A stretch of 64,000 nt of DNA from an uncultured Prevotella sp. (lineage in GTDB: Bacteria; Bacteroidota; Bacteroidia; Bacteroidales; Bacteroidaceae): assembly GCA_905234815.1 (NCBI GenBank), contig CAJOIX010000002.1, positions 3,287 through 67,286 of the forward strand. The letters are read 5' to 3'. Made by a program: the position numbers and the translations under genes. Under the pieces are notes generated by a model. That model had not been told where the DNA came from. It saw only the letters and a list, made by a program, of their open reading frames with translations, and made no database searches. Below, piece after piece: positions 1 to 64,000 of this stretch (position 1 is its first letter; every line of letters begins with the position of its first letter).

Positions 1-78
1 ACGGCAGTCTTCTCGGACATGAAGATTACCGAGTGCGCATGGAAGGCTCACGACGGCCAGCAGCCAGATAAGAAATAG
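1..78 (+). CDS. 3' end of a CDS truncated by the left window edge (reads ...TAVFSDMKITECAWKAHDGQQPDKK*)
   Basis: Frame 1 is open from base 1 to TAG at 76-78; product not identifiable. Confidence 0.5.
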   Translation, partial: TAVFSDMKITECAWKAHDGQQPDKK

Positions 79-98
79 TAACAGATAAATCGGTATAT

Positions 99-1436
99 AT
101 GAAAACTTACAAAATTCTTGACTTATTTATATTGTTGATTGTACTTGCAGGCTGTACATCAAGCCGTATGACAGAACTGCAACGCTTCGAAAGGAGCATC
201 TTAAAGGAGTTTCCTTTTCCTGTTGATTCTATTAGTTGGCTTACATCTGGCGATTTCCCAACATTCAAGTTTGCCAATTCTGAATACATCGCAGCCAGCC
301 CCGATGCAGAATTCCGTGCAAATGGCGATTATTGGGTGTGTAACATGTTTAACGCAAAACCACCCTTGCATCAGACCGAAGAGGATATCTGGCGCAACGT
401 ACTGGTCTCTCACAAAAATCAGCGCGTTGTATGTATTGACCGCTACTTGCGAGGGGGACGAACTGTGGGATATTGCTATGTGCTTCAGAGCGAAAGGAAA
501 GAATTTCCGACTTATGGAAAATTACACTGGGATGTGAGCGACTCTCGTAATATCGAAATGGTGGGTGTGATGCTCGAAGACTTGAAAGCATTAACTTTAA
601 AACGTCAGCAAATGAATAACGCTGAGTTTTCTACCCCCGACTCACAGGATGATTATTGGAACTTGATTTTCCATGCAGACTCGCTTTTCGATGCCCGACT
701 CTATGATGAAGCCCGCCAAGTATATGACCTTGCATTCGCTGATGATCGCTTCATTCTTCCAAGCCAGCTTTCAACAACAGCAAATAAGATGGCCTCAATA
801 GATAACTACCAAACTGCACTGGCCTATATACGCCACCGTGCCACAATGGAAAAAGATTTTTACGAAGATCCGTCAGTCACGTCTTACGCTGAATTGAAGG
901 ACACTTTTGAGGTACGGAGCCGGCTGTGGAATTATGATTTGGCGCTTAAAGAGACGCTGGAAAAGATCTTTGAACGAGATCAGTATAACCGTCTGATGTG
1001 GTCGCAAGCCGTTAAGAACAATTCTTGCGATACCGAGCGAAACGATTGGTTAGCTCGACGAGCACTCATGACTGACAGTATAAATCTTGTGCTTGTTGAC
1101 GGAATTCTATCACAATATGGATTCCCGCGAAAAGAATTGGTAGGTGATTTTGGGAATCAGGCTCCTTGGTTAGTGTTCCAACATGCAAATTTGGATTACC
1201 AAAAGAGATTTCTTCCGCAATTGGAAGCGGCTGTATCACACGGTGATATCGCTCCAATATACCTTGCTTTGCTTCGTGACCGCATTGATGTGCGGGAGGG
1301 CAGGCCCCAGCGATATGGGACTCAAATCGATGGAAAGGGGAATATTGCTCCTCTGTTGGATGCGTCACGTGTGAATCAATGGCGCCAAGAAGTCGGATTG
1401 CCGCCTATAGAACAGTTTGATAACAAAAATAAGTAA
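99..1436 (+). CDS. Lipoprotein with C-terminal DUF6624-like domain
   Basis: Signal/lipobox LIVLAGCTS; C-terminus with YGFP..VGDFGNQAPWLVFQHANLDYQ...LLRDRIDVREGRPQRYGTQ...VNQWRQEVGLPPIEQ resembles DUF6624. Confidence 0.75.
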   Translation: MKTYKILDLFILLIVLAGCTSSRMTELQRFERSILKEFPFPVDSISWLTSGDFPTFKFANSEYIAASPDAEFRANGDYWVCNMFNAKPPLHQTEEDIWRNVLVSHKNQRVVCIDRYLRGGRTVGYCYVLQSERKEFPTYGKLHWDVSDSRNIEMVGVMLEDLKALTLKRQQMNNAEFSTPDSQDDYWNLIFHADSLFDARLYDEARQVYDLAFADDRFILPSQLSTTANKMASIDNYQTALAYIRHRATMEKDFYEDPSVTSYAELKDTFEVRSRLWNYDLALKETLEKIFERDQYNRLMWSQAVKNNSCDTERNDWLARRALMTDSINLVLVDGILSQYGFPRKELVGDFGNQAPWLVFQHANLDYQKRFLPQLEAAVSHGDIAPIYLALLRDRIDVREGRPQRYGTQIDGKGNIAPLLDASRVNQWRQEVGLPPIEQFDNKNK

Positions 1437-1485
1437 ATTCCAATTTAGCGACACTAATAGTAGCAGAAATATAGTGTTTTTTTCG

Positions 1486-1493
1486 TAATTTTG
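1486..1493 (+). promoter_or_regulatory. Bacteroidetes-type -7 element TAATTTTG
   Basis: Matches TAnnTTTG; no long ORF directly downstream. Confidence 0.35.
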
Positions 1494-1639
1494 CATCGCC
1501 TTAGAAGGAGTCGCCGAACTTGCGAAAGGCTTTAGCCATATGGTTATTATCCGCATGGATACTGAGCATCTAACTGGCAAAGAGGCTATCGAACTCGTGA
1601 GAATGAGAAGCCTGCACCAGTGATGATGCGTTTTATCTT

Positions 1640-1690
1640 ACACAAAATAAAAGACACGAAGTACCAAATGGAACTCCGTGTCTTTGTGTT
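1640..1690 (-). terminator. Intrinsic terminator hairpin downstream of the Hsp20 gene
   Basis: AAAGACACG (1650-1658) pairs with CGTGTCTTT (1677-1685), plus inner near-complementary AGTACC/GGAACT; A/T-rich flanks. Confidence 0.7.
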
Positions 1691-1763
1691 AGATTAAAAG
1701 CTCTATCTATAAGGATGAGAATCCAAATGGATTGAACTCATCGTTTTGATAGAATCTTTTTAA

Positions 1764-2213
1764 TTAGTCGATATTAATCTGACGTGCAACAGAAGGCTTT
1801 TCTTCTTTAATCTTAGGCAATGTGATGGTAAGAATTCCATCAGCCATTGCTGCAGTAATGCCTTGTTTCTCTACATCGTCGGGCAATACATAAGTTTGCT
1901 CAAAGTTTACTTCTGAAAATTCCCGACGCAGATAACGGCCTTGCTCCTTTTTCTGTTCTTCGCTCTTCTGCTGATGTTGCATTTTCACAACCAAGTTTCC
2001 TTCATCGTTGAGCGTAATATTCAAATCGTTTCGACTCATGCCTGGCACGGCCATTTCAACAAAGTAGGCCGTATCGTTATGGCGGACATTGGTGCGGGGC
2101 AGATGGCGACTAGACTGATTTTCTATTGTGCGAGGTGTCCACGGAGTAAAGAAATCGAAATCGAATGGATCAAAGAAATCAAGACTTTGTGAAATTTTTT
2201 TTGTGGGATACAT
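1764..2213 (-). CDS. Hsp20/alpha-crystallin family small heat shock protein
   Basis: YFVEMAVPGMSRNDLNITLNDEGNLVVK ... GILTITLPK, typical alpha-crystallin domain. Confidence 0.95.
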   Translation of the reverse strand: MYPTKKISQSLDFFDPFDFDFFTPWTPRTIENQSSRHLPRTNVRHNDTAYFVEMAVPGMSRNDLNITLNDEGNLVVKMQHQQKSEEQKKEQGRYLRREFSEVNFEQTYVLPDDVEKQGITAAMADGILTITLPKIKEEKPSVARQINID

Positions 2214-2371
2214 AATATTTCCTCCTATTTATTTAAAAGTTAAACATTTGTTTTTATCATCTTACACTCACATAAATGCAAAGCTCATTCCAAACACCCA
2301 AATATGCCATCTTGTCGGAACTGTCAGACAAAATGACACATGTTATATATATCTTATACGAAGTAAAAGTG

Positions 2372-2379
2372 TATCTTTG
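2372..2379 (+). promoter_or_regulatory. -7 element TATCTTTG upstream of the YhcH-like gene
   Basis: TAnnTTTG about 23 nt before ATG at 2402. Confidence 0.5.
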
Positions 2380-2401
2380 CTGAATAAAAACATTCACTGC
2401 T

Positions 2402-2860
2402 ATGATCCTTACTTCTTTATCAGATTTATCTACTTACGAGCGACTTCACCCATTGTTTCCACAACTCTTCCGCTATCTACGTGAAACGGACTTGCAAGCC
2501 TTACCTATAGGACGCACCGTGCTTGATGGCGACCGATTGTTTCTCAACGTAGATGCAGGAAACTATAAATCAAAAGAAGAACAGCTGATGGAAATTCATC
2601 GGCGCTATATAGATGTGCAAATTCCTCTCTCCCAAGGTGAAACTATGGGTTGGTGCCCTCTTAACGAACTACATGAGCCACCTATTGAAGCTTATAGTGA
2701 GCAAACTGATCGCGCATTCTTCCGCAATCAGTCAAAGCGCTATGTGGATGTGCCCATAGGTTGGTGTACGTTATTCTTTCCATTCGACGCCCATGCACCA
2801 GCCATTGGTCAAGCAGGCGAGCCCTATAGGAAAATTATTGCAAAAGTGCTTCTTGAATAG
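2402..2860 (+). CDS. YhcH/YjgK/YiaL family protein
   Basis: 152 aa; LFLNVDAGNYKSKEEQLMEIHRRYIDVQIPLSQGETMGWCPL and FFPFDAHAPAIG. Confidence 0.9.
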   Translation: MILTSLSDLSTYERLHPLFPQLFRYLRETDLQALPIGRTVLDGDRLFLNVDAGNYKSKEEQLMEIHRRYIDVQIPLSQGETMGWCPLNELHEPPIEAYSEQTDRAFFRNQSKRYVDVPIGWCTLFFPFDAHAPAIGQAGEPYRKIIAKVLLE

Positions 2861-2884
2861 CAAATAATTATTACCTTTGCTGTG

Positions 2885-3265
2885 TCAGTGCGTCGGCTTG
2901 TCGCTGGCACTCACGTGCGAGAGGAAAGTCCGGGCAGCATAAGGCTCTCCACTTCTGAAATAGAAGTTGTTGGCAACAGCAAGTGACGGCAGAAGAAAAC
3001 AACCGCCACTATTTCTAAAAGAGATAGTAGGTAAGGGTGAGAAGGCGGTGTAAAAGACCACCAGGCGTATGGGTGACCAGCGCGCTGTGCCGGCTGGAGG
3101 CTGCAAGTTCGCGTATACCATCGGCTGAGAATTGCCTGTTCGATTGGGGTTGTTATCCCAACGATGGAGGGTAGAACGCTCCTGTCATGAGGTAACTCAC
3201 GACGTAGATAAATGACAAGCATCTTGACAAATCAAGATACAGAACTCGGCTTATAGACGCACTGA
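2885..3265 (+). ncRNA. rnpB: RNase P RNA (bacterial type A)
   Basis: Hallmark GAGGAAAGTCCGGGC near 5' end; P1 helix CAGTGCGTC (2886-2894) pairs with GACGCACTG (3256-3264); AAGGGTGAGAAGGCGGTGTAAAAGACCACC core and trailing T-run. Confidence 0.96.
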
Positions 3266-3302
3266 TTTTTTTGATAGTATGTACAACTAAATATTCCACC
3301 CC

Positions 3303-6300
3303 TTGCGTTTCCTATTCGCTATTAATCAATTGCATAGAAACAAAAGATTCCTTTTTATCTTCTTGTTTTTTCCAACTCTCCTGTTGATTTCCTGTCGCCC
3401 TGCTGCCCAGGAAAAGAGCCACATTGATAAACTGAACGAACGGGCCTATTTCTTTCACTACCGCAATTTAGACAGTGTAAGTCTATATGCAGATTCAGCG
3501 TTTCACACTTCCACACGCTATTCTGTAGGAAAGGCAGAAGCACTAAACCACAAGGCGTTTGTGGCAATTGCACGAATGCAATATAAAGATGCATGGCAGC
3601 AACTTGATAGCGTGAACACGATGACCAACAATCGGTTGGAATTAGCCATTGCCGACATTCAGCGTATGCGACTATGCCAGAGAGAAAGCCGCAATAAAGA
3701 TTTTTACATTTATAAGGCTCGCGCATGGAAACATCTCGATGCACTGATCACCAAAGAATTTCTCAGTACTCCACCCATCGTCGAACAGATTTCACACAAG
3801 GATACGCGTTTGGCTTACGCCTGGAGTGAATATGCCATCGTTGCGTCAACTTACTACTATTATGTCGGACAATATGACAAAGCGCGAGAAACGTTGCAAA
3901 ACATCAACCCCTACCTGCTTGAATATTATGACGTACAGCAAATGCTGAACTTCTATTATAGCATGGGATCAGGTGGGATGCTCGTCAATGATAATCCAGA
4001 AATGCGGGCATGGATGGAAAGCGACTATTTGATACAATGCTATATATGGGCACGAGAGCAAGGTATTCCTTACTTTGAAGCCCAAGCCATGCAATCACTC
4101 AGTGAACATTTACTTCAATGGCCATCTATTCGTGACCGGATGGCAAATATGTTCATCGGGCAAGATGCGTTAGCAGATAGTCAGTTGGCCTTCACTATGG
4201 CAGAAGAGGCACTAAATCTGTTTGAGTATTACGGTGATGTCTATCAAGTGGCAGGTGCATACAGAACATTAGCACAGTGCTACTGGGATACACAAGATTA
4301 TGTCATTGCACTCGAAAACCTCAAACGAGCGCTGTCACAGGATACACGTATTTATCAAGCTCCAGACTTGATCGCATCCATTAGGGAGCAGCTCTCCATA
4401 GTCTATTCTGCACTCAACGAAAAAAAGAAAAGCGATGAGAACAGAAACATCTATCTTGACTTACAACAAGAGACACGCCAGGATAGGCAAATGGAAGCAC
4501 GTGCTGATGAACTACGAGAAATAGAGCAAATTTATAATCTCATGCTCGTCGCGATAGGAATTGTCATCGTCATGTTTTTGGCTTGGTGCCTACGACAACA
4601 GCGGTTGAACAAACAACAAAAAGTAACCATCGCAGAACTCAAAGAGGAAGAGGCAGTGGCTGAAGAACGCCTCCGCTCGTATAAGCGACAAAATCTGGAT
4701 GCGCGTGCTAAAGTATCATTCGTTGGAAGCCTGATACCATTGATTGACAGGATGAAAAACGAATTTTCACAAGCGCAAAAGAATAAAGCAACACTTACGG
4801 AAGAAAAAAAGATATACATATCTGAAATATTGAGCGAGATAGAGCGCAATAATGCAGTGCTCAATGATTGGATTGCCTTGCGAAAAGGTAAACTACACTT
4901 GCACATAGAGACATTTCAATTGAACGATTTGTTCCAATTGCTGGAAAAGGGACGCGCGTCTTTCCAAATGCGTGGAATTAATTTTATTGTAAAACCCACA
5001 TCGCTGCGTGTAAAAGCAGACAAGACGCTTACACTCTTCATGCTGAATACCATGGCTGACAATGCTAGACGCTATACACCAAGCGGAGGATTGGTAACCA
5101 TTAGTGCAGAGGAAGACGATAAATATGTTGAAATCAGCATTAAAGACACGGGGAAAGGCATCTCTCCTGACCAGACTGCAGGCATTTTTGATCACAAAGT
5201 GTCCAATGATCATGGGTTTGGTTTGATGAACTGCAAGGGTATCATAGAACAATACAAGAAAACAAGTCATTTGTTCAGCGTTTGCCAAATAGGAGTTGAG
5301 AGCAAAGAAGGGCAAGGGAGTCGCTTTTTCTTTCGCCTCCCCAAAGGCATTATTCGCATGATAATCGGCATCATCATGATGTTTACCTCTTTCTATCCAA
5401 CAATAGGTTATTCACAACAACAGGAAGAATCTGATACGACAATAGATTCACTCCAACAAAGATATCATGCTGAGATTATACATTACAATCAAACTTTGAA
5501 GTTCGATTCTGCACTAATAGTAGCAACCAAATGGTTAACATACGAAAATCAACAACACTCTCATACAATACCACTAGATTTACATCAGCCCATAGCTGCT
5601 ATGCCTGCAGCCGAGTTGCTCTGGTATGAACAGGGCATTCAGGCTGATTATCCAAGCATCCTTGATATCCGTAACGAGATAGCCATCGCTGCACTTGGCT
5701 TGCACAATTGGGAACTTTACGAATACAACAACAGGGCCTATACTTCACTCTTTCGATTGATGTCGGCAGATAATGGATTGAGTGCGCACGTCAATCGAAT
5801 GGCGGTTACTACTTTACGCAAGAATATAGCTATTGGTGTTTTGTTTTGCCTGCTACCGATAATTTTGTTAAGTTATTTCCTGCTGTATTATCGACCCAAA
5901 AGGCAATACCTCCTTTTCCGTCAACAGCAAGACGGTATGGAACGTGCCATTTTTGAGGCTGATAGACTGTACATTTCAAACAGTGTTATAGATAATTGTC
6001 TCTCTGCCTTAAAACATGAAACAATGTATTTTCCTGCACGAATTAAAACGCTTATCCAGCAAAAAGAGCCCGACATGGACAGTTTGGAGAAAATGGTCAA
6101 TTATTATGAACAATTATACCGTTTACTCTTCAACAATGCGCAGGCTCAATCGGCGAAGACTTATCAGCACCCGCGAATCATTGATATTGCTCCGCAATTA
6201 AACTACAATGAATCATTACGGGTAGTAGCAGATGCTGACATATTAGACTATATGTTCCAGATATTACAGCGATATTTGGGTGATGCTTATCAACATCCAC

Positions 6301-6518
6301 AAGTTGATACCTCCATGAAAAATTACATCATCTTGAAATATCAGATAGACGTACCGCTAACTGCACCTTCTCCACAGTTTAGACGTGACTATATGCTACT
6401 CCGACAAATGCTGCGCGATATGGGTGACATATCCCATGCTCGGGCTTGTGGAATTACTGAACACAAAATTAACAACACCAAAATAGAAATCAATATAACA
6501 CTGGTTCGCCATGAATAA
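3303..6518 (+). CDS. DUF5112/DUF5113-type membrane sensor protein with HATPase_c domain (tandem histidine kinase-like modules), TTG start
   Basis: Lipobox LLISC, TPR-like N-terminus, TM, N-box MADNARRYTPSGG, G1 DTGKGI, G2 HGFGL; second hydrophobic segments and C-terminal module; adjacent response regulator. Confidence 0.85.
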   Translation: MRFLFAINQLHRNKRFLFIFLFFPTLLLISCRPAAQEKSHIDKLNERAYFFHYRNLDSVSLYADSAFHTSTRYSVGKAEALNHKAFVAIARMQYKDAWQQLDSVNTMTNNRLELAIADIQRMRLCQRESRNKDFYIYKARAWKHLDALITKEFLSTPPIVEQISHKDTRLAYAWSEYAIVASTYYYYVGQYDKARETLQNINPYLLEYYDVQQMLNFYYSMGSGGMLVNDNPEMRAWMESDYLIQCYIWAREQGIPYFEAQAMQSLSEHLLQWPSIRDRMANMFIGQDALADSQLAFTMAEEALNLFEYYGDVYQVAGAYRTLAQCYWDTQDYVIALENLKRALSQDTRIYQAPDLIASIREQLSIVYSALNEKKKSDENRNIYLDLQQETRQDRQMEARADELREIEQIYNLMLVAIGIVIVMFLAWCLRQQRLNKQQKVTIAELKEEEAVAEERLRSYKRQNLDARAKVSFVGSLIPLIDRMKNEFSQAQKNKATLTEEKKIYISEILSEIERNNAVLNDWIALRKGKLHLHIETFQLNDLFQLLEKGRASFQMRGINFIVKPTSLRVKADKTLTLFMLNTMADNARRYTPSGGLVTISAEEDDKYVEISIKDTGKGISPDQTAGIFDHKVSNDHGFGLMNCKGIIEQYKKTSHLFSVCQIGVESKEGQGSRFFFRLPKGIIRMIIGIIMMFTSFYPTIGYSQQQEESDTTIDSLQQRYHAEIIHYNQTLKFDSALIVATKWLTYENQQHSHTIPLDLHQPIAAMPAAELLWYEQGIQADYPSILDIRNEIAIAALGLHNWELYEYNNRAYTSLFRLMSADNGLSAHVNRMAVTTLRKNIAIGVLFCLLPIILLSYFLLYYRPKRQYLLFRQQQDGMERAIFEADRLYISNSVIDNCLSALKHETMYFPARIKTLIQQKEPDMDSLEKMVNYYEQLYRLLFNNAQAQSAKTYQHPRIIDIAPQLNYNESLRVVADADILDYMFQILQRYLGDAYQHPQVDTSMKNYIILKYQIDVPLTAPSPQFRRDYMLLRQMLRDMGDISHARACGITEHKINNTKIEINITLVRHE

Positions 6519-7230
6519 ATTCAATGTAATCATTGTAGAGGATGTACCTCTCGAACTTAAAGGCACGCAGGGAATTATTGAAAAGGAAATTCCTGAAGCA
6601 ACAATTATTGGCACTGCTAATGATGAAAAATCATATCTTCAACTTTTGCGTCAAACTGTTCCAGACTTAGTATTACTGGATTTAGGTCTTGGAGGGAGTA
6701 CCACCATTGGTGTGGAGATATGTCGATATACCAAAGAGCGACATCCAAACGTAAAAATACTCATTTTCACAGGAGAAATCCTAAACGAAAAACTATGGGT
6801 TGATGTGCTTGATGCTGGTAGCGATGGCATCATCCTAAAAACTGGCGAGATGCTCACACGCGGAGATGTTCTTGCAGTGATGAGTGGGAAAACGATGGTT
6901 TTCAACCAACCCATACTTGAACGTATAGTAGAACGATTTAAGCAATCTGTCGGTAGCCATACTGCACAACAAGAGGCCATGATTGATTATGAAATCGACG
7001 AATACGATGAGCGCTTCCTGCGGCATTTAGCTTTGGGATACACGAAAGAACAAATCACATCGCTCCGCGGAATGCCTTTTGGTGTTAAGAGCTTGGAAAA
7101 ACGTCAGAATGAACTTATTCGGAAATTCTTTGGTGAGGAATCTTCTGGTATCAATGCCACGCGTTTGGTGGTAAAAGCTATACAGCTCCAGCTGCTTGAC
7201 CCTGACAATCTAATGCCAGATGAGGCTTAG
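6511..7230 (+). CDS. Response regulator (receiver domain plus variant LuxR-like C-terminus)
   Basis: IIVED ... LVLLDLGLGG phosphoacceptor Asp, ILIFTGE, DGIILK; C-terminal HTH-like region; overlaps the kinase gene by 8 bp. Confidence 0.9.
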   Translation: MNKFNVIIVEDVPLELKGTQGIIEKEIPEATIIGTANDEKSYLQLLRQTVPDLVLLDLGLGGSTTIGVEICRYTKERHPNVKILIFTGEILNEKLWVDVLDAGSDGIILKTGEMLTRGDVLAVMSGKTMVFNQPILERIVERFKQSVGSHTAQQEAMIDYEIDEYDERFLRHLALGYTKEQITSLRGMPFGVKSLEKRQNELIRKFFGEESSGINATRLVVKAIQLQLLDPDNLMPDEA

Positions 7231-7235
7231 CATTA

Positions 7236-8876
7236 TCACTTTCTAAAAAATGCTAAACGATGCGTACGTCCTTGTCGGTTGAGTGCGCGGAGTTGATAAG
7301 TTCCTGACGGGAGATGAGAGATTAAGATTTTCGTATCATTAATACGCTGAGTACTGATTTTCTCTCCCTGTAGTGTTTCAATTACAATAAAATCTCCTAT
7401 GGTCTGAAGCAGTTCCTGGGGCAACTGGAGTGTTTTCCCATCATTAGGTATGATACGAATGGATGAAGAATGATTGGAGATAGGTGAGGACTGCTGAAGA
7501 GGTTCACTTTCCTGACCATACTTGTCCATGGCTGTGACGGCAAAGTAATAGCGCTTTGCCATAGTTTCAGGAATACTTATATGCTGACCAGAAATACGCG
7601 TAACGAATAGATTTTCTCCGCGCGAAGTATCTACCGGGATATCTTTGCTAAAATAGATATTGTAGAATGGAGCAGTTCCCTGCCAACAGATAGTTGCTCT
7701 ACCTGTTGAAGATATCTCCATTTGAAAATTTTGTGGAGCAGATGGCAGCGCTGCATTACTCCAAGTAACAGGTGGCACAAGGGCTGGATGTTTGTAAAAT
7801 TCTAACTGCAAAAAGTCGTATATTCCTTTCGTGTTATCTGTTAAGAATTTGGAACGGAAAAATGCTTGACCTACCTCTTGTTGCCGAGCCACTTGCATTT
7901 CACGGATAATATCCTCTTTAGGCCAATTGCCCTCACGCGGAGAGAGAAAGTAAATACCCAATCCGGTACCAATAATACGGCCAAAGCTTTGTTCTTTCCA
8001 ATCAAGAAGGAATGGATAATAATTATTATCTCGGAAATACATCATTGGCAGGAGCATATCCATCCAACCTTTCTTGAGCCAATTCTGTGCGTCTTGATAC
8101 ACACGATTGTATGCATTCCATCCTCGTGATGACTGTCGGGGCAAGTCTTTATACTTTCCGATAGGCGAACAACTCATCTTCACCCATGGCTTATGTTTTT
8201 TTACCTTACTGCTCACTTGCTGCACTATATGATCGATATTCTTGCGCGCCATATCGCCAGTAGCGTGCCGCTGCCAGTCTTCCGGGTAGCGAATATAGTC
8301 AAGATGAATGCCATCTACATCATAACGGCATGTGATTTCTTCGCAAATGTCAGCAAGATAGGATGCGGTAAGTTGTGTTTCAGGGTTCATGTACCCATCA
8401 AGCCCCACCTTAATTATATTCTTCGGCATTTTTGCCCGCAAAGCTTTACAACCCGCAGAATTCCATTTCCCAACTGGAATAGTCACCACCCAAGCATGAC
8501 ACTCCATACCACGCTTGTGACATTCATCGATAGCAAACTGCAATGGGTCATATCCAGGAGAACGCCCAGGCACTCCACTGAGACATCCATCCCATGGCTC
8601 ATATTGTGAAGGATAAAGCATGGTGCCGCGTATACGGGTTTGAATGAGCACCATATTGATACCTGCATCTTGCAGACGATTGAGGGTTTGAATGAGTTCA
8701 TTCTTCTGTTTCTCTATACCAGATTCTGATTTTGCATACGAATGTGGCCAGTCGAGACCACCAATCGTGGTTAACCAGACGGCACGCACCTCATATTTGG
8801 GCGATGTTTGCTGGCCCCAACAGGAACCAGCAAACACGCTTAAAAATATGATAGAAAGAAGAATGGAATGTCTCAT
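7236..8876 (-). CDS. Glycoside hydrolase-like GHL10 (YddW/DUF187) family secreted protein
   Basis: VRAVWLTTIGGLDWPHS ... DGIHLDYIRYPE ... WVKMSCSPIGKYKD; C-terminal fibronectin-like segment. Confidence 0.92.
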   Translation of the reverse strand: MRHSILLSIIFLSVFAGSCWGQQTSPKYEVRAVWLTTIGGLDWPHSYAKSESGIEKQKNELIQTLNRLQDAGINMVLIQTRIRGTMLYPSQYEPWDGCLSGVPGRSPGYDPLQFAIDECHKRGMECHAWVVTIPVGKWNSAGCKALRAKMPKNIIKVGLDGYMNPETQLTASYLADICEEITCRYDVDGIHLDYIRYPEDWQRHATGDMARKNIDHIVQQVSSKVKKHKPWVKMSCSPIGKYKDLPRQSSRGWNAYNRVYQDAQNWLKKGWMDMLLPMMYFRDNNYYPFLLDWKEQSFGRIIGTGLGIYFLSPREGNWPKEDIIREMQVARQQEVGQAFFRSKFLTDNTKGIYDFLQLEFYKHPALVPPVTWSNAALPSAPQNFQMEISSTGRATICWQGTAPFYNIYFSKDIPVDTSRGENLFVTRISGQHISIPETMAKRYYFAVTAMDKYGQESEPLQQSSPISNHSSSIRIIPNDGKTLQLPQELLQTIGDFIVIETLQGEKISTQRINDTKILISHLPSGTYQLRALNRQGRTHRLAFFRK

Positions 8877-8891
8877 GCGTTGTTCCCCACT

Positions 8892-10442
8892 TTAAGCTAC
8901 CTTCTCAAGCCATTTAACCATACCAAACATCACACCCATTGAGATGAGACAAACAATAAGGAATACTGTCCAACAAATCCAAATGGGGAACTCATTGTAA
9001 ATGAGGGGACCTATCCAGAGCAAACCATTGCCTACGGCAGTAGCTCCAAGCCACAAACCTTGACAGAGACCTTGCAGGTTCTTTGGTGCAACTTTCGAAA
9101 CAAACGAAAGGCCAAGAGGCGAAATGAACAACTCGGCCACAGTGAGGAAGAAGTAAGTAACGATCAGTACCCATGGACCAGCTTTCAGTCCTGCCTTTGC
9201 CGAGTCAGCCAGAGCAGTGAACTCATTGGCTGAAGGATAACCTTGAGTGGCAGAATAAATGGCAAGGAAAAGATAGGCAATTCCTGCGATTCCCATACCA
9301 TAGGCTATTTTACGTGGAGTAGAGATTGGACGTCCGCGACTAGTGAGCACATTGAAAATCCACATAATTACAGGTGTGAGTACGATAACAAAAAATGGGT
9401 TCACAGCCTGCCAAATCTCAGGTGCGATTGAATCGGTCTGCACAAAATCACGAGCAAAGAACGAAAGCGACTGTCCATTCTGATGGAATGAGAACCAGAA
9501 GAACACTGCTATGCCCAACACAGCAAACAAAGCGTACATACGTTGTTTAATTTCTGTGGCCATTGCTTTCTTTTCTTCCTCTGTATAACTTTCTGATACA
9601 ACAGATTCTTTCTTTCCTGGAGTGGGGAAGAGGTGCTTGGACAGAAGGAAAATGCACAAGGAAATAAGCATTGTCACAACTGAAGCAATGAAAGAATAAT
9701 GAATACCTGTGTTGAACACATCAAGATATTGCGAGCAGAATACTTGCAGATTCGTCGCATCACCACCAACTTTCACTACCAACTCGTTAAGGTTTTGCAG
9801 GTCGTTGTCTGAAATTTTGCCTGAAATAAACTCATGACAGAGTTTGGGCAGATCAGCATTGTAGGCCAGACCATGAACCTTCAACCACCAAGAGCGGAGC
9901 AATGGTGCGATGAATGGAGCCACAAGAGCACCGACATTAATAAAGACATAGAATATCTGGAAACCGGCATCACGCTGTCCTTGAGCCCATTTCAATTTTG
10001 TCTCGCCTTCCTTTGCAGCCTCGGCCTCAAAATTATCGTACATCTGACCTACAATGGCTTGGAGATTTCCTTTAAACAGACCATTACCACAAGCTATCAT
10101 GGCCAATGCAAAAACAGTGAATGCCAACAGCCATGTACTATTGTCTGGTGTGGCCAACACAGGAATGGAAAGAAGTACATAACCAAGGGCCATAATGACA
10201 AGTCCCCAGGCAATTGTTGCCTTATAGTTTTGAGTACGGTCGGCTATGATACCACCCACCAATGAAAGCACATAAATGGCTGTGAGGAACATGGCGGCAA
10301 TGAATCCGCTCTGTCCATCAGAAAGTCCGAACTTTGAACAAAGGAAGAGTGCCAACACGGCATTCATGATGTAGTAGCCGAATCGCTCGCCCATATTGCT
10401 GAGCGCGGCTAAAAGGAGTCCTTTTGGATGATTCTTAAACAT
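8892..10442 (-). CDS. POT/PTR family proton-dependent peptide transporter (MFS)
   Basis: LAALSNMGERFGYYIMNAVLALFL, GGIIADR, ISPLGLSFVSKVAP. Confidence 0.93.
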   Translation of the reverse strand: MFKNHPKGLLLAALSNMGERFGYYIMNAVLALFLCSKFGLSDGQSGFIAAMFLTAIYVLSLVGGIIADRTQNYKATIAWGLVIMALGYVLLSIPVLATPDNSTWLLAFTVFALAMIACGNGLFKGNLQAIVGQMYDNFEAEAAKEGETKLKWAQGQRDAGFQIFYVFINVGALVAPFIAPLLRSWWLKVHGLAYNADLPKLCHEFISGKISDNDLQNLNELVVKVGGDATNLQVFCSQYLDVFNTGIHYSFIASVVTMLISLCIFLLSKHLFPTPGKKESVVSESYTEEEKKAMATEIKQRMYALFAVLGIAVFFWFSFHQNGQSLSFFARDFVQTDSIAPEIWQAVNPFFVIVLTPVIMWIFNVLTSRGRPISTPRKIAYGMGIAGIAYLFLAIYSATQGYPSANEFTALADSAKAGLKAGPWVLIVTYFFLTVAELFISPLGLSFVSKVAPKNLQGLCQGLWLGATAVGNGLLWIGPLIYNEFPIWICWTVFLIVCLISMGVMFGMVKWLEKVA

Positions 10443-10473
10443 AACTGTAATTTTTTATTTAATATTCAATTAT

Positions 10474-11250
10474 TTATTTCTTTATAATGTCGAAAAGGTA
10501 AGAAACCTTCAATTGGATATTTTGATGATTTGAAGATCCAAATGTATCGGCCGAGGAATCAGCATAGATATTTCCCAATCCATAATAGTAACGTGCTTCG
10601 AAGAGCAAGTGACCTGCTGTATGGTGACTGTATTCTACGCCTATGCCGCCTGTAATACCATAATCAAATTTATTTTTTAATGGTAAAGTTTCCTGTTCTA
10701 CGACCTTACAAGCACGTGCATCGATATTCCGATACTCTGGATCAAAATTCATTGTAACACTTTCGCTCTGATAAAATCCGAACTGCGGGCCACCACGGAA
10801 GAAGAAACTCCAACCTTGTATTTCTTTCCCCCACGACAGTTGAGCCATGATTGGAACTTGAATGTATTTAATTGATCGTGAATACTTTTCTTCAAGGCCA
10901 GTTTGCTCGTTGATAACAGGTTGGTCGTTTATATCAAGGATGTTTTCCTTCCAACCCATAGTGTTTAAATTCACCTCTCCATAGATAGAACAAATGGTCT
11001 TAAAATATTTTTCACAAGTGTAACGCATTGACAGTCCGCCAGTAAATCCAGTGATATGTCCCTGCGGTATCTCAGGCGTAAAGCGCACAGACGAAATAGA
11101 ATATCCGCCATTTGCACCTATAGCTAAACGGTTTCTATGTTCGCCCACTTGAGCTTGCATAGCTAAGAAAAATCCAAAAAGAAAGAGGAAAGAAAAAATT
11201 ATCCTCTGGGTTGGATTATGAAATGTTGTATATGGAATGTAAAATTTCAT
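10474..11250 (-). CDS. PorT-family outer membrane beta-barrel protein
   Basis: Signal peptide then LAIGANGGYSISSVRFTPEI ... barrel-like alternation ending YLFDIIKK. Confidence 0.75.
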   Translation of the reverse strand: MKFYIPYTTFHNPTQRIIFSFLFLFGFFLAMQAQVGEHRNRLAIGANGGYSISSVRFTPEIPQGHITGFTGGLSMRYTCEKYFKTICSIYGEVNLNTMGWKENILDINDQPVINEQTGLEEKYSRSIKYIQVPIMAQLSWGKEIQGWSFFFRGGPQFGFYQSESVTMNFDPEYRNIDARACKVVEQETLPLKNKFDYGITGGIGVEYSHHTAGHLLFEARYYYGLGNIYADSSADTFGSSNHQNIQLKVSYLFDIIKK

Positions 11251-11264
11251 TATTTGTGGTATTC

Positions 11265-12635
11265 TTAGTAGTTTATCATTTGTATTTTTCCTGTCGGAGT
11301 ATAATGTATCAACATGAAGGCATTATTTTTATTTCCGCCCTGCGGAGAAACTTTTGTGAATCGCAAGGGTGTCTGTATAGGACGAACAAGCGCTTGAGAT
11401 CTTTCAGCAGTGAAATCTATGCCGTAGGTATGGAGACCTTTGATGAAGAAAAGGGCATGGTCGAATCCTGTAAGGGCGAAACGCGGCTGGCGGTGTTGCA
11501 TATCAACATGAAACCAGTCTTTATAAGACTGCTCAAGCTGCATTGTATTAATCGATTGCGCATTATAATAAAAAGTGGAAGGCAGATATAGATCTAAGTT
11601 GCAAAAATTTCTCTTTTGCTGCCGCTCATAAACAAGCCATTCGTTATAGCCAAACACTGACAGAGTCATATCTGCCACTTCACTTTGCAACAGCGAGAGT
11701 TTGTTGAATGCTTTGGTCATGAAAGCGCCTTTTCCACTGTTTAACACCACCACGTTGTGTTGCGCAGGGTCAAATGCTTTTTCAAACTGTTCATAAGCAT
11801 TATTGAGATTTGTAATATTATAATTTATTCCTTTAGCATCGAGTGTTTTCCTTAGCAAAGAGATAAAGTGGGCTTTATTGCTTGTGGAATCATTGCAATC
11901 AATAATAACTGGATGGTCACCTTCAAATCTTTCCATAAAAGCCTCAACAGCAGCCTGATCAATGACGCTCTGAGGTTGATAGACCTGATAGATACTTTCA
12001 TGGGTCTCCACATCGTTACCACTGATGGAGAAAGGTATTACCATCTTTATATTGTACTTATCACAGAAATTGGCTAAGGCTGCTACTTGTTTTGTGTAGA
12101 GCGGACCAAAGATAATGTCGCACTGTTGCGCCGATTTATCTAATAAAACTTGTCGGATATCAGCGTCTATATTTACATTCCAAGCATGAATCTCGGTTGA
12201 AATACCACTACGCCGGAGTGAATCACAACCCATCAATAGACCGCGATAGTATTCAATCATCCGCTGTCCGTCACCATCTACGTTATGGAGCGGCAGCATA
12301 ATGCCTATTTTTACGGCTCGTTGACGCACATCGGTGCGCAGTGGCACGGTTGGAGTATTCTTAATGTCTGGAGCAATTTGCTTACTCTGAGGCTTTTGCT
12401 CTTTGGCAAACGGAATGAAAATGGTATCACCTTTTTTCAACACATAATCTGCTTGTGCCATTTCCGGGTTAGCGACTTTCAGTTCATCAACAGTCAACCC
12501 ATATAACATAGCAATGCCATAGATTGTGTCCTTCTTCTTCACTTTATACAAATCGCGCCAAGAGGTAATTTGCGCCTGCGCTGAATATATAAAGCAAGAA
12601 GCAAGAATGAGGAGAAAATAGTAACGCAATTTCAT
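11265..12635 (-). CDS. LysM-domain protein with periplasmic binding protein (type 1)-like domain
   Basis: YKVKKKDTIYGIAMLYGLTVDELKVANP...LKKGDTIFIP (LysM), then IGIMLPLHNVDGDGQRMIEYYRGLLMG. Confidence 0.88.
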   Translation of the reverse strand: MKLRYYFLLILASCFIYSAQAQITSWRDLYKVKKKDTIYGIAMLYGLTVDELKVANPEMAQADYVLKKGDTIFIPFAKEQKPQSKQIAPDIKNTPTVPLRTDVRQRAVKIGIMLPLHNVDGDGQRMIEYYRGLLMGCDSLRRSGISTEIHAWNVNIDADIRQVLLDKSAQQCDIIFGPLYTKQVAALANFCDKYNIKMVIPFSISGNDVETHESIYQVYQPQSVIDQAAVEAFMERFEGDHPVIIDCNDSTSNKAHFISLLRKTLDAKGINYNITNLNNAYEQFEKAFDPAQHNVVVLNSGKGAFMTKAFNKLSLLQSEVADMTLSVFGYNEWLVYERQQKRNFCNLDLYLPSTFYYNAQSINTMQLEQSYKDWFHVDMQHRQPRFALTGFDHALFFIKGLHTYGIDFTAERSQALVRPIQTPLRFTKVSPQGGNKNNAFMLIHYTPTGKIQMINY

Positions 12636-12644
12636 ATTTTAGCA

Positions 12645-15002
12645 TTAATTGAAGAAATTCCAACTGAGTCCGAAACGCAGTATTCGACCATTGAGCGGGT
12701 AATGGGGTGTGAAGAAGTAATTGGAAGAGCCCATGCCTTCGTTCACATGACTAAACATCACAAAGAAACGTGTATGTTTCAGGTGGAAATTAGCATAGAC
12801 ATTCACAATTGGGCAAGAGCCTGTTTCTACTTTTTCATTAGTTGCTTGCACGGCGAACTGCCCCAATTCTGGACTATAATCTGGAGCATAGTATCGGGTA
12901 AAATACCGCATATCTGCACCTAAGTCGCATTTAAGCACTTTCGCGATTTTGAAGCGTAAATACAGATTGGTGTATATGTTCAGCTTGGGCAATGGCAATA
13001 CGTCTTCTTTGCTCGATTTCTGATAGGTCAGGATATTATCCCAATGTACTGGTCCGAGTTTGAAGTTTTGCAGCAGTTGTGCTGTGAGCACAGTGATATT
13101 GTCTCCACATTGCATCGGAATGACATCCGTGCCGATATGATTCAAATCATCATCAAGACTATATGTACGAGCAAAGTAGCAATAATTCTTCATTTGATCG
13201 AAAGCCACACGCAATTGTGTTTTCGTCTTGGGCAGTGTGAGCATTGCTTCTAAGTGAGAATGTATTTGTTCGTCCAAATCATCTTGCTCCCACCAGAAGT
13301 GTCGCGATTGGTAATGCTGATAGTAGAATTCATGGCCCGTTCTATGAAAAAATGCTGTGGCAGCGATTTGTGCTGTATCACCCATAAGAGGAAAGTTGAA
13401 ATCAGCATTAGCATCAATAGAGAATTCGCCAACATCATCGCCTGCCACTCCTGCAGATGCAGTCACATCGTAATGAAGCCAATGGCCCTGTCGCTTGCTC
13501 AACTGACCACCTACAAATACTCCATTCTCATTGAACGAAGATTTCCCAATTGCGCTGGGTAGTGTATAGTGGCGCATTTCGTGTTCAGCAAAGACTTTTA
13601 AGCCTGCCTTAGCCCACTTATTAAATCCTTCGAGAAGTGATATAGCAAAAGTGTTTTTAAGGCGAAAGTGTTTTGTCTGATCATAGATAGAGTCGGGCTG
13701 GAGCTTTTCAGTTACATCGTAAAAGTTTAAGAAATAGTTGTCGGGAACCTCATAAGCCTCGTAAATACGGCGATAGTTATTAAACTGTACAGTATGAATA
13801 AAACTGGTGACAGGTACGTATTCTGTTTTCATCCACGCTGTGTCGCTGGGCTCGGTTACATTTTCGACCAATTCAGGTGCAGATGGCAGTTGATTCGCTG
13901 TTACTTTAATGCGTGTACTATCGTTCTTTGCTGCTGTCTCTGGTTCTGCACCCATAATGCGAGCATCCTTGGGGCGACCAGCGAAAGAGGGCTGTTGCTG
14001 ATAGTCATCCTCATCAAAATCCTGGCCTGCTTTTCGCGCCTTCCGCTCAGCCTCTTCTTTGGCACGTTGTGCGTCATTATCCTTCTTTGATTCAAGAGCG
14101 AACTGACGTGCCTTGATTTCATCATCGGTCATTTTTACTTTGCGACGGAAACCAACACTATAGCGGTGGGTGAAGAATATGTGCTGATTATCATTCCGAT
14201 TCCAGTTTTTATTAAGTACCGTAGGTATCTCGTCAGTTTCAAACTGGGTTTCAAAACGTTCGGGGTGGGTGATGTAGTTGTCGTCGATGATGCCCCCATT
14301 TTCGGTTACCTTCTGATGAAGGGTAGAGAAGAGGAGATGTGCCTGATATTGCTCACCTATGTAAGAACCATACAGCTGGTACTTGGCATGTGAAGTATTC
14401 TGGTTGGCATAGTAACCGCGGCCGTAGAGGTAATCATAATTGAATCCCACACCAATTTTCTTTCCGATATTCACACCAAACTTTGCAGCGATATGATCTT
14501 CACCTTGCTCACGGTTGCCTGCAGTGTTGAATGTCAGATTGGTGAAAGGAGAGAGCGTGTTGGTGAAATGGAACGTTTCGGGGTTGGGCACTACATAATC
14601 ATAGGGATTGACAAAGAAAAATTCATTGTCTTCCTGTCGATCTATAAAAATTCTATTTTGGCGTGGCGCGCCAAGGTTACCCGTGGTGTTGTATTGCCCG
14701 TAGAGTCCAGTTGTGAAGATTGTGTTTTGGAAATTAGGACTAAGCGTGTCTGGTTCGGCAGGTATAATATCGCCAAAGCGTGCATCTACCGTCCAAACCT
14801 TCAATCCCTTGGGTATTTCCTTGTCGGTTCCCAACGAGTCGGCTTGGGCTTGCATCTGCTTTTTTGTTACCACCGTACCATCTGCATTAATCTGCTGAAT
14901 ATCGCGAACATCGGCAGTTAGATTTGTTTGCGCTGTCGCTACTTCAACCAGTCCTATGCAAAAGAAGATGGAAAGAAAGAATGATTGGGTTGTATGATTC
15001 AT
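12645..15002 (-). CDS. Putative porin (Bacteroidetes); start revised to MNHTTQSFF
   Basis: Signal peptide after Met-9 of the listed ORF; long beta-barrel-like protein; ATG overlaps upstream small ORF stop (ATGA). Confidence 0.8.
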   Translation of the reverse strand: MNHTTQSFFLSIFFCIGLVEVATAQTNLTADVRDIQQINADGTVVTKKQMQAQADSLGTDKEIPKGLKVWTVDARFGDIIPAEPDTLSPNFQNTIFTTGLYGQYNTTGNLGAPRQNRIFIDRQEDNEFFFVNPYDYVVPNPETFHFTNTLSPFTNLTFNTAGNREQGEDHIAAKFGVNIGKKIGVGFNYDYLYGRGYYANQNTSHAKYQLYGSYIGEQYQAHLLFSTLHQKVTENGGIIDDNYITHPERFETQFETDEIPTVLNKNWNRNDNQHIFFTHRYSVGFRRKVKMTDDEIKARQFALESKKDNDAQRAKEEAERKARKAGQDFDEDDYQQQPSFAGRPKDARIMGAEPETAAKNDSTRIKVTANQLPSAPELVENVTEPSDTAWMKTEYVPVTSFIHTVQFNNYRRIYEAYEVPDNYFLNFYDVTEKLQPDSIYDQTKHFRLKNTFAISLLEGFNKWAKAGLKVFAEHEMRHYTLPSAIGKSSFNENGVFVGGQLSKRQGHWLHYDVTASAGVAGDDVGEFSIDANADFNFPLMGDTAQIAATAFFHRTGHEFYYQHYQSRHFWWEQDDLDEQIHSHLEAMLTLPKTKTQLRVAFDQMKNYCYFARTYSLDDDLNHIGTDVIPMQCGDNITVLTAQLLQNFKLGPVHWDNILTYQKSSKEDVLPLPKLNIYTNLYLRFKIAKVLKCDLGADMRYFTRYYAPDYSPELGQFAVQATNEKVETGSCPIVNVYANFHLKHTRFFVMFSHVNEGMGSSNYFFTPHYPLNGRILRFGLSWNFFN

Positions 15003-15172
15003 CGTTTTAACATTCTGATGCAGCATTCTGCAAATTTAAAGGCAATGGCGACGATGATAACAATACCACCCCATGTTTGATTGCCCCACATATAGATACC
15101 CATTCCAGCAAAGGCTCCAAGAATGAATATGGAGTTCAGGGTATTGCGGAGTTTAAAATACTTGTCTCTCAT
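14999..15172 (-). CDS. 57-aa small membrane protein (MRDKYFKLRNTLNSIFILGAFAGMGIYMWGNQTWGGIVIIVAIAFKFAECCIRMLKR)
   Basis: Open frame ATG to TGA with two hydrophobic segments; fills the gap between flanking same-strand genes with ATGA overlap; below the ORF track cutoff. Confidence 0.8.
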   Translation of the reverse strand: MRDKYFKLRNTLNSIFILGAFAGMGIYMWGNQTWGGIVIIVAIAFKFAECCIRMLKR

Positions 15173-15176
15173 CGCG

Positions 15177-16121
15177 TTATTTTGTTAATAAATCAGTCAA
15201 TGCGTTGAATATTTCATTTTTGCGATCAATTGTTCCTTGGCGGAATTTGCGCAAATTGCGATATACCTGTCCTTTCTTATTCAGTGCCTTTCGATCGCTA
15301 ATTAGCTCTTCAGCAGTAGCACGGAAGCCATAATCAAGATGTTCCTCATAGCCAAAACTGATGCGCTCCATGGTAAGGTGAAGGTGATTATCTGTGCAAT
15401 CAGCCAAAATGACATAGTTGAATTTGGAACGATCGAGCGATAAAGCTGTCCGCGAGAACAGCATCCACTCTTGATATCGGGCGGCAATCTGATGCTGTTG
15501 CTCATTTACCAGCTGTATTCCTGTCACCTCATCAGGGCGCTGGTTGTTGTCGGTTGCCTGCTGCTGAAGATATTTATACACTTTACCATAGATTTCATCT
15601 GCAGAAAGACCAGGCAAGTCGAGGTCAAGCGTAAAAACCACGCGGCCATCAATCTCTGGAATCTCCAAGTTGATAGGAGTTTCAGGAGTAAGAGGAGCAG
15701 ACTGAGATGTTGTTTCCTCTACTGTTTTGGCGGAAAGTTTTTCAGGAGTTGTCCAGCCTCCCGTAGATGCTGCACGTGGTTGTTCATCGGCCTTAGGCGC
15801 AGGCTGCAAATTCTCGCTTTCTACAGACTGCCGGGCCTGCTGTTGTGCTACTGCGGCTGCGGCTTTCAATCGGGCTGCTTCAGCCTCTGCTTCCATGGCT
15901 TTTGCTTCCAGTTGGGCTTGTTCTGCAGCTTGTTTCTTGATTTTTTCTTCTTTTTTCTTATTGCTTTTGGCTGCCTTCTTTGCTTCTTTGATAGCTTTCT
16001 TGGCGGCAGCAACTTCACGCTGTGCTTTTTCCAAACGCTGCTGAGGAGTCAATTCGGTTTGAGATTGAGCTGATGCAGAAAGAGTTGCAAACAGCGCGAG
16101 AACAAAAAGAAATCGTTTCAT
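15177..16121 (-). CDS. Secreted Lys/Ala-rich coiled-coil protein with C-terminal DUF4468-like domain; start revised to MKRFLF
   Basis: MKRFLFVLALFATLSASAQ signal; KAKKAAKSNKKKEEKIKKQAAEQAQLEAKAMEAEAEAA helix; FTLDLDLPGLSADEIYGKVYKYL... Confidence 0.75.
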   Translation of the reverse strand: MKRFLFVLALFATLSASAQSQTELTPQQRLEKAQREVAAAKKAIKEAKKAAKSNKKKEEKIKKQAAEQAQLEAKAMEAEAEAARLKAAAAVAQQQARQSVESENLQPAPKADEQPRAASTGGWTTPEKLSAKTVEETTSQSAPLTPETPINLEIPEIDGRVVFTLDLDLPGLSADEIYGKVYKYLQQQATDNNQRPDEVTGIQLVNEQQHQIAARYQEWMLFSRTALSLDRSKFNYVILADCTDNHLHLTMERISFGYEEHLDYGFRATAEELISDRKALNKKGQVYRNLRKFRQGTIDRKNEIFNALTDLLTK

Positions 16122-16316
16122 AGCACCTATGATGTTAATTTTATTTGACAATTTATCTTTGCAAAGTTACGAAAAACGAGAGAAATACAAAAAGGAAAGC
16201 TCGCTTTTCTTTTCATTTCCGATTGTTAGCGTTTTCCCGAATGGTTAAGTCACAAAAAAATCGGCATTTATATAAATATAATTTGATTGAAGTTTGAGAT
16301 TTTCTTCTCATTATTG

Positions 16317-16324
16317 TATCTTTG
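16317..16324 (+). promoter_or_regulatory. -7 element TATCTTTG with -33 TTTG (16293-16296)
   Basis: 20-nt spacing between TTTG and TATCTTTG, upstream of the DASS transporter. Confidence 0.6.
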
Positions 16325-16388
16325 CATCCGTTTGAAATTTTTGTTAGAAAACATATCTATTAACTAATCAAATAAATTATTTCAACTC

Positions 16389-17912
16389 ATGTTAGACAAA
16401 TTCAAATTGAGCAAGTCGCTGCATATGGAAACTCCATTGCACCTTGAGAAGGCTGTGCATATGGCCAACGACCTCTCTCATCGCTTCAGCAATCGTCGAT
16501 TCATCATGTTTCTGATTGCTATTGCACTTACCACACTTGTGTGGAATCTTCCTTCAACAGCCTTTGGTATCGACGGGTTAACTGTTGTTCACCAGCGCAT
16601 CATCGCCATCTTCGTATTTGCCACGATTATGTGGATTACGGAATGTATTCCTGCCTGGGCTACATCGGTATCGTTGATTGCCATGTTGCTCTTTAGTGTG
16701 AGCGACAATGCCTTTCTGTTCCTTCGCGATGGTATTGACAAGGAGGCGCTACTGAACCACAAGGCACTGTTGGCAACATTTGCCGACCCCATAATTATCC
16801 TCTTCCTCGGTGGCTTTGTGCTGGCCATTGCAGCCATGAAATCCGGCCTGGATGCTGTTTTGGCTCGTGTATTGCTAAAACCTTTTGGCACTCGCAGTGA
16901 GGTGGTGCTCTTGGGATTCCTGCTCATCACAGGTCTCTTCTCCATGTTCCTCTCCAACACTGCAACGGCTGCCATGATGCTTACGTTCCTTGCTCCGGTG
17001 TTTAAGGCACTTCCTCCCGATGGAAAGGGTAGAGTTGCGCTCACTCTGGCCATTCCCGTAGCTGCCAATATCGGTGGTATGGGTACGCCCATCGGCACAC
17101 CACCGAACATGATTGCCCTGAAATATCTCAATGATCCTGACGGACTCAACCTTGGCATTGGCTTTGGTCAGTGGATGGCGTTTATGTTGCCCCTCACCAT
17201 TGTTCTGCTCCTGATTGGTTGGTGGTTGCTCATCACTTTCTTCCCCTTTAAGCAGAAGACCATCAATTTGGAAATTGAGGGCACAGTTCCTCACAACTGG
17301 CGTACAGTCGTGGTGGCCGTAACATTTGTGCTGACCGTATTCATGTGGCTGTTCGACTCTCTGATTGGCGTGAACGCGAACTCTGTAGCCATGTTCCCAA
17401 TTGCTGTTTTTGCCCTGACGGGTGTGATTCGTGCTGACGATTTGCGCGACATCAACTGGTCGGTTATTTGGATGGTTGCTGGCGGTTTTGCCTTAGGCTT
17501 GGCCCTCAACAATTCCGGTCTGGCCGAATTGGCCATTGAGAGCATCCCATTTGGATCATGGTCGCCAGTGGTTATTCTGATTGTATCGGGATTGCTCTGC
17601 TACACACTTTCCAATTTTATCTCCAACACTGCAACGGCCGCACTTCTTGTGCCGATTCTCGTAGTCGCCTGCAAGGGTATGGGAGACAACATCAATGCCA
17701 TTGGTGGCGTTTCTACCGTGCTGATAGGTATTGCTATTTCTGCTTCGGTGGCCATGTCGCTGCCCATCTCAACACCGCCGAATGCGATTGCTCACTCCAC
17801 AGGACTGGTGAAGCAAAACGAGATGCTGAAAATTGGTCTCACAGTAGGTATTATCGGTCTGATTATCGGATACTCCACACTCTATTTCGTAGCACAGCTT
17901 GGCTGGATTTAA
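16389..17912 (+). CDS. DASS (SLC13) family sodium/anion symporter
   Basis: SNTATAAMMLTFLAPV, ANIGGMGTPIGTPPNMIAL, second SNTATAALLVPI and ASVAMSLPISTPPNAIAHSTG. Confidence 0.95.
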   Translation: MLDKFKLSKSLHMETPLHLEKAVHMANDLSHRFSNRRFIMFLIAIALTTLVWNLPSTAFGIDGLTVVHQRIIAIFVFATIMWITECIPAWATSVSLIAMLLFSVSDNAFLFLRDGIDKEALLNHKALLATFADPIIILFLGGFVLAIAAMKSGLDAVLARVLLKPFGTRSEVVLLGFLLITGLFSMFLSNTATAAMMLTFLAPVFKALPPDGKGRVALTLAIPVAANIGGMGTPIGTPPNMIALKYLNDPDGLNLGIGFGQWMAFMLPLTIVLLLIGWWLLITFFPFKQKTINLEIEGTVPHNWRTVVVAVTFVLTVFMWLFDSLIGVNANSVAMFPIAVFALTGVIRADDLRDINWSVIWMVAGGFALGLALNNSGLAELAIESIPFGSWSPVVILIVSGLLCYTLSNFISNTATAALLVPILVVACKGMGDNINAIGGVSTVLIGIAISASVAMSLPISTPPNAIAHSTGLVKQNEMLKIGLTVGIIGLIIGYSTLYFVAQLGWI

Positions 17913-17938
17913 GACGATTGATCAAACTATTTTACACA

Positions 17939-17978
17939 AAAAACTCCTCGCAGCGCAACTTGGCTGCGAGGAGTTTTT
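17939..17978 (+). terminator. Intrinsic terminator after DASS transporter
   Basis: AAAACTCCTCGCAGC-GCAACTTG-GCTGCGAGGAGTTTTTT perfect stem plus T-tract. Confidence 0.93.
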
Positions 17979-18001
17979 TATTGTCTGTGAAATGGCTGTT
18001 T

Positions 18002-18089
18002 CCAATAGCTATGCTTTTGCCCTCCAATAGGATAGCTTTTACAACCTAAAAGCATAGCTTTTGAAGGCTAAAAGGATAGCTCTTGAATT
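18002..18089 (-). repeat. Array of four 22-bp near-palindromic units (array 1)
   Basis: CCAATAGCTATGCTTTTGCCCT / CCAATAGGATAGCTTTTACAAC / CTAAAAGCATAGCTTTTGAAGG / CTAAAAGGATAGCTCTTGAATT, exact 22-bp register. Confidence 0.88.
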
Positions 18090-18105
18090 TAGGGCCCCAA
18101 AGGGG

Positions 18106-20364
18106 TCATTCTTCAACGAGTGTGAACTTTGCAAATTTCAGCAATAATTGCTTGGTTCCTGCATTGCGGAATTCCACTGTAGCCTTGGTATTTTCACCTT
18201 CTCCCGTAACACTAAGAACGATTCCCATACCGAACCTGTCGTGAAGAATCTTATCATTGGGCTTGAGCGGCGCATTGGTCGAAGGTCGCTCTACCACAGG
18301 CGTGGATGGAATCGGCCGTAAGCGCGAAAAAGAGTGATTGGAACGGGAAGTGGAGAGATGAGCGTGGAGTGCGGACTGTGCCACAGGAGTCGTGTTCGCA
18401 GCGCTTTCAAAATACTGCCGATCCATATCTCGCAGAAACCGGCTTGGGGGATTCATGACCATTTGCCCGAATTGCCAACGCGACTGAGCATGAGTAAGAT
18501 AGCAATGCTGTTCTGCGCGAGTGATGGCAACGTAGAGCAGGCGGCGTTCTTCCTCGAGTTGTGATAAAGAACCGGCGCTCAATGGACCCGGGAAGAGATT
18601 TTCTTCCAACCCGACAACGAAAACCACAGGAAACTCCAAACCCTTGGCCATGTGTATCGTCATCAGCGAAACCTGATTGTCTTGCTGTCCTTCTACTGTT
18701 TCTACGGCATCAACCGAAGTAAGCAGCGACACTTCCTGCAGATAGTTTTCAAGATAAATCTCCTGCAAGGCGTCTTCTTCCTCTTTACGCTCTACAAATT
18801 CTTGCATACTGTTGAGCATCTCATCGAGATTTTCCAATCGGGTGGCCATCTCGGGATCGCTGGCTGGTTGATATTCGGCGGTGATATTGATAAGAGCGAA
18901 CAATTTCTGTGCAACAGCGTATGCCGATTCCCTCATGGCCACCTGTTGCAACTGCTCTACAACCTTCACAAATTCAGCTACACGCTTAGCGGCAGCAGGA
19001 GCAATAGACAATGAAGAAGCGCTTGAGTGGATAGCCTGCCACAGACTTATCTGCTTTTCCGCAGCAAACTGGCTGATTTTGATAAGCGTTGTAGCGCCGA
19101 TGCCACGCGCGGGAAAGTTGATGATGCGACGTAAGGCTTCATCATCGTCAGCATTGACCAAAATCCGGAAATAAGCAATGATATCTTTGATCTCTTTGCG
19201 CTGGTAAAAGCCCGTTCCGCCATAGATGCGATAGGGGAGTGCACGTTTTTGAAATTCCTCTTCAAACACACGGCTTTGCGCATTGGTGCGGTAAAGAATA
19301 GCGAAATCGCCGAACTGGTATTGGTTTGTTCGGCGCATCTGCTGAATTTGTTTGCATACGTACATGGCCTCATCGCGGTCAGAGGCTGCAGCGTAAAGGT
19401 GAAGAGGACTGCCTTGAATGTTTTCGCTGTAAACATTTTTGTCTATCTGGTGCAGATTCTTCTTCATGAGCGAATTGGCTGCACCGACTATGCGTTGCGT
19501 AGATCTGTAGTTACGCTCCAACTTGAAGAGCTTGGCTTCAGGAAACTGGCGTTGGAATGTGAGTATGTTGTCAATCTTAGCTCCGCGAAAACCGTAAATG
19601 CTCTGGTAATCGTCGCCAACCACGCATACATTGTGATTCTTTCGCCGTAACATGAGCATAATTTGCTGCTGAACATAATTGGTATCCTGATACTCGTCAA
19701 TGAGAATATGGTCGTACCGCTTCTCGTATTTTTCTCTCACCTCTGGATGGGTGTAGAACAGCTGGAACGTTTTCACCAGCAAATCGTCAAAATCCATAGC
19801 ATTGGCCAACTGGCAACGCTGCTCATATAGGGCATAGATTCGCCCCAGTTGTTCCATCTGCTTTTTTCTATCCTGCTGGTAAAGATCGGGACTGGCAGCA
19901 TATTGTTCAGCTGAAATCAATTGGTTCTTGGCCCAACTGATACGTGAGCATACTGCTGAGGGCTTGTAGGTCTTATCGTCAAGTGCCAATTCCTTTACGA
20001 TTTGCTTCACAAGCGAACGAGAATCAGATTCATCGTAAATGGTGAAGTTTGAGCGATAACCAATGAGCCCTGCCTCAAAACGCAAAATACGGGCAAAGAT
20101 GGAATGGAAGGTACCCATATCCAACCGAAGTGCATTGCTGTCGAGCATCGAAGCGATTCGCTCTTTCATCTCATTGGCGGCCTTGTTGGTAAAAGTCAGC
20201 GCAAGGATATTCCATGGATTAACCCCTTGCTCCACAAGGTATGCAATCTTGTAGGTCAACACACGGGTCTTGCCTGAACCTGCACCTGCCACCACTAATT
20301 GTGGCCCATCCGCATAAGTCACAGCTTCACGCTGTGCGGGATTAAGTGAAGATAAATCTATCAT
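18106..20364 (-). CDS. uvrD: UvrD/PcrA-type ATP-dependent DNA helicase
   Basis: LNPAQREAVTYADGPQLVVAGAGSGKTRVLTYKIAYL; DEYQDTNYVQQ; VVGDDYQSIYGFRGA; MTIHMAKGLEFPVVFVVGLEE. Confidence 0.96.
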   Translation of the reverse strand: MIDLSSLNPAQREAVTYADGPQLVVAGAGSGKTRVLTYKIAYLVEQGVNPWNILALTFTNKAANEMKERIASMLDSNALRLDMGTFHSIFARILRFEAGLIGYRSNFTIYDESDSRSLVKQIVKELALDDKTYKPSAVCSRISWAKNQLISAEQYAASPDLYQQDRKKQMEQLGRIYALYEQRCQLANAMDFDDLLVKTFQLFYTHPEVREKYEKRYDHILIDEYQDTNYVQQQIMLMLRRKNHNVCVVGDDYQSIYGFRGAKIDNILTFQRQFPEAKLFKLERNYRSTQRIVGAANSLMKKNLHQIDKNVYSENIQGSPLHLYAAASDRDEAMYVCKQIQQMRRTNQYQFGDFAILYRTNAQSRVFEEEFQKRALPYRIYGGTGFYQRKEIKDIIAYFRILVNADDDEALRRIINFPARGIGATTLIKISQFAAEKQISLWQAIHSSASSLSIAPAAAKRVAEFVKVVEQLQQVAMRESAYAVAQKLFALINITAEYQPASDPEMATRLENLDEMLNSMQEFVERKEEEDALQEIYLENYLQEVSLLTSVDAVETVEGQQDNQVSLMTIHMAKGLEFPVVFVVGLEENLFPGPLSAGSLSQLEEERRLLYVAITRAEQHCYLTHAQSRWQFGQMVMNPPSRFLRDMDRQYFESAANTTPVAQSALHAHLSTSRSNHSFSRLRPIPSTPVVERPSTNAPLKPNDKILHDRFGMGIVLSVTGEGENTKATVEFRNAGTKQLLLKFAKFTLVEE

Positions 20365-20417
20365 CGCTCTAAGCTCTAAAGTATCTGATTGGGAACGTCA
20401 GTTTGTATATCGAAAAA

Positions 20418-21062
20418 TTATTTCATCCAGCGCATGATTTGTCGCTGCCGTTTCTGCATATAAGGACCGGGATTTTTAGATGAGTATCGGCGGGGATTGG
20501 GGAGTGTAGCAGCTATCAGCGCACTTTCGCTCCGATTGAGTTGATCGGCATCCTTGTGAAAGTGCTCGCGAGCCACGGCCTGGGCGCCATAAATGCCTGG
20601 CCCCATCTCTATGGAGTTGAGATATACCTCCATGATACGGTCTTTCGGCCAGAAAAGTTCTATGAGTACAGTAAAATACGCCTCCAAACCTTTTCTCACC
20701 CATGAACGGCCAGGCCAAAGAAACACGTTCTTGGCCGTCTGTTGAGAGATGGTACTTCCACCATGTATGCGTTTGCCTTTTTTATTATGTATGGCTGCCT
20801 TCTTTATGGCATCAAAATCAAAGCCGTGGTGCATATAGAAGCGTTGGTCTTCGCTTGCCACGACGGCGGAAGATAAGGCAGGCGAGATTTTATCAAGCGA
20901 GCGCCAGGAATGATGCCACGACAGGCTTTCGCCATCTTTCAACTGTTCTATGGTGCGAATCACCATCAATGGTGTGATCACAACTGGAATGAAGCGATAC
21001 AACACCACAGCGCAAAGCGTACTAGCGAAGAAAAAAACAACTATTCGACGTATAATTTTCAT
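20418..21062 (-). CDS. mtgA: Monofunctional biosynthetic peptidoglycan transglycosylase; start revised to MKIIRR
   Basis: SAVVASEDQRFYMHHGFDFDAI...GGSTISQQTAKNVFLWPGRSWVRKGLEAYFTVLIE. Confidence 0.95.
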   Translation of the reverse strand: MKIIRRIVVFFFASTLCAVVLYRFIPVVITPLMVIRTIEQLKDGESLSWHHSWRSLDKISPALSSAVVASEDQRFYMHHGFDFDAIKKAAIHNKKGKRIHGGSTISQQTAKNVFLWPGRSWVRKGLEAYFTVLIELFWPKDRIMEVYLNSIEMGPGIYGAQAVAREHFHKDADQLNRSESALIAATLPNPRRYSSKNPGPYMQKRQRQIMRWMK

Positions 21063-21068
21063 AGATAA

Positions 21069-21103
21069 AAAAGGGGGACACATAGTATGAATGTGTCCCC
21101 TTT
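21069..21103 (-). terminator. Intrinsic terminator downstream of the OmpA-family gene
   Basis: AAAAGGGGGACACAT...ATGTGTCCCCTTT stem; minus-strand T-run. Confidence 0.85.
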
Positions 21104-21122
21104 ATGGTTGGGAATAGTAAAA

Positions 21123-21812
21123 TTATTGAACAGATTCAGCGTAAGCAGAGTCAATCATTTCCTGACCTGCATAGAGATAAACTTCTACACGACGATTGGC
21201 TTGACGACCTGCTGAAGTAGCATTGTCGGCAACTGGCTCTTCGCTGCCTTTACCAACAACATACTTAAACTGACCTGCATTCACACCGCATGACTTCAAG
21301 AAGGTCACAACAGCCTGAGCTCTGTTGTTGCTCAGAGGTATGTTGATACCATCATTGCCGGTGGAGTCGGTGTGGCCATAGACATCTACGTACACATCAG
21401 GATGGGCTACAAGCACCTTTGAGAATTTGGCCAGTTCTGTCTTTGACTTGTCGTTCAGTGTAGCCTTATTAGATGCAAACAGGATACCTGTATCAAATGT
21501 AACTTTTACAGCTTTCAAGCCATTAGCGTCGGTAACTTCTTCCACTGTGGCATTTTGCACCTGGGCAGCAGCTTCGGCGGCCACCTTATCCATGCGCTTA
21601 CCGATGATATTACCTGCGCCAGCACCTACTGCAGTACCAATAGCAGCACCAATGGCTGTGGCTTTAGAATCCTTGCCAATGATATTGCCAATTATTCCAC
21701 CTACAACTGCACCAGCTGCGCCTCCAGCGATAGTACCTGTACCTTGCTTAGTCTGGCAACCAGTCAAAAGAAGTAAAGAAAGTGCAAAAGCACCAATTTT
21801 TTGAATGTTCAT
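21123..21812 (-). CDS. OmpA-family lipoprotein with glycine-zipper N-terminal segment
   Basis: LLLLTGCQTKQG lipobox; GGAAGAVVGGIIGNIIGK; VDVYGHTDSTGND...NRRVEVYL. Confidence 0.94.
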   Translation of the reverse strand: MNIQKIGAFALSLLLLTGCQTKQGTGTIAGGAAGAVVGGIIGNIIGKDSKATAIGAAIGTAVGAGAGNIIGKRMDKVAAEAAAQVQNATVEEVTDANGLKAVKVTFDTGILFASNKATLNDKSKTELAKFSKVLVAHPDVYVDVYGHTDSTGNDGINIPLSNNRAQAVVTFLKSCGVNAGQFKYVVGKGSEEPVADNATSAGRQANRRVEVYLYAGQEMIDSAYAESVQ

Positions 21813-21939
21813 TTTAGTTGTTTTTTTTAGTTAGACAATTAGAAAATCATTTTGAATGATTTAGGTGCAAAAATATCTTTTTTTATTTTATCCTCCAAAC
21901 TTTATGTATTAAATTTGGGAATAATTTGGAAAGAATGCG

Positions 21940-21947
21940 TAATTTTG
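21940..21947 (+). promoter_or_regulatory. -7 element TAATTTTG
   Basis: TAnnTTTG upstream of 22010 CDS; TTTG at 21914-21917. Confidence 0.45.
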
Positions 21948-22009
21948 CATAAAATAACTATTAGAAGCGACTCGCAATTCGCAGTTCGCAAAATCCACTT
22001 TCAAATATC

Positions 22010-23293
22010 ATGGCATCAAAAATCTATATCTACACGCTCTCTTCTGCGCTTCACAAAGAGACATTAGTAAGCGAGAGAACAAAGAAGTTTTTAGATGGTT
22101 TGCAGATAGAGTACACTTTCTGCGGTAGTGATTTTTCTACTTATGGGTCAGCCGACTTGTCTCTTATCTATGTCTGCACGGGCGGTACAGAGAATCAATT
22201 TCTGCAGCTGTTCGTTCAATTGCAGAAACAAGCCTCTCATCCATTTTACCTGCTCACTTCAGGCGAGAGCAACTCACTGGCTGCTTCCATGGAGATATTA
22301 TCATACCTTCATATCCATCATGTGAAGGGAGAGATTCTGCATGGCACGAGTTCGTATGTATCAAAACGAATTGCGGGGTTGGCTTCGGTAGAGGCTGGCA
22401 GAAAGCAGTTAAAAGGAATGCGTATAGGCATAATTGGCAACCCGTCCGATTGGTTGATCTCGAGCAATGTGGATTATGCTGCAATAGAAGAGCGCCTGGG
22501 TGTTAAATTTGTTCATGTTGATATTCATGAAGTGAACATATCTCAAGCAGCTAAAGACAATTCGCAGTCCACGCCATGTTCTGCAAACAATGTTTGTGAC
22601 CCTACTTCGAAAGAAACCGAACTGGAAGAATATAGAAAGAAGGTATCTCCTTTGTGTAGCGGTGACGAAGCAGGTGTATTGCGCTCGTTGGATGGTGCCC
22701 TACAATTGTATTATGCTTTAAAAGACGTTGTAAATCGTTATGATCTTCAGGCATTTACAATACGCTGCTTTGATTTACTTACCACCTATCACAACACTGG
22801 ATGTTTGGCCTTAGCCCGGCTGAATGAAGAAGGGATTGTGGCTGGCTGTGAAGGCGATGTGCCTACGCTTTTGTCAATGATTGTGAGTAAGGTTTTGACG
22901 GGAGTTTCGGGCTTCCAGGCAAATCCCGCGCAAATTAATGTAGAAAGTGGCGAAGTGCTGTTTGCGCATTGCACCATACCTTTTAATATGGTGGAGCGGT
23001 ACGAACTTGACACCCATTTCGAATCATCGATAGGCGTTGGTATTCGAGGTTATATGGCAGAGGGGTTTGTTACCGTATTCAAGTTGTCGCCTTCGCTTGA
23101 CCATTGTTTTATTGCTGAAGGACAATTAATGTGTAGCGGTAATGCTGAGAATCTATGCCGTACCCAACAACATATTCGTCTGAACCGTCCAGTCGATGCA
23201 CAGTATTTCCTCAAAGAACCAATAGGTAATCATCATGTGATTATACCTGGGCACGTAAAGGAGCTTCTTGAGCAATTTTGTTGTACAGAATAA
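22010..23293 (+). CDS. L-fucose/L-arabinose isomerase-like fold protein
   Basis: RIGIIGNPSDWLISSNVDYAAIEERLGVKFVHV ... RCFDLLTTYHNTGCLALARLNEEGIVAGCEGDVPTLLSM. Confidence 0.8.
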   Translation: MASKIYIYTLSSALHKETLVSERTKKFLDGLQIEYTFCGSDFSTYGSADLSLIYVCTGGTENQFLQLFVQLQKQASHPFYLLTSGESNSLAASMEILSYLHIHHVKGEILHGTSSYVSKRIAGLASVEAGRKQLKGMRIGIIGNPSDWLISSNVDYAAIEERLGVKFVHVDIHEVNISQAAKDNSQSTPCSANNVCDPTSKETELEEYRKKVSPLCSGDEAGVLRSLDGALQLYYALKDVVNRYDLQAFTIRCFDLLTTYHNTGCLALARLNEEGIVAGCEGDVPTLLSMIVSKVLTGVSGFQANPAQINVESGEVLFAHCTIPFNMVERYELDTHFESSIGVGIRGYMAEGFVTVFKLSPSLDHCFIAEGQLMCSGNAENLCRTQQHIRLNRPVDAQYFLKEPIGNHHVIIPGHVKELLEQFCCTE

Positions 23294-23418
23294 ATCAAGG
23301 TATTTAGCTTCTCAACGAATAATAAACGACGATGATATCATGCATTATTTAACTTTTGCCACTGCACCCGCCCAATACTGGATGCAACTGCAAAAATCAA
23401 ATGCTTAATTCATAATTA

Positions 23419-25737
23419 ATGAAAAGAAATATAATTTTAGGCCTGTGGAAAGTGTTTGGCGGCTTTCTGTTAATGCTTTTGGCATTTTTTACAGCCATTT
23501 GGTTTGGTTGGATAGGCTATATGCCCGATATCGAGGATTTGCAGAATCCGATTAACCGCTTTGCTACGCAAATTATTTCGGAAGACGGTAAGGTATTGGG
23601 AACATGGAGTGTGGATAGAGAAAATCGTATTTGCATACCCTATTCCGACTTGTCACCCCATTTGGTGAAGGCTTTGGTTGCCACGGAAGATGAGCGCTTC
23701 TACGATCATTCCGGTGTTGACTTTATTGCTTTGGGACGTGCAATTGTGAAGCGTGGCATTTTCCAGCAAGCGAGTGCCGGCGGTGGTTCTACAATTACTC
23801 AGCAATTGGCCAAACAATTATATTCGGGTAAAGCCCATTCCACTTTGGAACGCCTCTTCCAGAAGCCGATTGAATGGGTGATAGCGGCAAAACTGGAACG
23901 CTACTATACTAAGGAAGAGATAATAGCTCTTTATTTGAATTATTTTGATTTCCTCCACAATGCTGTAGGCATAAAGTCAGCTGCGCGAACTTATTTCAAT
24001 AAGGAGCCAAAGGATCTTTCACTCATAGAGAGTGCCACTCTGATAGGTTTGTGCAAGAATCCGTCACTATATAATCCTGTTCGCCATAACGAGCGCGCCA
24101 AGTCACGTCGGAATGTTGTACTACAGCAAATGGTGAAAGCCGGTTATCTATCTGAAAGTGTATATAAAACAGAAAGTGCCAAGCCTCTGACTCTCGATTT
24201 TCATCGTGTGGATCATAAAGACGGCTCAGCCACCTATTTCCGAGAGTTTCTCCGGTTATATATGACTGCCAAACGACCTGAGAGAAAGAACTATCCCGAT
24301 TGGAACCAGACACAGTTCGTGTATGACTCAATCGCATGGGAAACAGACCCACTCTATGGTTGGTGCAATAAGAATCATAAACGCAACGGTGACCGCTATA
24401 ACATCTACACAGATGGATTGAAGGTATATACGACCATCAATTCTCATATGCAGCAATATGCTGAGGAAGCAGTCGATGACCACGTAGCAAAGAGCCTGCA
24501 ACCCAAGTTCTTTGCAGAAATGAAATATAAAAAGAATGCTCCTTACTCATCCGCACTAACGGATAAGGAAGTGCAACAAATACTCCATCGTGCAATGCGA
24601 CAAAGTGAGCGTTACCGTGTACTGAAGCAAGACGGAGCCTCGGAACAGGAAATAGAGCGGTCGTTCAATACTCCGATTGAAATGACGGTATTTTCGTATA
24701 AAGGCGACAGAGATACGGTGATGACACCGATGGATTCTATCCGCTACTATAAAAAATACCTTCGTGCCGGTTTCATGAGTGTTGATGCCCAAACGGGTGG
24801 CGTGAAGGCCTATGTGGGTGGAGTTGACTTTACAAACTTCCAATATGATATGGTTTCACTTGGCCGCCGACAAATTGGTTCGACCATCAAACCGTTCCTA
24901 TATGCAATGGCCATGGAGAATGGTTATACTCCTTGCGATGAAGTGCCAAATGTGCAAACTACGTACTATGTAGGTGGGCAACCCTGGACCCCACGCAATG
25001 GATCGAAGGCACGGTATGGGGAAATGGTCACGCTACTCTGGGGACTGGCACAATCGAACAACTGGGTATCGGCCTATCTAATGAACGCTTTGAATCCGTA
25101 TCAGTTTGTAGAACTGCTACATGAATTTGGCATTTACAATCCCGATATTTTCCCATCGCTTGCTCTATGTCTTGGCCCCTGCGAAGTCTCAGTATCGGAA
25201 ATGGCATCTGCTTACACGGCTTTCGCTAACAATGGTATTCGCTGTGCGCCACTCTACGTTACGCGAATTGAAGACGCTGAGGGGAATGTCGTGGCCCAAT
25301 TCCAGCCCCGCATGAGTGAAGTAATTTCATCGGAAAGTGCTTATAAAATGTTGGAAGAATTGCAAGGTGTGATAAATGGTGGCACTGGTAGTCGTGTTCG
25401 CTATATGTACAACATACAAGGTGCGATAGGAGGAAAGACCGGCACGACCAATCGCAACTCCGATGCATGGTTTGTAGGATTTACGCCGACATTGGTGAGT
25501 GCTTGTTGGGTAGGAGGCGACGATCGCGATATTCACTTCGACTCAATGGCTTCGGGTCAGGGAGCAGCCGCTGCATTGCCCATCTGGGGTTTGTATATGC
25601 AAAAAGTACAGGCAGATACAAGCTTGCCTTATGGGCCACAAGCAAAGTTCAACGTGCCGTCCGACTTCAATGCGTGTGCTGGCTCACTGCATCATCAAAC
25701 AGTTGACGAGCCGATTGCTGAGGATATTTTCGAATAA
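23419..25737 (+). CDS. Bifunctional penicillin-binding protein 1A (transglycosylase/transpeptidase)
   Basis: VATEDERFYDHSGVDF, GGGSTITQQLAKQLY, RRQIGSTIKPFLYAMAMENG, GKTGTTNRNSDAWFVGFTP. Confidence 0.96.
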   Translation: MKRNIILGLWKVFGGFLLMLLAFFTAIWFGWIGYMPDIEDLQNPINRFATQIISEDGKVLGTWSVDRENRICIPYSDLSPHLVKALVATEDERFYDHSGVDFIALGRAIVKRGIFQQASAGGGSTITQQLAKQLYSGKAHSTLERLFQKPIEWVIAAKLERYYTKEEIIALYLNYFDFLHNAVGIKSAARTYFNKEPKDLSLIESATLIGLCKNPSLYNPVRHNERAKSRRNVVLQQMVKAGYLSESVYKTESAKPLTLDFHRVDHKDGSATYFREFLRLYMTAKRPERKNYPDWNQTQFVYDSIAWETDPLYGWCNKNHKRNGDRYNIYTDGLKVYTTINSHMQQYAEEAVDDHVAKSLQPKFFAEMKYKKNAPYSSALTDKEVQQILHRAMRQSERYRVLKQDGASEQEIERSFNTPIEMTVFSYKGDRDTVMTPMDSIRYYKKYLRAGFMSVDAQTGGVKAYVGGVDFTNFQYDMVSLGRRQIGSTIKPFLYAMAMENGYTPCDEVPNVQTTYYVGGQPWTPRNGSKARYGEMVTLLWGLAQSNNWVSAYLMNALNPYQFVELLHEFGIYNPDIFPSLALCLGPCEVSVSEMASAYTAFANNGIRCAPLYVTRIEDAEGNVVAQFQPRMSEVISSESAYKMLEELQGVINGGTGSRVRYMYNIQGAIGGKTGTTNRNSDAWFVGFTPTLVSACWVGGDDRDIHFDSMASGQGAAAALPIWGLYMQKVQADTSLPYGPQAKFNVPSDFNACAGSLHHQTVDEPIAEDIFE

Positions 25738-26397
25738 GTGACCTGTATCATGCGAACCATCTATCAGGTTTTCCCAAAAGAATCCATCAGTAAGCTGCCG
25801 CGTCTGCTATTCGATGGACCTATAACGATTATTGATACCCCCGATGCAATGCTGGAGGCCCTTAATATCTTACAAAAGGAACATAGGGTGGGAATCGATA
25901 CTGAAACGCGTCCTTCGTTTAAAAAAGGCCAAAACCATCATGTCGGTTTGTTACAGATATCCACTCGGCAACAGGCATTTCTTTTCCGATTAAATCTACT
26001 GGGCTTTCCGCAACCCTTAGCAGATTTCTTAGAAAATGCAAATATAGAGAAGGTTGGTCTCTCACTTTCCGACGACTTCCTTCAATTACGCCGTCGCAAG
26101 GCTAAATTAACCCCCAAATGCATTGTTGAAATACAGGAATTAGCGAAACAATATGGCATTGACGATATGAGCCTACGAAAACTATGTGCAAATCTGTTGG
26201 GACGCTCACTTAGTAAACGACAACAACTGTCTAACTGGAACGCACCAGAACTGAACGAAGCTCAACAACGCTATGCCGCTACGGATGCATGGGTTTGTTT
26301 GCTATTGTGGGATCAGTTTAATGAATTAAAAAATAAGTCTTATCATTTTATAAAACATATACCAGAAAATGTTGAAACCAATCAGTTTGACGCTTAA
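25738..26397 (+). CDS. RNase D-like 3'-5' exonuclease domain protein (likely start MRTIYQ at 25750)
   Basis: VGIDTETRPSFKKGQNHHVGLLQIST, KVGLSLSDDFLQL, RYAATDAWVCLLLW. Confidence 0.93.
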   Translation: MTCIMRTIYQVFPKESISKLPRLLFDGPITIIDTPDAMLEALNILQKEHRVGIDTETRPSFKKGQNHHVGLLQISTRQQAFLFRLNLLGFPQPLADFLENANIEKVGLSLSDDFLQLRRRKAKLTPKCIVEIQELAKQYGIDDMSLRKLCANLLGRSLSKRQQLSNWNAPELNEAQQRYAATDAWVCLLLWDQFNELKNKSYHFIKHIPENVETNQFDA

Positions 26398-27565
26398 ACG
26401 CGGACGCGAAGAGAGCCTTCTGCGCCGCCACCCTTGGATTTTCTCAGGAGCTGTTCAACAAATAGACGGTGAAGCAAAAGAGGGCACACTGGTGCGCATA
26501 TATAATTATAAGCATGAGTGTGTTGGCATTGGCCATATGGGCGGCGGAAGTATTGCTGTACGCATGCTAAGTTTTACTGATTGCGTTATCGACGATCAAT
26601 TTTGGAGAGAACGGATTACAGCGGCTTATCAATTACGCCAAGCCCTGGGCCTTACTGAAAATACTCATACCACAGCTTACCGACTCATTCACGGTGAGGG
26701 CGACCAATTACCTGGTGTCATTGTAGATGTTTATGGAGCAACGGCCGTGATGCAAGCGCATAGCGTAGGTATGCACTTAGTTCGGGATGAGATTGCTCAG
26801 GCCATCGTAGATACTATTCCGCAAATAAAAAATGTCTATTATAAAAGCGAAGGCACATTGCCACGCCAATATCGTTCCGATGCCTGCGGCCGTTTGGTTG
26901 ATGGCTATTTGATAGGTGATAGCGAAACTGTAGCTTGTTTGGAGAACGATATGACTTTTGAAGTTGATTGGGAACATGGTCAAAAGACAGGCTTCTTTGT
27001 TGATCAGAGAGACAATCGACAATTGCTGCGGCTGTTCTCCGCAGGAAAATCTGTTTTAAATATGTTCTGCTATACAGGCGGATTTTCAGTCAGCGCACTG
27101 AAAGGCGGTGCTATGCGCGTAGTATCGGTTGACAGCAGTGAACGAGCCATTGAGCAAACTCGCCGCAATGTGGACTTAAATTTTAGCGATAACTCGCGCC
27201 ACTTGGCTATATGCGATGACGGATTTCAGTTCCTAAACAAAGATGAAGAACTGTATGATATTGTTGTTCTGGATCCGCCAGCCTTTGCTAAACATCGCGG
27301 TGCATTGCACAATGCATTGAAGGGTTACACCCGTCTGAATCTTTCTGGTATTAAACACGTAAAGAAAGGCGGACTACTCTTTACCTTTAGTTGTTCACAG
27401 GTGGTAACCAAGGAACATTTCCGCAATGCTGTGCTTGGTGCAGCAATGCAAGCTGGTCGATCGGCGCAGATTTTGTATCAATTACACCAACCAGCCGATC
27501 ATCCTGTATCACTCTATCATCCTGAGGGTGAATACTTGAAAGGACTTGTAATACGGTTAGACTAA
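26369..27565 (+). CDS. rlmI: Class I SAM-dependent rRNA (cytosine-C5) methyltransferase, RlmI family
   Basis: PUA-like N-terminus; HGQKTGFFVDQRDNR, VLNMFCYTGGFSVSA, YDIVVLDPPAFAK. Confidence 0.93.
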   Translation: MLKPISLTLKRGREESLLRRHPWIFSGAVQQIDGEAKEGTLVRIYNYKHECVGIGHMGGGSIAVRMLSFTDCVIDDQFWRERITAAYQLRQALGLTENTHTTAYRLIHGEGDQLPGVIVDVYGATAVMQAHSVGMHLVRDEIAQAIVDTIPQIKNVYYKSEGTLPRQYRSDACGRLVDGYLIGDSETVACLENDMTFEVDWEHGQKTGFFVDQRDNRQLLRLFSAGKSVLNMFCYTGGFSVSALKGGAMRVVSVDSSERAIEQTRRNVDLNFSDNSRHLAICDDGFQFLNKDEELYDIVVLDPPAFAKHRGALHNALKGYTRLNLSGIKHVKKGGLLFTFSCSQVVTKEHFRNAVLGAAMQAGRSAQILYQLHQPADHPVSLYHPEGEYLKGLVIRLD

Positions 27566-28833
27566 CCCTCTAATGTAGCCGTAAGACTACATAGAAGCAC
27601 TTCGCGGGTATTCGATGTGATGCGGTGATGATGACTTATGGTGTGTCCAATAAGCCAAAGGACTTCTCCCGCAGAATCAATCAAAATGTCTTGCTGATGA
27701 CGAATCGTAGCAGGAACATGATGTTCAGCCAAATAGTCGTTTATCAATTTGCTGCCCTTCATTCCAATGGGTGTAAACCGCATCCCTGGCGAAATTTTTC
27801 TAATACTTACTGGAAAATGAATCGTGCCAGCATCTAAGGCTACACATGAGTGGGAATGTGGTATCACGAAGTTCTCTGTGTACGGCATACGCTGCATCGC
27901 AATTTTAGAAAGAGGCTTTTCCTCTTTTTTTATTAAGATAAGATGCGATTCATGCACTTGAAGGATATATTGCTCTGAATACCATTTTTTACCTTGCTGG
28001 GCTGGTAATTGTCTGAAAATACTTTTGGTAGTTGCCGATGTGAAACCGTATGATTTTAAAATGGAATAGAGCAACCATTCGGCCGAAGGCTCACGAAGTA
28101 GTGCAACAATGCCGATCTTTCCATCAACAAAAAGTCGATTACATTTCTCGCGGGTGATTTCTTGCAGCAAGGGAAGTTGCGATGAAAGGTTGGCTATTGT
28201 TTGCCGAATACCAGTTATGGCATTTTCCGACAAATTCTGGAAAAGTGGAAGCAATTCGTGCCGAATACCATTGCGGAGGATGTGGGTATCGGCATTCGTG
28301 GAATCTTCCATCCACCGCAATCCTTTCTCCTCTGCATAAGCACGCAACTGACTCTTTGTCAAATGGAGTAGGGGACGTACCACATTTCCTGCCTGTGCTT
28401 TAATGCCAGCCAATCCTTCTATGCCTGTTCCGCGCAGAAGATTGATGAAAAAAGTTTCAACTGCATCATCGGCATGAGTGCCGACGAAGATACAGTCGGC
28501 TTTCAGCTCAGTTCGAAGAGTTTCAAAATATTCGTAACGCTCTTGGCGAGCAGCCATTTCTATGCTGATATGCTGATTGGCAGCAAAGTCCTGTGTGTTG
28601 AAATGTTTCACCGTGAGCGGCACCTGCCACTCGGCACACAGTAGTCTACAAAATTGCTCATCACGATCAGATTCTTGACCGCGTAGATGAAAGTTACAAT
28701 GGACGGCATGCAAACGAAATCCTTCATCAAGAAGGAGCCTCAGCAGCACCACACTATCGCAACCTCCAGAAAGCGCAATCAAGTGTAACTGACTCGTATT
28801 AATCTTCTCAATATCAGATAGATATTTATTCAC
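27562..28833 (-). CDS. tilS: tRNA(Ile)-lysidine synthase; probable GTG start inside kdsB end
   Basis: LIALSGGCDSVVLLRLL PP-loop; VGTHADDAVETFFINLLRGTGIEGLAG; C-terminal TilS domain. Confidence 0.93.
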   Translation of the reverse strand: MNKYLSDIEKINTSQLHLIALSGGCDSVVLLRLLLDEGFRLHAVHCNFHLRGQESDRDEQFCRLLCAEWQVPLTVKHFNTQDFAANQHISIEMAARQERYEYFETLRTELKADCIFVGTHADDAVETFFINLLRGTGIEGLAGIKAQAGNVVRPLLHLTKSQLRAYAEEKGLRWMEDSTNADTHILRNGIRHELLPLFQNLSENAITGIRQTIANLSSQLPLLQEITREKCNRLFVDGKIGIVALLREPSAEWLLYSILKSYGFTSATTKSIFRQLPAQQGKKWYSEQYILQVHESHLILIKKEEKPLSKIAMQRMPYTENFVIPHSHSCVALDAGTIHFPVSIRKISPGMRFTPIGMKGSKLINDYLAEHHVPATIRHQQDILIDSAGEVLWLIGHTISHHHRITSNTREVLLCSLTATLEG

Positions 28834-29569
28834 CTTTTTGGAGTAACTTTTCTGCTTCACGAAGGTCGTCGGGGGTGTCAATACCTACCGTTTCTCGACT
28901 CACGGTCTGCACTTTTATCTTATAGCCATTCTGCAACCATCGCAACTGCTCCAGACTTTCGGCCAGCTCAAGCGAAGATTGTGGCAACTGGGTAACTGAG
29001 CGAAGTACTTCGGTCCGGTAGGCATATATTCCGATATGTTTCACAAAGGGGTAGTGATTCAACCATTGATTGCGATCCACACCTCTTACAAAAGGAATCA
29101 CAGAGCGAGAGAAATAGAGGGCATATCCCAAATTGTCTGTCACAATCTTGGGCGAATTAGAGCTTTCGGCGGCACGGATAGAGGAGAAACGTACTGCCAA
29201 TGTAGCAATCTGAGTCTGTGAATAATCGAAGGCTTCCAACAATCGTTCAATATGCTCGCGCTGCACAAAGGGTTCATCACCCTGAATATTGATAACCACA
29301 TCGTACTGACCTCCAATTTTTTCCATAGCTTCTGCTATACGGTCAGTGCCGGATTTATGGTCAGCGCGCGTCATCACGACATCGCCGCCAAAGGCTTTTA
29401 CTTTATCAAATATGCGTTCATCATCAGTTGCAACCACCACACGTGGCAACATCTCAAGAGCGCGTTCATATACATGTTGAATTATGGGTTTCCCTCCTAA
29501 GAGAGCCAGAGGTTTACCAGGAAAGCGAGTCGAGGCATAACGAGCGGGAATAATGGCTATTGGATTCAT
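28826..29569 (-). CDS. kdsB: 3-deoxy-manno-octulosonate cytidylyltransferase
   Basis: AIIPARYASTRFPGKPLALLGGKPIIQHVYERA; VINIQGDEPFV; KHIGIYAYR. Confidence 0.97.
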   Translation of the reverse strand: MNPIAIIPARYASTRFPGKPLALLGGKPIIQHVYERALEMLPRVVVATDDERIFDKVKAFGGDVVMTRADHKSGTDRIAEAMEKIGGQYDVVINIQGDEPFVQREHIERLLEAFDYSQTQIATLAVRFSSIRAAESSNSPKIVTDNLGYALYFSRSVIPFVRGVDRNQWLNHYPFVKHIGIYAYRTEVLRSVTQLPQSSLELAESLEQLRWLQNGYKIKVQTVSRETVGIDTPDDLREAEKLLQKGE

Positions 29570-29698
29570 GAGTACAAAATAGATGTTTGATAATATGTGG
29601 CAAAGATAAGAAATGTTTCTTAATCAACAGGATTTTTCTTTTCTTTTATCACCTAAGCGTGTTACAATAAATCGCCCATTAGCTCGTTTAAATGGTAT

Positions 29699-31108
29699 AT
29701 GAAATTTAAAATTCCCGAATCGCTTTATGCTCATCTTCTGAGTAGCATGGCATTGTTTAGCTCAGCACAAGGACTAAATGTTGCAGTGTCAATACTGCGC
29801 AACAAAGTCGTTGCTGTGGTACTGGGTCCATGGGGCATGGGAATCATAGCGTTGTATAACACCGTGCTGCACCTGTTGCAACTGCTTACGAGTCTGGGGC
29901 TTTCTACCAGCGGTGTGCGCTACGTGGCCGAAACTGGAGATGTGAAGAAATTGCGCTCCTGGTCTTTGCTCACAGCCATTGCCGGCACGTTTCTTTGCCT
30001 TATTCTAAGTCCATGGCTCAGCGATTGGATCTTCGGCGATAGGAATCATGTGCGGGCTATTGCCTGCCTGGCCTCAGTAGTTGGTTTGACCACACTTGCC
30101 TGCAATGAGCAAGCATTACTGCGAGGAAAAGGAGAATTACGCGCTGTGGCTAAACAAAGTGTGTGGGGATGTATCTTAACAGCAGCAGTAACCATTCCTG
30201 TAATATTTATTTGGCGCGAGCGTGCCATTGTGCCTTCTATTGCTATAGCGGCACTAATGTCTTTCTGCACTGTGATTTGGTTCTCACTGAAATGTGTACC
30301 GTTGCAGGGCAGTATCTCTTGGAGTGCACTCCGGGGAGGCGGGGACTTACTTCGATTGGGTATGCTCTTTGTTGTGGCCAGCGTAATAGCTGCTGGTGGT
30401 GATTTGCTTGTGCGAACACTACTGAATCGTGAGGGTGCACTCACAGAAGTGGGCCTCTTCCATGCAGCCTACATGACAGTATTTTCGCTTGGCGGAATGT
30501 TTTTTGCGAGTCTTGAAAGTGACTACTATCCACAATTGTCAGCATTGAACATGCAGAGCGAGCAAGCCACAAAACTTATCAACAACCAGATAGAAGTGGC
30601 GTTGTTGTCTATTTCACCATTTATAGTATTAGGAATCCTTTCTTTGGATTGGATCATTCCATTACTGTTCAGCCAGAAATTCCTGCCAGCAACAGAATGT
30701 ATGCAATTGATGTTGCTCGCTTTATATCTACGGGCATTGAAATTACCTTTGTCTTATATCCCTTTGGCACAAAATCGTGGCATCCATTATGTCCTGCTTG
30801 AAGGAGTCTATTATATTATGTTTGTATTCTTCGTTTGGCTGGGCTATGTCCATTTTGGCATCCTTGGTGCTGGATGTGGCGTCTTGCTCACGGCCGTAGC
30901 CGATTATTTATTACTCGCGGCCTATGCTTTTGTGGCCGATGGATATGCACTCCCACTGCGACAATGGTTAATGGGAATGGCTCAATTTTCGTTAGGAGTT
31001 GCCACTTTCTTCACATCAACAAAAAACCTCTGGATAGGATTGATTTTCTTTGCAATCAGTGTAGGCCTGTCACTACTCATTTTTACCCGTCGCTTGCGCC
31101 AACAATAA
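29699..31108 (+). CDS. Wzx-like polysaccharide flippase (O-antigen translocase family)
   Basis: Multi-TM; SAQGLNVAVSILRNKVVAVVLGPWGMGIIALYNTVLHLLQLLTSLGLSTSGVRYVAE. Confidence 0.87.
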   Translation: MKFKIPESLYAHLLSSMALFSSAQGLNVAVSILRNKVVAVVLGPWGMGIIALYNTVLHLLQLLTSLGLSTSGVRYVAETGDVKKLRSWSLLTAIAGTFLCLILSPWLSDWIFGDRNHVRAIACLASVVGLTTLACNEQALLRGKGELRAVAKQSVWGCILTAAVTIPVIFIWRERAIVPSIAIAALMSFCTVIWFSLKCVPLQGSISWSALRGGGDLLRLGMLFVVASVIAAGGDLLVRTLLNREGALTEVGLFHAAYMTVFSLGGMFFASLESDYYPQLSALNMQSEQATKLINNQIEVALLSISPFIVLGILSLDWIIPLLFSQKFLPATECMQLMLLALYLRALKLPLSYIPLAQNRGIHYVLLEGVYYIMFVFFVWLGYVHFGILGAGCGVLLTAVADYLLLAAYAFVADGYALPLRQWLMGMAQFSLGVATFFTSTKNLWIGLIFFAISVGLSLLIFTRRLRQQ

Positions 31109-31951
31109 GCAGCACCAGTCTTGATTGCTCATACGGCATTCTTCGTTGAGGCCTAATGCTTGTGCGCGCTCAATGAGTAGAGGAATATCTGCCTCATAGA
31201 ATCCGCTCAGGAGTATTTTTCCCTGAGGCTTCAGCAGCATTACAAACTGAGACATATCAGCAATGAGAATGTTTCGGTTTATATTGGCCATCACCAAATC
31301 AAACTTCTCGTCAACCTCTTTCAATATTTCTGAATCACCCAGCAAAACCCGGATGCTATCAGCCACGCCATTGAGTGTTGCATTGTGGCAGGTATTGGAC
31401 ACACTCCATTCGTCAATATCGTAAGCCACCACCTGCTCAGCTCCCAGTTTTGCAGCAGCTATGCTCAAGATGCCTGAACCACAACCAGCGTCCAGTACAC
31501 TCGCGGGGGGAGTAGGAAATTTTGAGAGCTGTGTAAGCATCATCTGAGTGGTCTGATGTGTGCCCGTACCAAAGGCCTGACAAGCATCTATACCTATTTC
31601 TATTGTATGCGGCACTAAATCGGAAGGATGTTTTGCATCATAAATCAACATATCCTTACCGATTTCAATGGGCTCAAAACCTTCACTTTCCCAAGTTGCG
31701 TTCCAGTTCTGATTATCTGCCTGCTCACACTGATAGGTGATTTTCACATTTTCAATCGGGAAAGTATCCAAAACCTGTTTTAATTGTTCTTCGTTAAAAT
31801 ACTTTTCTTGCACAAAACCATGCAATGTCGAGCCCGATGGTTCAAAGGCTTCAAAACCGGCAGCCACCAACTCGCTGGCCAGAACATCGGACACAATCTC
31901 TTGCATGTCATTGCCACAAACAAACGAAAAAGTAAAAGAAAGATACTGCAT
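31073..31951 (-). CDS. prmA: Ribosomal protein L11 methyltransferase; start revised to MQYLSF
   Basis: AFGTGTHQTTQMML, VLDAGCGSGILSIAAAKLGA, DLVMANINRNIL. Confidence 0.96.
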   Translation of the reverse strand: MQYLSFTFSFVCGNDMQEIVSDVLASELVAAGFEAFEPSGSTLHGFVQEKYFNEEQLKQVLDTFPIENVKITYQCEQADNQNWNATWESEGFEPIEIGKDMLIYDAKHPSDLVPHTIEIGIDACQAFGTGTHQTTQMMLTQLSKFPTPPASVLDAGCGSGILSIAAAKLGAEQVVAYDIDEWSVSNTCHNATLNGVADSIRVLLGDSEILKEVDEKFDLVMANINRNILIADMSQFVMLLKPQGKILLSGFYEADIPLLIERAQALGLNEECRMSNQDWCCLLLAQATGKNE

Positions 31952-32023
31952 AAACATATAATCATTGAACGCACAAAAATAGAAAAAATAGGGGAAATCC
32001 TACCATAGTTTAGGGAAATTCCT

Positions 32024-32031
32024 TATTTTTG
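32024..32031 (+). promoter_or_regulatory. -7 element TATTTTTG
   Basis: TAnnTTTG upstream of CDS 32080. Confidence 0.5.
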
Positions 32032-32079
32032 CTTTGGCGTTCAATATAATTTTGCAACGTGAAATAAAGACTCTGGCTT

Positions 32080-32973
32080 ATGAAAAAGATTCTCTCTTTA
32101 TTAATTGCAGCAATGTGCTGTCTCTCCGTATCGGCTCAGACTGACGATATGTACTTCACCCCTAAGAAACTCTCCAAGGCAGAAAAAGCTGCTCAACTGG
32201 CAGCTAAAGAAGAAGCGCAGATGGTGGGGTCAGACCGCGACGTAGATGAATACAATCGACATGGGAAATACTGGAGTCACTACCAAAAAGTTGGTGCAGA
32301 CTCGCTGGGCAATGATATCATTGAATTTTCAAGTGGCTCAGGTCTCTATCCAGATTCCGTATTGATTGATACCACTTATGTAGCAAAGGCTGACCAATCG
32401 CAGGAGAATGACTATATGTACTCGCGCCGTATGTCGCGCTTTGACGATTTTTATGTTCCTTGGGGTTCATTTGCATGGAGCTACTATCCTTGGTACGATG
32501 TCTATTACCCCTGGTACACTCCTTATGGCTACCGATACTTTGACCCTTGGCTCTATTCAGCGTGGTACGGCTATCCTTATTATGGATGGTATGGTCCATA
32601 TCGTGGTTGGTATTCGCCATGGGGCTATTATGGTTGGTACGGTTATCCTTATTTCGGGTATGGCTATTATGGTTATTACGCCTACGCTCGTCCACATCGT
32701 CATTCATCAGGCTACACCACGAATAACTGGAGCTCTTCGCGCAGTGGAAGAACTTTCGGAGGACGCAGTGACAACAATCGTTCCTCGTTCCCGGCTCGAC
32801 CTTCTACCTCTCAACAGCGTCAGCCGAATCGCTCCACATGGGGTGGTCAATCGCCAGCCAGCACATACACACCTTCGCGCAGCACTGGTTCCTTCGGTGG
32901 AATGCGCAGCGGCGGTGGCTTTGGTGGCGGAGGACATGTCAGCGGCGGCGGACGCTTTGGCGGACGGAGATAA
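32080..32973 (+). CDS. Secreted low-complexity protein with Tyr/Trp/Gly/Pro-rich core and Gly/Arg-rich tail
   Basis: Signal MKKILSLLIAAMCCLSVSAQ; YYPWYDVYYPWYTPYGYRYFDPWLYSAWYGYPYYGWYGPYRGWYSPWGYYGWYGYPYFGYGYYGYYAYA; GGGFGGGGHVSGGGRFGGRR. Confidence 0.8.
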   Translation: MKKILSLLIAAMCCLSVSAQTDDMYFTPKKLSKAEKAAQLAAKEEAQMVGSDRDVDEYNRHGKYWSHYQKVGADSLGNDIIEFSSGSGLYPDSVLIDTTYVAKADQSQENDYMYSRRMSRFDDFYVPWGSFAWSYYPWYDVYYPWYTPYGYRYFDPWLYSAWYGYPYYGWYGPYRGWYSPWGYYGWYGYPYFGYGYYGYYAYARPHRHSSGYTTNNWSSSRSGRTFGGRSDNNRSSFPARPSTSQQRQPNRSTWGGQSPASTYTPSRSTGSFGGMRSGGGFGGGGHVSGGGRFGGRR

Positions 32974-33122
32974 CTCACGCTCAACTATCCAGAAAATTAA
33001 CACTTTGCAATTCTCAATTACAATATAATAAAGTAAACGTATTTTAGCACCTCACATCATTTTAATTTTTAAATTCTTACATTGAAAGGACTAACCGAGG
33101 TGTCTGCTAAATTCAATACTAT

Positions 33123-34664
33123 ATGAAAAAGACATTGATTTTATTGCTGGCTGCTGGACTCACAGTTCAGGGCTTGCACGCACAGGAGACTTATACCGAT
33201 GCAACTATTGCATCGCAAGATCTGAACGGTACAGCCCGTTATGTGGGCATGGGTGGCGCAATGGATGCTCTCGGCGCCGATATTTCCACCATCAGTAGCA
33301 ACCCTGCAGGTATTGGACTTTTTCGTTCAAACACTGCATCGCTCTCGCTGGGTGGCATCAGCCAACCATCGGGAGGTGACACAAAGATGAGTTTTGATCA
33401 AATTGGCTTGGTGTGGAGCACCCGACTGGCTGATAACTCTTTTGTGAACCTTGCGTTCAACTACCACAAAAATGCCAATTTTAATTCTAAACTCAATGCG
33501 GGAGGGGCATTAAGCAACTCGTCGCTCAACAAACTGACATACATTAAAGGCGATGCAGGCTATCTGTTCGATAATGATGGTAAAGAATACATCACCTGCA
33601 CACGACTGGATGAATTGATTGCCGACAATGTGTTGCTCGAGTCGGACAATGTTTACCGCTTCAAGGAAGCTACAGGTTATCAGTATCTGCGCAAGCAGTC
33701 TGGCTATGTGGGGACATACGACTTCAATATCAGCGGAAACCTCAACAATCGTTTGTATCTTGGATTGACCATTGGCGTGTACGATCTGCACTATAATTCG
33801 ACCACATCCTACAGTGAAACGCTTGAACCCAATGTCATGGGATTGACCAGTATGGACATTGTCGATGAACGCCATATAAGTGGCGTTGGCGCCGATATTA
33901 AGGCTGGTGTGATTTACCGCCCGATAGAGGGTTCTCCATTCCGTGTAGGACTTTCGCTGGCTTCACCTGTCTTCTACGACCTTGATTCTGAGAGTACGCT
34001 GGCTTCACCTGTCTTCTACGACCTTAATTCTTATAGCCAGACTTCGTTTGGACCAAAGTATGTACGGTCAGGTTATGAATACAAGGTTTATACTCCTTGG
34101 AAGGTTGGCTTAAGCGTTGGTCATACCATTGGCACCAATGTTGCACTGGGAGCTGTCTATGAATTTGCTGATTATAGTCATATCGACAATCGCATTGAAG
34201 ACTGGGATTACTATGATGCCTCTTCAAAGGATGGTGATATGAACCGCCACACACGCGAAACACTTAAAGGAGTTTCCACACTGAAACTGGGTGCAGAAAT
34301 CAAATTGATGCCGGAGTTGGCACTGCGCGTTGGCTACAACTATGTGTCGCCAATGTTCGACAAAAATGCTGCGAAAGGTGTCTATAAGAATGGTTCGCTC
34401 GTAGAGTCACCAGGCATATTCTATTCTTCAACGGCCGATTACACCAACTGGCTCGATACGCATCGCTTCACCTGTGGTCTGGGCTACACCATGAAGAAAC
34501 TGACACTGGACGTGGCTTATCAGCACAGCCTTCAGAATGGTGAGTTCCACCCATTCATGAACTACTACGACGACCAGGCTCCCGATATGAACAACACAGC
34601 AGCCCTTGTCAATGTGAAGAACAAACGCAATCAGTTACTTTTCACCATTGGCTACAAATTCTAA
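33123..34664 (+). CDS. OmpP1/FadL/TodX-family outer membrane protein
   Basis: TARYVGMGGAMDALGADISTISSNPAGIGLFRSN; C-terminal LLFTIGYKF. Confidence 0.9.
   Translation: MKKTLILLLAAGLTVQGLHAQETYTDATIASQDLNGTARYVGMGGAMDALGADISTISSNPAGIGLFRSNTASLSLGGISQPSGGDTKMSFDQIGLVWSTRLADNSFVNLAFNYHKNANFNSKLNAGGALSNSSLNKLTYIKGDAGYLFDNDGKEYITCTRLDELIADNVLLESDNVYRFKEATGYQYLRKQSGYVGTYDFNISGNLNNRLYLGLTIGVYDLHYNSTTSYSETLEPNVMGLTSMDIVDERHISGVGADIKAGVIYRPIEGSPFRVGLSLASPVFYDLDSESTLASPVFYDLNSYSQTSFGPKYVRSGYEYKVYTPWKVGLSVGHTIGTNVALGAVYEFADYSHIDNRIEDWDYYDASSKDGDMNRHTRETLKGVSTLKLGAEIKLMPELALRVGYNYVSPMFDKNAAKGVYKNGSLVESPGIFYSSTADYTNWLDTHRFTCGLGYTMKKLTLDVAYQHSLQNGEFHPFMNYYDDQAPDMNNTAALVNVKNKRNQLLFTIGYKF
33956..34025 (+). 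repeat. 42-bp-period in-frame tandem duplication
   Basis: GCTGGCTTCACCTGTCTTCTACGACCTT at 33956-33983 repeated identically at 33998-34025. Confidence 0.92.
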
Positions 34665-34738
34665 CTGCATACAGGTGAAAGAAAAAGCAATAAGACTAAT
34701 TCTTCTAAAGAAGTGAACGAACATAATTGCTAAGAAAA

Positions 34739-34773
34739 TAGGGGAGAGACGCATTTCGTTTCTCCCCCTTTTT
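34739..34773. terminator. Intrinsic (probably bidirectional) terminator between convergent genes
   Basis: GGGGAGAGACG/CGTTTCTCCCC stem with flanking A- and T-rich tracts. Confidence 0.8.
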
Positions 34774-34781
34774 ATATCGGT

Positions 34782-36914
34782 TTATGATTTCGTGAGATTC
34801 CGCATTGACAGCGCAATACGCCTACGCTGGAGATCAACATCTATGACTTTCACCATAACCTGCTGATGAAGCCGGACCACGGCTGTAGGATCGTTCACAT
34901 AGCGATCAGCCAACTGCGACACGTGCACCAATCCGTCTTGATGCACGCCTATATCTACAAAGGCTCCAAACTGTGTTATGTTGGTCACGATACCCGGCAA
35001 AATCATCCCCACCACGAGGTCTTCGATGGTGTGTACACGAGCATCAAATTCAAAGGTTTCAATCTCTTGGCGTGGGTCGCGCCCAGGCTTCTCCAGTTCG
35101 CTGAGAATATCATTCAGCGTAGGCAATCCCACTTCCGCGCTGACATAGCGGTCGGGCTGTATCTGTCGTCGCAGCGTTGCATCGGCTATGAGTGCACTGA
35201 CGGTGCAATTCAAATCAGCAGCCATCTGTTCCACAAGTGCGTATCGTTCTGGGTGGACAGCTGAGCCATCAAGCGCATTCTCTCCTTCGCGGATACGTAG
35301 GAACCCGGCACATTGAAGAAAAGCTGCAGCCCCTAAACGGGGAACTTTCAAAAGCTCTTTCCTCGAGCGGAAAGGCCCATTTTCGTTTCGATAATCCACA
35401 ATGTTCTTGGCCAATGCCGGTCCGAGCCCGCTCACATAGGTGAGGAGCGAAAGACTGGCCGTGTTAAGATCCACGCCAACGGTATTGACGCAGTGCTCTA
35501 CAGTGCGGTCGAGACTTTTGCGCAATTTTACCTGGTCCACATCGTGCTGATATTGTCCCACACCGAGATTTTTCGCATCAATCTTCACAAGCTCGGATAG
35601 AGGATCCATCAGCCGGCGTCCGATACTGACGGCTCCGCGCACGGTAACATCTTCGTCAGGAAATTCGCGCCGGGCAATCTCCGAAACAGAGTAGATGGAG
35701 GCACCGTCTTCACTGACCACATACACAGGCAGCGCACGACCTGCAATCACCTCGTCTATAAACTCCTTCGTCTCGCGCGAGGCCGTGCCATTGCCAATAG
35801 CGATGGCTTCAGTGCGGTATTCATCAAGAAGAGTTTCTATCAGTATCGTGGACTGTCCGCGGTAGCGCTGGGGTGGGTGGGGGTAAATCACATCATGGTG
35901 CAGGAGTGCGCCTTGTTCGTCGAGACAGACAACTTTACAACCTGTTCGGAAACCTGGATCTATAGCGAGTATGCGCTTGCCGCCGAGTGGTGCGGCCAAC
36001 AGGAGCTGCTGCAGGTTTTCCTGGAAGATGGCTATGGCAGATTCGTCGGCGCGTTGTTTGGAAAGGGAAGCGAACTCATTTTCGATGGACGGCTGAAGCA
36101 GGCGGCTGTAGGCATCTTCGCAGGCCTTACGGACAAGATCTTGACAAGCTCCTCTACCACGCACAAATTGTCGGCAAAGGCGCTCAATAGCACGCTCGTC
36201 ATCCACTTCAATACTCACGCGCAGATACCCTTCAGCCTCACCGCGACGCATAGCCAACAATCGATTAGCTGCTATACGATTAAGCGATTCTTCTACGTGG
36301 AAGTAAGCACGATACTTGGCCGCCTCAGCAGTGTCTTGTTTCGACTTCACAACGCTGGAATGAACAACTGCGAAGCGCTCAAACTGATGCCGTAGCTGCT
36401 GACGCGACTCTGGGTTCTCACTGATTTGCTCGGCAAGGATATCAAGTGCGCCGAGCAACGCATCCTGCGCTGTGGGAACCTCTTCGTTAACGTAGATGCG
36501 GGCTGCTTTTTCGGGGTTGGGCTCACGCTGCAGCATGATGAGCGCAGCCAGCGGCTCGAGTCCTCTTTCTCGTGCAGTTTGGGCACGAGTGCGGCGACGT
36601 GGCTTGTAGGGCAGATAGAGGTCTTCCAGCGCAGCAGCATCCCAACAATCGGCAATTTGCTGCTGTAGAGCCTCGGTGAGCTGTCCCTGCTCACCGATGG
36701 TATGAACGATATGCTCCTTGCGCTTACTGATTTCCTTAAAATGCTCGAGCGCATCACTTATCTGGCCGATTTGCACTTCATCGAGCGAAGCGGTGTGTTC
36801 TTTGCGGTAGCGAGCAATAAAAGGAATGGTACACCCTTGCTCTAAAAGGGCAACCGTAGCGCGGACAGACTTTTCGTTAATCCCTGTCTGTGCCGCTATG
36901 AGAGAAATGTACAT
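34782..36914 (-). CDS. tex: Tex-family RNA-binding transcription accessory protein
   Basis: IPFIARYRKEHTASLDE; LAIDPGFRTGCKVVCLD; GMILPGIVTNITQFGAFVDIGVHQDGLVHVSQL S1 domain. Confidence 0.97.
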   Translation of the reverse strand: MYISLIAAQTGINEKSVRATVALLEQGCTIPFIARYRKEHTASLDEVQIGQISDALEHFKEISKRKEHIVHTIGEQGQLTEALQQQIADCWDAAALEDLYLPYKPRRRTRAQTARERGLEPLAALIMLQREPNPEKAARIYVNEEVPTAQDALLGALDILAEQISENPESRQQLRHQFERFAVVHSSVVKSKQDTAEAAKYRAYFHVEESLNRIAANRLLAMRRGEAEGYLRVSIEVDDERAIERLCRQFVRGRGACQDLVRKACEDAYSRLLQPSIENEFASLSKQRADESAIAIFQENLQQLLLAAPLGGKRILAIDPGFRTGCKVVCLDEQGALLHHDVIYPHPPQRYRGQSTILIETLLDEYRTEAIAIGNGTASRETKEFIDEVIAGRALPVYVVSEDGASIYSVSEIARREFPDEDVTVRGAVSIGRRLMDPLSELVKIDAKNLGVGQYQHDVDQVKLRKSLDRTVEHCVNTVGVDLNTASLSLLTYVSGLGPALAKNIVDYRNENGPFRSRKELLKVPRLGAAAFLQCAGFLRIREGENALDGSAVHPERYALVEQMAADLNCTVSALIADATLRRQIQPDRYVSAEVGLPTLNDILSELEKPGRDPRQEIETFEFDARVHTIEDLVVGMILPGIVTNITQFGAFVDIGVHQDGLVHVSQLADRYVNDPTAVVRLHQQVMVKVIDVDLQRRRIALSMRNLTKS

Positions 36915-37054
36915 TGCAATGATTTAAATTGATAATTCTTTTGCAAATGTACGTTTTTAGTTTCACACAGATAAAGAAAGTTATCAACAAATTAACCCAT
37001 CTTTGAAAAACCCCGTTTTACCTCCGCTTTCGGCAGCTCTTAACCCCCCGGTTT

Positions 37055-37142
37055 CTAAAAGCTATGCTTTTGCCTTCCAATAGCTATCCTTTTGCACGCT
37101 AAGAGCTATGCTTTGGGAGTCCGAAAGCATAGCTTTTGAAAA
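37055..37142 (+). repeat. Array of four 22-bp near-palindromic units (array 2)
   Basis: CTAAAAGCTATGCTTTTGCCTT / CCAATAGCTATCCTTTTGCACG / CTAAGAGCTATGCTTTGGGAGT / CCGAAAGCATAGCTTTTGAAAA, exact 22-bp register. Confidence 0.88.
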
Positions 37143-37352
37143 AGAAAAGTTAAGTTGTTGTTTTTCAAGCACTTGAAATTTTAATTTTTCGTCTGCATCG
37201 AGTCAGGGGAACGGGGCGGTTTTTCATCTTCCATATCTGCCTGGATTTGCGAATTTAGGTGATTGCAGTCTTAATTCTGATATTTTTAATTCTCACATTT
37301 TTTAATTCTTAATTTTTGTTGTACCTTCGCAGCGATAAACCTTAAAATCAAT

Positions 37353-39323
37353 TTGTATATGATTCAAATCACTTTCCCCGACGGCTCTGTTCGCTCGTAT
37401 GAACAGGGAGTGACGGGACTTCAAATCGCCGAGAGTATCTCGCCCGCTCTTGCCCGCAACGTTGTATCTTGCGGAGTGAATGGCGAAACCGTTGAACTCA
37501 ATCGCCCCATTTTGTCAGACGCAACGATAGCCCTCTATCGCTTCGAAGATGAAGAAGGTAAGCACACCTTCTGGCATACCAGTGCCCACCTGCTGGCCGA
37601 AGCCCTGCAGGAACTCTATCCAGGCATACAGTTTGGATTCGGACCTGCCGTAGAAAATGGATTCTTCTACGATGTGATGCCGCCCGAAGGAACTGCCATC
37701 AGCGAAAACGACTTCCCAAAAATCGAAGCCAAAATGATGGAACTAGCTCGACGTGACGAACCTGTGGTGCGTCACGAAATAGCCAAAGCTGATGCGCTGA
37801 AAGCCTTCCAGGCCGATGGGCAAACCTATAAGTGCGAACACATAGAGCAAGACCTTGAAGACGGCAGTATCACTACCTACACCCAGGGTGCCTTTACCGA
37901 CCTTTGCCGTGGACCACACCTGGTTTCTACAGGACTCATCAAGGCCATCAAGATAACCTCCGTGGCTGGAGCATTCTGGCGTGGTGACGCCAAGCGCGAA
38001 CAGATGACACGTATCTACGGCATCTCCTTCCCAAAGAAGAAAATGCTCGACGAATATCTCGTCATGCTTGAAGAAGCCAAAAAGCGCGACCACCGCAAGA
38101 TTGGTAAGGAAATGGAACTCTTCATGTTCTCCGACCGCGTAGGTAAAGGACTCCCCATTTGGCTTCCCAAAGGCACAGAACTTCGGCTCCGCCTACAAGA
38201 TATGCTCCGCAAAATACAGAAGCGGTTCGGCTATCAGGAAGTTATCACACCACACATCGGTGGCAAGAATCTCTACATCACTTCCGGCCACTATGCCCAC
38301 TACGGAAAAGACTCCTTCCAGCCCATACACACACCCGAGGAGGACGAGGAATATATGCTCAAACCTATGAACTGCCCTCACCACTGTGAAGTATTTGCAT
38401 GGAAACCGCGCTCGTATAAAGAGCTGCCGTTGCGCATAGCAGAGTTTGGCACCGTTTATCGCTATGAAAAGAGCGGTGAGCTCCATGGCCTCACCCGCGT
38501 GCGTTCCTTTACTCAAGACGATGCACACATCTTCTGTCGTCCCGACCAGGTGAAAGGAGAGTTCCTTCGAGTGATGGATATTATACAAGCAGTGTTCACC
38601 ATATTTAACTTTGAAAATGTGGAAGCACAAATTTCACTGCGCGACCCCAACGACCACGAAAAATACATCGGCAGCGATGAGGTATGGGCGGAGAGCGAAA
38701 AAGCCATCATTGATGCCTGCCGAGAGAAAGGACTCGACGCTAAGATAGAATACGGCGAAGCTGCGTTCTACGGTCCTAAGCTCGACTTCATGGTGAAAGA
38801 TGCCATCGGCCGTCGTTGGCAGTTAGGAACCATACAGGTGGACTACAACCTGCCTAAGCGCTTCCAACTGGAATACACCGCCGAAGACAATACCAAGCAG
38901 ACACCTGTCATGGTGCACCGAGCACCTTTCGGTTCAATGGAACGCTTCACTGCCGTACTGATTGAACACACCGCCGGACACTTCCCCCTCTGGCTCACAC
39001 CCGACCAGGTGGCAATCCTGCCCATCTCGGAAAAATTCAACGACTATGCACATGAAGTATGTCGCTATTTCGACGAGAACGGAGTGCGTGCGCAAGTGGA
39101 CGACCGCAACGAAAAAATCGGACGCAAAATTCGCGATAATGAGCTGAAGCGCGTGCCCTATATGGTTATCGTGGGTGAGCAAGAAGCCCAGGAAGGCCTC
39201 GTCAGCATGCGTAAACAAGGCGGTGGCGAACAGGCACAGATGAAGAAAGAAGAATTTGTGGCACGAATTCAAGAAGAAGTGGCACAAATGCTTGAAGCCA
39301 CCAATATCAAACCACAAGAATAA
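37353..39323 (+). CDS. thrS: Threonyl-tRNA synthetase
   Basis: TGS domain; [46 protein letters not shown]. Confidence 0.98.
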
Positions 39324-39328
39324 ATCCT

Positions 39329-39907
39329 GTGAGCGATCACTATCTCACAATCGGCCGCGAGGTGGGAGAGGGCTTTTACAGCGAAAAGCGCAGTAAGTTT
39401 CTCGCCTTTGCCCACCACGTGGATACTATTGAAGAGGTAAAAACAATTGTGGCGGGCTATCGGAAACGTTTTTTCGATGCCCGCCACGTTTGTTATGCCT
39501 ATATGCTTGGCCATGACCGGTCGCTATTCCGTGCCAACGACGACGGAGAACCTTCATCTACCGCAGGAAAACCGATTCTTGGACAAATCAATTCGCGCGG
39601 CCTGACCAACGTTCTTATTATCGTGGTACGATACTATGGCGGTGTCAATCTCGGAACAGGCGGACTCATTGTGGCCTACCGCGCTGCAGCGGCTGATGCG
39701 CTCGACCATGCCCAGATAGAGGAACGCACCATTGAATTCATACTGACCCACACGTTTCCCTATGAGGAAATGAACCGAGTGATGAACACGGCCAAGGAGC
39801 TCGCCGCACGCATTGTCAGTCAAAAATTTGACAACACCTGTGAGATAACACTCGCCGTGCCACAATCAAAACGAGAAGAACTCATCAATCGGCTCAAGTC
39901 CCTTTGA
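39329..39907 (+). CDS. YigZ/IMPACT family protein (GTG start)
   Basis: SKFLAFAHHVDTIEEVK...DARHVCYAYMLG...NDDGEPSSTAGKPILGQI...VVRYYGGVNLGTGGLI. Confidence 0.96.
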   Translation: MSDHYLTIGREVGEGFYSEKRSKFLAFAHHVDTIEEVKTIVAGYRKRFFDARHVCYAYMLGHDRSLFRANDDGEPSSTAGKPILGQINSRGLTNVLIIVVRYYGGVNLGTGGLIVAYRAAAADALDHAQIEERTIEFILTHTFPYEEMNRVMNTAKELAARIVSQKFDNTCEITLAVPQSKREELINRLKSL

Positions 39908-40031
39908 TATTTTTGAAGAAATTTCTCGCTCTGTAGCCTCTGACATTTTGCGTTTTGGCGACTATAATAATTCGTTAAAATTCACGACGTTAACCGATAA
40001 TAATTTGCTTAAATTGTTGGCACGTTCCTAA

Positions 40032-42344
40032 TCAGAACGGATAGCCAATAGCCAAGTGTATGGACTGGGCATCGCGGAACGAAGGAATGTTGAAATAGCC
40101 GCTCTTGCTGGTCGAATACGGTAAATGAAGTCCCCAACCCCAATCCAGACGCACCACAAAATAGTCTAAGTCATAGCGCAGACCAAGGCCGGTACCTGTA
40201 GCCATTTGCCGCGGCAGATTCTTTAGGCGGAACTTGGCTCCTTCGCGGTAGTCGTCAGAGTGAATGCCCCATACGTTACCCGCATCTATGAAGGCTGCGC
40301 CATAGAGATTTCCCCAAAGCGGGAAACGATACTCAAGGTTGAAAAGCAATTTCATATCGCCCGTCTGATCCATATACGACAGCTGCTCGTTGGGAGCCAC
40401 ATAGTTGCCAGGACCTATGGAACGGATATTAAATGCACGGATGGAATTTGCTCCGCCCACATAGAACTGCTCATTATAGGGTGCTACTGTCGAATTGCCA
40501 AAGGCATAGAGTATGCCTGCAGCAGTATGGGCCACAAGCGAAGATTTTGCAGTGAGCAACCATGTTTTTCTAAAGTCGGTCTCCACCTTCAAGAATTGTG
40601 CAAAGGGATTTTTAAACATGGTTTTCTCTTTCTCAGAAAACTTCTTTCCCGCAGCGAGATAGCCCACCGAAAGAATGTTACCTGCCTCGCTCACTGATGT
40701 GCGCCAATAGACAGGATGACGATACGACGAAGGACTCGTTAGCGTATAGGTATAGCGCATCTTGGGGATAAACTGGTCGCGCATGGAGATGTCTAAATAG
40801 GGGTTTTCTGCACGCAGGCGGCGAAACTCTTCGGTTTCGCTGGCCATACGATCGTACTGAACAGAAAGAGGAGTGAATTCGTGGATAGACCGCTCGGAGA
40901 GTTGAAAACGATAGGTCCATTCGCCAGAAATGATATGGCGTTTGAAGTAACTTCCGCGGTTCTGCACATTGGTAGAAAGGCTCAATATGGTGGAAGGTGT
41001 AGTAAAGAACCGCTTTCGCAGACGAATTCCGGGAAGGAGCAAACGCGGATACTCTACCGATGCACTCACACCATATTCATACGTATTGACGCGCGATGAG
41101 GTATTCTGATGTTTATGGCCTGTTTGCCATTCATAGTTGCCCCAGACATCGAGTGTGAGCGTTTCACCGCCACGGAACGCGTTACGCTTGTTAAAACCTA
41201 AAACAAGTCCCGGACCATACAAGCCATTTGTTTTACCCTTCAAATTGGACTCAATGTAGAAATCATAGCGCTTGTCAAACACGCAATTCAATTGCAAATC
41301 GAGCGTGCCTATAGTTGAGACCGTATCACTGGGTATAAATTTAAAATCAATCATCGAGAAGAGCCCTGTGGCAGAGAGTTTATTCATCGATTCCAAATAG
41401 TTATCGTAAGAATAAAGTGAACCACTGCGCAGTTTCAAATCGCGCATAATTACCCGCGAACGAATAGGAGAGCGGCGACCAGTATAATGCACTGTAAACC
41501 GACGTCGGGAGAGGGAATCGGTGAGCCGCTCCATCATCCGCTTGCGCAGATTTACATCAATCTTTCCAATCTTCCATTGTCGCATGGCCACATCGGGTAC
41601 GCCATCAGTCATTTGCAGCCACAGCAGCACTTTTCCTGGTGTAGTAAGCGTATCTGCCAAATATGATGAGTATGAAGGGCTGTAGTGGTAATAACCATTG
41701 TTGCGCAACAGCAGCGCGATGCGATTGCGTTCCGCTTCCAGGTTGGCAGCACTGAAAGGATCGTTTTTGTGAATAAGAGTTTCCGATGCTTTCGAGTTAA
41801 TCAAGCTATCGGCATTAGCAGGGAAATTGACATAAGCCAGCGAGTCGATGGTAAACAGCTGCCCCATCCTGACGGTATAAGCAATTTTTGCCTTTCGCTC
41901 ATTGCGCATCGGCACTTCTTTGTGGTCAACCTGCCCATGAAAGTAGCCATTTTCAACCAATACTTCCTCGGCTACTGATTCACGCAAAGGTGCACCAACC
42001 TGACTTAAGAGCAACGGTTGCTTGGCAAATGTCTTATTCAGCCATTTCCCTACAGTTGTTTTTGAACCGGAAAATGCGTTCCATGCCCACAAACGGAAAG
42101 GAAAGGGAGAACGATAGTACGAACTGCCGAAGAGCGAACCGCTCGGTGCCGTGGCCAAAGCGGCCTCTATCTCTTCCATAGTTGAAGTGGCATGAGCACT
42201 TTGCTCGTAATCCTGAAAGTCAATAGGCTTTAAACCCACATAGAGTTGCTCGCCAGCGGGCAGATTGCTTGTAGAAGAGCAACTGCTCACGAGGAAAATG
42301 ACTGTGATATATAGCGATAAGAAATATCTTAACTTCATGTTCAA
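40032..42344 (-). CDS. BamA/TamA-like outer membrane protein assembly factor (lipobox at N-terminus)
   Basis: LVSSCSSTSNLPAGEQLYVG; POTRA-like region; C-terminal barrel FYVGGANSIRAFNIRSIGPGNY... Confidence 0.93.
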   Translation of the reverse strand: MNMKLRYFLSLYITVIFLVSSCSSTSNLPAGEQLYVGLKPIDFQDYEQSAHATSTMEEIEAALATAPSGSLFGSSYYRSPFPFRLWAWNAFSGSKTTVGKWLNKTFAKQPLLLSQVGAPLRESVAEEVLVENGYFHGQVDHKEVPMRNERKAKIAYTVRMGQLFTIDSLAYVNFPANADSLINSKASETLIHKNDPFSAANLEAERNRIALLLRNNGYYHYSPSYSSYLADTLTTPGKVLLWLQMTDGVPDVAMRQWKIGKIDVNLRKRMMERLTDSLSRRRFTVHYTGRRSPIRSRVIMRDLKLRSGSLYSYDNYLESMNKLSATGLFSMIDFKFIPSDTVSTIGTLDLQLNCVFDKRYDFYIESNLKGKTNGLYGPGLVLGFNKRNAFRGGETLTLDVWGNYEWQTGHKHQNTSSRVNTYEYGVSASVEYPRLLLPGIRLRKRFFTTPSTILSLSTNVQNRGSYFKRHIISGEWTYRFQLSERSIHEFTPLSVQYDRMASETEEFRRLRAENPYLDISMRDQFIPKMRYTYTLTSPSSYRHPVYWRTSVSEAGNILSVGYLAAGKKFSEKEKTMFKNPFAQFLKVETDFRKTWLLTAKSSLVAHTAAGILYAFGNSTVAPYNEQFYVGGANSIRAFNIRSIGPGNYVAPNEQLSYMDQTGDMKLLFNLEYRFPLWGNLYGAAFIDAGNVWGIHSDDYREGAKFRLKNLPRQMATGTGLGLRYDLDYFVVRLDWGWGLHLPYSTSKSGYFNIPSFRDAQSIHLAIGYPF

Positions 42345-42443
42345 TATGGTTTATACCCGACAAAAATAGTAAAAATACATCTAATAAAATTTAAATAACC
42401 GTATTTTCTATATCATTGGTTTCCTCATTCTGAGATTTTTTAC

Positions 42444-42451
42444 TACTTTTG
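42444..42451 (+). promoter_or_regulatory. -7 element TACTTTTG upstream of the Bat operon
   Basis: TAnnTTTG in the gap before batA. Confidence 0.5.
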
Positions 42452-42474
42452 AAAACCAAAATCGGCATTGCCGG

Positions 42475-43497
42475 TTGAATAATTCAAGAACGCACAAGAT
42501 GACCTTTGCATCACCATACTACTTTTTTGCACTCATTCCGCTTGTCATATACATCTGCTGGTATTGCGTTGTAGGGTATAAAAAGCATTCCGCACTTGTT
42601 TATAGCGACATTGTGGCATTCCGCAAATTGCCCCGGAGTTTGCGCCAGCGGTTGATTCATCTGCCTTTTATGCTTTGGGTGGCAGCCTATGCGCTGGCTG
42701 TCGTTGCACTTGCAAGGCCTCAATCGCGCACTGCCTGGAGCGAACGTGAGACGGAAGGTATTGATATCATGCTGGCCATGGATGTCTCCACTTCCATGCT
42801 TGCTGAAGATTTGCGCCCCAATCGTCTGGAAGCAGCAAAAGAAGTGGCCCTTAACTTCATTGCAGACCGGCCAAACGATAATATCGGTTTGACCGTATTT
42901 GCCGGAGAAGCTTTCACACAATGCCCGCTGACTACCGACCACACCTCGCTGCTTAACCTGCTGCAAGCAGTGAAAAGCGATATCGCCTACAACGGACTTA
43001 TTGAAGACGGGACCGCAATAGGTATGGGTATTGCCAACGCCATCAATCGGCTGAAAACATCCAAGACAAAAAGTAAAATTATCATTCTTCTGACCGATGG
43101 TAGTAATAATCGTGGTGACATATCGCCCATGACTGCTACCGAGATTGCCAAAAGTCTCGGAATACGCATCTATACCATTGGCGTTGGTACGAATGGAACT
43201 GCCCCATATCCCATGCAAGTAGGCGGGACGATACAATATGTGAATATGCCTGTTGAGATAGACCAAAAGACGCTCGCGCAAATTGCAGCAGCCACCGATG
43301 CTAACTTCTATCGTGCCACAAACAACAAAGAACTGGCAGAAATCTATTCGGCTATTGACAAATTGGAAAAATCAAAGTTAAGTGTGAGCAGTTTCTCCAA
43401 ATTACACGAACGCTACCAATTGTTTGCCGCTCTGGCCGCACTGTGCCTGCTTTTACAATTGCTGTTGGGTATGACCATTTTTAAACATTTGCCATGA
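42475..43497 (+). CDS. batA: BatA, VWA-domain membrane protein (true start may be MTFASP at 42499)
   Basis: ARPQSRTAWSERETEGIDIMLAMDVSTSMLAEDLRPNRLEAAK MIDAS; C-terminal TM. Confidence 0.94.
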   Translation: MNNSRTHKMTFASPYYFFALIPLVIYICWYCVVGYKKHSALVYSDIVAFRKLPRSLRQRLIHLPFMLWVAAYALAVVALARPQSRTAWSERETEGIDIMLAMDVSTSMLAEDLRPNRLEAAKEVALNFIADRPNDNIGLTVFAGEAFTQCPLTTDHTSLLNLLQAVKSDIAYNGLIEDGTAIGMGIANAINRLKTSKTKSKIIILLTDGSNNRGDISPMTATEIAKSLGIRIYTIGVGTNGTAPYPMQVGGTIQYVNMPVEIDQKTLAQIAAATDANFYRATNNKELAEIYSAIDKLEKSKLSVSSFSKLHERYQLFAALAALCLLLQLLLGMTIFKHLP

Positions 43498-44534
43498 GAT
43501 TTGAAAATCCGATATTTCTTTGGTTGCTTTGTGCATTACCACTTCTGCTCCTGATACGCTTCTATCTCTGGCGGCACCAGCAAACACTGATGCGTAGGCT
43601 GGGGGAGTGGTCACTACTGAAAAAACTAATTCCCGACCGCTCTGGCCGCCGACAACTGACCAAATTCATCCTTCTGCTTTCTGCAATGGCGTGTCTTATC
43701 ATTGCACTGGCACGACCACAAATGGGCAGCAAAATATCTAAAGATAAGCGTCAGGGAATTGAGGTGATGATTTGTCTGGATATCAGCAACTCCATGCGTG
43801 CCACGGATGTGAGTCCATCGCGCTTGGAAAAAAGCAAATTGCTGGTTGAAAACTTGGTTGATCACTTCCAGAACGACCGTATCGGATTAGTGGTTTTTGC
43901 AGGCGATGCCTTTGTGCAACTGCCCATCACTGCTGATCACGTTTCAGCAAAGATGTTCCTCAATAGTGTAGATCCATCGCTTATTACCACCCAAGGCACA
44001 GACATTGCTGCCGCAATTAAATTGTCCGCTAACACTTTCTCGCAAAATAAGCCCATAGGAAAGGCTATTGTGCTTATTACTGATGGCGAAGACCACGAAG
44101 GAGGTGCAGCCGAGGCAGCACGCGATGCACACAAAAAAGGTATCAATGTCTATATCTTAGGTGTCGGTACAAATACTGGGGCACCTGTTCCTGATGGAGC
44201 TGGCGGTTATTTGACCTCGCAGGAGGGACAGACGGTTGTGTCGAGCCTGAACGAAGATATGTGTAAAGAAGTTGCTCAAGCCGGTAAGGGAACATATATA
44301 CACGTAACCAACACCAGTGCTGCACAACAAAGCATCAATCATGAACTCACGCGTCTGGAACAAGGTGAAATAGACAGCGTTATCTATAGCGAATACGACG
44401 AACAGTATCAGACGTTCATAATACTTGCACTGATTCTGTTGTTAACCGATGCCTCCATCTTGAATGTGAAGAACCCGCATTTGCAGCGCATCAATATACT
44501 CCGACGAAAGAAAAAGGCTGACAATGAAAAATAA
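43494..44534 (+). CDS. batB: BatB, VWA-domain membrane protein
   Basis: LARPQMGSKISKDKRQGIEVMICLDISNSMRATDVSPSRLEKSK; 4-bp overlap with batA. Confidence 0.94.
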   Translation: MRFENPIFLWLLCALPLLLLIRFYLWRHQQTLMRRLGEWSLLKKLIPDRSGRRQLTKFILLLSAMACLIIALARPQMGSKISKDKRQGIEVMICLDISNSMRATDVSPSRLEKSKLLVENLVDHFQNDRIGLVVFAGDAFVQLPITADHVSAKMFLNSVDPSLITTQGTDIAAAIKLSANTFSQNKPIGKAIVLITDGEDHEGGAAEAARDAHKKGINVYILGVGTNTGAPVPDGAGGYLTSQEGQTVVSSLNEDMCKEVAQAGKGTYIHVTNTSAAQQSINHELTRLEQGEIDSVIYSEYDEQYQTFIILALILLLTDASILNVKNPHLQRINILRRKKKADNEK

Positions 44535-45228
44535 ATTACTACTCTTACTTCTTTTTGCATGCTTCTTACCACTCGCTACCTGTGCACAAGCTGACAGGAA
44601 ATACATACGCAATGGAAACAAACAGTTTCATCAAAAAGAATTCAATCAGGCAGAGCAATTCTATCGTCAGGCTTTGGCGGTAAATGCCAATAACGCTGTG
44701 GCGCACTACAATCTGGGCTGCGCGCTGCTCATGCAGCAAAAAGATTCGCTGGCTGCACAACAATTTGAGCGGGCGGGAAAGATGTCAACAGACAAAAATC
44801 GACGAGCCATGGCTTACCATAATCTGGGCGTACTGCTACAAACCCACCAGCAATATGGCCAAGCCATAGAAGCATATAAAGAGAGTCTGCGAGCTAATCC
44901 TGACGACAATGAGACCCGCTACAATCTGGCGCTCTGCCAGAAACTGCAGAAAAAACAACCTCAAAATCAGCAAAAGCAGCAACAAAGCCAACAGCAGAAA
45001 AAAAATCAACAAAATCAGCAACAGGAAAACAAAGACCAGCAACAGAATAAAAATAATCCTAACGAGCAGGACAATAATCAAAAAGATAACAGTCAACCTG
45101 AGCAAATGAGCAAAGAGAATGCAGAACAAATGCTCAATGCGGTGTTGCAAAAGGAAAAACGCACCAAAGAGAAGGTGGATAAAGCCATGAAAGCAGGTAG
45201 CCGTAAGCGCTTAGAAAAGAACTGGTAA
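44524..45228 (+). CDS. batC: BatC, TPR protein with Gln/Asn/Lys-rich tail
   Basis: TPR repeats NAVAHYNLGCALLMQQK..., then QNQQKQQQSQQQKKNQQNQQQENKDQQQNKNN; overlaps batB. Confidence 0.9.
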   Translation: MKNKLLLLLLFACFLPLATCAQADRKYIRNGNKQFHQKEFNQAEQFYRQALAVNANNAVAHYNLGCALLMQQKDSLAAQQFERAGKMSTDKNRRAMAYHNLGVLLQTHQQYGQAIEAYKESLRANPDDNETRYNLALCQKLQKKQPQNQQKQQQSQQQKKNQQNQQQENKDQQQNKNNPNEQDNNQKDNSQPEQMSKENAEQMLNAVLQKEKRTKEKVDKAMKAGSRKRLEKNW

Positions 45229-45243
45229 AGTATCAACAAGACA

Positions 45244-47640
45244 ATGGGTTTCAAAAAATACATTCTTATCGTTTCACTCTTGTTGTTGACGGTGATGGCA
45301 GCAGAAGCGCAATCCATCAGCGCTTCTGCACCAGCGCACGTGGCAACAGGGGAAAACTTCCGACTCTCTTATACGGTTAATTCGCAAGATGTTGAAGGAT
45401 TTAGAGCTGCTTCCATCCCTGCAGGACTGGAAGTTGTGGCTGGGCCATACACCTCTAGCCAATCGAACTTTCAAATCATTAACGGACATACATCATCGTC
45501 GAAGACCATCACTTATACATACACCATCTATGCAGAGAAAGCAGGCACATACACTATTCCTGCTGCCCATGCCACGGTAGAAGGAAAACGCATACAATCA
45601 AATCAGGTAAAGGTAATAGTATCAGGTAGCAATGTTCCTGCACATTCCAATGCGCCCAAGATGCACGATGAAGATCAGGCTTATGTACCTGCAGGTAACG
45701 AACTGTTTATAAAAGTCTCAGCCAACAAAGCCCGCGTCTATGAACAAGAGCCAGTATTGCTCACCTATAAAGTTTATACTACCCAGCAACTGACCCAATT
45801 GGAGGGGAAAATGCCAGATTTAAAGGGATTCCATACTCAGGAAATGCCCCTCCCACAACAGAAGCAGTTTCATGTAGAAACTCTCAAAGGACGCAAATAC
45901 AACTGTGTGACATGGAGCCAATACGTGCTGTTTCCACAGATGACAGGTAAAATTGAAGTTCCAGCCATCACCTACAAGGGTATAGTGATACAACCACTGA
46001 AATCGGTGGATCCTTTTGAAGCTTTTTTCAATGGTGGCTCAGGCTACAGGGAAGTGAAAAAGACAATCGTAGCGCCAGCCATAACTCTGCAAGTAGACCC
46101 CCTTCCTAAACGGCCTGACAATTTTTCCGGAGGAGTAGGGAAATTTGACATTACGACCAAAGCAGATCAAACAACGGTAAAGACAGGCGATGCCTTCCAT
46201 CTCTATGTCACAGTGAGTGGGACGGGCAATCTCAAACTGCTAAAACAACCAACAATCCAGTTCCCGACATCTTTTGATGTTTATGATCCCAAGACAACAG
46301 ATCAAAGTCAACTTACGGCCAATGGAGTAGAAGGAGCTGTGATATACGAATTTATTGCCATTCCCAACACACCAGGCAAGTTTACCATTCCTGCTGTCGA
46401 GTTCACATATTTCGACACTCAAATAAAACAATACGTTACTAAACGCACAAATCCTATAGATATAGAAGTGCAAAAAGGGAAAGGTAAGGCTGGCGTTGTA
46501 GCACAATTTGCGGAAAAAGACAAAGACATTCGCCCGCTAAAAATGGACGATGACGACAAAGAGACTCATTTCTTTGCTTCCAGCCAACATTTTATTGCTT
46601 TATTTTCTTTGACTGTTTGTTTCCTGCTCTTGGTTGTTATCTTGCGCCGGCGTGCACAACTCAATGCAGATTTGGTCCGTACACGCAACAAAAAAGCCAC
46701 TCGCATTGCCCATAAACGCCTGCAAAAAGCAGTCCGATTGATGAAGACCGGCCAGTCTGATGCTTTCTTCGACGAAGTGCTACGCGCATTGTGGGCCTTC
46801 GTGGGTTTCAAACTGAACATACCCATGCAAGACCTCTCGCGTGAAAATGTTGCTGAAAAACTGAAGGAGCAGAATTTGAACGAACAGCTCATTAACAATT
46901 ATATAGCCGCCATTGACGAATGTGAGTTCATGCGGTATGCCCCAGACGATGTGGAAGGAAATATGAAGCAAACTCTTGAAAAGGCTCTTCAATCAATCGA
47001 AGAGATTGAAGATAACATCAAAACCCCACATCGTTACTGGTTTTGGCGCAATTTGGTGCTCCTTGCTATATGTTTTACAACACTCAGCCTGCAGGCTAAA
47101 GATAAACAAACTGCTGATAGCCTTTTCATGCAAGGAAACTACCAGCAGTCTATTGCAATCTACGAGCAACTACTGCACGACTCTCATCCCTCATCTCTCA
47201 CTTCGGATCTCTACTACAACTTAGGCTGTGCCTATTATCGCACAAACGATATGGAGCACGCAGTCGAGATGTTTGATCACGCATTAAAACTAAATCCGGC
47301 CGATACTGATACACGGTTCAACCTTCAGTTGGCACGCAGCAAAGCTGGTGGGAAATATACAGAGGAATCTCATCTTTTCTTCGTCACATGGTATCAGGAA
47401 TTGGTGTATCTTTTCAGTGTCGATACCTGGGCAGTCATCGGAACAATAGCTTTGCTACTATTCTTCTGCGCCTCGCTACTTTTCCTGTTTACATACCGCC
47501 TCCTGTGGCGACGAATAGGATTCTATTCTGCCATTGGAATGTTGATACTCTTTATTCTAAGCCATATTTTTGCATATCAGCAGCAACAACAAATCAACAA
47601 TGAAAAGACACACATTACTTTACAGAAATCAACAAAATGA
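45244..47640 (+). CDS. batD: BatD with C-terminal BatE-like TPR/SH3-region fusion
   Basis: BatD hallmarks ISASAPAHVATGENFRLSYTVN..., TYKGIVIQPLKSVDPFEAFF; C-terminus ADSLFMQGNYQQSIAIYEQLL...YYNLGCAYYRTNDMEHAVEMFDHALKLNP plus two TMs. Confidence 0.9.
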   Translation: MGFKKYILIVSLLLLTVMAAEAQSISASAPAHVATGENFRLSYTVNSQDVEGFRAASIPAGLEVVAGPYTSSQSNFQIINGHTSSSKTITYTYTIYAEKAGTYTIPAAHATVEGKRIQSNQVKVIVSGSNVPAHSNAPKMHDEDQAYVPAGNELFIKVSANKARVYEQEPVLLTYKVYTTQQLTQLEGKMPDLKGFHTQEMPLPQQKQFHVETLKGRKYNCVTWSQYVLFPQMTGKIEVPAITYKGIVIQPLKSVDPFEAFFNGGSGYREVKKTIVAPAITLQVDPLPKRPDNFSGGVGKFDITTKADQTTVKTGDAFHLYVTVSGTGNLKLLKQPTIQFPTSFDVYDPKTTDQSQLTANGVEGAVIYEFIAIPNTPGKFTIPAVEFTYFDTQIKQYVTKRTNPIDIEVQKGKGKAGVVAQFAEKDKDIRPLKMDDDDKETHFFASSQHFIALFSLTVCFLLLVVILRRRAQLNADLVRTRNKKATRIAHKRLQKAVRLMKTGQSDAFFDEVLRALWAFVGFKLNIPMQDLSRENVAEKLKEQNLNEQLINNYIAAIDECEFMRYAPDDVEGNMKQTLEKALQSIEEIEDNIKTPHRYWFWRNLVLLAICFTTLSLQAKDKQTADSLFMQGNYQQSIAIYEQLLHDSHPSSLTSDLYYNLGCAYYRTNDMEHAVEMFDHALKLNPADTDTRFNLQLARSKAGGKYTEESHLFFVTWYQELVYLFSVDTWAVIGTIALLLFFCASLLFLFTYRLLWRRIGFYSAIGMLILFILSHIFAYQQQQQINNEKTHITLQKSTK

Positions 47641-48830
47641 ATACAAAGAATATACGAATAGAGGATTATAACTACCCGTTACCCGACGAGCGAATAGCCA
47701 AGTATCCGCTTCAACAGCGCGATCACAGCAAACTCTTGGTGTATCAGCATGGGCAGGTGAGTGAAGACCACTTCTTCAATCTGCCCAACTATATACCAAC
47801 AGGCACACTCATGGTATTTAACAATACACGAGTGATTCAAGCACGGCTCCATTTTCAAAAAAGTACGGGAGCACAGATTGAAGTATTTCTACTGGAACCA
47901 GCGCTACCAGCCGACTATGAACAGATATTCCAAACTCGTGGATCATGCGATTGGGTCTGCATGATTGGCAATCTAAAAAAATGGAAAGAAGGCTCGATAC
48001 AGCTACAATTAGGTGAAATATCAATACAAGCCACAAGGGTAGGGGAGCGCGGCACAGGTATTCAGGTGCACTTTAAGTGGGAACCGAAATCGCTATCGTT
48101 CGCTGAAATCATTGACCGAGCAGGGGAACTGCCTATTCCTCCTTATCTCAATCGGCAAACTGAACAAAGTGATTTAACTACATATCAAACTGTTTACAGT
48201 AAAATTAAAGGTTCTGTGGCAGCACCTACAGCTGGGCTGCATTTCACTGAAAGTGTTTTGCAATCAGTTCATAAAAAAGGTATTGATATTGAAGAAGTTA
48301 CACTACACGTTGGTGCGGGTACTTTTAAACCTGTCAAATCAGAAGAAATTGCCGATCACGATATGCACACGGAATATTTTGCCGTGAAACTTTCAACCAT
48401 CGACGCTTTGCTCAACCATGAAGCCAAGGCTTTAGCCGTGGGCACCACCAGCGTAAGGACACTTGAAAGTCTTTACTATATTGGCCTGCAGTTGCGCAAA
48501 AATAGCCCTGATGCACTTCACGTAAGACAATGGTTACCTTACGAAAACAACGAAGAAATAACTCCCATAAATGCACTCATTACCATCAAAGAGTATTTGG
48601 AAAAGAACCATCTATCTGTGCTACATGCAAGCACCCAGATTATCATCGCCCCTGGATATGATTACAAGATTGTAAAGGCAATGGTTACTAATTTCCACCA
48701 ACCTAAAAGCACACTACTTTTGCTGGTAAGTGCCTTTGTAAAAGGTGACTGGAAAACCATCTATCAGTACGCTTTACAACATCAATTCCGTTTTTTGTCC
48801 TACGGAGACAGCAGTATCCTCATTCCTTAA
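47637..48830 (+). CDS. queA: QueA-family S-adenosylmethionine:tRNA ribosyltransferase-isomerase (397 aa, possibly the long paralogue)
   Basis: YPLPDERIAKYPLQQRDHSKLLVY, VFNNTRVIQARL, TAGLHFTESVL, HVGAGTFKPVKSEEIADHDMHTEYF. Confidence 0.88.
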   Translation: MNTKNIRIEDYNYPLPDERIAKYPLQQRDHSKLLVYQHGQVSEDHFFNLPNYIPTGTLMVFNNTRVIQARLHFQKSTGAQIEVFLLEPALPADYEQIFQTRGSCDWVCMIGNLKKWKEGSIQLQLGEISIQATRVGERGTGIQVHFKWEPKSLSFAEIIDRAGELPIPPYLNRQTEQSDLTTYQTVYSKIKGSVAAPTAGLHFTESVLQSVHKKGIDIEEVTLHVGAGTFKPVKSEEIADHDMHTEYFAVKLSTIDALLNHEAKALAVGTTSVRTLESLYYIGLQLRKNSPDALHVRQWLPYENNEEITPINALITIKEYLEKNHLSVLHASTQIIIAPGYDYKIVKAMVTNFHQPKSTLLLLVSAFVKGDWKTIYQYALQHQFRFLSYGDSSILIP

Positions 48831-48863
48831 AATAGTTTCACTAATTCACATTTTTTATTTATC

Positions 48864-49325
48864 ATGGAAAAAACACTCGTTCTTCTCAAGCCCAGCTGCG
48901 TGCAACGCAATCTCATGGGCGAAATCATAACCCGTTTTGAACGTCGCGGACTGCGTATTGCCGGTCTAAAAATGATGCAGCTCGACCTGCCCATTCTCAA
49001 GGAGCATTATGCCCATCTGGCAAATAAGCCCTTTTTCCCAACTCTAGCAGCATCAATGATGGCATCGCCTGTTGTAGCCCTGGCCATTGAAGGCATTGAT
49101 GCCGTGCAAGTGGTACGCACCATGACTGGCGCTACCAATGGACGTGCCGCAGCACCTGGAACCATTCGTGGTGATTTCTCTATGAGTAATCAACAAAACA
49201 TTGTCCACGCTTCAGACTCACCTGAAAACGCACTCATCGAACTGAAACGCTTCTTCCGCGATGAAGAAATCTTTGACTACGAAGCCGGACAACATGCATT
49301 TGTCTATGGTTCCGATGAGAAATAA
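48864..49325 (+). CDS. ndk: Nucleoside diphosphate kinase
   Basis: EKTLVLLKPSCVQRNLMGEII; MTGATNGRAAAPGTIRGDFSMSNQQNIVHASDSPENA with active-site His. Confidence 0.97.
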   Translation: MEKTLVLLKPSCVQRNLMGEIITRFERRGLRIAGLKMMQLDLPILKEHYAHLANKPFFPTLAASMMASPVVALAIEGIDAVQVVRTMTGATNGRAAAPGTIRGDFSMSNQQNIVHASDSPENALIELKRFFRDEEIFDYEAGQHAFVYGSDEK

Positions 49326-50013
49326 TTTTCTAAATGCCGCATTCTTCTTCGTTTGTCTATTGGCGAGTATTATTCAAGCCAAGGGACAAACGAAAGAAGA
49401 ACTGCGCGCATCACTCAAACAAGCCACCGAACGTCTGGCTTTCCATCCAGATTCTGTGGAACTACGCTTGGAAAAAGCTTCGTTCAACATGTTACTGGAG
49501 CAATACAATTACGCTAAAGAAGAGTACGATTATCTGCTTCAACGGAATCCTAATCTTTTTGCAGCACACTTTTTTCGCGCCTATGCAAACGAGAAAATGG
49601 GACGTTATTCATTTGCTCGAATCGACTATGAGCAAGCCATTATGCTGCAACCCGATCATTTTGAAGCCAAACTTGGATTGGCTATTCTTCTTAACAAGAT
49701 GAAACATTATACCGAAGCTATGGACCGAATCAACCAGCTTCTGCAGCAATATCCTGAAAAAGCCGAAGCATATGCTACACGCGCCGGCTTTGAGAAAGAA
49801 AGAGAATACTGGGAATTAGCACTTTATGACTTCACGATAGCCACACAATTAGATCCCAATAACAAAGACTATCACATCAACCGCCTTGAATTACTGTATC
49901 GTTTAAATCAGCAATCAGAGATACCTGCTGAGGAAAAAGCACTAAGATCCTTGGGAATACCCAAACCTGCTATAGATCAAATAAAAGAACAAGCTAAACA
50001 CAGACGCAGTTAA
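49315..50013 (+). CDS. Secreted TPR protein (start revised to MRNNFL, overlapping ndk end)
   Basis: MRNNFLNAAFFFVCLLASIIQAKGQ signal; several TPR motifs. Confidence 0.8.
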   Translation: MRNNFLNAAFFFVCLLASIIQAKGQTKEELRASLKQATERLAFHPDSVELRLEKASFNMLLEQYNYAKEEYDYLLQRNPNLFAAHFFRAYANEKMGRYSFARIDYEQAIMLQPDHFEAKLGLAILLNKMKHYTEAMDRINQLLQQYPEKAEAYATRAGFEKEREYWELALYDFTIATQLDPNNKDYHINRLELLYRLNQQSEIPAEEKALRSLGIPKPAIDQIKEQAKHRRS

Positions 50014-50198
50014 ATTATTTGCGTGCTATTGTGTTTGCATTTCCACACTTTACTTTTTGTCTCAAAGCAATATTCTTTCTGCACGGCAGCATCAATTAAT
50101 TTCACATGACCTATAACCTCATTCGCATTGCAAGACCCATTTAATTCATAATGGTGATTATGATAAATGACGTTTTTGATTTATATAAAAAACCTCTC

Positions 50199-51689
50199 CT
50201 ATATTTGAGTCTGCTGCCGATAACGGTAAAAGATAAAAGTGATAGAAGAAATGATGATATAGCAAGCTACACATTCTATCAGATTTAACTGAATAGACTC
50301 GATACTCGCGCACGGCAAATTAGATATTTTTTGTACGCAAAAAAGCATAGTTGCAGCGAATTTATTCACAAGCATAGTTGTAAAGAAACGAGCATCAGTA
50401 ACTATCCAGCAACAACAACTCAACAGCAAAAAATATGATAAAGGGATAATAATAATATTTGTGAGTAAAAAATAAACGGAGAAACGTTCGAAGTAAAACA
50501 TGACCAACGGTGCTGTTAGAATTTGTGCAGCCAACGAAACTGACATCATACCGTAAGTCCAGTCAATAATTTTGATTTTTTTCACAGTTTTAGGGAGCAG
50601 ATTGTAAAAGAACGGTTGGTAGATGAATATGCTCAAAACGGCTAAAAAAGAAAGTTGGAAACCTATATCCCAAAGAGCCAATGGATTTGCAACAAGAATT
50701 ACTATTGCACAGAAAGATAATGTATTATAAGATAATGATTTACGTTGAATAACCCGAGCTATTTCAGCGACCGTTATCATTAAAGTTGCACGGATGATTG
50801 AGACAGGAAGCCCAACCAAAAATGCGAATGCCCATAACGATGCAATAATGATGGCTGCACTGACCATCCGGAGTCGCCTTTGGGGTAAAATCAGCACCAG
50901 AAAAAAATAGAGAATACCTAAGTGCAGCCCTGACAAGGCCAAAATATGCGAGGCACCTGCAATGGAAAACTCCTCACGAATTTCTTTCGACAATGCACTC
51001 CGTTCGCCCAGTGAAATTGCTGCAACCAAAGGTACAATTTGCTCGTCAAGCAAAAGGTGCATGTTATGAACAATACGCTGGCGTCGCTTCAGTAATTCAA
51101 TCTTCAGCTTTGTCCATTTCGACAGATGACTATAATCTACTCGTGCTTTTTTCCATGCAGTGTCGTGAATGAATGTTTGACCAGAGATACCTTGTGTGAG
51201 CAACCAAAGGGAATAATTGAAATTACTGTTACTTTGAACATTAAGCGGTTTTTCAAGGGTTGAACTAACAATGATACCGTCTCCTACGGACAAACGTTGA
51301 TAGCGGCATGTGATAGTATCCCGTAATATGGTGGCACGGACAGTTATGGGAGTGTTTTGAGATGTAATCAGCAGATTAAAGTGCACCACTCTACCCCGTT
51401 CCGTTGGCTGAGAAAGCAACACTCCTTCGTAAACAATATCGTCAGAGGGAAATTTAGGCTGCAAACGAATAAGTTCTCTTTGTGTAAGCCACCCGCCTAA
51501 ACAAAAGATTCCAATCAGTAGTGCTATCGATTGTACACTTATTCTCCGCCAAAGAAAATAAATAACTATGGATAAGACGATTGCCGCAAGCCAAATCCTC
51601 TCCCCTATCCAATTCATTGTGTAATAACCCACGATGATACCAAGAATGAATACGATGCATACTCGGACAAGAGGATTTAATTGCCACAT
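50199..51689 (-). CDS. comEC: ComEC/Rec2-family membrane protein lacking a metallo-beta-lactamase domain
   Basis: AAISLGERSALSKEIREEFSIAGASHILALSGLHLGILY; GLPVSIIRATLMI; DIGFQLSFLAVLSIFIY. Confidence 0.93.
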   Translation of the reverse strand: MWQLNPLVRVCIVFILGIIVGYYTMNWIGERIWLAAIVLSIVIYFLWRRISVQSIALLIGIFCLGGWLTQRELIRLQPKFPSDDIVYEGVLLSQPTERGRVVHFNLLITSQNTPITVRATILRDTITCRYQRLSVGDGIIVSSTLEKPLNVQSNSNFNYSLWLLTQGISGQTFIHDTAWKKARVDYSHLSKWTKLKIELLKRRQRIVHNMHLLLDEQIVPLVAAISLGERSALSKEIREEFSIAGASHILALSGLHLGILYFFLVLILPQRRLRMVSAAIIIASLWAFAFLVGLPVSIIRATLMITVAEIARVIQRKSLSYNTLSFCAIVILVANPLALWDIGFQLSFLAVLSIFIYQPFFYNLLPKTVKKIKIIDWTYGMMSVSLAAQILTAPLVMFYFERFSVYFLLTNIIIIPLSYFLLLSCCCWIVTDARFFTTMLVNKFAATMLFCVQKISNLPCASIESIQLNLIECVACYIIISSITFIFYRYRQQTQI

Positions 51690-51726
51690 GGGGTAAGGTG
51701 TGTTAGCCTGAAGGTGTCAAGAGAGA

Positions 51727-52959
51727 CTAAAATGAATAGGAAAATCCCAACGAGGTGTATTCCTTCAACTGCCAGTATGTTTTACCATCTTGGCGCGTTG
51801 CATTATCGTCAAAGCGTGGATATACGAAGATGTTGGCCGATATAAATCTGTTGAACTTAAAGGAAAATGTATTTTCCCATTCAAGTTCAGACCGTTTGTA
51901 GGTGGTATATCCATAGAGCCGTGTCTTCCAGGAGATATTGTCGGAGAATTTCCAAAGCAGTTCAATGGTCACCTGCGAACCTTTATCTAAAAGCGTATGC
52001 TTTCCTTCGTCCAAGCCATAGCGGGGTCCCAACTCCGTACGATTTACATATCGGAAATTGAAAGCCAATGGTGCCAAATGTACATTACCCGTAAGTCGGC
52101 TCTTGAGAGCTTCTACTGAGTAATCCATACCCAAAGAGATATTTAAGTTCAAGGGCGACATGAAATCGGAATAAACATAAGCATCATTATTCTTGTAACC
52201 GCGAGTAAACTGTGTATAGCCAATAAACTGGAGCGTATAATACCAACGTTTAGTTGCTTGCAATCCAAATTTTGAAGTCAATCGAATAAGGTCCTCGGTG
52301 GTTTTGAATTGATGTAAGGAATCTGTACGTGAGGTCTGGAATCCAAGTTTCAGCTCCAGGGTATTATCCCATTTTACTTTTTGCTTATTGTTATAATTGG
52401 CAGAGAAAGTGGCTGATCCTACCATAGAATAACTCGATTCGCCCCCCTTATACCAGTTGGATGATATGTAGTTTTGCAGGAATTGCAAGTAGTAATCACC
52501 GCCATAAGTCCAAAAGTTTGGTTTTTTTATCTCTACAACCGGCATCACTGCGATGGGTTCAGACGGTAATCCGGGCGCATCTGTCAGGTTATCCATCTCT
52601 TTTTTAACTACAGATGGTTCTTCTTCTGGCAGTACAGGCGAAAGGATTTTTTCAGCAGGCACAAAACGAAAGACATGTTCGGGATGATTCAGAAAGAATT
52701 CTACCATTTGCCGACTGTGGTCTTGCATCATATCAGACGATGCCGATAGTGAAAAGAATTTTTCCAAGTCGCTACCCCTCATGATTGGCAATAATGAGTT
52801 GATTGTCCAAGGCGACTGATTTCGCCCAATTAGCGACGGTCTAATAGCAGATAAAGAATCGGAATATTGCTGGATTCTTATGCTTATAGAATCTTGTGCA
52901 TGTACCGAATAAGGGCAAATCAATGCTATAATAAATAATGTCCTAACTATAATTCTCAT
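51727..52959 (-). CDS. DUF3078 outer membrane protein
   Basis: NFWTYGGDYYLQFLQNYISSNWYKGGESSYSMVGSATFSANYNNKQKVKWDNTLELKLGFQTSRTD. Confidence 0.87.
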   Translation of the reverse strand: MRIIVRTLFIIALICPYSVHAQDSISIRIQQYSDSLSAIRPSLIGRNQSPWTINSLLPIMRGSDLEKFFSLSASSDMMQDHSRQMVEFFLNHPEHVFRFVPAEKILSPVLPEEEPSVVKKEMDNLTDAPGLPSEPIAVMPVVEIKKPNFWTYGGDYYLQFLQNYISSNWYKGGESSYSMVGSATFSANYNNKQKVKWDNTLELKLGFQTSRTDSLHQFKTTEDLIRLTSKFGLQATKRWYYTLQFIGYTQFTRGYKNNDAYVYSDFMSPLNLNISLGMDYSVEALKSRLTGNVHLAPLAFNFRYVNRTELGPRYGLDEGKHTLLDKGSQVTIELLWKFSDNISWKTRLYGYTTYKRSELEWENTFSFKFNRFISANIFVYPRFDDNATRQDGKTYWQLKEYTSLGFSYSF

Positions 52960-52992
52960 CTCGTTTCTTTGCTTTTATCCTGAATGTATTGT

Positions 52993-54021
52993 TTAAATAC
53001 TCAATTTCCGTTGCAGCGACTTGCTTACAGCTAATACATGACGACCTTGTTTTTGCAAATCATTGCGCATGGCATGAACTTCGTTCAAGAATACTGATGC
53101 TGCTGTTTGCAGAGCGTTCGGGCGCCGCAACCGTTTATTGGCTTTACCATTGACGATTACGCGTATGCCTTTATTAACAACTTCCACCACAATATCACGT
53201 CCTGCCCAGACTGGATCACCATCATAATGAATCACGCCTTCAGTGCTGCGATGCACCACAAGCCGCTTGGTTCTAAATGTATGTATAAAGGAACTTTTGT
53301 CCAAAGTTTTGTTAAACATTTCGATGCTAATCTGTGGAGCATCAATGAGTTTAAACGGTTCCATCACAATCACATCAAGCAGTCCGTCGCTCATAGAAGC
53401 CTGCGGGGCAATATAAGCGTTGTTTCCATATTGCGAGGCGTTGGCACAGGAAACCAAGAAGGCCTTATAGCGCTGTGTGCCACTCGCATCTGTAATTTCG
53501 TAAGTCTCTGGTTGATAGCGTAATCCTTCTTTGAGGATTTGTTCCAGATAAGTCACAGGACCGCGCTTACCTGCCTCTGAAAATTTCTGACTTACGAAAG
53601 CATCAAAACCCATGCCGCAAGTACAGAAGAATGGATGTCCATCAATAAGTCCATAGTCAAGTTCGTGCACTTCGAAAGCATTGATGACATCTAAAGCTTT
53701 CTTGACAGAAAGAGGTAAAAAAAGATGGCGTGCCAATCCGTTTCCAGAACCGCATGGTACTATTCCCAATGCTGTTTGCGTACCAATAAGTCCTCGTGCA
53801 GTTTCATTTACAGTTCCATCACCTCCTACTGCCACAACAGCGTCCACGCCGTTACGAGCAGCCATTGTTGCCAAATCGGACGCATGCCCAGCATGAGTGG
53901 TAAAAGTAATATCGAATTCGAACTTCTCGACATCGACAGATTTCTCCAACAATGGCATAAGAGCCTGTTTGTCGGATGTACCAGAATGGGGATTGACTAT
54001 AAACAGTAACTTCTTTTTCAT
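52993..54021 (-). CDS. Diacylglycerol kinase-like lipid kinase (YegS/DgkB family)
   Basis: FIVNPHSGTSDKQALMP; VAVGGDGTVNETARGL; GIVPCGSGNGLARHL. Confidence 0.94.
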   Translation of the reverse strand: MKKKLLFIVNPHSGTSDKQALMPLLEKSVDVEKFEFDITFTTHAGHASDLATMAARNGVDAVVAVGGDGTVNETARGLIGTQTALGIVPCGSGNGLARHLFLPLSVKKALDVINAFEVHELDYGLIDGHPFFCTCGMGFDAFVSQKFSEAGKRGPVTYLEQILKEGLRYQPETYEITDASGTQRYKAFLVSCANASQYGNNAYIAPQASMSDGLLDVIVMEPFKLIDAPQISIEMFNKTLDKSSFIHTFRTKRLVVHRSTEGVIHYDGDPVWAGRDIVVEVVNKGIRVIVNGKANKRLRRPNALQTAASVFLNEVHAMRNDLQKQGRHVLAVSKSLQRKLSI

Positions 54022-54055
54022 TACCTCACCAATCGTCCTGTATATTTACACATAG

Positions 54056-54102
54056 TCCCTCTGCTGATACTGGTTCGGAAGAATCAAGTCTGAGCAGAGG
54101 GA
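54056..54102. other. Intergenic hairpin with perfect 10-bp stem
   Basis: TCCCTCTGCT (54056-54065) / AGCAGAGGGA (54093-54102), no T-tract. Confidence 0.65.
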
Positions 54103-54133
54103 TTTAGCGTTATAATTCAAACTTCAAATGCAA

Positions 54134-54520
54134 TTAGAAAGGCAGATCATCGGCCTGTTCTTCTGCTGGCGCTGCATCTTGAGGTGGGAAGGGAGCCTGC
54201 TCAGGAGCGGCCTGTGTAGGAGCTGCGGCGGCAGCTGGTTGTGCGGCGTTCAAATCAACCTGACGCACATCAAAGGCACGGATATCTGTGTACCAACGAC
54301 CTTGATATTCTCGAGCATCAATATCAAAGGACACATTCACAACCTGGCCTAACTGTATATTAAAACGGGCAAGACGATCAGAACCAAACACGCGAAAAAC
54401 CATCTTGCGGGGATAAGCATCCAGTGTCTCAATAACGAAATCCTGTGCTTCCCATTCGCCACGGGCTGATACACCACTACGTTTTTCCAATGCAGCAATA
54501 ACTTTTCCTTGTAATTCCAT
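54134..54520 (-). CDS. DUF3127 domain protein (SSB-like)
   Basis: MELQGKVIAALEKRSGVSARGEWEAQDFVIET...; Ala/Pro/Gln-rich acidic tail ending DDLPF. Confidence 0.9.
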   Translation of the reverse strand: MELQGKVIAALEKRSGVSARGEWEAQDFVIETLDAYPRKMVFRVFGSDRLARFNIQLGQVVNVSFDIDAREYQGRWYTDIRAFDVRQVDLNAAQPAAAAAPTQAAPEQAPFPPQDAAPAEEQADDLPF

Positions 54521-54630
54521 TTTTTGAAATCTCTAAAGATTGAACATTTTCTTTTCGTCTGCGAAATTAGTAAAAACTTCAAAATTGCTAAAGTTTTCAT
54601 CCTTTTTTTTGTTGTATCTCGAGAAATTTG

Positions 54631-54638
54631 TACTTTTG
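54631..54638 (+). promoter_or_regulatory. -7 element TACTTTTG with -33 TTTG (54608-54611) for dnaN
   Basis: 19-nt spacing; 45 nt upstream of dnaN ATG. Confidence 0.65.
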
Positions 54639-54683
54639 TAGCATTGAAAAATAATCGAAAAAATACAATAAAAACAATCAACA

Positions 54684-55808
54684 ATGAGATTTACAGTATC
54701 CAGTACTGCTTTGAGCAGTAAATTACAGGCACTCTCTAAGGTCATCAACAGCAAAAATTCTATGCCCATTTTGGAGTGTTTCCTTTTCGAAATCAACGGT
54801 CAGCAGCTTTCGATGACAGCCAGCGATGGTGAGAATGTGATGAAAAGCACAATTGCTCTTGACGCTGCCGATGCTGATGCACGCTTTGCTGTGCCCAGTG
54901 CAACTGTACTTGAAGCCATGCGCGAACTTCCAGAGCAGCCGTTGCAGTTTGATGTTGATTTAAACAGCAAGAATATCATCATCCATTACCAAAATGGTGT
55001 ATATAATTTCACTGCCCAAAACGCAGACGAATATCCCCTTGTGCAACCTATTTCTGGAGATTCCCGCACCATTAATCTCTCCTGTGAATTACTGAGCGAG
55101 AACCTCAACCGCACACTATTCGCAACTGGTCAGGATGAATTACGCCCGGTGATGAATGGTGTATATTTTGACTTGACCTCTGAAGGTCTGGCCATCGTAG
55201 CCAGCGATGGTCACAAACTGGTTCGCAACATTAATTTCAACATTAAGACCGACCAGCCCGCTGCCTTCATTCTTCCTAAGAAACCCGCTACTCTACTCAA
55301 GAATATTCTGGGAAAAGAGGCTGGCGATGTAACCATTCAGTTCAACGAACGGAATGTAGAAATAACCTTCACTGATACAGTTCTGAACAGCCGACTCATC
55401 GAAGGTCGCTATCCCAACTATAATTCAGTGATTCCGAAAAACAATCCCAACCGCCTGACCATTGATCGTAAGGTATTCATCAGCGCTCTACGCCGTGTAC
55501 TACCATTCGCCAGTGAAAGTTCTCAGCAGATACGTCTGACGTTAGAAATGGGATTGATGAAATTATCTTCACAAGACATCGACTTTTCAACCAGCGCAGA
55601 AGAGAAACTTACCTGCGACTATACAGGACAGAACATGAGTATTGGCTTCAAGGGAAGCTCACTCACAGAAATTCTCACCAATCTCGATTGCGAAAACGTT
55701 GATTTGCTACTGGCTGATCCAAGTCGTGCTGGCATCATCGTTCCTTCTCAGCAAAAGGAAGGTGAAGATGTGCTGATGCTCATCATGCCAATGTTGCTCA
55801 ACGACTAA
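54684..55808 (+). CDS. dnaN: DNA polymerase III beta subunit (sliding clamp)
   Basis: MRFTVSSTALSSKLQALSKVINSKNSMPILECFLFE; ATDGHKLV-type SDGHKLVR; terminal LIMPMLLND. Confidence 0.97.
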   Translation: MRFTVSSTALSSKLQALSKVINSKNSMPILECFLFEINGQQLSMTASDGENVMKSTIALDAADADARFAVPSATVLEAMRELPEQPLQFDVDLNSKNIIIHYQNGVYNFTAQNADEYPLVQPISGDSRTINLSCELLSENLNRTLFATGQDELRPVMNGVYFDLTSEGLAIVASDGHKLVRNINFNIKTDQPAAFILPKKPATLLKNILGKEAGDVTIQFNERNVEITFTDTVLNSRLIEGRYPNYNSVIPKNNPNRLTIDRKVFISALRRVLPFASESSQQIRLTLEMGLMKLSSQDIDFSTSAEEKLTCDYTGQNMSIGFKGSSLTEILTNLDCENVDLLLADPSRAGIIVPSQQKEGEDVLMLIMPMLLND

Positions 55809-55830
55809 TAATAATCATTGTAAACACAAT

Positions 55831-55872
55831 AAAGCCCTCGTAGTTTTTTGCAAGAAAAGCTACGGGGCTTAT
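55831..55872 (+). terminator. Intrinsic terminator after dnaN
   Basis: AAGCCCTCGTAG...CTACGGGGCTT hairpin followed by ATTTT. Confidence 0.75.
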
Positions 55873-55879
55873 TTTCAAT

Positions 55880-56779
55880 ATGAAAAAGCTCCTTACACTG
55901 ATATTACTATTTCTAACGCTCGGTGCAAATGCACAGGAGCTACAGGCTCGTGTGACCATCAACCACAGCCAGATTCAAGGCACAGACGTCTCTATTTTCG
56001 ATAATCTGCAAGAGACGCTGGAACAGTTTCTCAATGATCAGCAATGGACCAATCTCCAGTTTCGACAGAACGAACGCATCAATTGTTCGTTCAATATCAC
56101 TGTGACCAAATACGATCAGAGCAACAATTTGTTCACGTGTAAGGCGCTTATACAAGCCAATCGCCCAGTTTACAATGCCGCATACACCACCGCAATCTAC
56201 AACAACACTGATAACGATTTCAATTTTGAATTCACACAGTTCCAGCAGTTGGCCTTCAACGAAGAAACTGTAGATAATCAACTCACTGCCCTACTGGCCT
56301 ATTATGCTTATCTTATCATTGGACTTGATTTGGAAACCTTTGCACCAATGGGTGGGGAAGAATGCTTATTGCGATGCTACAACATTGCCAACAATGCACA
56401 AAGTCTGAACTTCACTGGGTGGAAATCGTTCGATGACAACAGAAATCGGTATGCCATTATTAACGATTATCTCGATACTGGCATGGAACCCTTTCGTCGT
56501 CTTCAATATAACTACTACCGATTGGGACTTGATGAAATGGCGAATAATGTTGAACGCGGACGAACCAATATCTCTACTACATTGGAAGAAGACTTGAAAC
56601 AATGTCACGAAAATCGTCCTTTGTCGCTTCTGCCGCAAATATGGACAGACTATAAACGTGATGAACTGGCCAATATCTATAAAGGCAAAGGCACACAGAA
56701 AGAAAAAGAAACAGTCTACGAAATACTCTTTTCCATCAATGCCAGTCAAAGCAACGCATGGGATCAAATAAAACAATGA
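55880..56779 (+). CDS. DUF4835 family secreted protein
   Basis: QELQARVTINHSQIQGTDVSIFDNLQETLEQFLNDQQWTN; AYYAYLIIGLDLETFAPMGGE. Confidence 0.93.
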   Translation: MKKLLTLILLFLTLGANAQELQARVTINHSQIQGTDVSIFDNLQETLEQFLNDQQWTNLQFRQNERINCSFNITVTKYDQSNNLFTCKALIQANRPVYNAAYTTAIYNNTDNDFNFEFTQFQQLAFNEETVDNQLTALLAYYAYLIIGLDLETFAPMGGEECLLRCYNIANNAQSLNFTGWKSFDDNRNRYAIINDYLDTGMEPFRRLQYNYYRLGLDEMANNVERGRTNISTTLEEDLKQCHENRPLSLLPQIWTDYKRDELANIYKGKGTQKEKETVYEILFSINASQSNAWDQIKQ

Positions 56780-56783
56780 ACCA

Positions 56784-58442
56784 ATGCTGACCGAACTAAC
56801 CATACAAAATTATACCATTATTGACAGTTTGAATGTAAACTTTCATAATGGCTTTTCCGTTATCACCGGCGAAACCGGAGCCGGCAAGAGTATTATTTTA
56901 GGTGCTATCGGCTTACTTACTGGCAACAGAGCTGATCCTAAAACACTCCGCAATCCTGAGAAGAAATGCATTGTGGAGGCGATTTTTGACATCCGCCAGA
57001 ATCCGCTTCTCGATTTTTTTCAAACAAATGAGATAGATACAGATGGCGAAGAATGTATCCTCCGTCGTGAAATTCTCCCAAGTGGCAAGTCGCGTTCATT
57101 CATCAACGATACTCCCGTAGGACTTTCCCAGATGAAGGAGCTTACGGCACACCTTATCGACATTCATTCGCAACATCAAAACTTACTTCTTGAAACGGAA
57201 GATTTTCAGCTCAGTGTGCTCGACACCGTGGCCAACAATCAAGAATTGCTTGTACGTTACCGCACTGCTTATGCCAACATGAAACAAGCAGAGCAACAAT
57301 TAAACGCAGCAAAACAAGAGATTGAGGCAACACGCGAACAGGAAGATTTTTTACGTTTCCAATTTAACGAACTCTCCAATGCACATCTGCAAGAAGGTGA
57401 AGAAGATGACTTGATTGAATCAATAAATACGCTCAGCCACTCTGAAGAAATTAAGGAAGGGCTCTATCATGCATCGCAATTACTTTCTTCCGAACAAGGA
57501 GTTGTCAGCCAACTGAAGCAAATCGATGTCCATCTTAATCGAGTTTCATCCGTTTATCCAGCCTTATCTGAATTGCCCGAGCGTATCAATTCTTTACTCA
57601 TTGAAAGTAAAGATATTTCATCAGAGGTGTCGGCGCATTTAGAAAAGATTGATTTCGACCCTGCTGAACTCGACAAGATGCAAATCCGCCTGGATCAGTT
57701 ACAATCACTCAAGCAAAAATATAAAGTCGATACAATCGGTGAACTTATCACCCAACTTTCAACGCTTAACACTCAGCTATCAGCACTTACCGACAGCTCG
57801 GCACATTTAGAAGACCTTGAGTCTGCTGTCGCAGATAGTAAAAAGGAATGCTTGACGATTGCATCCAACTTGACGAAATTACGCCAAGACGCTGCCCGCA
57901 TGGTGGAAGAAAGAATGAAGAAAGACCTACAAGCCTTAGGTATGCCTAAAGTGCAATTCCAGGTTCAGCTCTCCCCCATCCTCTCAGGTCTGTCGTCTAA
58001 GGGTTCAGATGCTGTTGAGTATCTCTTCAGTGCTAACACCACACCCCTGCTCCCCATCAGTCAAATCGCATCGGGCGGCGAAATAGCTCGAGTGATGCTC
58101 TGCTTGAAAGCGCTTCTGAGTGAAACACATGGTCAACCTACCATCATCTTTGATGAGATAGACACGGGTGTCAGTGGTGCCATTGCCGAACGCATGGCAT
58201 TCATCATGGACAACATGGGCAAGGCAGGACGCCAAGTCATCTCCATCACACACCTGCCTCAAATTGCCGCCAGAGGTCTTCATCACTACCGTGTAGAAAA
58301 GCACGATACCGCTGATGGAACAAATAGTAACATGAAAGAATTAAACAAAGAAGAACGCATTCACGAACTCGCTCAAATGCTCAGTGGAGTGAACATCACT
58401 GAAGCTGCCACTTTGCAAGCCCAAGAACTTCTCAAAAATTAA
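56784..58442 (+). CDS. recN: DNA repair protein RecN
   Basis: MLTELTIQNYTIIDSLNVNFHNGFSVITGETGAGKSIILGAIGLLTG; IFDEIDTGVSGAIAERMA; ITHLPQIAARG. Confidence 0.97.
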   Translation: MLTELTIQNYTIIDSLNVNFHNGFSVITGETGAGKSIILGAIGLLTGNRADPKTLRNPEKKCIVEAIFDIRQNPLLDFFQTNEIDTDGEECILRREILPSGKSRSFINDTPVGLSQMKELTAHLIDIHSQHQNLLLETEDFQLSVLDTVANNQELLVRYRTAYANMKQAEQQLNAAKQEIEATREQEDFLRFQFNELSNAHLQEGEEDDLIESINTLSHSEEIKEGLYHASQLLSSEQGVVSQLKQIDVHLNRVSSVYPALSELPERINSLLIESKDISSEVSAHLEKIDFDPAELDKMQIRLDQLQSLKQKYKVDTIGELITQLSTLNTQLSALTDSSAHLEDLESAVADSKKECLTIASNLTKLRQDAARMVEERMKKDLQALGMPKVQFQVQLSPILSGLSSKGSDAVEYLFSANTTPLLPISQIASGGEIARVMLCLKALLSETHGQPTIIFDEIDTGVSGAIAERMAFIMDNMGKAGRQVISITHLPQIAARGLHHYRVEKHDTADGTNSNMKELNKEERIHELAQMLSGVNITEAATLQAQELLKN

Positions 58443-58463
58443 TTAGATTAAAATACCCGAAAG

Positions 58464-60158
58464 ATGAAAAAAATACTCCTGCTGACATTATTTATCACCT
58501 TTTCGCTACTCTCTTTTGCCCAACCTGCACCAATAAAAAAAGCGGCAAAAGCCGTTTATCGACTAACCACTTATAACCAGCAAGGTGATATCCTGACTAC
58601 AACCTATGCCATTGCGCTCTCGTCTCAAGGTGAATGTGCTGCACAGTGGACGCCTTTTGTCGGTGCTGCACGTGCTACTCTTGAAGACAAAACAGGTAAA
58701 ATCTATCCTGTTGAAACCATTTTAGGAGCTAACGAACTCTACAATGTCTGCCGCTTTAAGGCAGAAGGACCCTTAACCGCACTATCGCTTGCATCTAAAC
58801 CCGTAACCTCGGGAAACAAAGTGTGGGCATCTCTACCCAATAAATTCGGAAAAACGGAAGAAACATCTATAAATAAAGTAGAAATATTCAACGAGAAATA
58901 CAATTATTATACCTTATCAAATCCCTTCGCAATCCCGTCTTCTTTTAGTGGACTGGCTCTAACTAATGCCGCAGGACAGGCTATAGGACTCATACAAGTA
59001 TCTGCACAAGGTGAAGCTTCGGCTATTGATTTGTCATTCATCCGTACGTTACAAATCACCGATGCACTGGCCATCAATGATCCCACATTGCTCACCACAC
59101 ACATTCGTTTGGCTCTTCCACAAAATAAAGAACAGGCCCTCACGCTTCTTGTCTTGATGGGACAACGTTCTGATTCGCTCACACGAGTGAATTATATCCA
59201 CGATTTTATCCGTCAGTTCCCTTCCGAAATTGATGGCTATCAGGCTCTGGCTGAAGAAGAATTGCGTGCCAAACATTATGGTGAAGCCCATAGCCAGCTT
59301 CAATATGCTATTAATAAATGCGACAAGAAGGATGAAGCGCATGCCGCATGGGCCAAGCTCATCTATCAGAAAAACATATGGTTTCCACAAGATGTTGCTG
59401 ATGAATTCACCATCAGCAATGGTCTCCAAGCCATTCGCACAGCATATAAGCTCCAGCCCCTACCAGCATACAAGCATCAGGAAGCGCAATTGCTTTTCCT
59501 GCAAAACCAATATGCAGAAGCTCTTGATATTTTTCTCTCGCTAACCAAGACAAACATTCGTAGTGGAGAAATCTTTTTTGAAGCCTCGGCTTGTAAAGAG
59601 GCATTAAAAGCACCTACTGAAGAAGTAATCTGCCTACTTGATTCTGCTGTCAACGTACATCTTGCTACCGAGCCACAACTGGCAGCACCTTATGTACTTT
59701 CGCGAGCTGACGCATGGAATCGTGCAGCTAACTACCGAAAGGCTGTCAGCGATTACAACCTCTACGACAGCATCAACGGCGGACGTCCCATTTCACCTGA
59801 ATTCTACTATGTTCGCTCGAAGTGTGAATTGCAAATCCGACAATTCCAACAAGCACTCACTGATTTAAACCGGGCATTGTTGCTCGATAGCCGCAACTCG
59901 CTTCTCTGGGCCGAAAAAGCTGCACTGCATTTACGTTTCAAGCAATACGAAGATGCCATTCGGGCTTCAGAATTTTGCTTAAAATTTGATGAACAAAATA
60001 CCGATGCAATGATTGTGGCAGGAATAGCCTTAGATGCTCAAAGTAAAGACAAGGCGCGTAGCAAGTCTGAAGCCAGTGAGAACAAACAGAAATCAATTGC
60101 CTTTTTTGATCGTGCCAAGGCTCTTGGCGACAATCGCGGCGACGCATACAGGAAATGA
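58464..60158 (+). CDS. Secreted protein with degenerate trypsin-like domain plus TPR repeats
   Basis: VYRLTTYNQQGDILTTTYAIALSSQGECAAQWTPFVGA..., NPFAIPSSFSGLALTNAAGQAIGLIQVS, then C-terminal TPRs. Confidence 0.75.
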   Translation: MKKILLLTLFITFSLLSFAQPAPIKKAAKAVYRLTTYNQQGDILTTTYAIALSSQGECAAQWTPFVGAARATLEDKTGKIYPVETILGANELYNVCRFKAEGPLTALSLASKPVTSGNKVWASLPNKFGKTEETSINKVEIFNEKYNYYTLSNPFAIPSSFSGLALTNAAGQAIGLIQVSAQGEASAIDLSFIRTLQITDALAINDPTLLTTHIRLALPQNKEQALTLLVLMGQRSDSLTRVNYIHDFIRQFPSEIDGYQALAEEELRAKHYGEAHSQLQYAINKCDKKDEAHAAWAKLIYQKNIWFPQDVADEFTISNGLQAIRTAYKLQPLPAYKHQEAQLLFLQNQYAEALDIFLSLTKTNIRSGEIFFEASACKEALKAPTEEVICLLDSAVNVHLATEPQLAAPYVLSRADAWNRAANYRKAVSDYNLYDSINGGRPISPEFYYVRSKCELQIRQFQQALTDLNRALLLDSRNSLLWAEKAALHLRFKQYEDAIRASEFCLKFDEQNTDAMIVAGIALDAQSKDKARSKSEASENKQKSIAFFDRAKALGDNRGDAYRK

Positions 60159-61438
60159 AGAATACATTAGGCCTCATTGCACTGTCACCCCTACTGGTAT
60201 TTGTAGTTGTCAATACAGCTACAGCCCTTATGGTGGGCGATTTCTATAAAGTGCCCATCTCGGTGGTTTTCCTTATTTCGTGTATTTTTGCCGTCTTGGT
60301 TGTTGGCAAAGGAAAAACACCTGACCGCATCAAAACATTTAGCAAGGGAGCAGGTTCAACCAATATTCTACTCATGATTTGGATTTTCGCCATGGCAGGA
60401 ACCTTTACCGCCACTGCGAAAGCAATGGGCAGCGTTGATACTACAGTCAATCTGATACTTTCACTCCTACCTGCGAATATGTTGCTGCCAGGTTTGTTTG
60501 TGACTGCGTGTTTGGTTTCATTTTCCATTGGCACAAGCGTTGGAACCATTGTGGCACTGGTGCCTATTGCAAGCGGACTTGCACAGTCGTGCGACATCCA
60601 TATGCCGCTAATGATAGCATCTGTAGTTGGTGGTGCCTTCTTTGGCGATAATCTTTCTTTTATTTCCGACACCACTGTTGTTGCAACAACCACTCAAGGG
60701 TGTTCCATGCGCGATAAATTCAAAGTCAACGCTTTTATCACGATGCCCGCAGCCATAATAACCTTGGTTTTATATCTCATTGTAGGTCATTCGCAGTCAG
60801 TGCATCTCCACGAATTGCCCTCCATTAATCCTTGGGCAGTGCTTCCCTACTTAGTAGTCATCTTGGGCGCATTTGTTGGAATGCATGTACTTTCTGTACT
60901 CAGCGTAGGATTACTTACAGCGGCTGCTATTGGACTTGCCAATGGTAGTTTCTCTGTACTTTCATTGATGACAACGATGAGTCTTGGAATGTTGAGCATG
61001 GGTGAGCTCATTCTTGTATCGCTCATGGCTGGCGGGTTATTGGAACTCATTAAACAAGCGGGTGGTGTTGATTTCATCATTGAGAAACTTTCACGAAAGC
61101 TATCCGGAAAACGAAGCGCTGAATTTTCAATTGGCGCATTGGTATCATTGGTTGATGCTTGCACAGCCAACAACACCATTGCCATACTTACTGTAGCAGA
61201 CACTGCTAAGCACATAGCTAAAACCTTCAATGTGGACCCACGCAAAACAGCCTCAATACTCGACACTTTTTCGTGCTGTATGCAAGGTCTCCTGCCCTAT
61301 GGTGCCCAATTACTTATGGCCGCAGGGTTGGCAGCAATTAGTCCCATGGAAATCATTCCTTATCTCTATTATACATTTATCTTAATCATCTCCGTCTGCG
61401 GAGCCATTATCTTGCGCTATCCACGCAGATATTCATAA
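60155..61438 (+). CDS. nhaC: NhaC-family Na+/H+ antiporter
   Basis: SFSIGTSVGTIVALVPIASGL; GGAFFGDNLSFISDTTVVATTTQGC; ATG overlaps upstream stop (ATGA). Confidence 0.93.
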   Translation: MKNTLGLIALSPLLVFVVVNTATALMVGDFYKVPISVVFLISCIFAVLVVGKGKTPDRIKTFSKGAGSTNILLMIWIFAMAGTFTATAKAMGSVDTTVNLILSLLPANMLLPGLFVTACLVSFSIGTSVGTIVALVPIASGLAQSCDIHMPLMIASVVGGAFFGDNLSFISDTTVVATTTQGCSMRDKFKVNAFITMPAAIITLVLYLIVGHSQSVHLHELPSINPWAVLPYLVVILGAFVGMHVLSVLSVGLLTAAAIGLANGSFSVLSLMTTMSLGMLSMGELILVSLMAGGLLELIKQAGGVDFIIEKLSRKLSGKRSAEFSIGALVSLVDACTANNTIAILTVADTAKHIAKTFNVDPRKTASILDTFSCCMQGLLPYGAQLLMAAGLAAISPMEIIPYLYYTFILIISVCGAIILRYPRRYS

Positions 61439-61448
61439 ATTCAATACT

Positions 61449-63182
61449 ATGAAAACAATTGTCCTTTCCATTTGCCTGCTGTGCTGCATTAGTGCTCATT
61501 CGAAGCCCAAAACCGTTACTATCCATTTGTTGGAAACTTCAGATGTGCACGGATCTTTCTTCCCCTACGACTTCATTACCTTCAAACCAAAACGGGGAAC
61601 GCTTGCCAGAATCAGTACCTATGTGAACCGCTTACGCCAGGAAACCAGCGGAAATGTTATTCTTCTCGACAATGGCGATATTCTCCAAGGCCAACCCACA
61701 TGCTATTTCTACAACTATGTGAATACGCAGGAGGAAAACATAGCAGCATCAGTAATCAATTACCTTTCATACGATGCTGAAACCATTGGCAATCACGATA
61801 TCGAAACAGGCCATTCTGTCTATGATAAATGGATAAAAGAAGTAACTTGTCCGATGCTGGGAGCCAACATCATCAATACAACCACGAACGAGCCTTATGT
61901 AAAACCATACACCATCGTAGAGCGACAGGGCATCCGCATCGCCATTCTTGGTATGTTGACTCCTGCCATCCCCAACTGGCTGCAACCCAACATTTGGAGT
62001 GGATTGCAATTTGAAGAAATGGTGTCGTGTGCCAAAAAGTGGGTAAAAATCATCAAAGAAACCGAAAAGCCTGATCTCATCGTTGGCCTCTTCCACAGTG
62101 GGAAGGACGGCGGTATCGTCACCAGCGAATATGCAGAAGATGCATCCCTACAAGTTGCAAAAGAAGTATCAGGATTTGATGTCATCTTCTTCGGTCATGA
62201 TCACACACAGCATAATAGCACGGTCACCAATCGCAAAGGAAATGAAGTCCTGTTTCTCAATCCGGCCAACAATGCCCTCGCTGTAGCTCAAGCCGATGTA
62301 ACCTTTGAAAAAAAGAACGGCCGGTGGAAAGTTGTCAAGAAAGAAGGCAAAGTAGTTGATGTCACCAAAGAGGAGATTGACCAACAATACATTCAACATT
62401 TCCAATCCCAGTTAGACAAAATCATGGCATTTGTCAATCGACAGATAGGAGTACTCGAAGAGACCATCACCACGCGCGATTGTTTCTTCGGTTCAAGCGC
62501 TTTCACTGACCTAATTCTAAACCTTCAATTGGAACTGACAGGTGCTGACATCGCTTTCAATGCCCCACTCCAATTCAACTCGACCATTAAAGCAGGACCA
62601 ATCCGCGTAAGCGATATGTTCAATCTCTACAAATTTGAAAATCAGCTATATGTGATGCGTCTCACGGGCGAAGAAATCCGTCGGCACCTGGAAATGAGTT
62701 ACGACCTGTGGGTCAACACCATGCAATCGCCCGACGACCATCTGCTCTTGCTTTCAGAATCGACCTTTGGCGATCAACAACGATTAGGCTTTAAGAATTT
62801 CTCCTTCAACTTCGATTCAGCAGCTGGCATTGACTATGTGGTGGATGTAACGAAGCCCGATGGCCAGAAAGTCAAAATTCTTCAAATGTCAAACGGCGAA
62901 CCATTCGATGAAACCAAATGGTATCGCGTAGCCCTCAATTCGTATCGTGCCAATGGCGGCGGTGAACTTCTCACGCGTGGTGCCGGCATCAAGAAAGAAG
63001 ATCTCAACGAGCGTATTATTTACCGAAGCGAACGCGACCAGCGTTTCTACCTGATGCAAGAGATTGAAAAGAAAGGAACAATACACCCCAAGTCCAACAA
63101 CAACTGGCGTTTCATACCTGAAGAATGGGTACAACCTGCAGCCAAGCGCGACAGCCTCATCCTCTTCGGTAAAAAACAATAA
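61449..63182 (+). CDS. Bifunctional metallophosphatase/5'-nucleotidase family protein
   Basis: LLETSDVHGSFFPYD; LLDNGDILQGQP; IGNHDIETG; FFGHDHTQHN; ALNSYRANGGGELLTRG. Confidence 0.95.
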   Translation: MKTIVLSICLLCCISAHSKPKTVTIHLLETSDVHGSFFPYDFITFKPKRGTLARISTYVNRLRQETSGNVILLDNGDILQGQPTCYFYNYVNTQEENIAASVINYLSYDAETIGNHDIETGHSVYDKWIKEVTCPMLGANIINTTTNEPYVKPYTIVERQGIRIAILGMLTPAIPNWLQPNIWSGLQFEEMVSCAKKWVKIIKETEKPDLIVGLFHSGKDGGIVTSEYAEDASLQVAKEVSGFDVIFFGHDHTQHNSTVTNRKGNEVLFLNPANNALAVAQADVTFEKKNGRWKVVKKEGKVVDVTKEEIDQQYIQHFQSQLDKIMAFVNRQIGVLEETITTRDCFFGSSAFTDLILNLQLELTGADIAFNAPLQFNSTIKAGPIRVSDMFNLYKFENQLYVMRLTGEEIRRHLEMSYDLWVNTMQSPDDHLLLLSESTFGDQQRLGFKNFSFNFDSAAGIDYVVDVTKPDGQKVKILQMSNGEPFDETKWYRVALNSYRANGGGELLTRGAGIKKEDLNERIIYRSERDQRFYLMQEIEKKGTIHPKSNNNWRFIPEEWVQPAAKRDSLILFGKKQ

Positions 63183-63187
63183 AACTA

Positions 63188-64000
63188 TGACAACCTGGTA
63201 CATTTTCTGTCAAGGTAAACTCCTGCTCCAGAAAGTCTCCTCCTGCTCCGCATCCACAGGAGAGAGCACTTATACCATACCGTCAGGCGAACAACCTCCT
63301 ATTAACAAAGACGAAGCTGCCAGACTTTTCTGTGCAGGCCACAATGCTGTTGGTTTTTATGTACCTCAACCAGACCTCCCAAGCCTCAGCAAATCCCTTT
63401 GCCAATCAAGAGCCTCGGATGAGCAGTCTGTTGCGTTCACGTTCATCCCCTTGAGAGAAACCTTCTCGCTCCTTCCCGCCGAAAAATACCAATTAGCCAC
63501 AAAATTAGCCGAGCTCACCTATTGGGACGAACAGACGCAGTATTGTTCCCACTGCGGAACGGTCTTAGAACCACTCACCGAAATCTCAAAACAATGTCCC
63601 AATTGCCACCAAGAGTTCTGGCCACAACTCTCCATTGCTGTCATCGTATTGATTCGGCGAGGCGACGAGGCTCTCTTGGTGCGCGCCAAGAATTTCCGTA
63701 AATATTTTTTCGGGTTAGTAGCCGGATTCGTAGAAACTGGAGAAACTCTCGAAGAAGCCGTTCAACGCGAGGTGAAAGAAGAAACCGGCCTTACCATCAG
63801 TAACATCCAATATCACTATTCCCAACCTTGGCCGTTCCCTTCGGGCCTCATGGTTGGTTTCTTTGCCGATTACCAAGAAGGCGACCTGCGCATTGACCAG
63901 TCAGAACTAATTGAAGGCGGCTGGTTCACCCGTCAAAACCTGCCCACCCTACCCGATGAGATGTCTATCGCCCGACGCCTCATTGAAGAATGGAAATCAA
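63188..64000 (+). CDS. nudC: NAD+ diphosphatase NudC, truncated by right window edge
   Basis: Open frame from ATG 63188 to window end: CSHCG...CPNC zinc ribbon, Nudix box GFVETGETLEEAVQREVKEETGL, SQPWPFPSGLM signature. Confidence 0.95.

Follow-up and report, generated by a model that had tools for sequence, protein, structure and literature searches.

In several Prevotella species, intergenic arrays of palindromic units follow each other along the chromosome at distances of about 10 kb, and the evenness of this spacing far exceeds chance. The array could be a site for a sequence-specific protein and an element organising the chromosome, a tentative reading which in our opinion falls somewhat short of probable; the function is inferred, and there are no binding or functional data. 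In E. coli, the barriers of supercoil domains have been described as randomly placed (PMC6907758). If the proposed role is true, near-evenly spaced anchors encoded in the DNA with a fixed architecture would make the determinant of domain size directly testable; if the array is a mobile element instead, its spacing would be a record of target immunity, a rare thing in so tiny an element. In both cases, the named cultured carriers differ in the unit centre and would thus represent natural specificity variants of an unidentified DNA-binding protein.

Arrays in the window and in the source genome

The window, the whole stretch of 64,000 nucleotides which was analysed, corresponds to positions 3287-67286 of contig C2 in a MAG of the Prevotella group (1.62 Mb, 56 contigs, 82% complete), of which 1.47 Mb were read, in stretches. 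The window contains two arrays (Table 1). The unit in both is a 15-nt dyad core, AAAAGC-TAT-GCTTTT or near variants, and the centre-to-centre distance is exactly 22 bp irrespective of the unit sense. Array 1 is situated in a convergent gene pair: the uvrD stop codon at 18106 (minus strand) is 21 bp away from the last core, and on the side away from uvrD lies the terminator of the DASS transporter gene, a 17-nt inverted repeat (17938-17979). The setting of array 2 is a divergent pair, the genes for a Tex-like protein and for threonyl-tRNA synthetase. Its outer palindrome is centred 33 bp past the centre of the fourth unit; on both flanks of array 1 such a palindrome is unrecognisable. The end of the window (37143-64000) is the start of the longest array-free interval (37.5 kb) in the genome sampled, which comprises apparently ordinary core genes and no island.

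Table 1. Coordinates of both arrays and of neighbouring features in the window
Feature	Position	Strand	Remark
Array 1, four 22-bp units	18002..18089	-	between DASS transporter gene and uvrD
Array 1 cores	18004-18018, 18026-18040, 18048-18062, 18070-18084		+--- on + strand, equal to +++- on - strand
Array 2, four 22-bp units	37055..37142	+	pattern +++-
Array 2 cores	37057-37071, 37079-37093, 37101-37115, 37123-37137	+	
Array 2 outer HU/IHF-like palindrome TTGTTTTTCAA	37158..37168	+	one mismatch to YTGAWWWTCAR
DASS transporter intrinsic terminator	17938..17979	+	17-bp perfect stem, T run; neighbour, outside the element
uvrD, 752 aa	18106..20364	-	stop codon faces array 1; neighbour, outside the element

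An earlier note on this DNA had reported the two arrays, each with four units in exact 22-bp register, and had regarded them as a dispersed intergenic element, an idea to be given up if the genome held only these two copies, if there was no enrichment over shuffled sequence, or if spacing and unit number were variable at orthologous loci. Both arrays are indeed present at the coordinates it gave, and none of these objections applies. In the 1.47 Mb we found 113 arrays, 112 of them intergenic. The loose unit motif matched 454 times genome-wide and the reversed control only 3 times, pairs of units in 22-bp register number 229 compared to 0 in the control, and spacing as well as unit number are nearly constant, with exactly four units in 101 arrays. 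The remaining 12 are runs that take in weak adjacent matches, a small number of true expansions, and arrays in which a unit has decayed or is missing. By a profile search of the genome, no more than two lone units and a single match below threshold were added; strict patterns miss some diverged copies and therefore undercount.

Throughout the 101 arrays the units are near-invariant and the linkers variable, the latter being 7 nt long with a position-specific consensus. Because certain arrays are identical or nearly identical across the 88-bp core and stand in unrelated flanks, the core is, as judged from these sequences, copied, either through transposition or through ectopic gene conversion. 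Some aberrant elements with decayed units (C1:51412 and C5:6098 in the source genome, and probably also C2:77865) have longer flanks in common, which in the first two are about 73% identical where compared, as if they were located within a larger repeated segment.

The gene contexts of the arrays, based on 1104 genes from our own caller using dicodon scores, are -- 33, +- 28, ++ 26 and -+ 21. About a quarter of the arrays sit in convergent gaps, and there is no strong bias to the 3' ends of genes. A regulon operator was rejected, as convergent gaps (28) are at least as frequent as divergent ones (21) and no gene family stands beside arrays in more than two species; by a rough estimate, arrays share neighbours no more often than by chance.

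The outer units mostly face outward (78 of 101 arrays at one end, 72 of 101 at the other) and the middle units 2 and 3 are co-oriented in 88% of the arrays (Fisher p=2e-15). Accordingly, the commonest pattern is +++- or the mirror-image +--- (51/101), which is the layout of three same-sense units and one inverted terminal unit already noticed in the window. At one end of the element follows GAAA..CG..TTT.TA and then the palindrome TAA-N4-YTGATWATCAR-N4-TTA, centred 33 bp (1.5 units) off the nearest unit centre; the opposite end has a short TTTTC-type arm. Short inverted arms are found on both sides of the array, without a defined true terminus. If one mismatch is allowed, the outer palindrome is present on one side in 59 of the 101 arrays, on both sides in 1 and on neither in 41. 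The exact WATCARNNNNTTR occurs at a single fixed offset in 23 of 202 flanks; in array-free intergenic DNA its rate is about 7e-5 per position. Each half of the palindrome fits the IHF consensus WATCAANNNNTTR, which makes it an HU/IHF-like site without binding data, and the HU/IHF family has five matches in the source genome.

When the arrays are oriented by the outer palindrome, the element proves to be polar and about 140 bp long. This orienting inflates the information content of the palindrome itself and leaves the remaining flank positions unaffected. A description as one symmetric long palindrome was dropped, because units 2 and 3 are co-oriented and the outer palindrome is one-sided. The element polarity has no strong tie to gene direction and is random along the chromosome (neighbours alike in 32/64); on the latter ground a signal for replication direction was rejected. 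In other species the outer palindrome is located at an identical offset or exactly 11 bp nearer (22 or 33 bp), except for the S. baroniae stretch, where it was not found. The distances of units and palindrome (22 and 33 bp) are therefore all multiples of 11 bp. The A/T tracts recur in a phase of about 11 bp, and with the wedge angles of the Bolshoy model an intrinsic curvature of 117 degrees per 88 bp is predicted for the arrays, versus 38 for array-free intergenic DNA.

Spacing and occurrence among genomes

Within contigs, the nearest-neighbour distances of the arrays (n=78) have a median of 10.6 kb, a minimum of 5.2 kb and a CV of 0.43. Randomly drawn intergenic gaps of the same number have a mean CV of 0.84-0.89 with a minimum of 0.57 over 5,000 trials, and a regularity equal to the observed one was reached in 0 of 5,000 permutations. 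Distances below 5 kb, which make up 34-36% in the random draws, were not observed at all. An exponential spacing model lies 52 log-likelihood units below a lognormal one, and a shifted exponential with a hard minimum distance still 5 units below. The pooled stretches of S. baroniae DSM 16972 and the MAG BRZ_R__bin45 gave a similar picture (CV 0.475 versus 0.85, p=0.0003), and so did Prevotella oral taxon 299 F0039 at the most sensitive threshold (CV 0.51 versus 0.92, p<1/4000). In the latter the evenness fades with stricter thresholds (p=0.008, then 0.11), as is expected because degenerate copies are missed. At the most sensitive threshold, 400 kb of its complete 1.77-Mb replicon contain 53 four-unit elements, and three Markov-model sequences contain none. 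This array-dense replicon (NC_022111.1) is listed as a plasmid in PLSDB and is probably a chromosome. As it is the sole plasmid match and no array match was found in cultured phages (uncultured phages were outside the scope), carriage by phages or plasmids was discarded.

When 300 genomes of the genus were searched with a strict two-unit pattern, 49 contained matches, in several cases more than 100, and the controls were near zero. Array-poor genomes are truly poor, because 151 kb around uvrD across 29 genomes gave only one match, in an already known carrier genome. In a 394-genome sample of the order, a three-unit pattern occurred in just two genomes, the source and another member of the genus, and in none outside the genus. 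Named carriers include Segatella baroniae, Prevotella illustrans, P. brunnea and oral taxon 299. Evenly spaced four-unit arrays with other centres are present in S. baroniae, a rumen MAG and oral taxon 299. The unit centres differ between species, across the whole of each genome: GCTATSC in the source, GGYNRCC in bin45, GCAGCCC/GGGCTGC in S. baroniae and CAATGCTTTT half-sites in oral taxon 299. The units of the last tend to retain one half only, and this half-site may be the actual recognition sequence. A run of about 18 units with alternating linkers in S. baroniae (NZ_AUFQ01000002.1, 34849-35240) looks like a local minisatellite grown from a four-unit element.

At four orthologous loci the same intergenic gap is occupied in two genomes (bin36/bin79 twice, bin36/P. 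brunnea, bin45/E22 bin320). In the three more distant of these pairs the flanks are unalignable, the register is kept and the unit centres have changed to the local version; the bin36/P. brunnea pair has kept the outer palindrome too. A register conserved despite divergence, from which the earlier note had inferred constraint on the spacing within the window, is thus also observed at orthologous positions, and its persistence after the flanks diverged implies long-term constraint, as far as this can be read from alignments. Between the source and S. baroniae or bin45, 0 of three informative gaps are common to both, at a median protein identity of 58%. No close relative is available for comparison, the source UvrD being at most 59% identical to any listed member of the genus.

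Possible functions of the array

In the mechanism we propose, each unit would be bound by one dimer of an unidentified sequence-specific protein, all on the same face of the intrinsically curved DNA, and an HU/IHF-family protein would bend the flank, so that the whole element could fold as a single compact nucleoprotein complex. Such complexes every 10 kb or so would act as chromosome-organising sites, i.e. anchors for loops or against supercoil diffusion, whose even spacing would be maintained because domain size matters; duplication or gene conversion of the array would give rise to copies and make them uniform. A dedicated protein, rather than readout of shape alone, is what the unit sequences point to, because they are constant within each species and differ in a coordinated way from one species to another. 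The organising role is suggested by the even spacing of about 10 kb, the independence of gene direction and the retention at orthologous positions. Going further, one may imagine a lattice in which a fast-coevolving dedicated protein on four phased sites forms anchors that set the domain size, comparable to a bacterial insulator with actively maintained spacing; this extended version is possible and somewhat more doubtful. Several findings speak against an organising role. Most species of the genus are without recognisable arrays, and therefore the role of the element can not be essential to the genus. The array is copied as a unit, which would fit a mobile element as well. The outer palindrome can not be recognised in the 41 arrays mentioned, array 1 included, nor in S. 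baroniae, and none of the three informative syntenic gaps is common with the distant carriers.

The main and serious rival is a small non-autonomous, MITE-like element, on whose four sites a transposase would act, spreading between genes and kept evenly spaced by target immunity. We consider it rather unlikely, yet it accounts for the fixed size, the polarity with random orientation, the (near-)identical cores in unrelated flanks and the patchy occurrence among species, and it has a parallel in Tn7, a transposon with target immunity whose right end is bent at four 22-bp TnsB sites (PMC11406308). The Tn7 sites, however, partly overlap and are part of a transposon end (PMC11406308), whereas the Prevotella units are near-palindromic and may be inverted, and a Mu-transpos_C domain was not found in 16 carriers, a search which lacked a positive control. 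No other candidate transposase was found either: Y1_Tnp is absent from the source genome, which is only 82% complete, and from 8 of 16 array-bearing genomes, among them 97-99% complete ones and near-complete ones with more than 100 array matches. Arrays do lie within about 1.2 kb of two of the eight Y1_Tnp loci inspected (G099 C1:1594075, L278; G317 C7:31826, L279). The long-term constraint implied by the register at orthologous sites with diverged flanks also argues against a mobile element, and a species-wide change of the unit centre at old positions would be unexpected for inert insertions. Even spacing by loss of close pairs through recombination between repeats is not excluded, and the present data do not separate chromosome organisation, target immunity and such losses.

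The phased A/T tracts might also form a strong wrapping site for DNA gyrase or another topoisomerase, comparable to BIME-2 of E. coli or the strong gyrase site of Mu. In E. coli the gyrase motif spans about 130 bp and its flanks have a period of 10.75 bp, and BIME-2 is cleaved by gyrase (PMC6379681); the tracts of the arrays show a phase of about 11 bp over a comparable length, without cleavage data. Gyrase is, however, thought to read shape, which does not explain unit bases that are near-invariant within a species and change in concert between species, many species of the genus need gyrase equally and lack the element, and a strong bias to gene 3' ends is missing. A strong gyrase site is thus improbable. 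Still far less credible is a transcribed structured RNA or bidirectional terminator, with the array as a long hairpin at gene ends. On either strand, both window arrays do form better folds than shuffled sequence does (z -2.2 to -6.0), and the share of arrays between convergent genes would suit it. Units 2 and 3 would, however, have to pair, and they are co-oriented in 88% of the arrays; pairing of linker 1 with linker 3 is lower within arrays than between arrays (z -4.1), the helices of the long hairpin are without covariation and pair no better within arrays than between them, 21 arrays are in divergent gaps, and the DASS gene already has its own terminator beside array 1. Rfam gave no family at gathering score. 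On account of unit orientation, gene contexts and missing covariation an RNA element or terminator was rejected, and we regard the array as a DNA site. The earlier note had left open whether the array is a multi-site protein target or a structured RNA: the former is favoured by spacings in multiples of 11 bp, occurrence in all gene contexts and the concerted change of centres between species, without binding data, and the latter is disfavoured.

Comparison with known repeat systems

Returning to chromosome organisation by a bound protein, the nearest functional analogues would be the BIMEs of E. coli, because these palindromic repeats impede supercoil diffusion, have been proposed as supercoil barriers (PMC6907758) and bind gyrase, as BIME-2 with its gyrase sites (PMC6379681), or IHF (PMC2817692); the Prevotella element may work like a BIME. 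Common to both are palindromic units scattered between genes, in regular register and with either sense, a copy number above 100, an IHF-type site within a composite element (BIME-1 or RIB) and a proposed role in organising the chromosome (PMC2817692; PMC6907758). In contrast to BIMEs, the Prevotella element has no linked RAYT transposase, its unit number is fixed at four, the 22-bp distance between its units is of the order of helical turns, and its copies are evenly spaced along the chromosome. The definition of REP includes a GTAG (or CGTC) tetranucleotide at the palindrome foot (PMC3733652). The trait of high-copy, intergenic, palindromic units in mixed senses is met, but the logo of 101 arrays contains no such tag and Y1_Tnp (RAYT) is not consistently present, so that the arrays are not REP/BIME by definition.

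A dedicated organising protein is known from matS/MatP of E. coli, where it binds short palindromes that recur over a region of the chromosome, with 23 sites averaging one per 35 kb (PMC6907758). However, matS is a single 13-bp site restricted to the Ter region, whereas the Prevotella array has four sites and occurs genome-wide in the sample, about every 10 kb. A CRISPR array was excluded, since those have unique spacers of about 30 nt between near-identical repeats, and the arrays have 7-nt consensus linkers and four units at more than 100 loci. We did not find a description of the element in the literature, as far as open-access papers are concerned.

Among the tandem repeats of Bacteroidales, the BrickBuilt minisatellite-MITE of Porphyromonas gingivalis is similar in having intergenic tandem units of 23 nt dispersed in the genome. 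It differs by its unrelated consensus AGAYCATARTATCCTCTCRTRTG, its direct repeats of 1 to 22.8 units, only 19 copies, and a leader, tail and terminal inverted repeats (PMC4596501); by period and consensus the arrays are not BrickBuilt. Staphylococcal and Bacteroides finegoldii matches to the patterns were judged to be separate local tandem repeats. Tandem 22-bp TAAAGCNNNGCTTTA arrays with other linkers are present in B. finegoldii DSM 17565 (L199:6414-6500) and in the Bacteroidia MAG INTA.CYC.015 (L194:4358-4440), and they are possibly a distant cousin of the element or unrelated to it.
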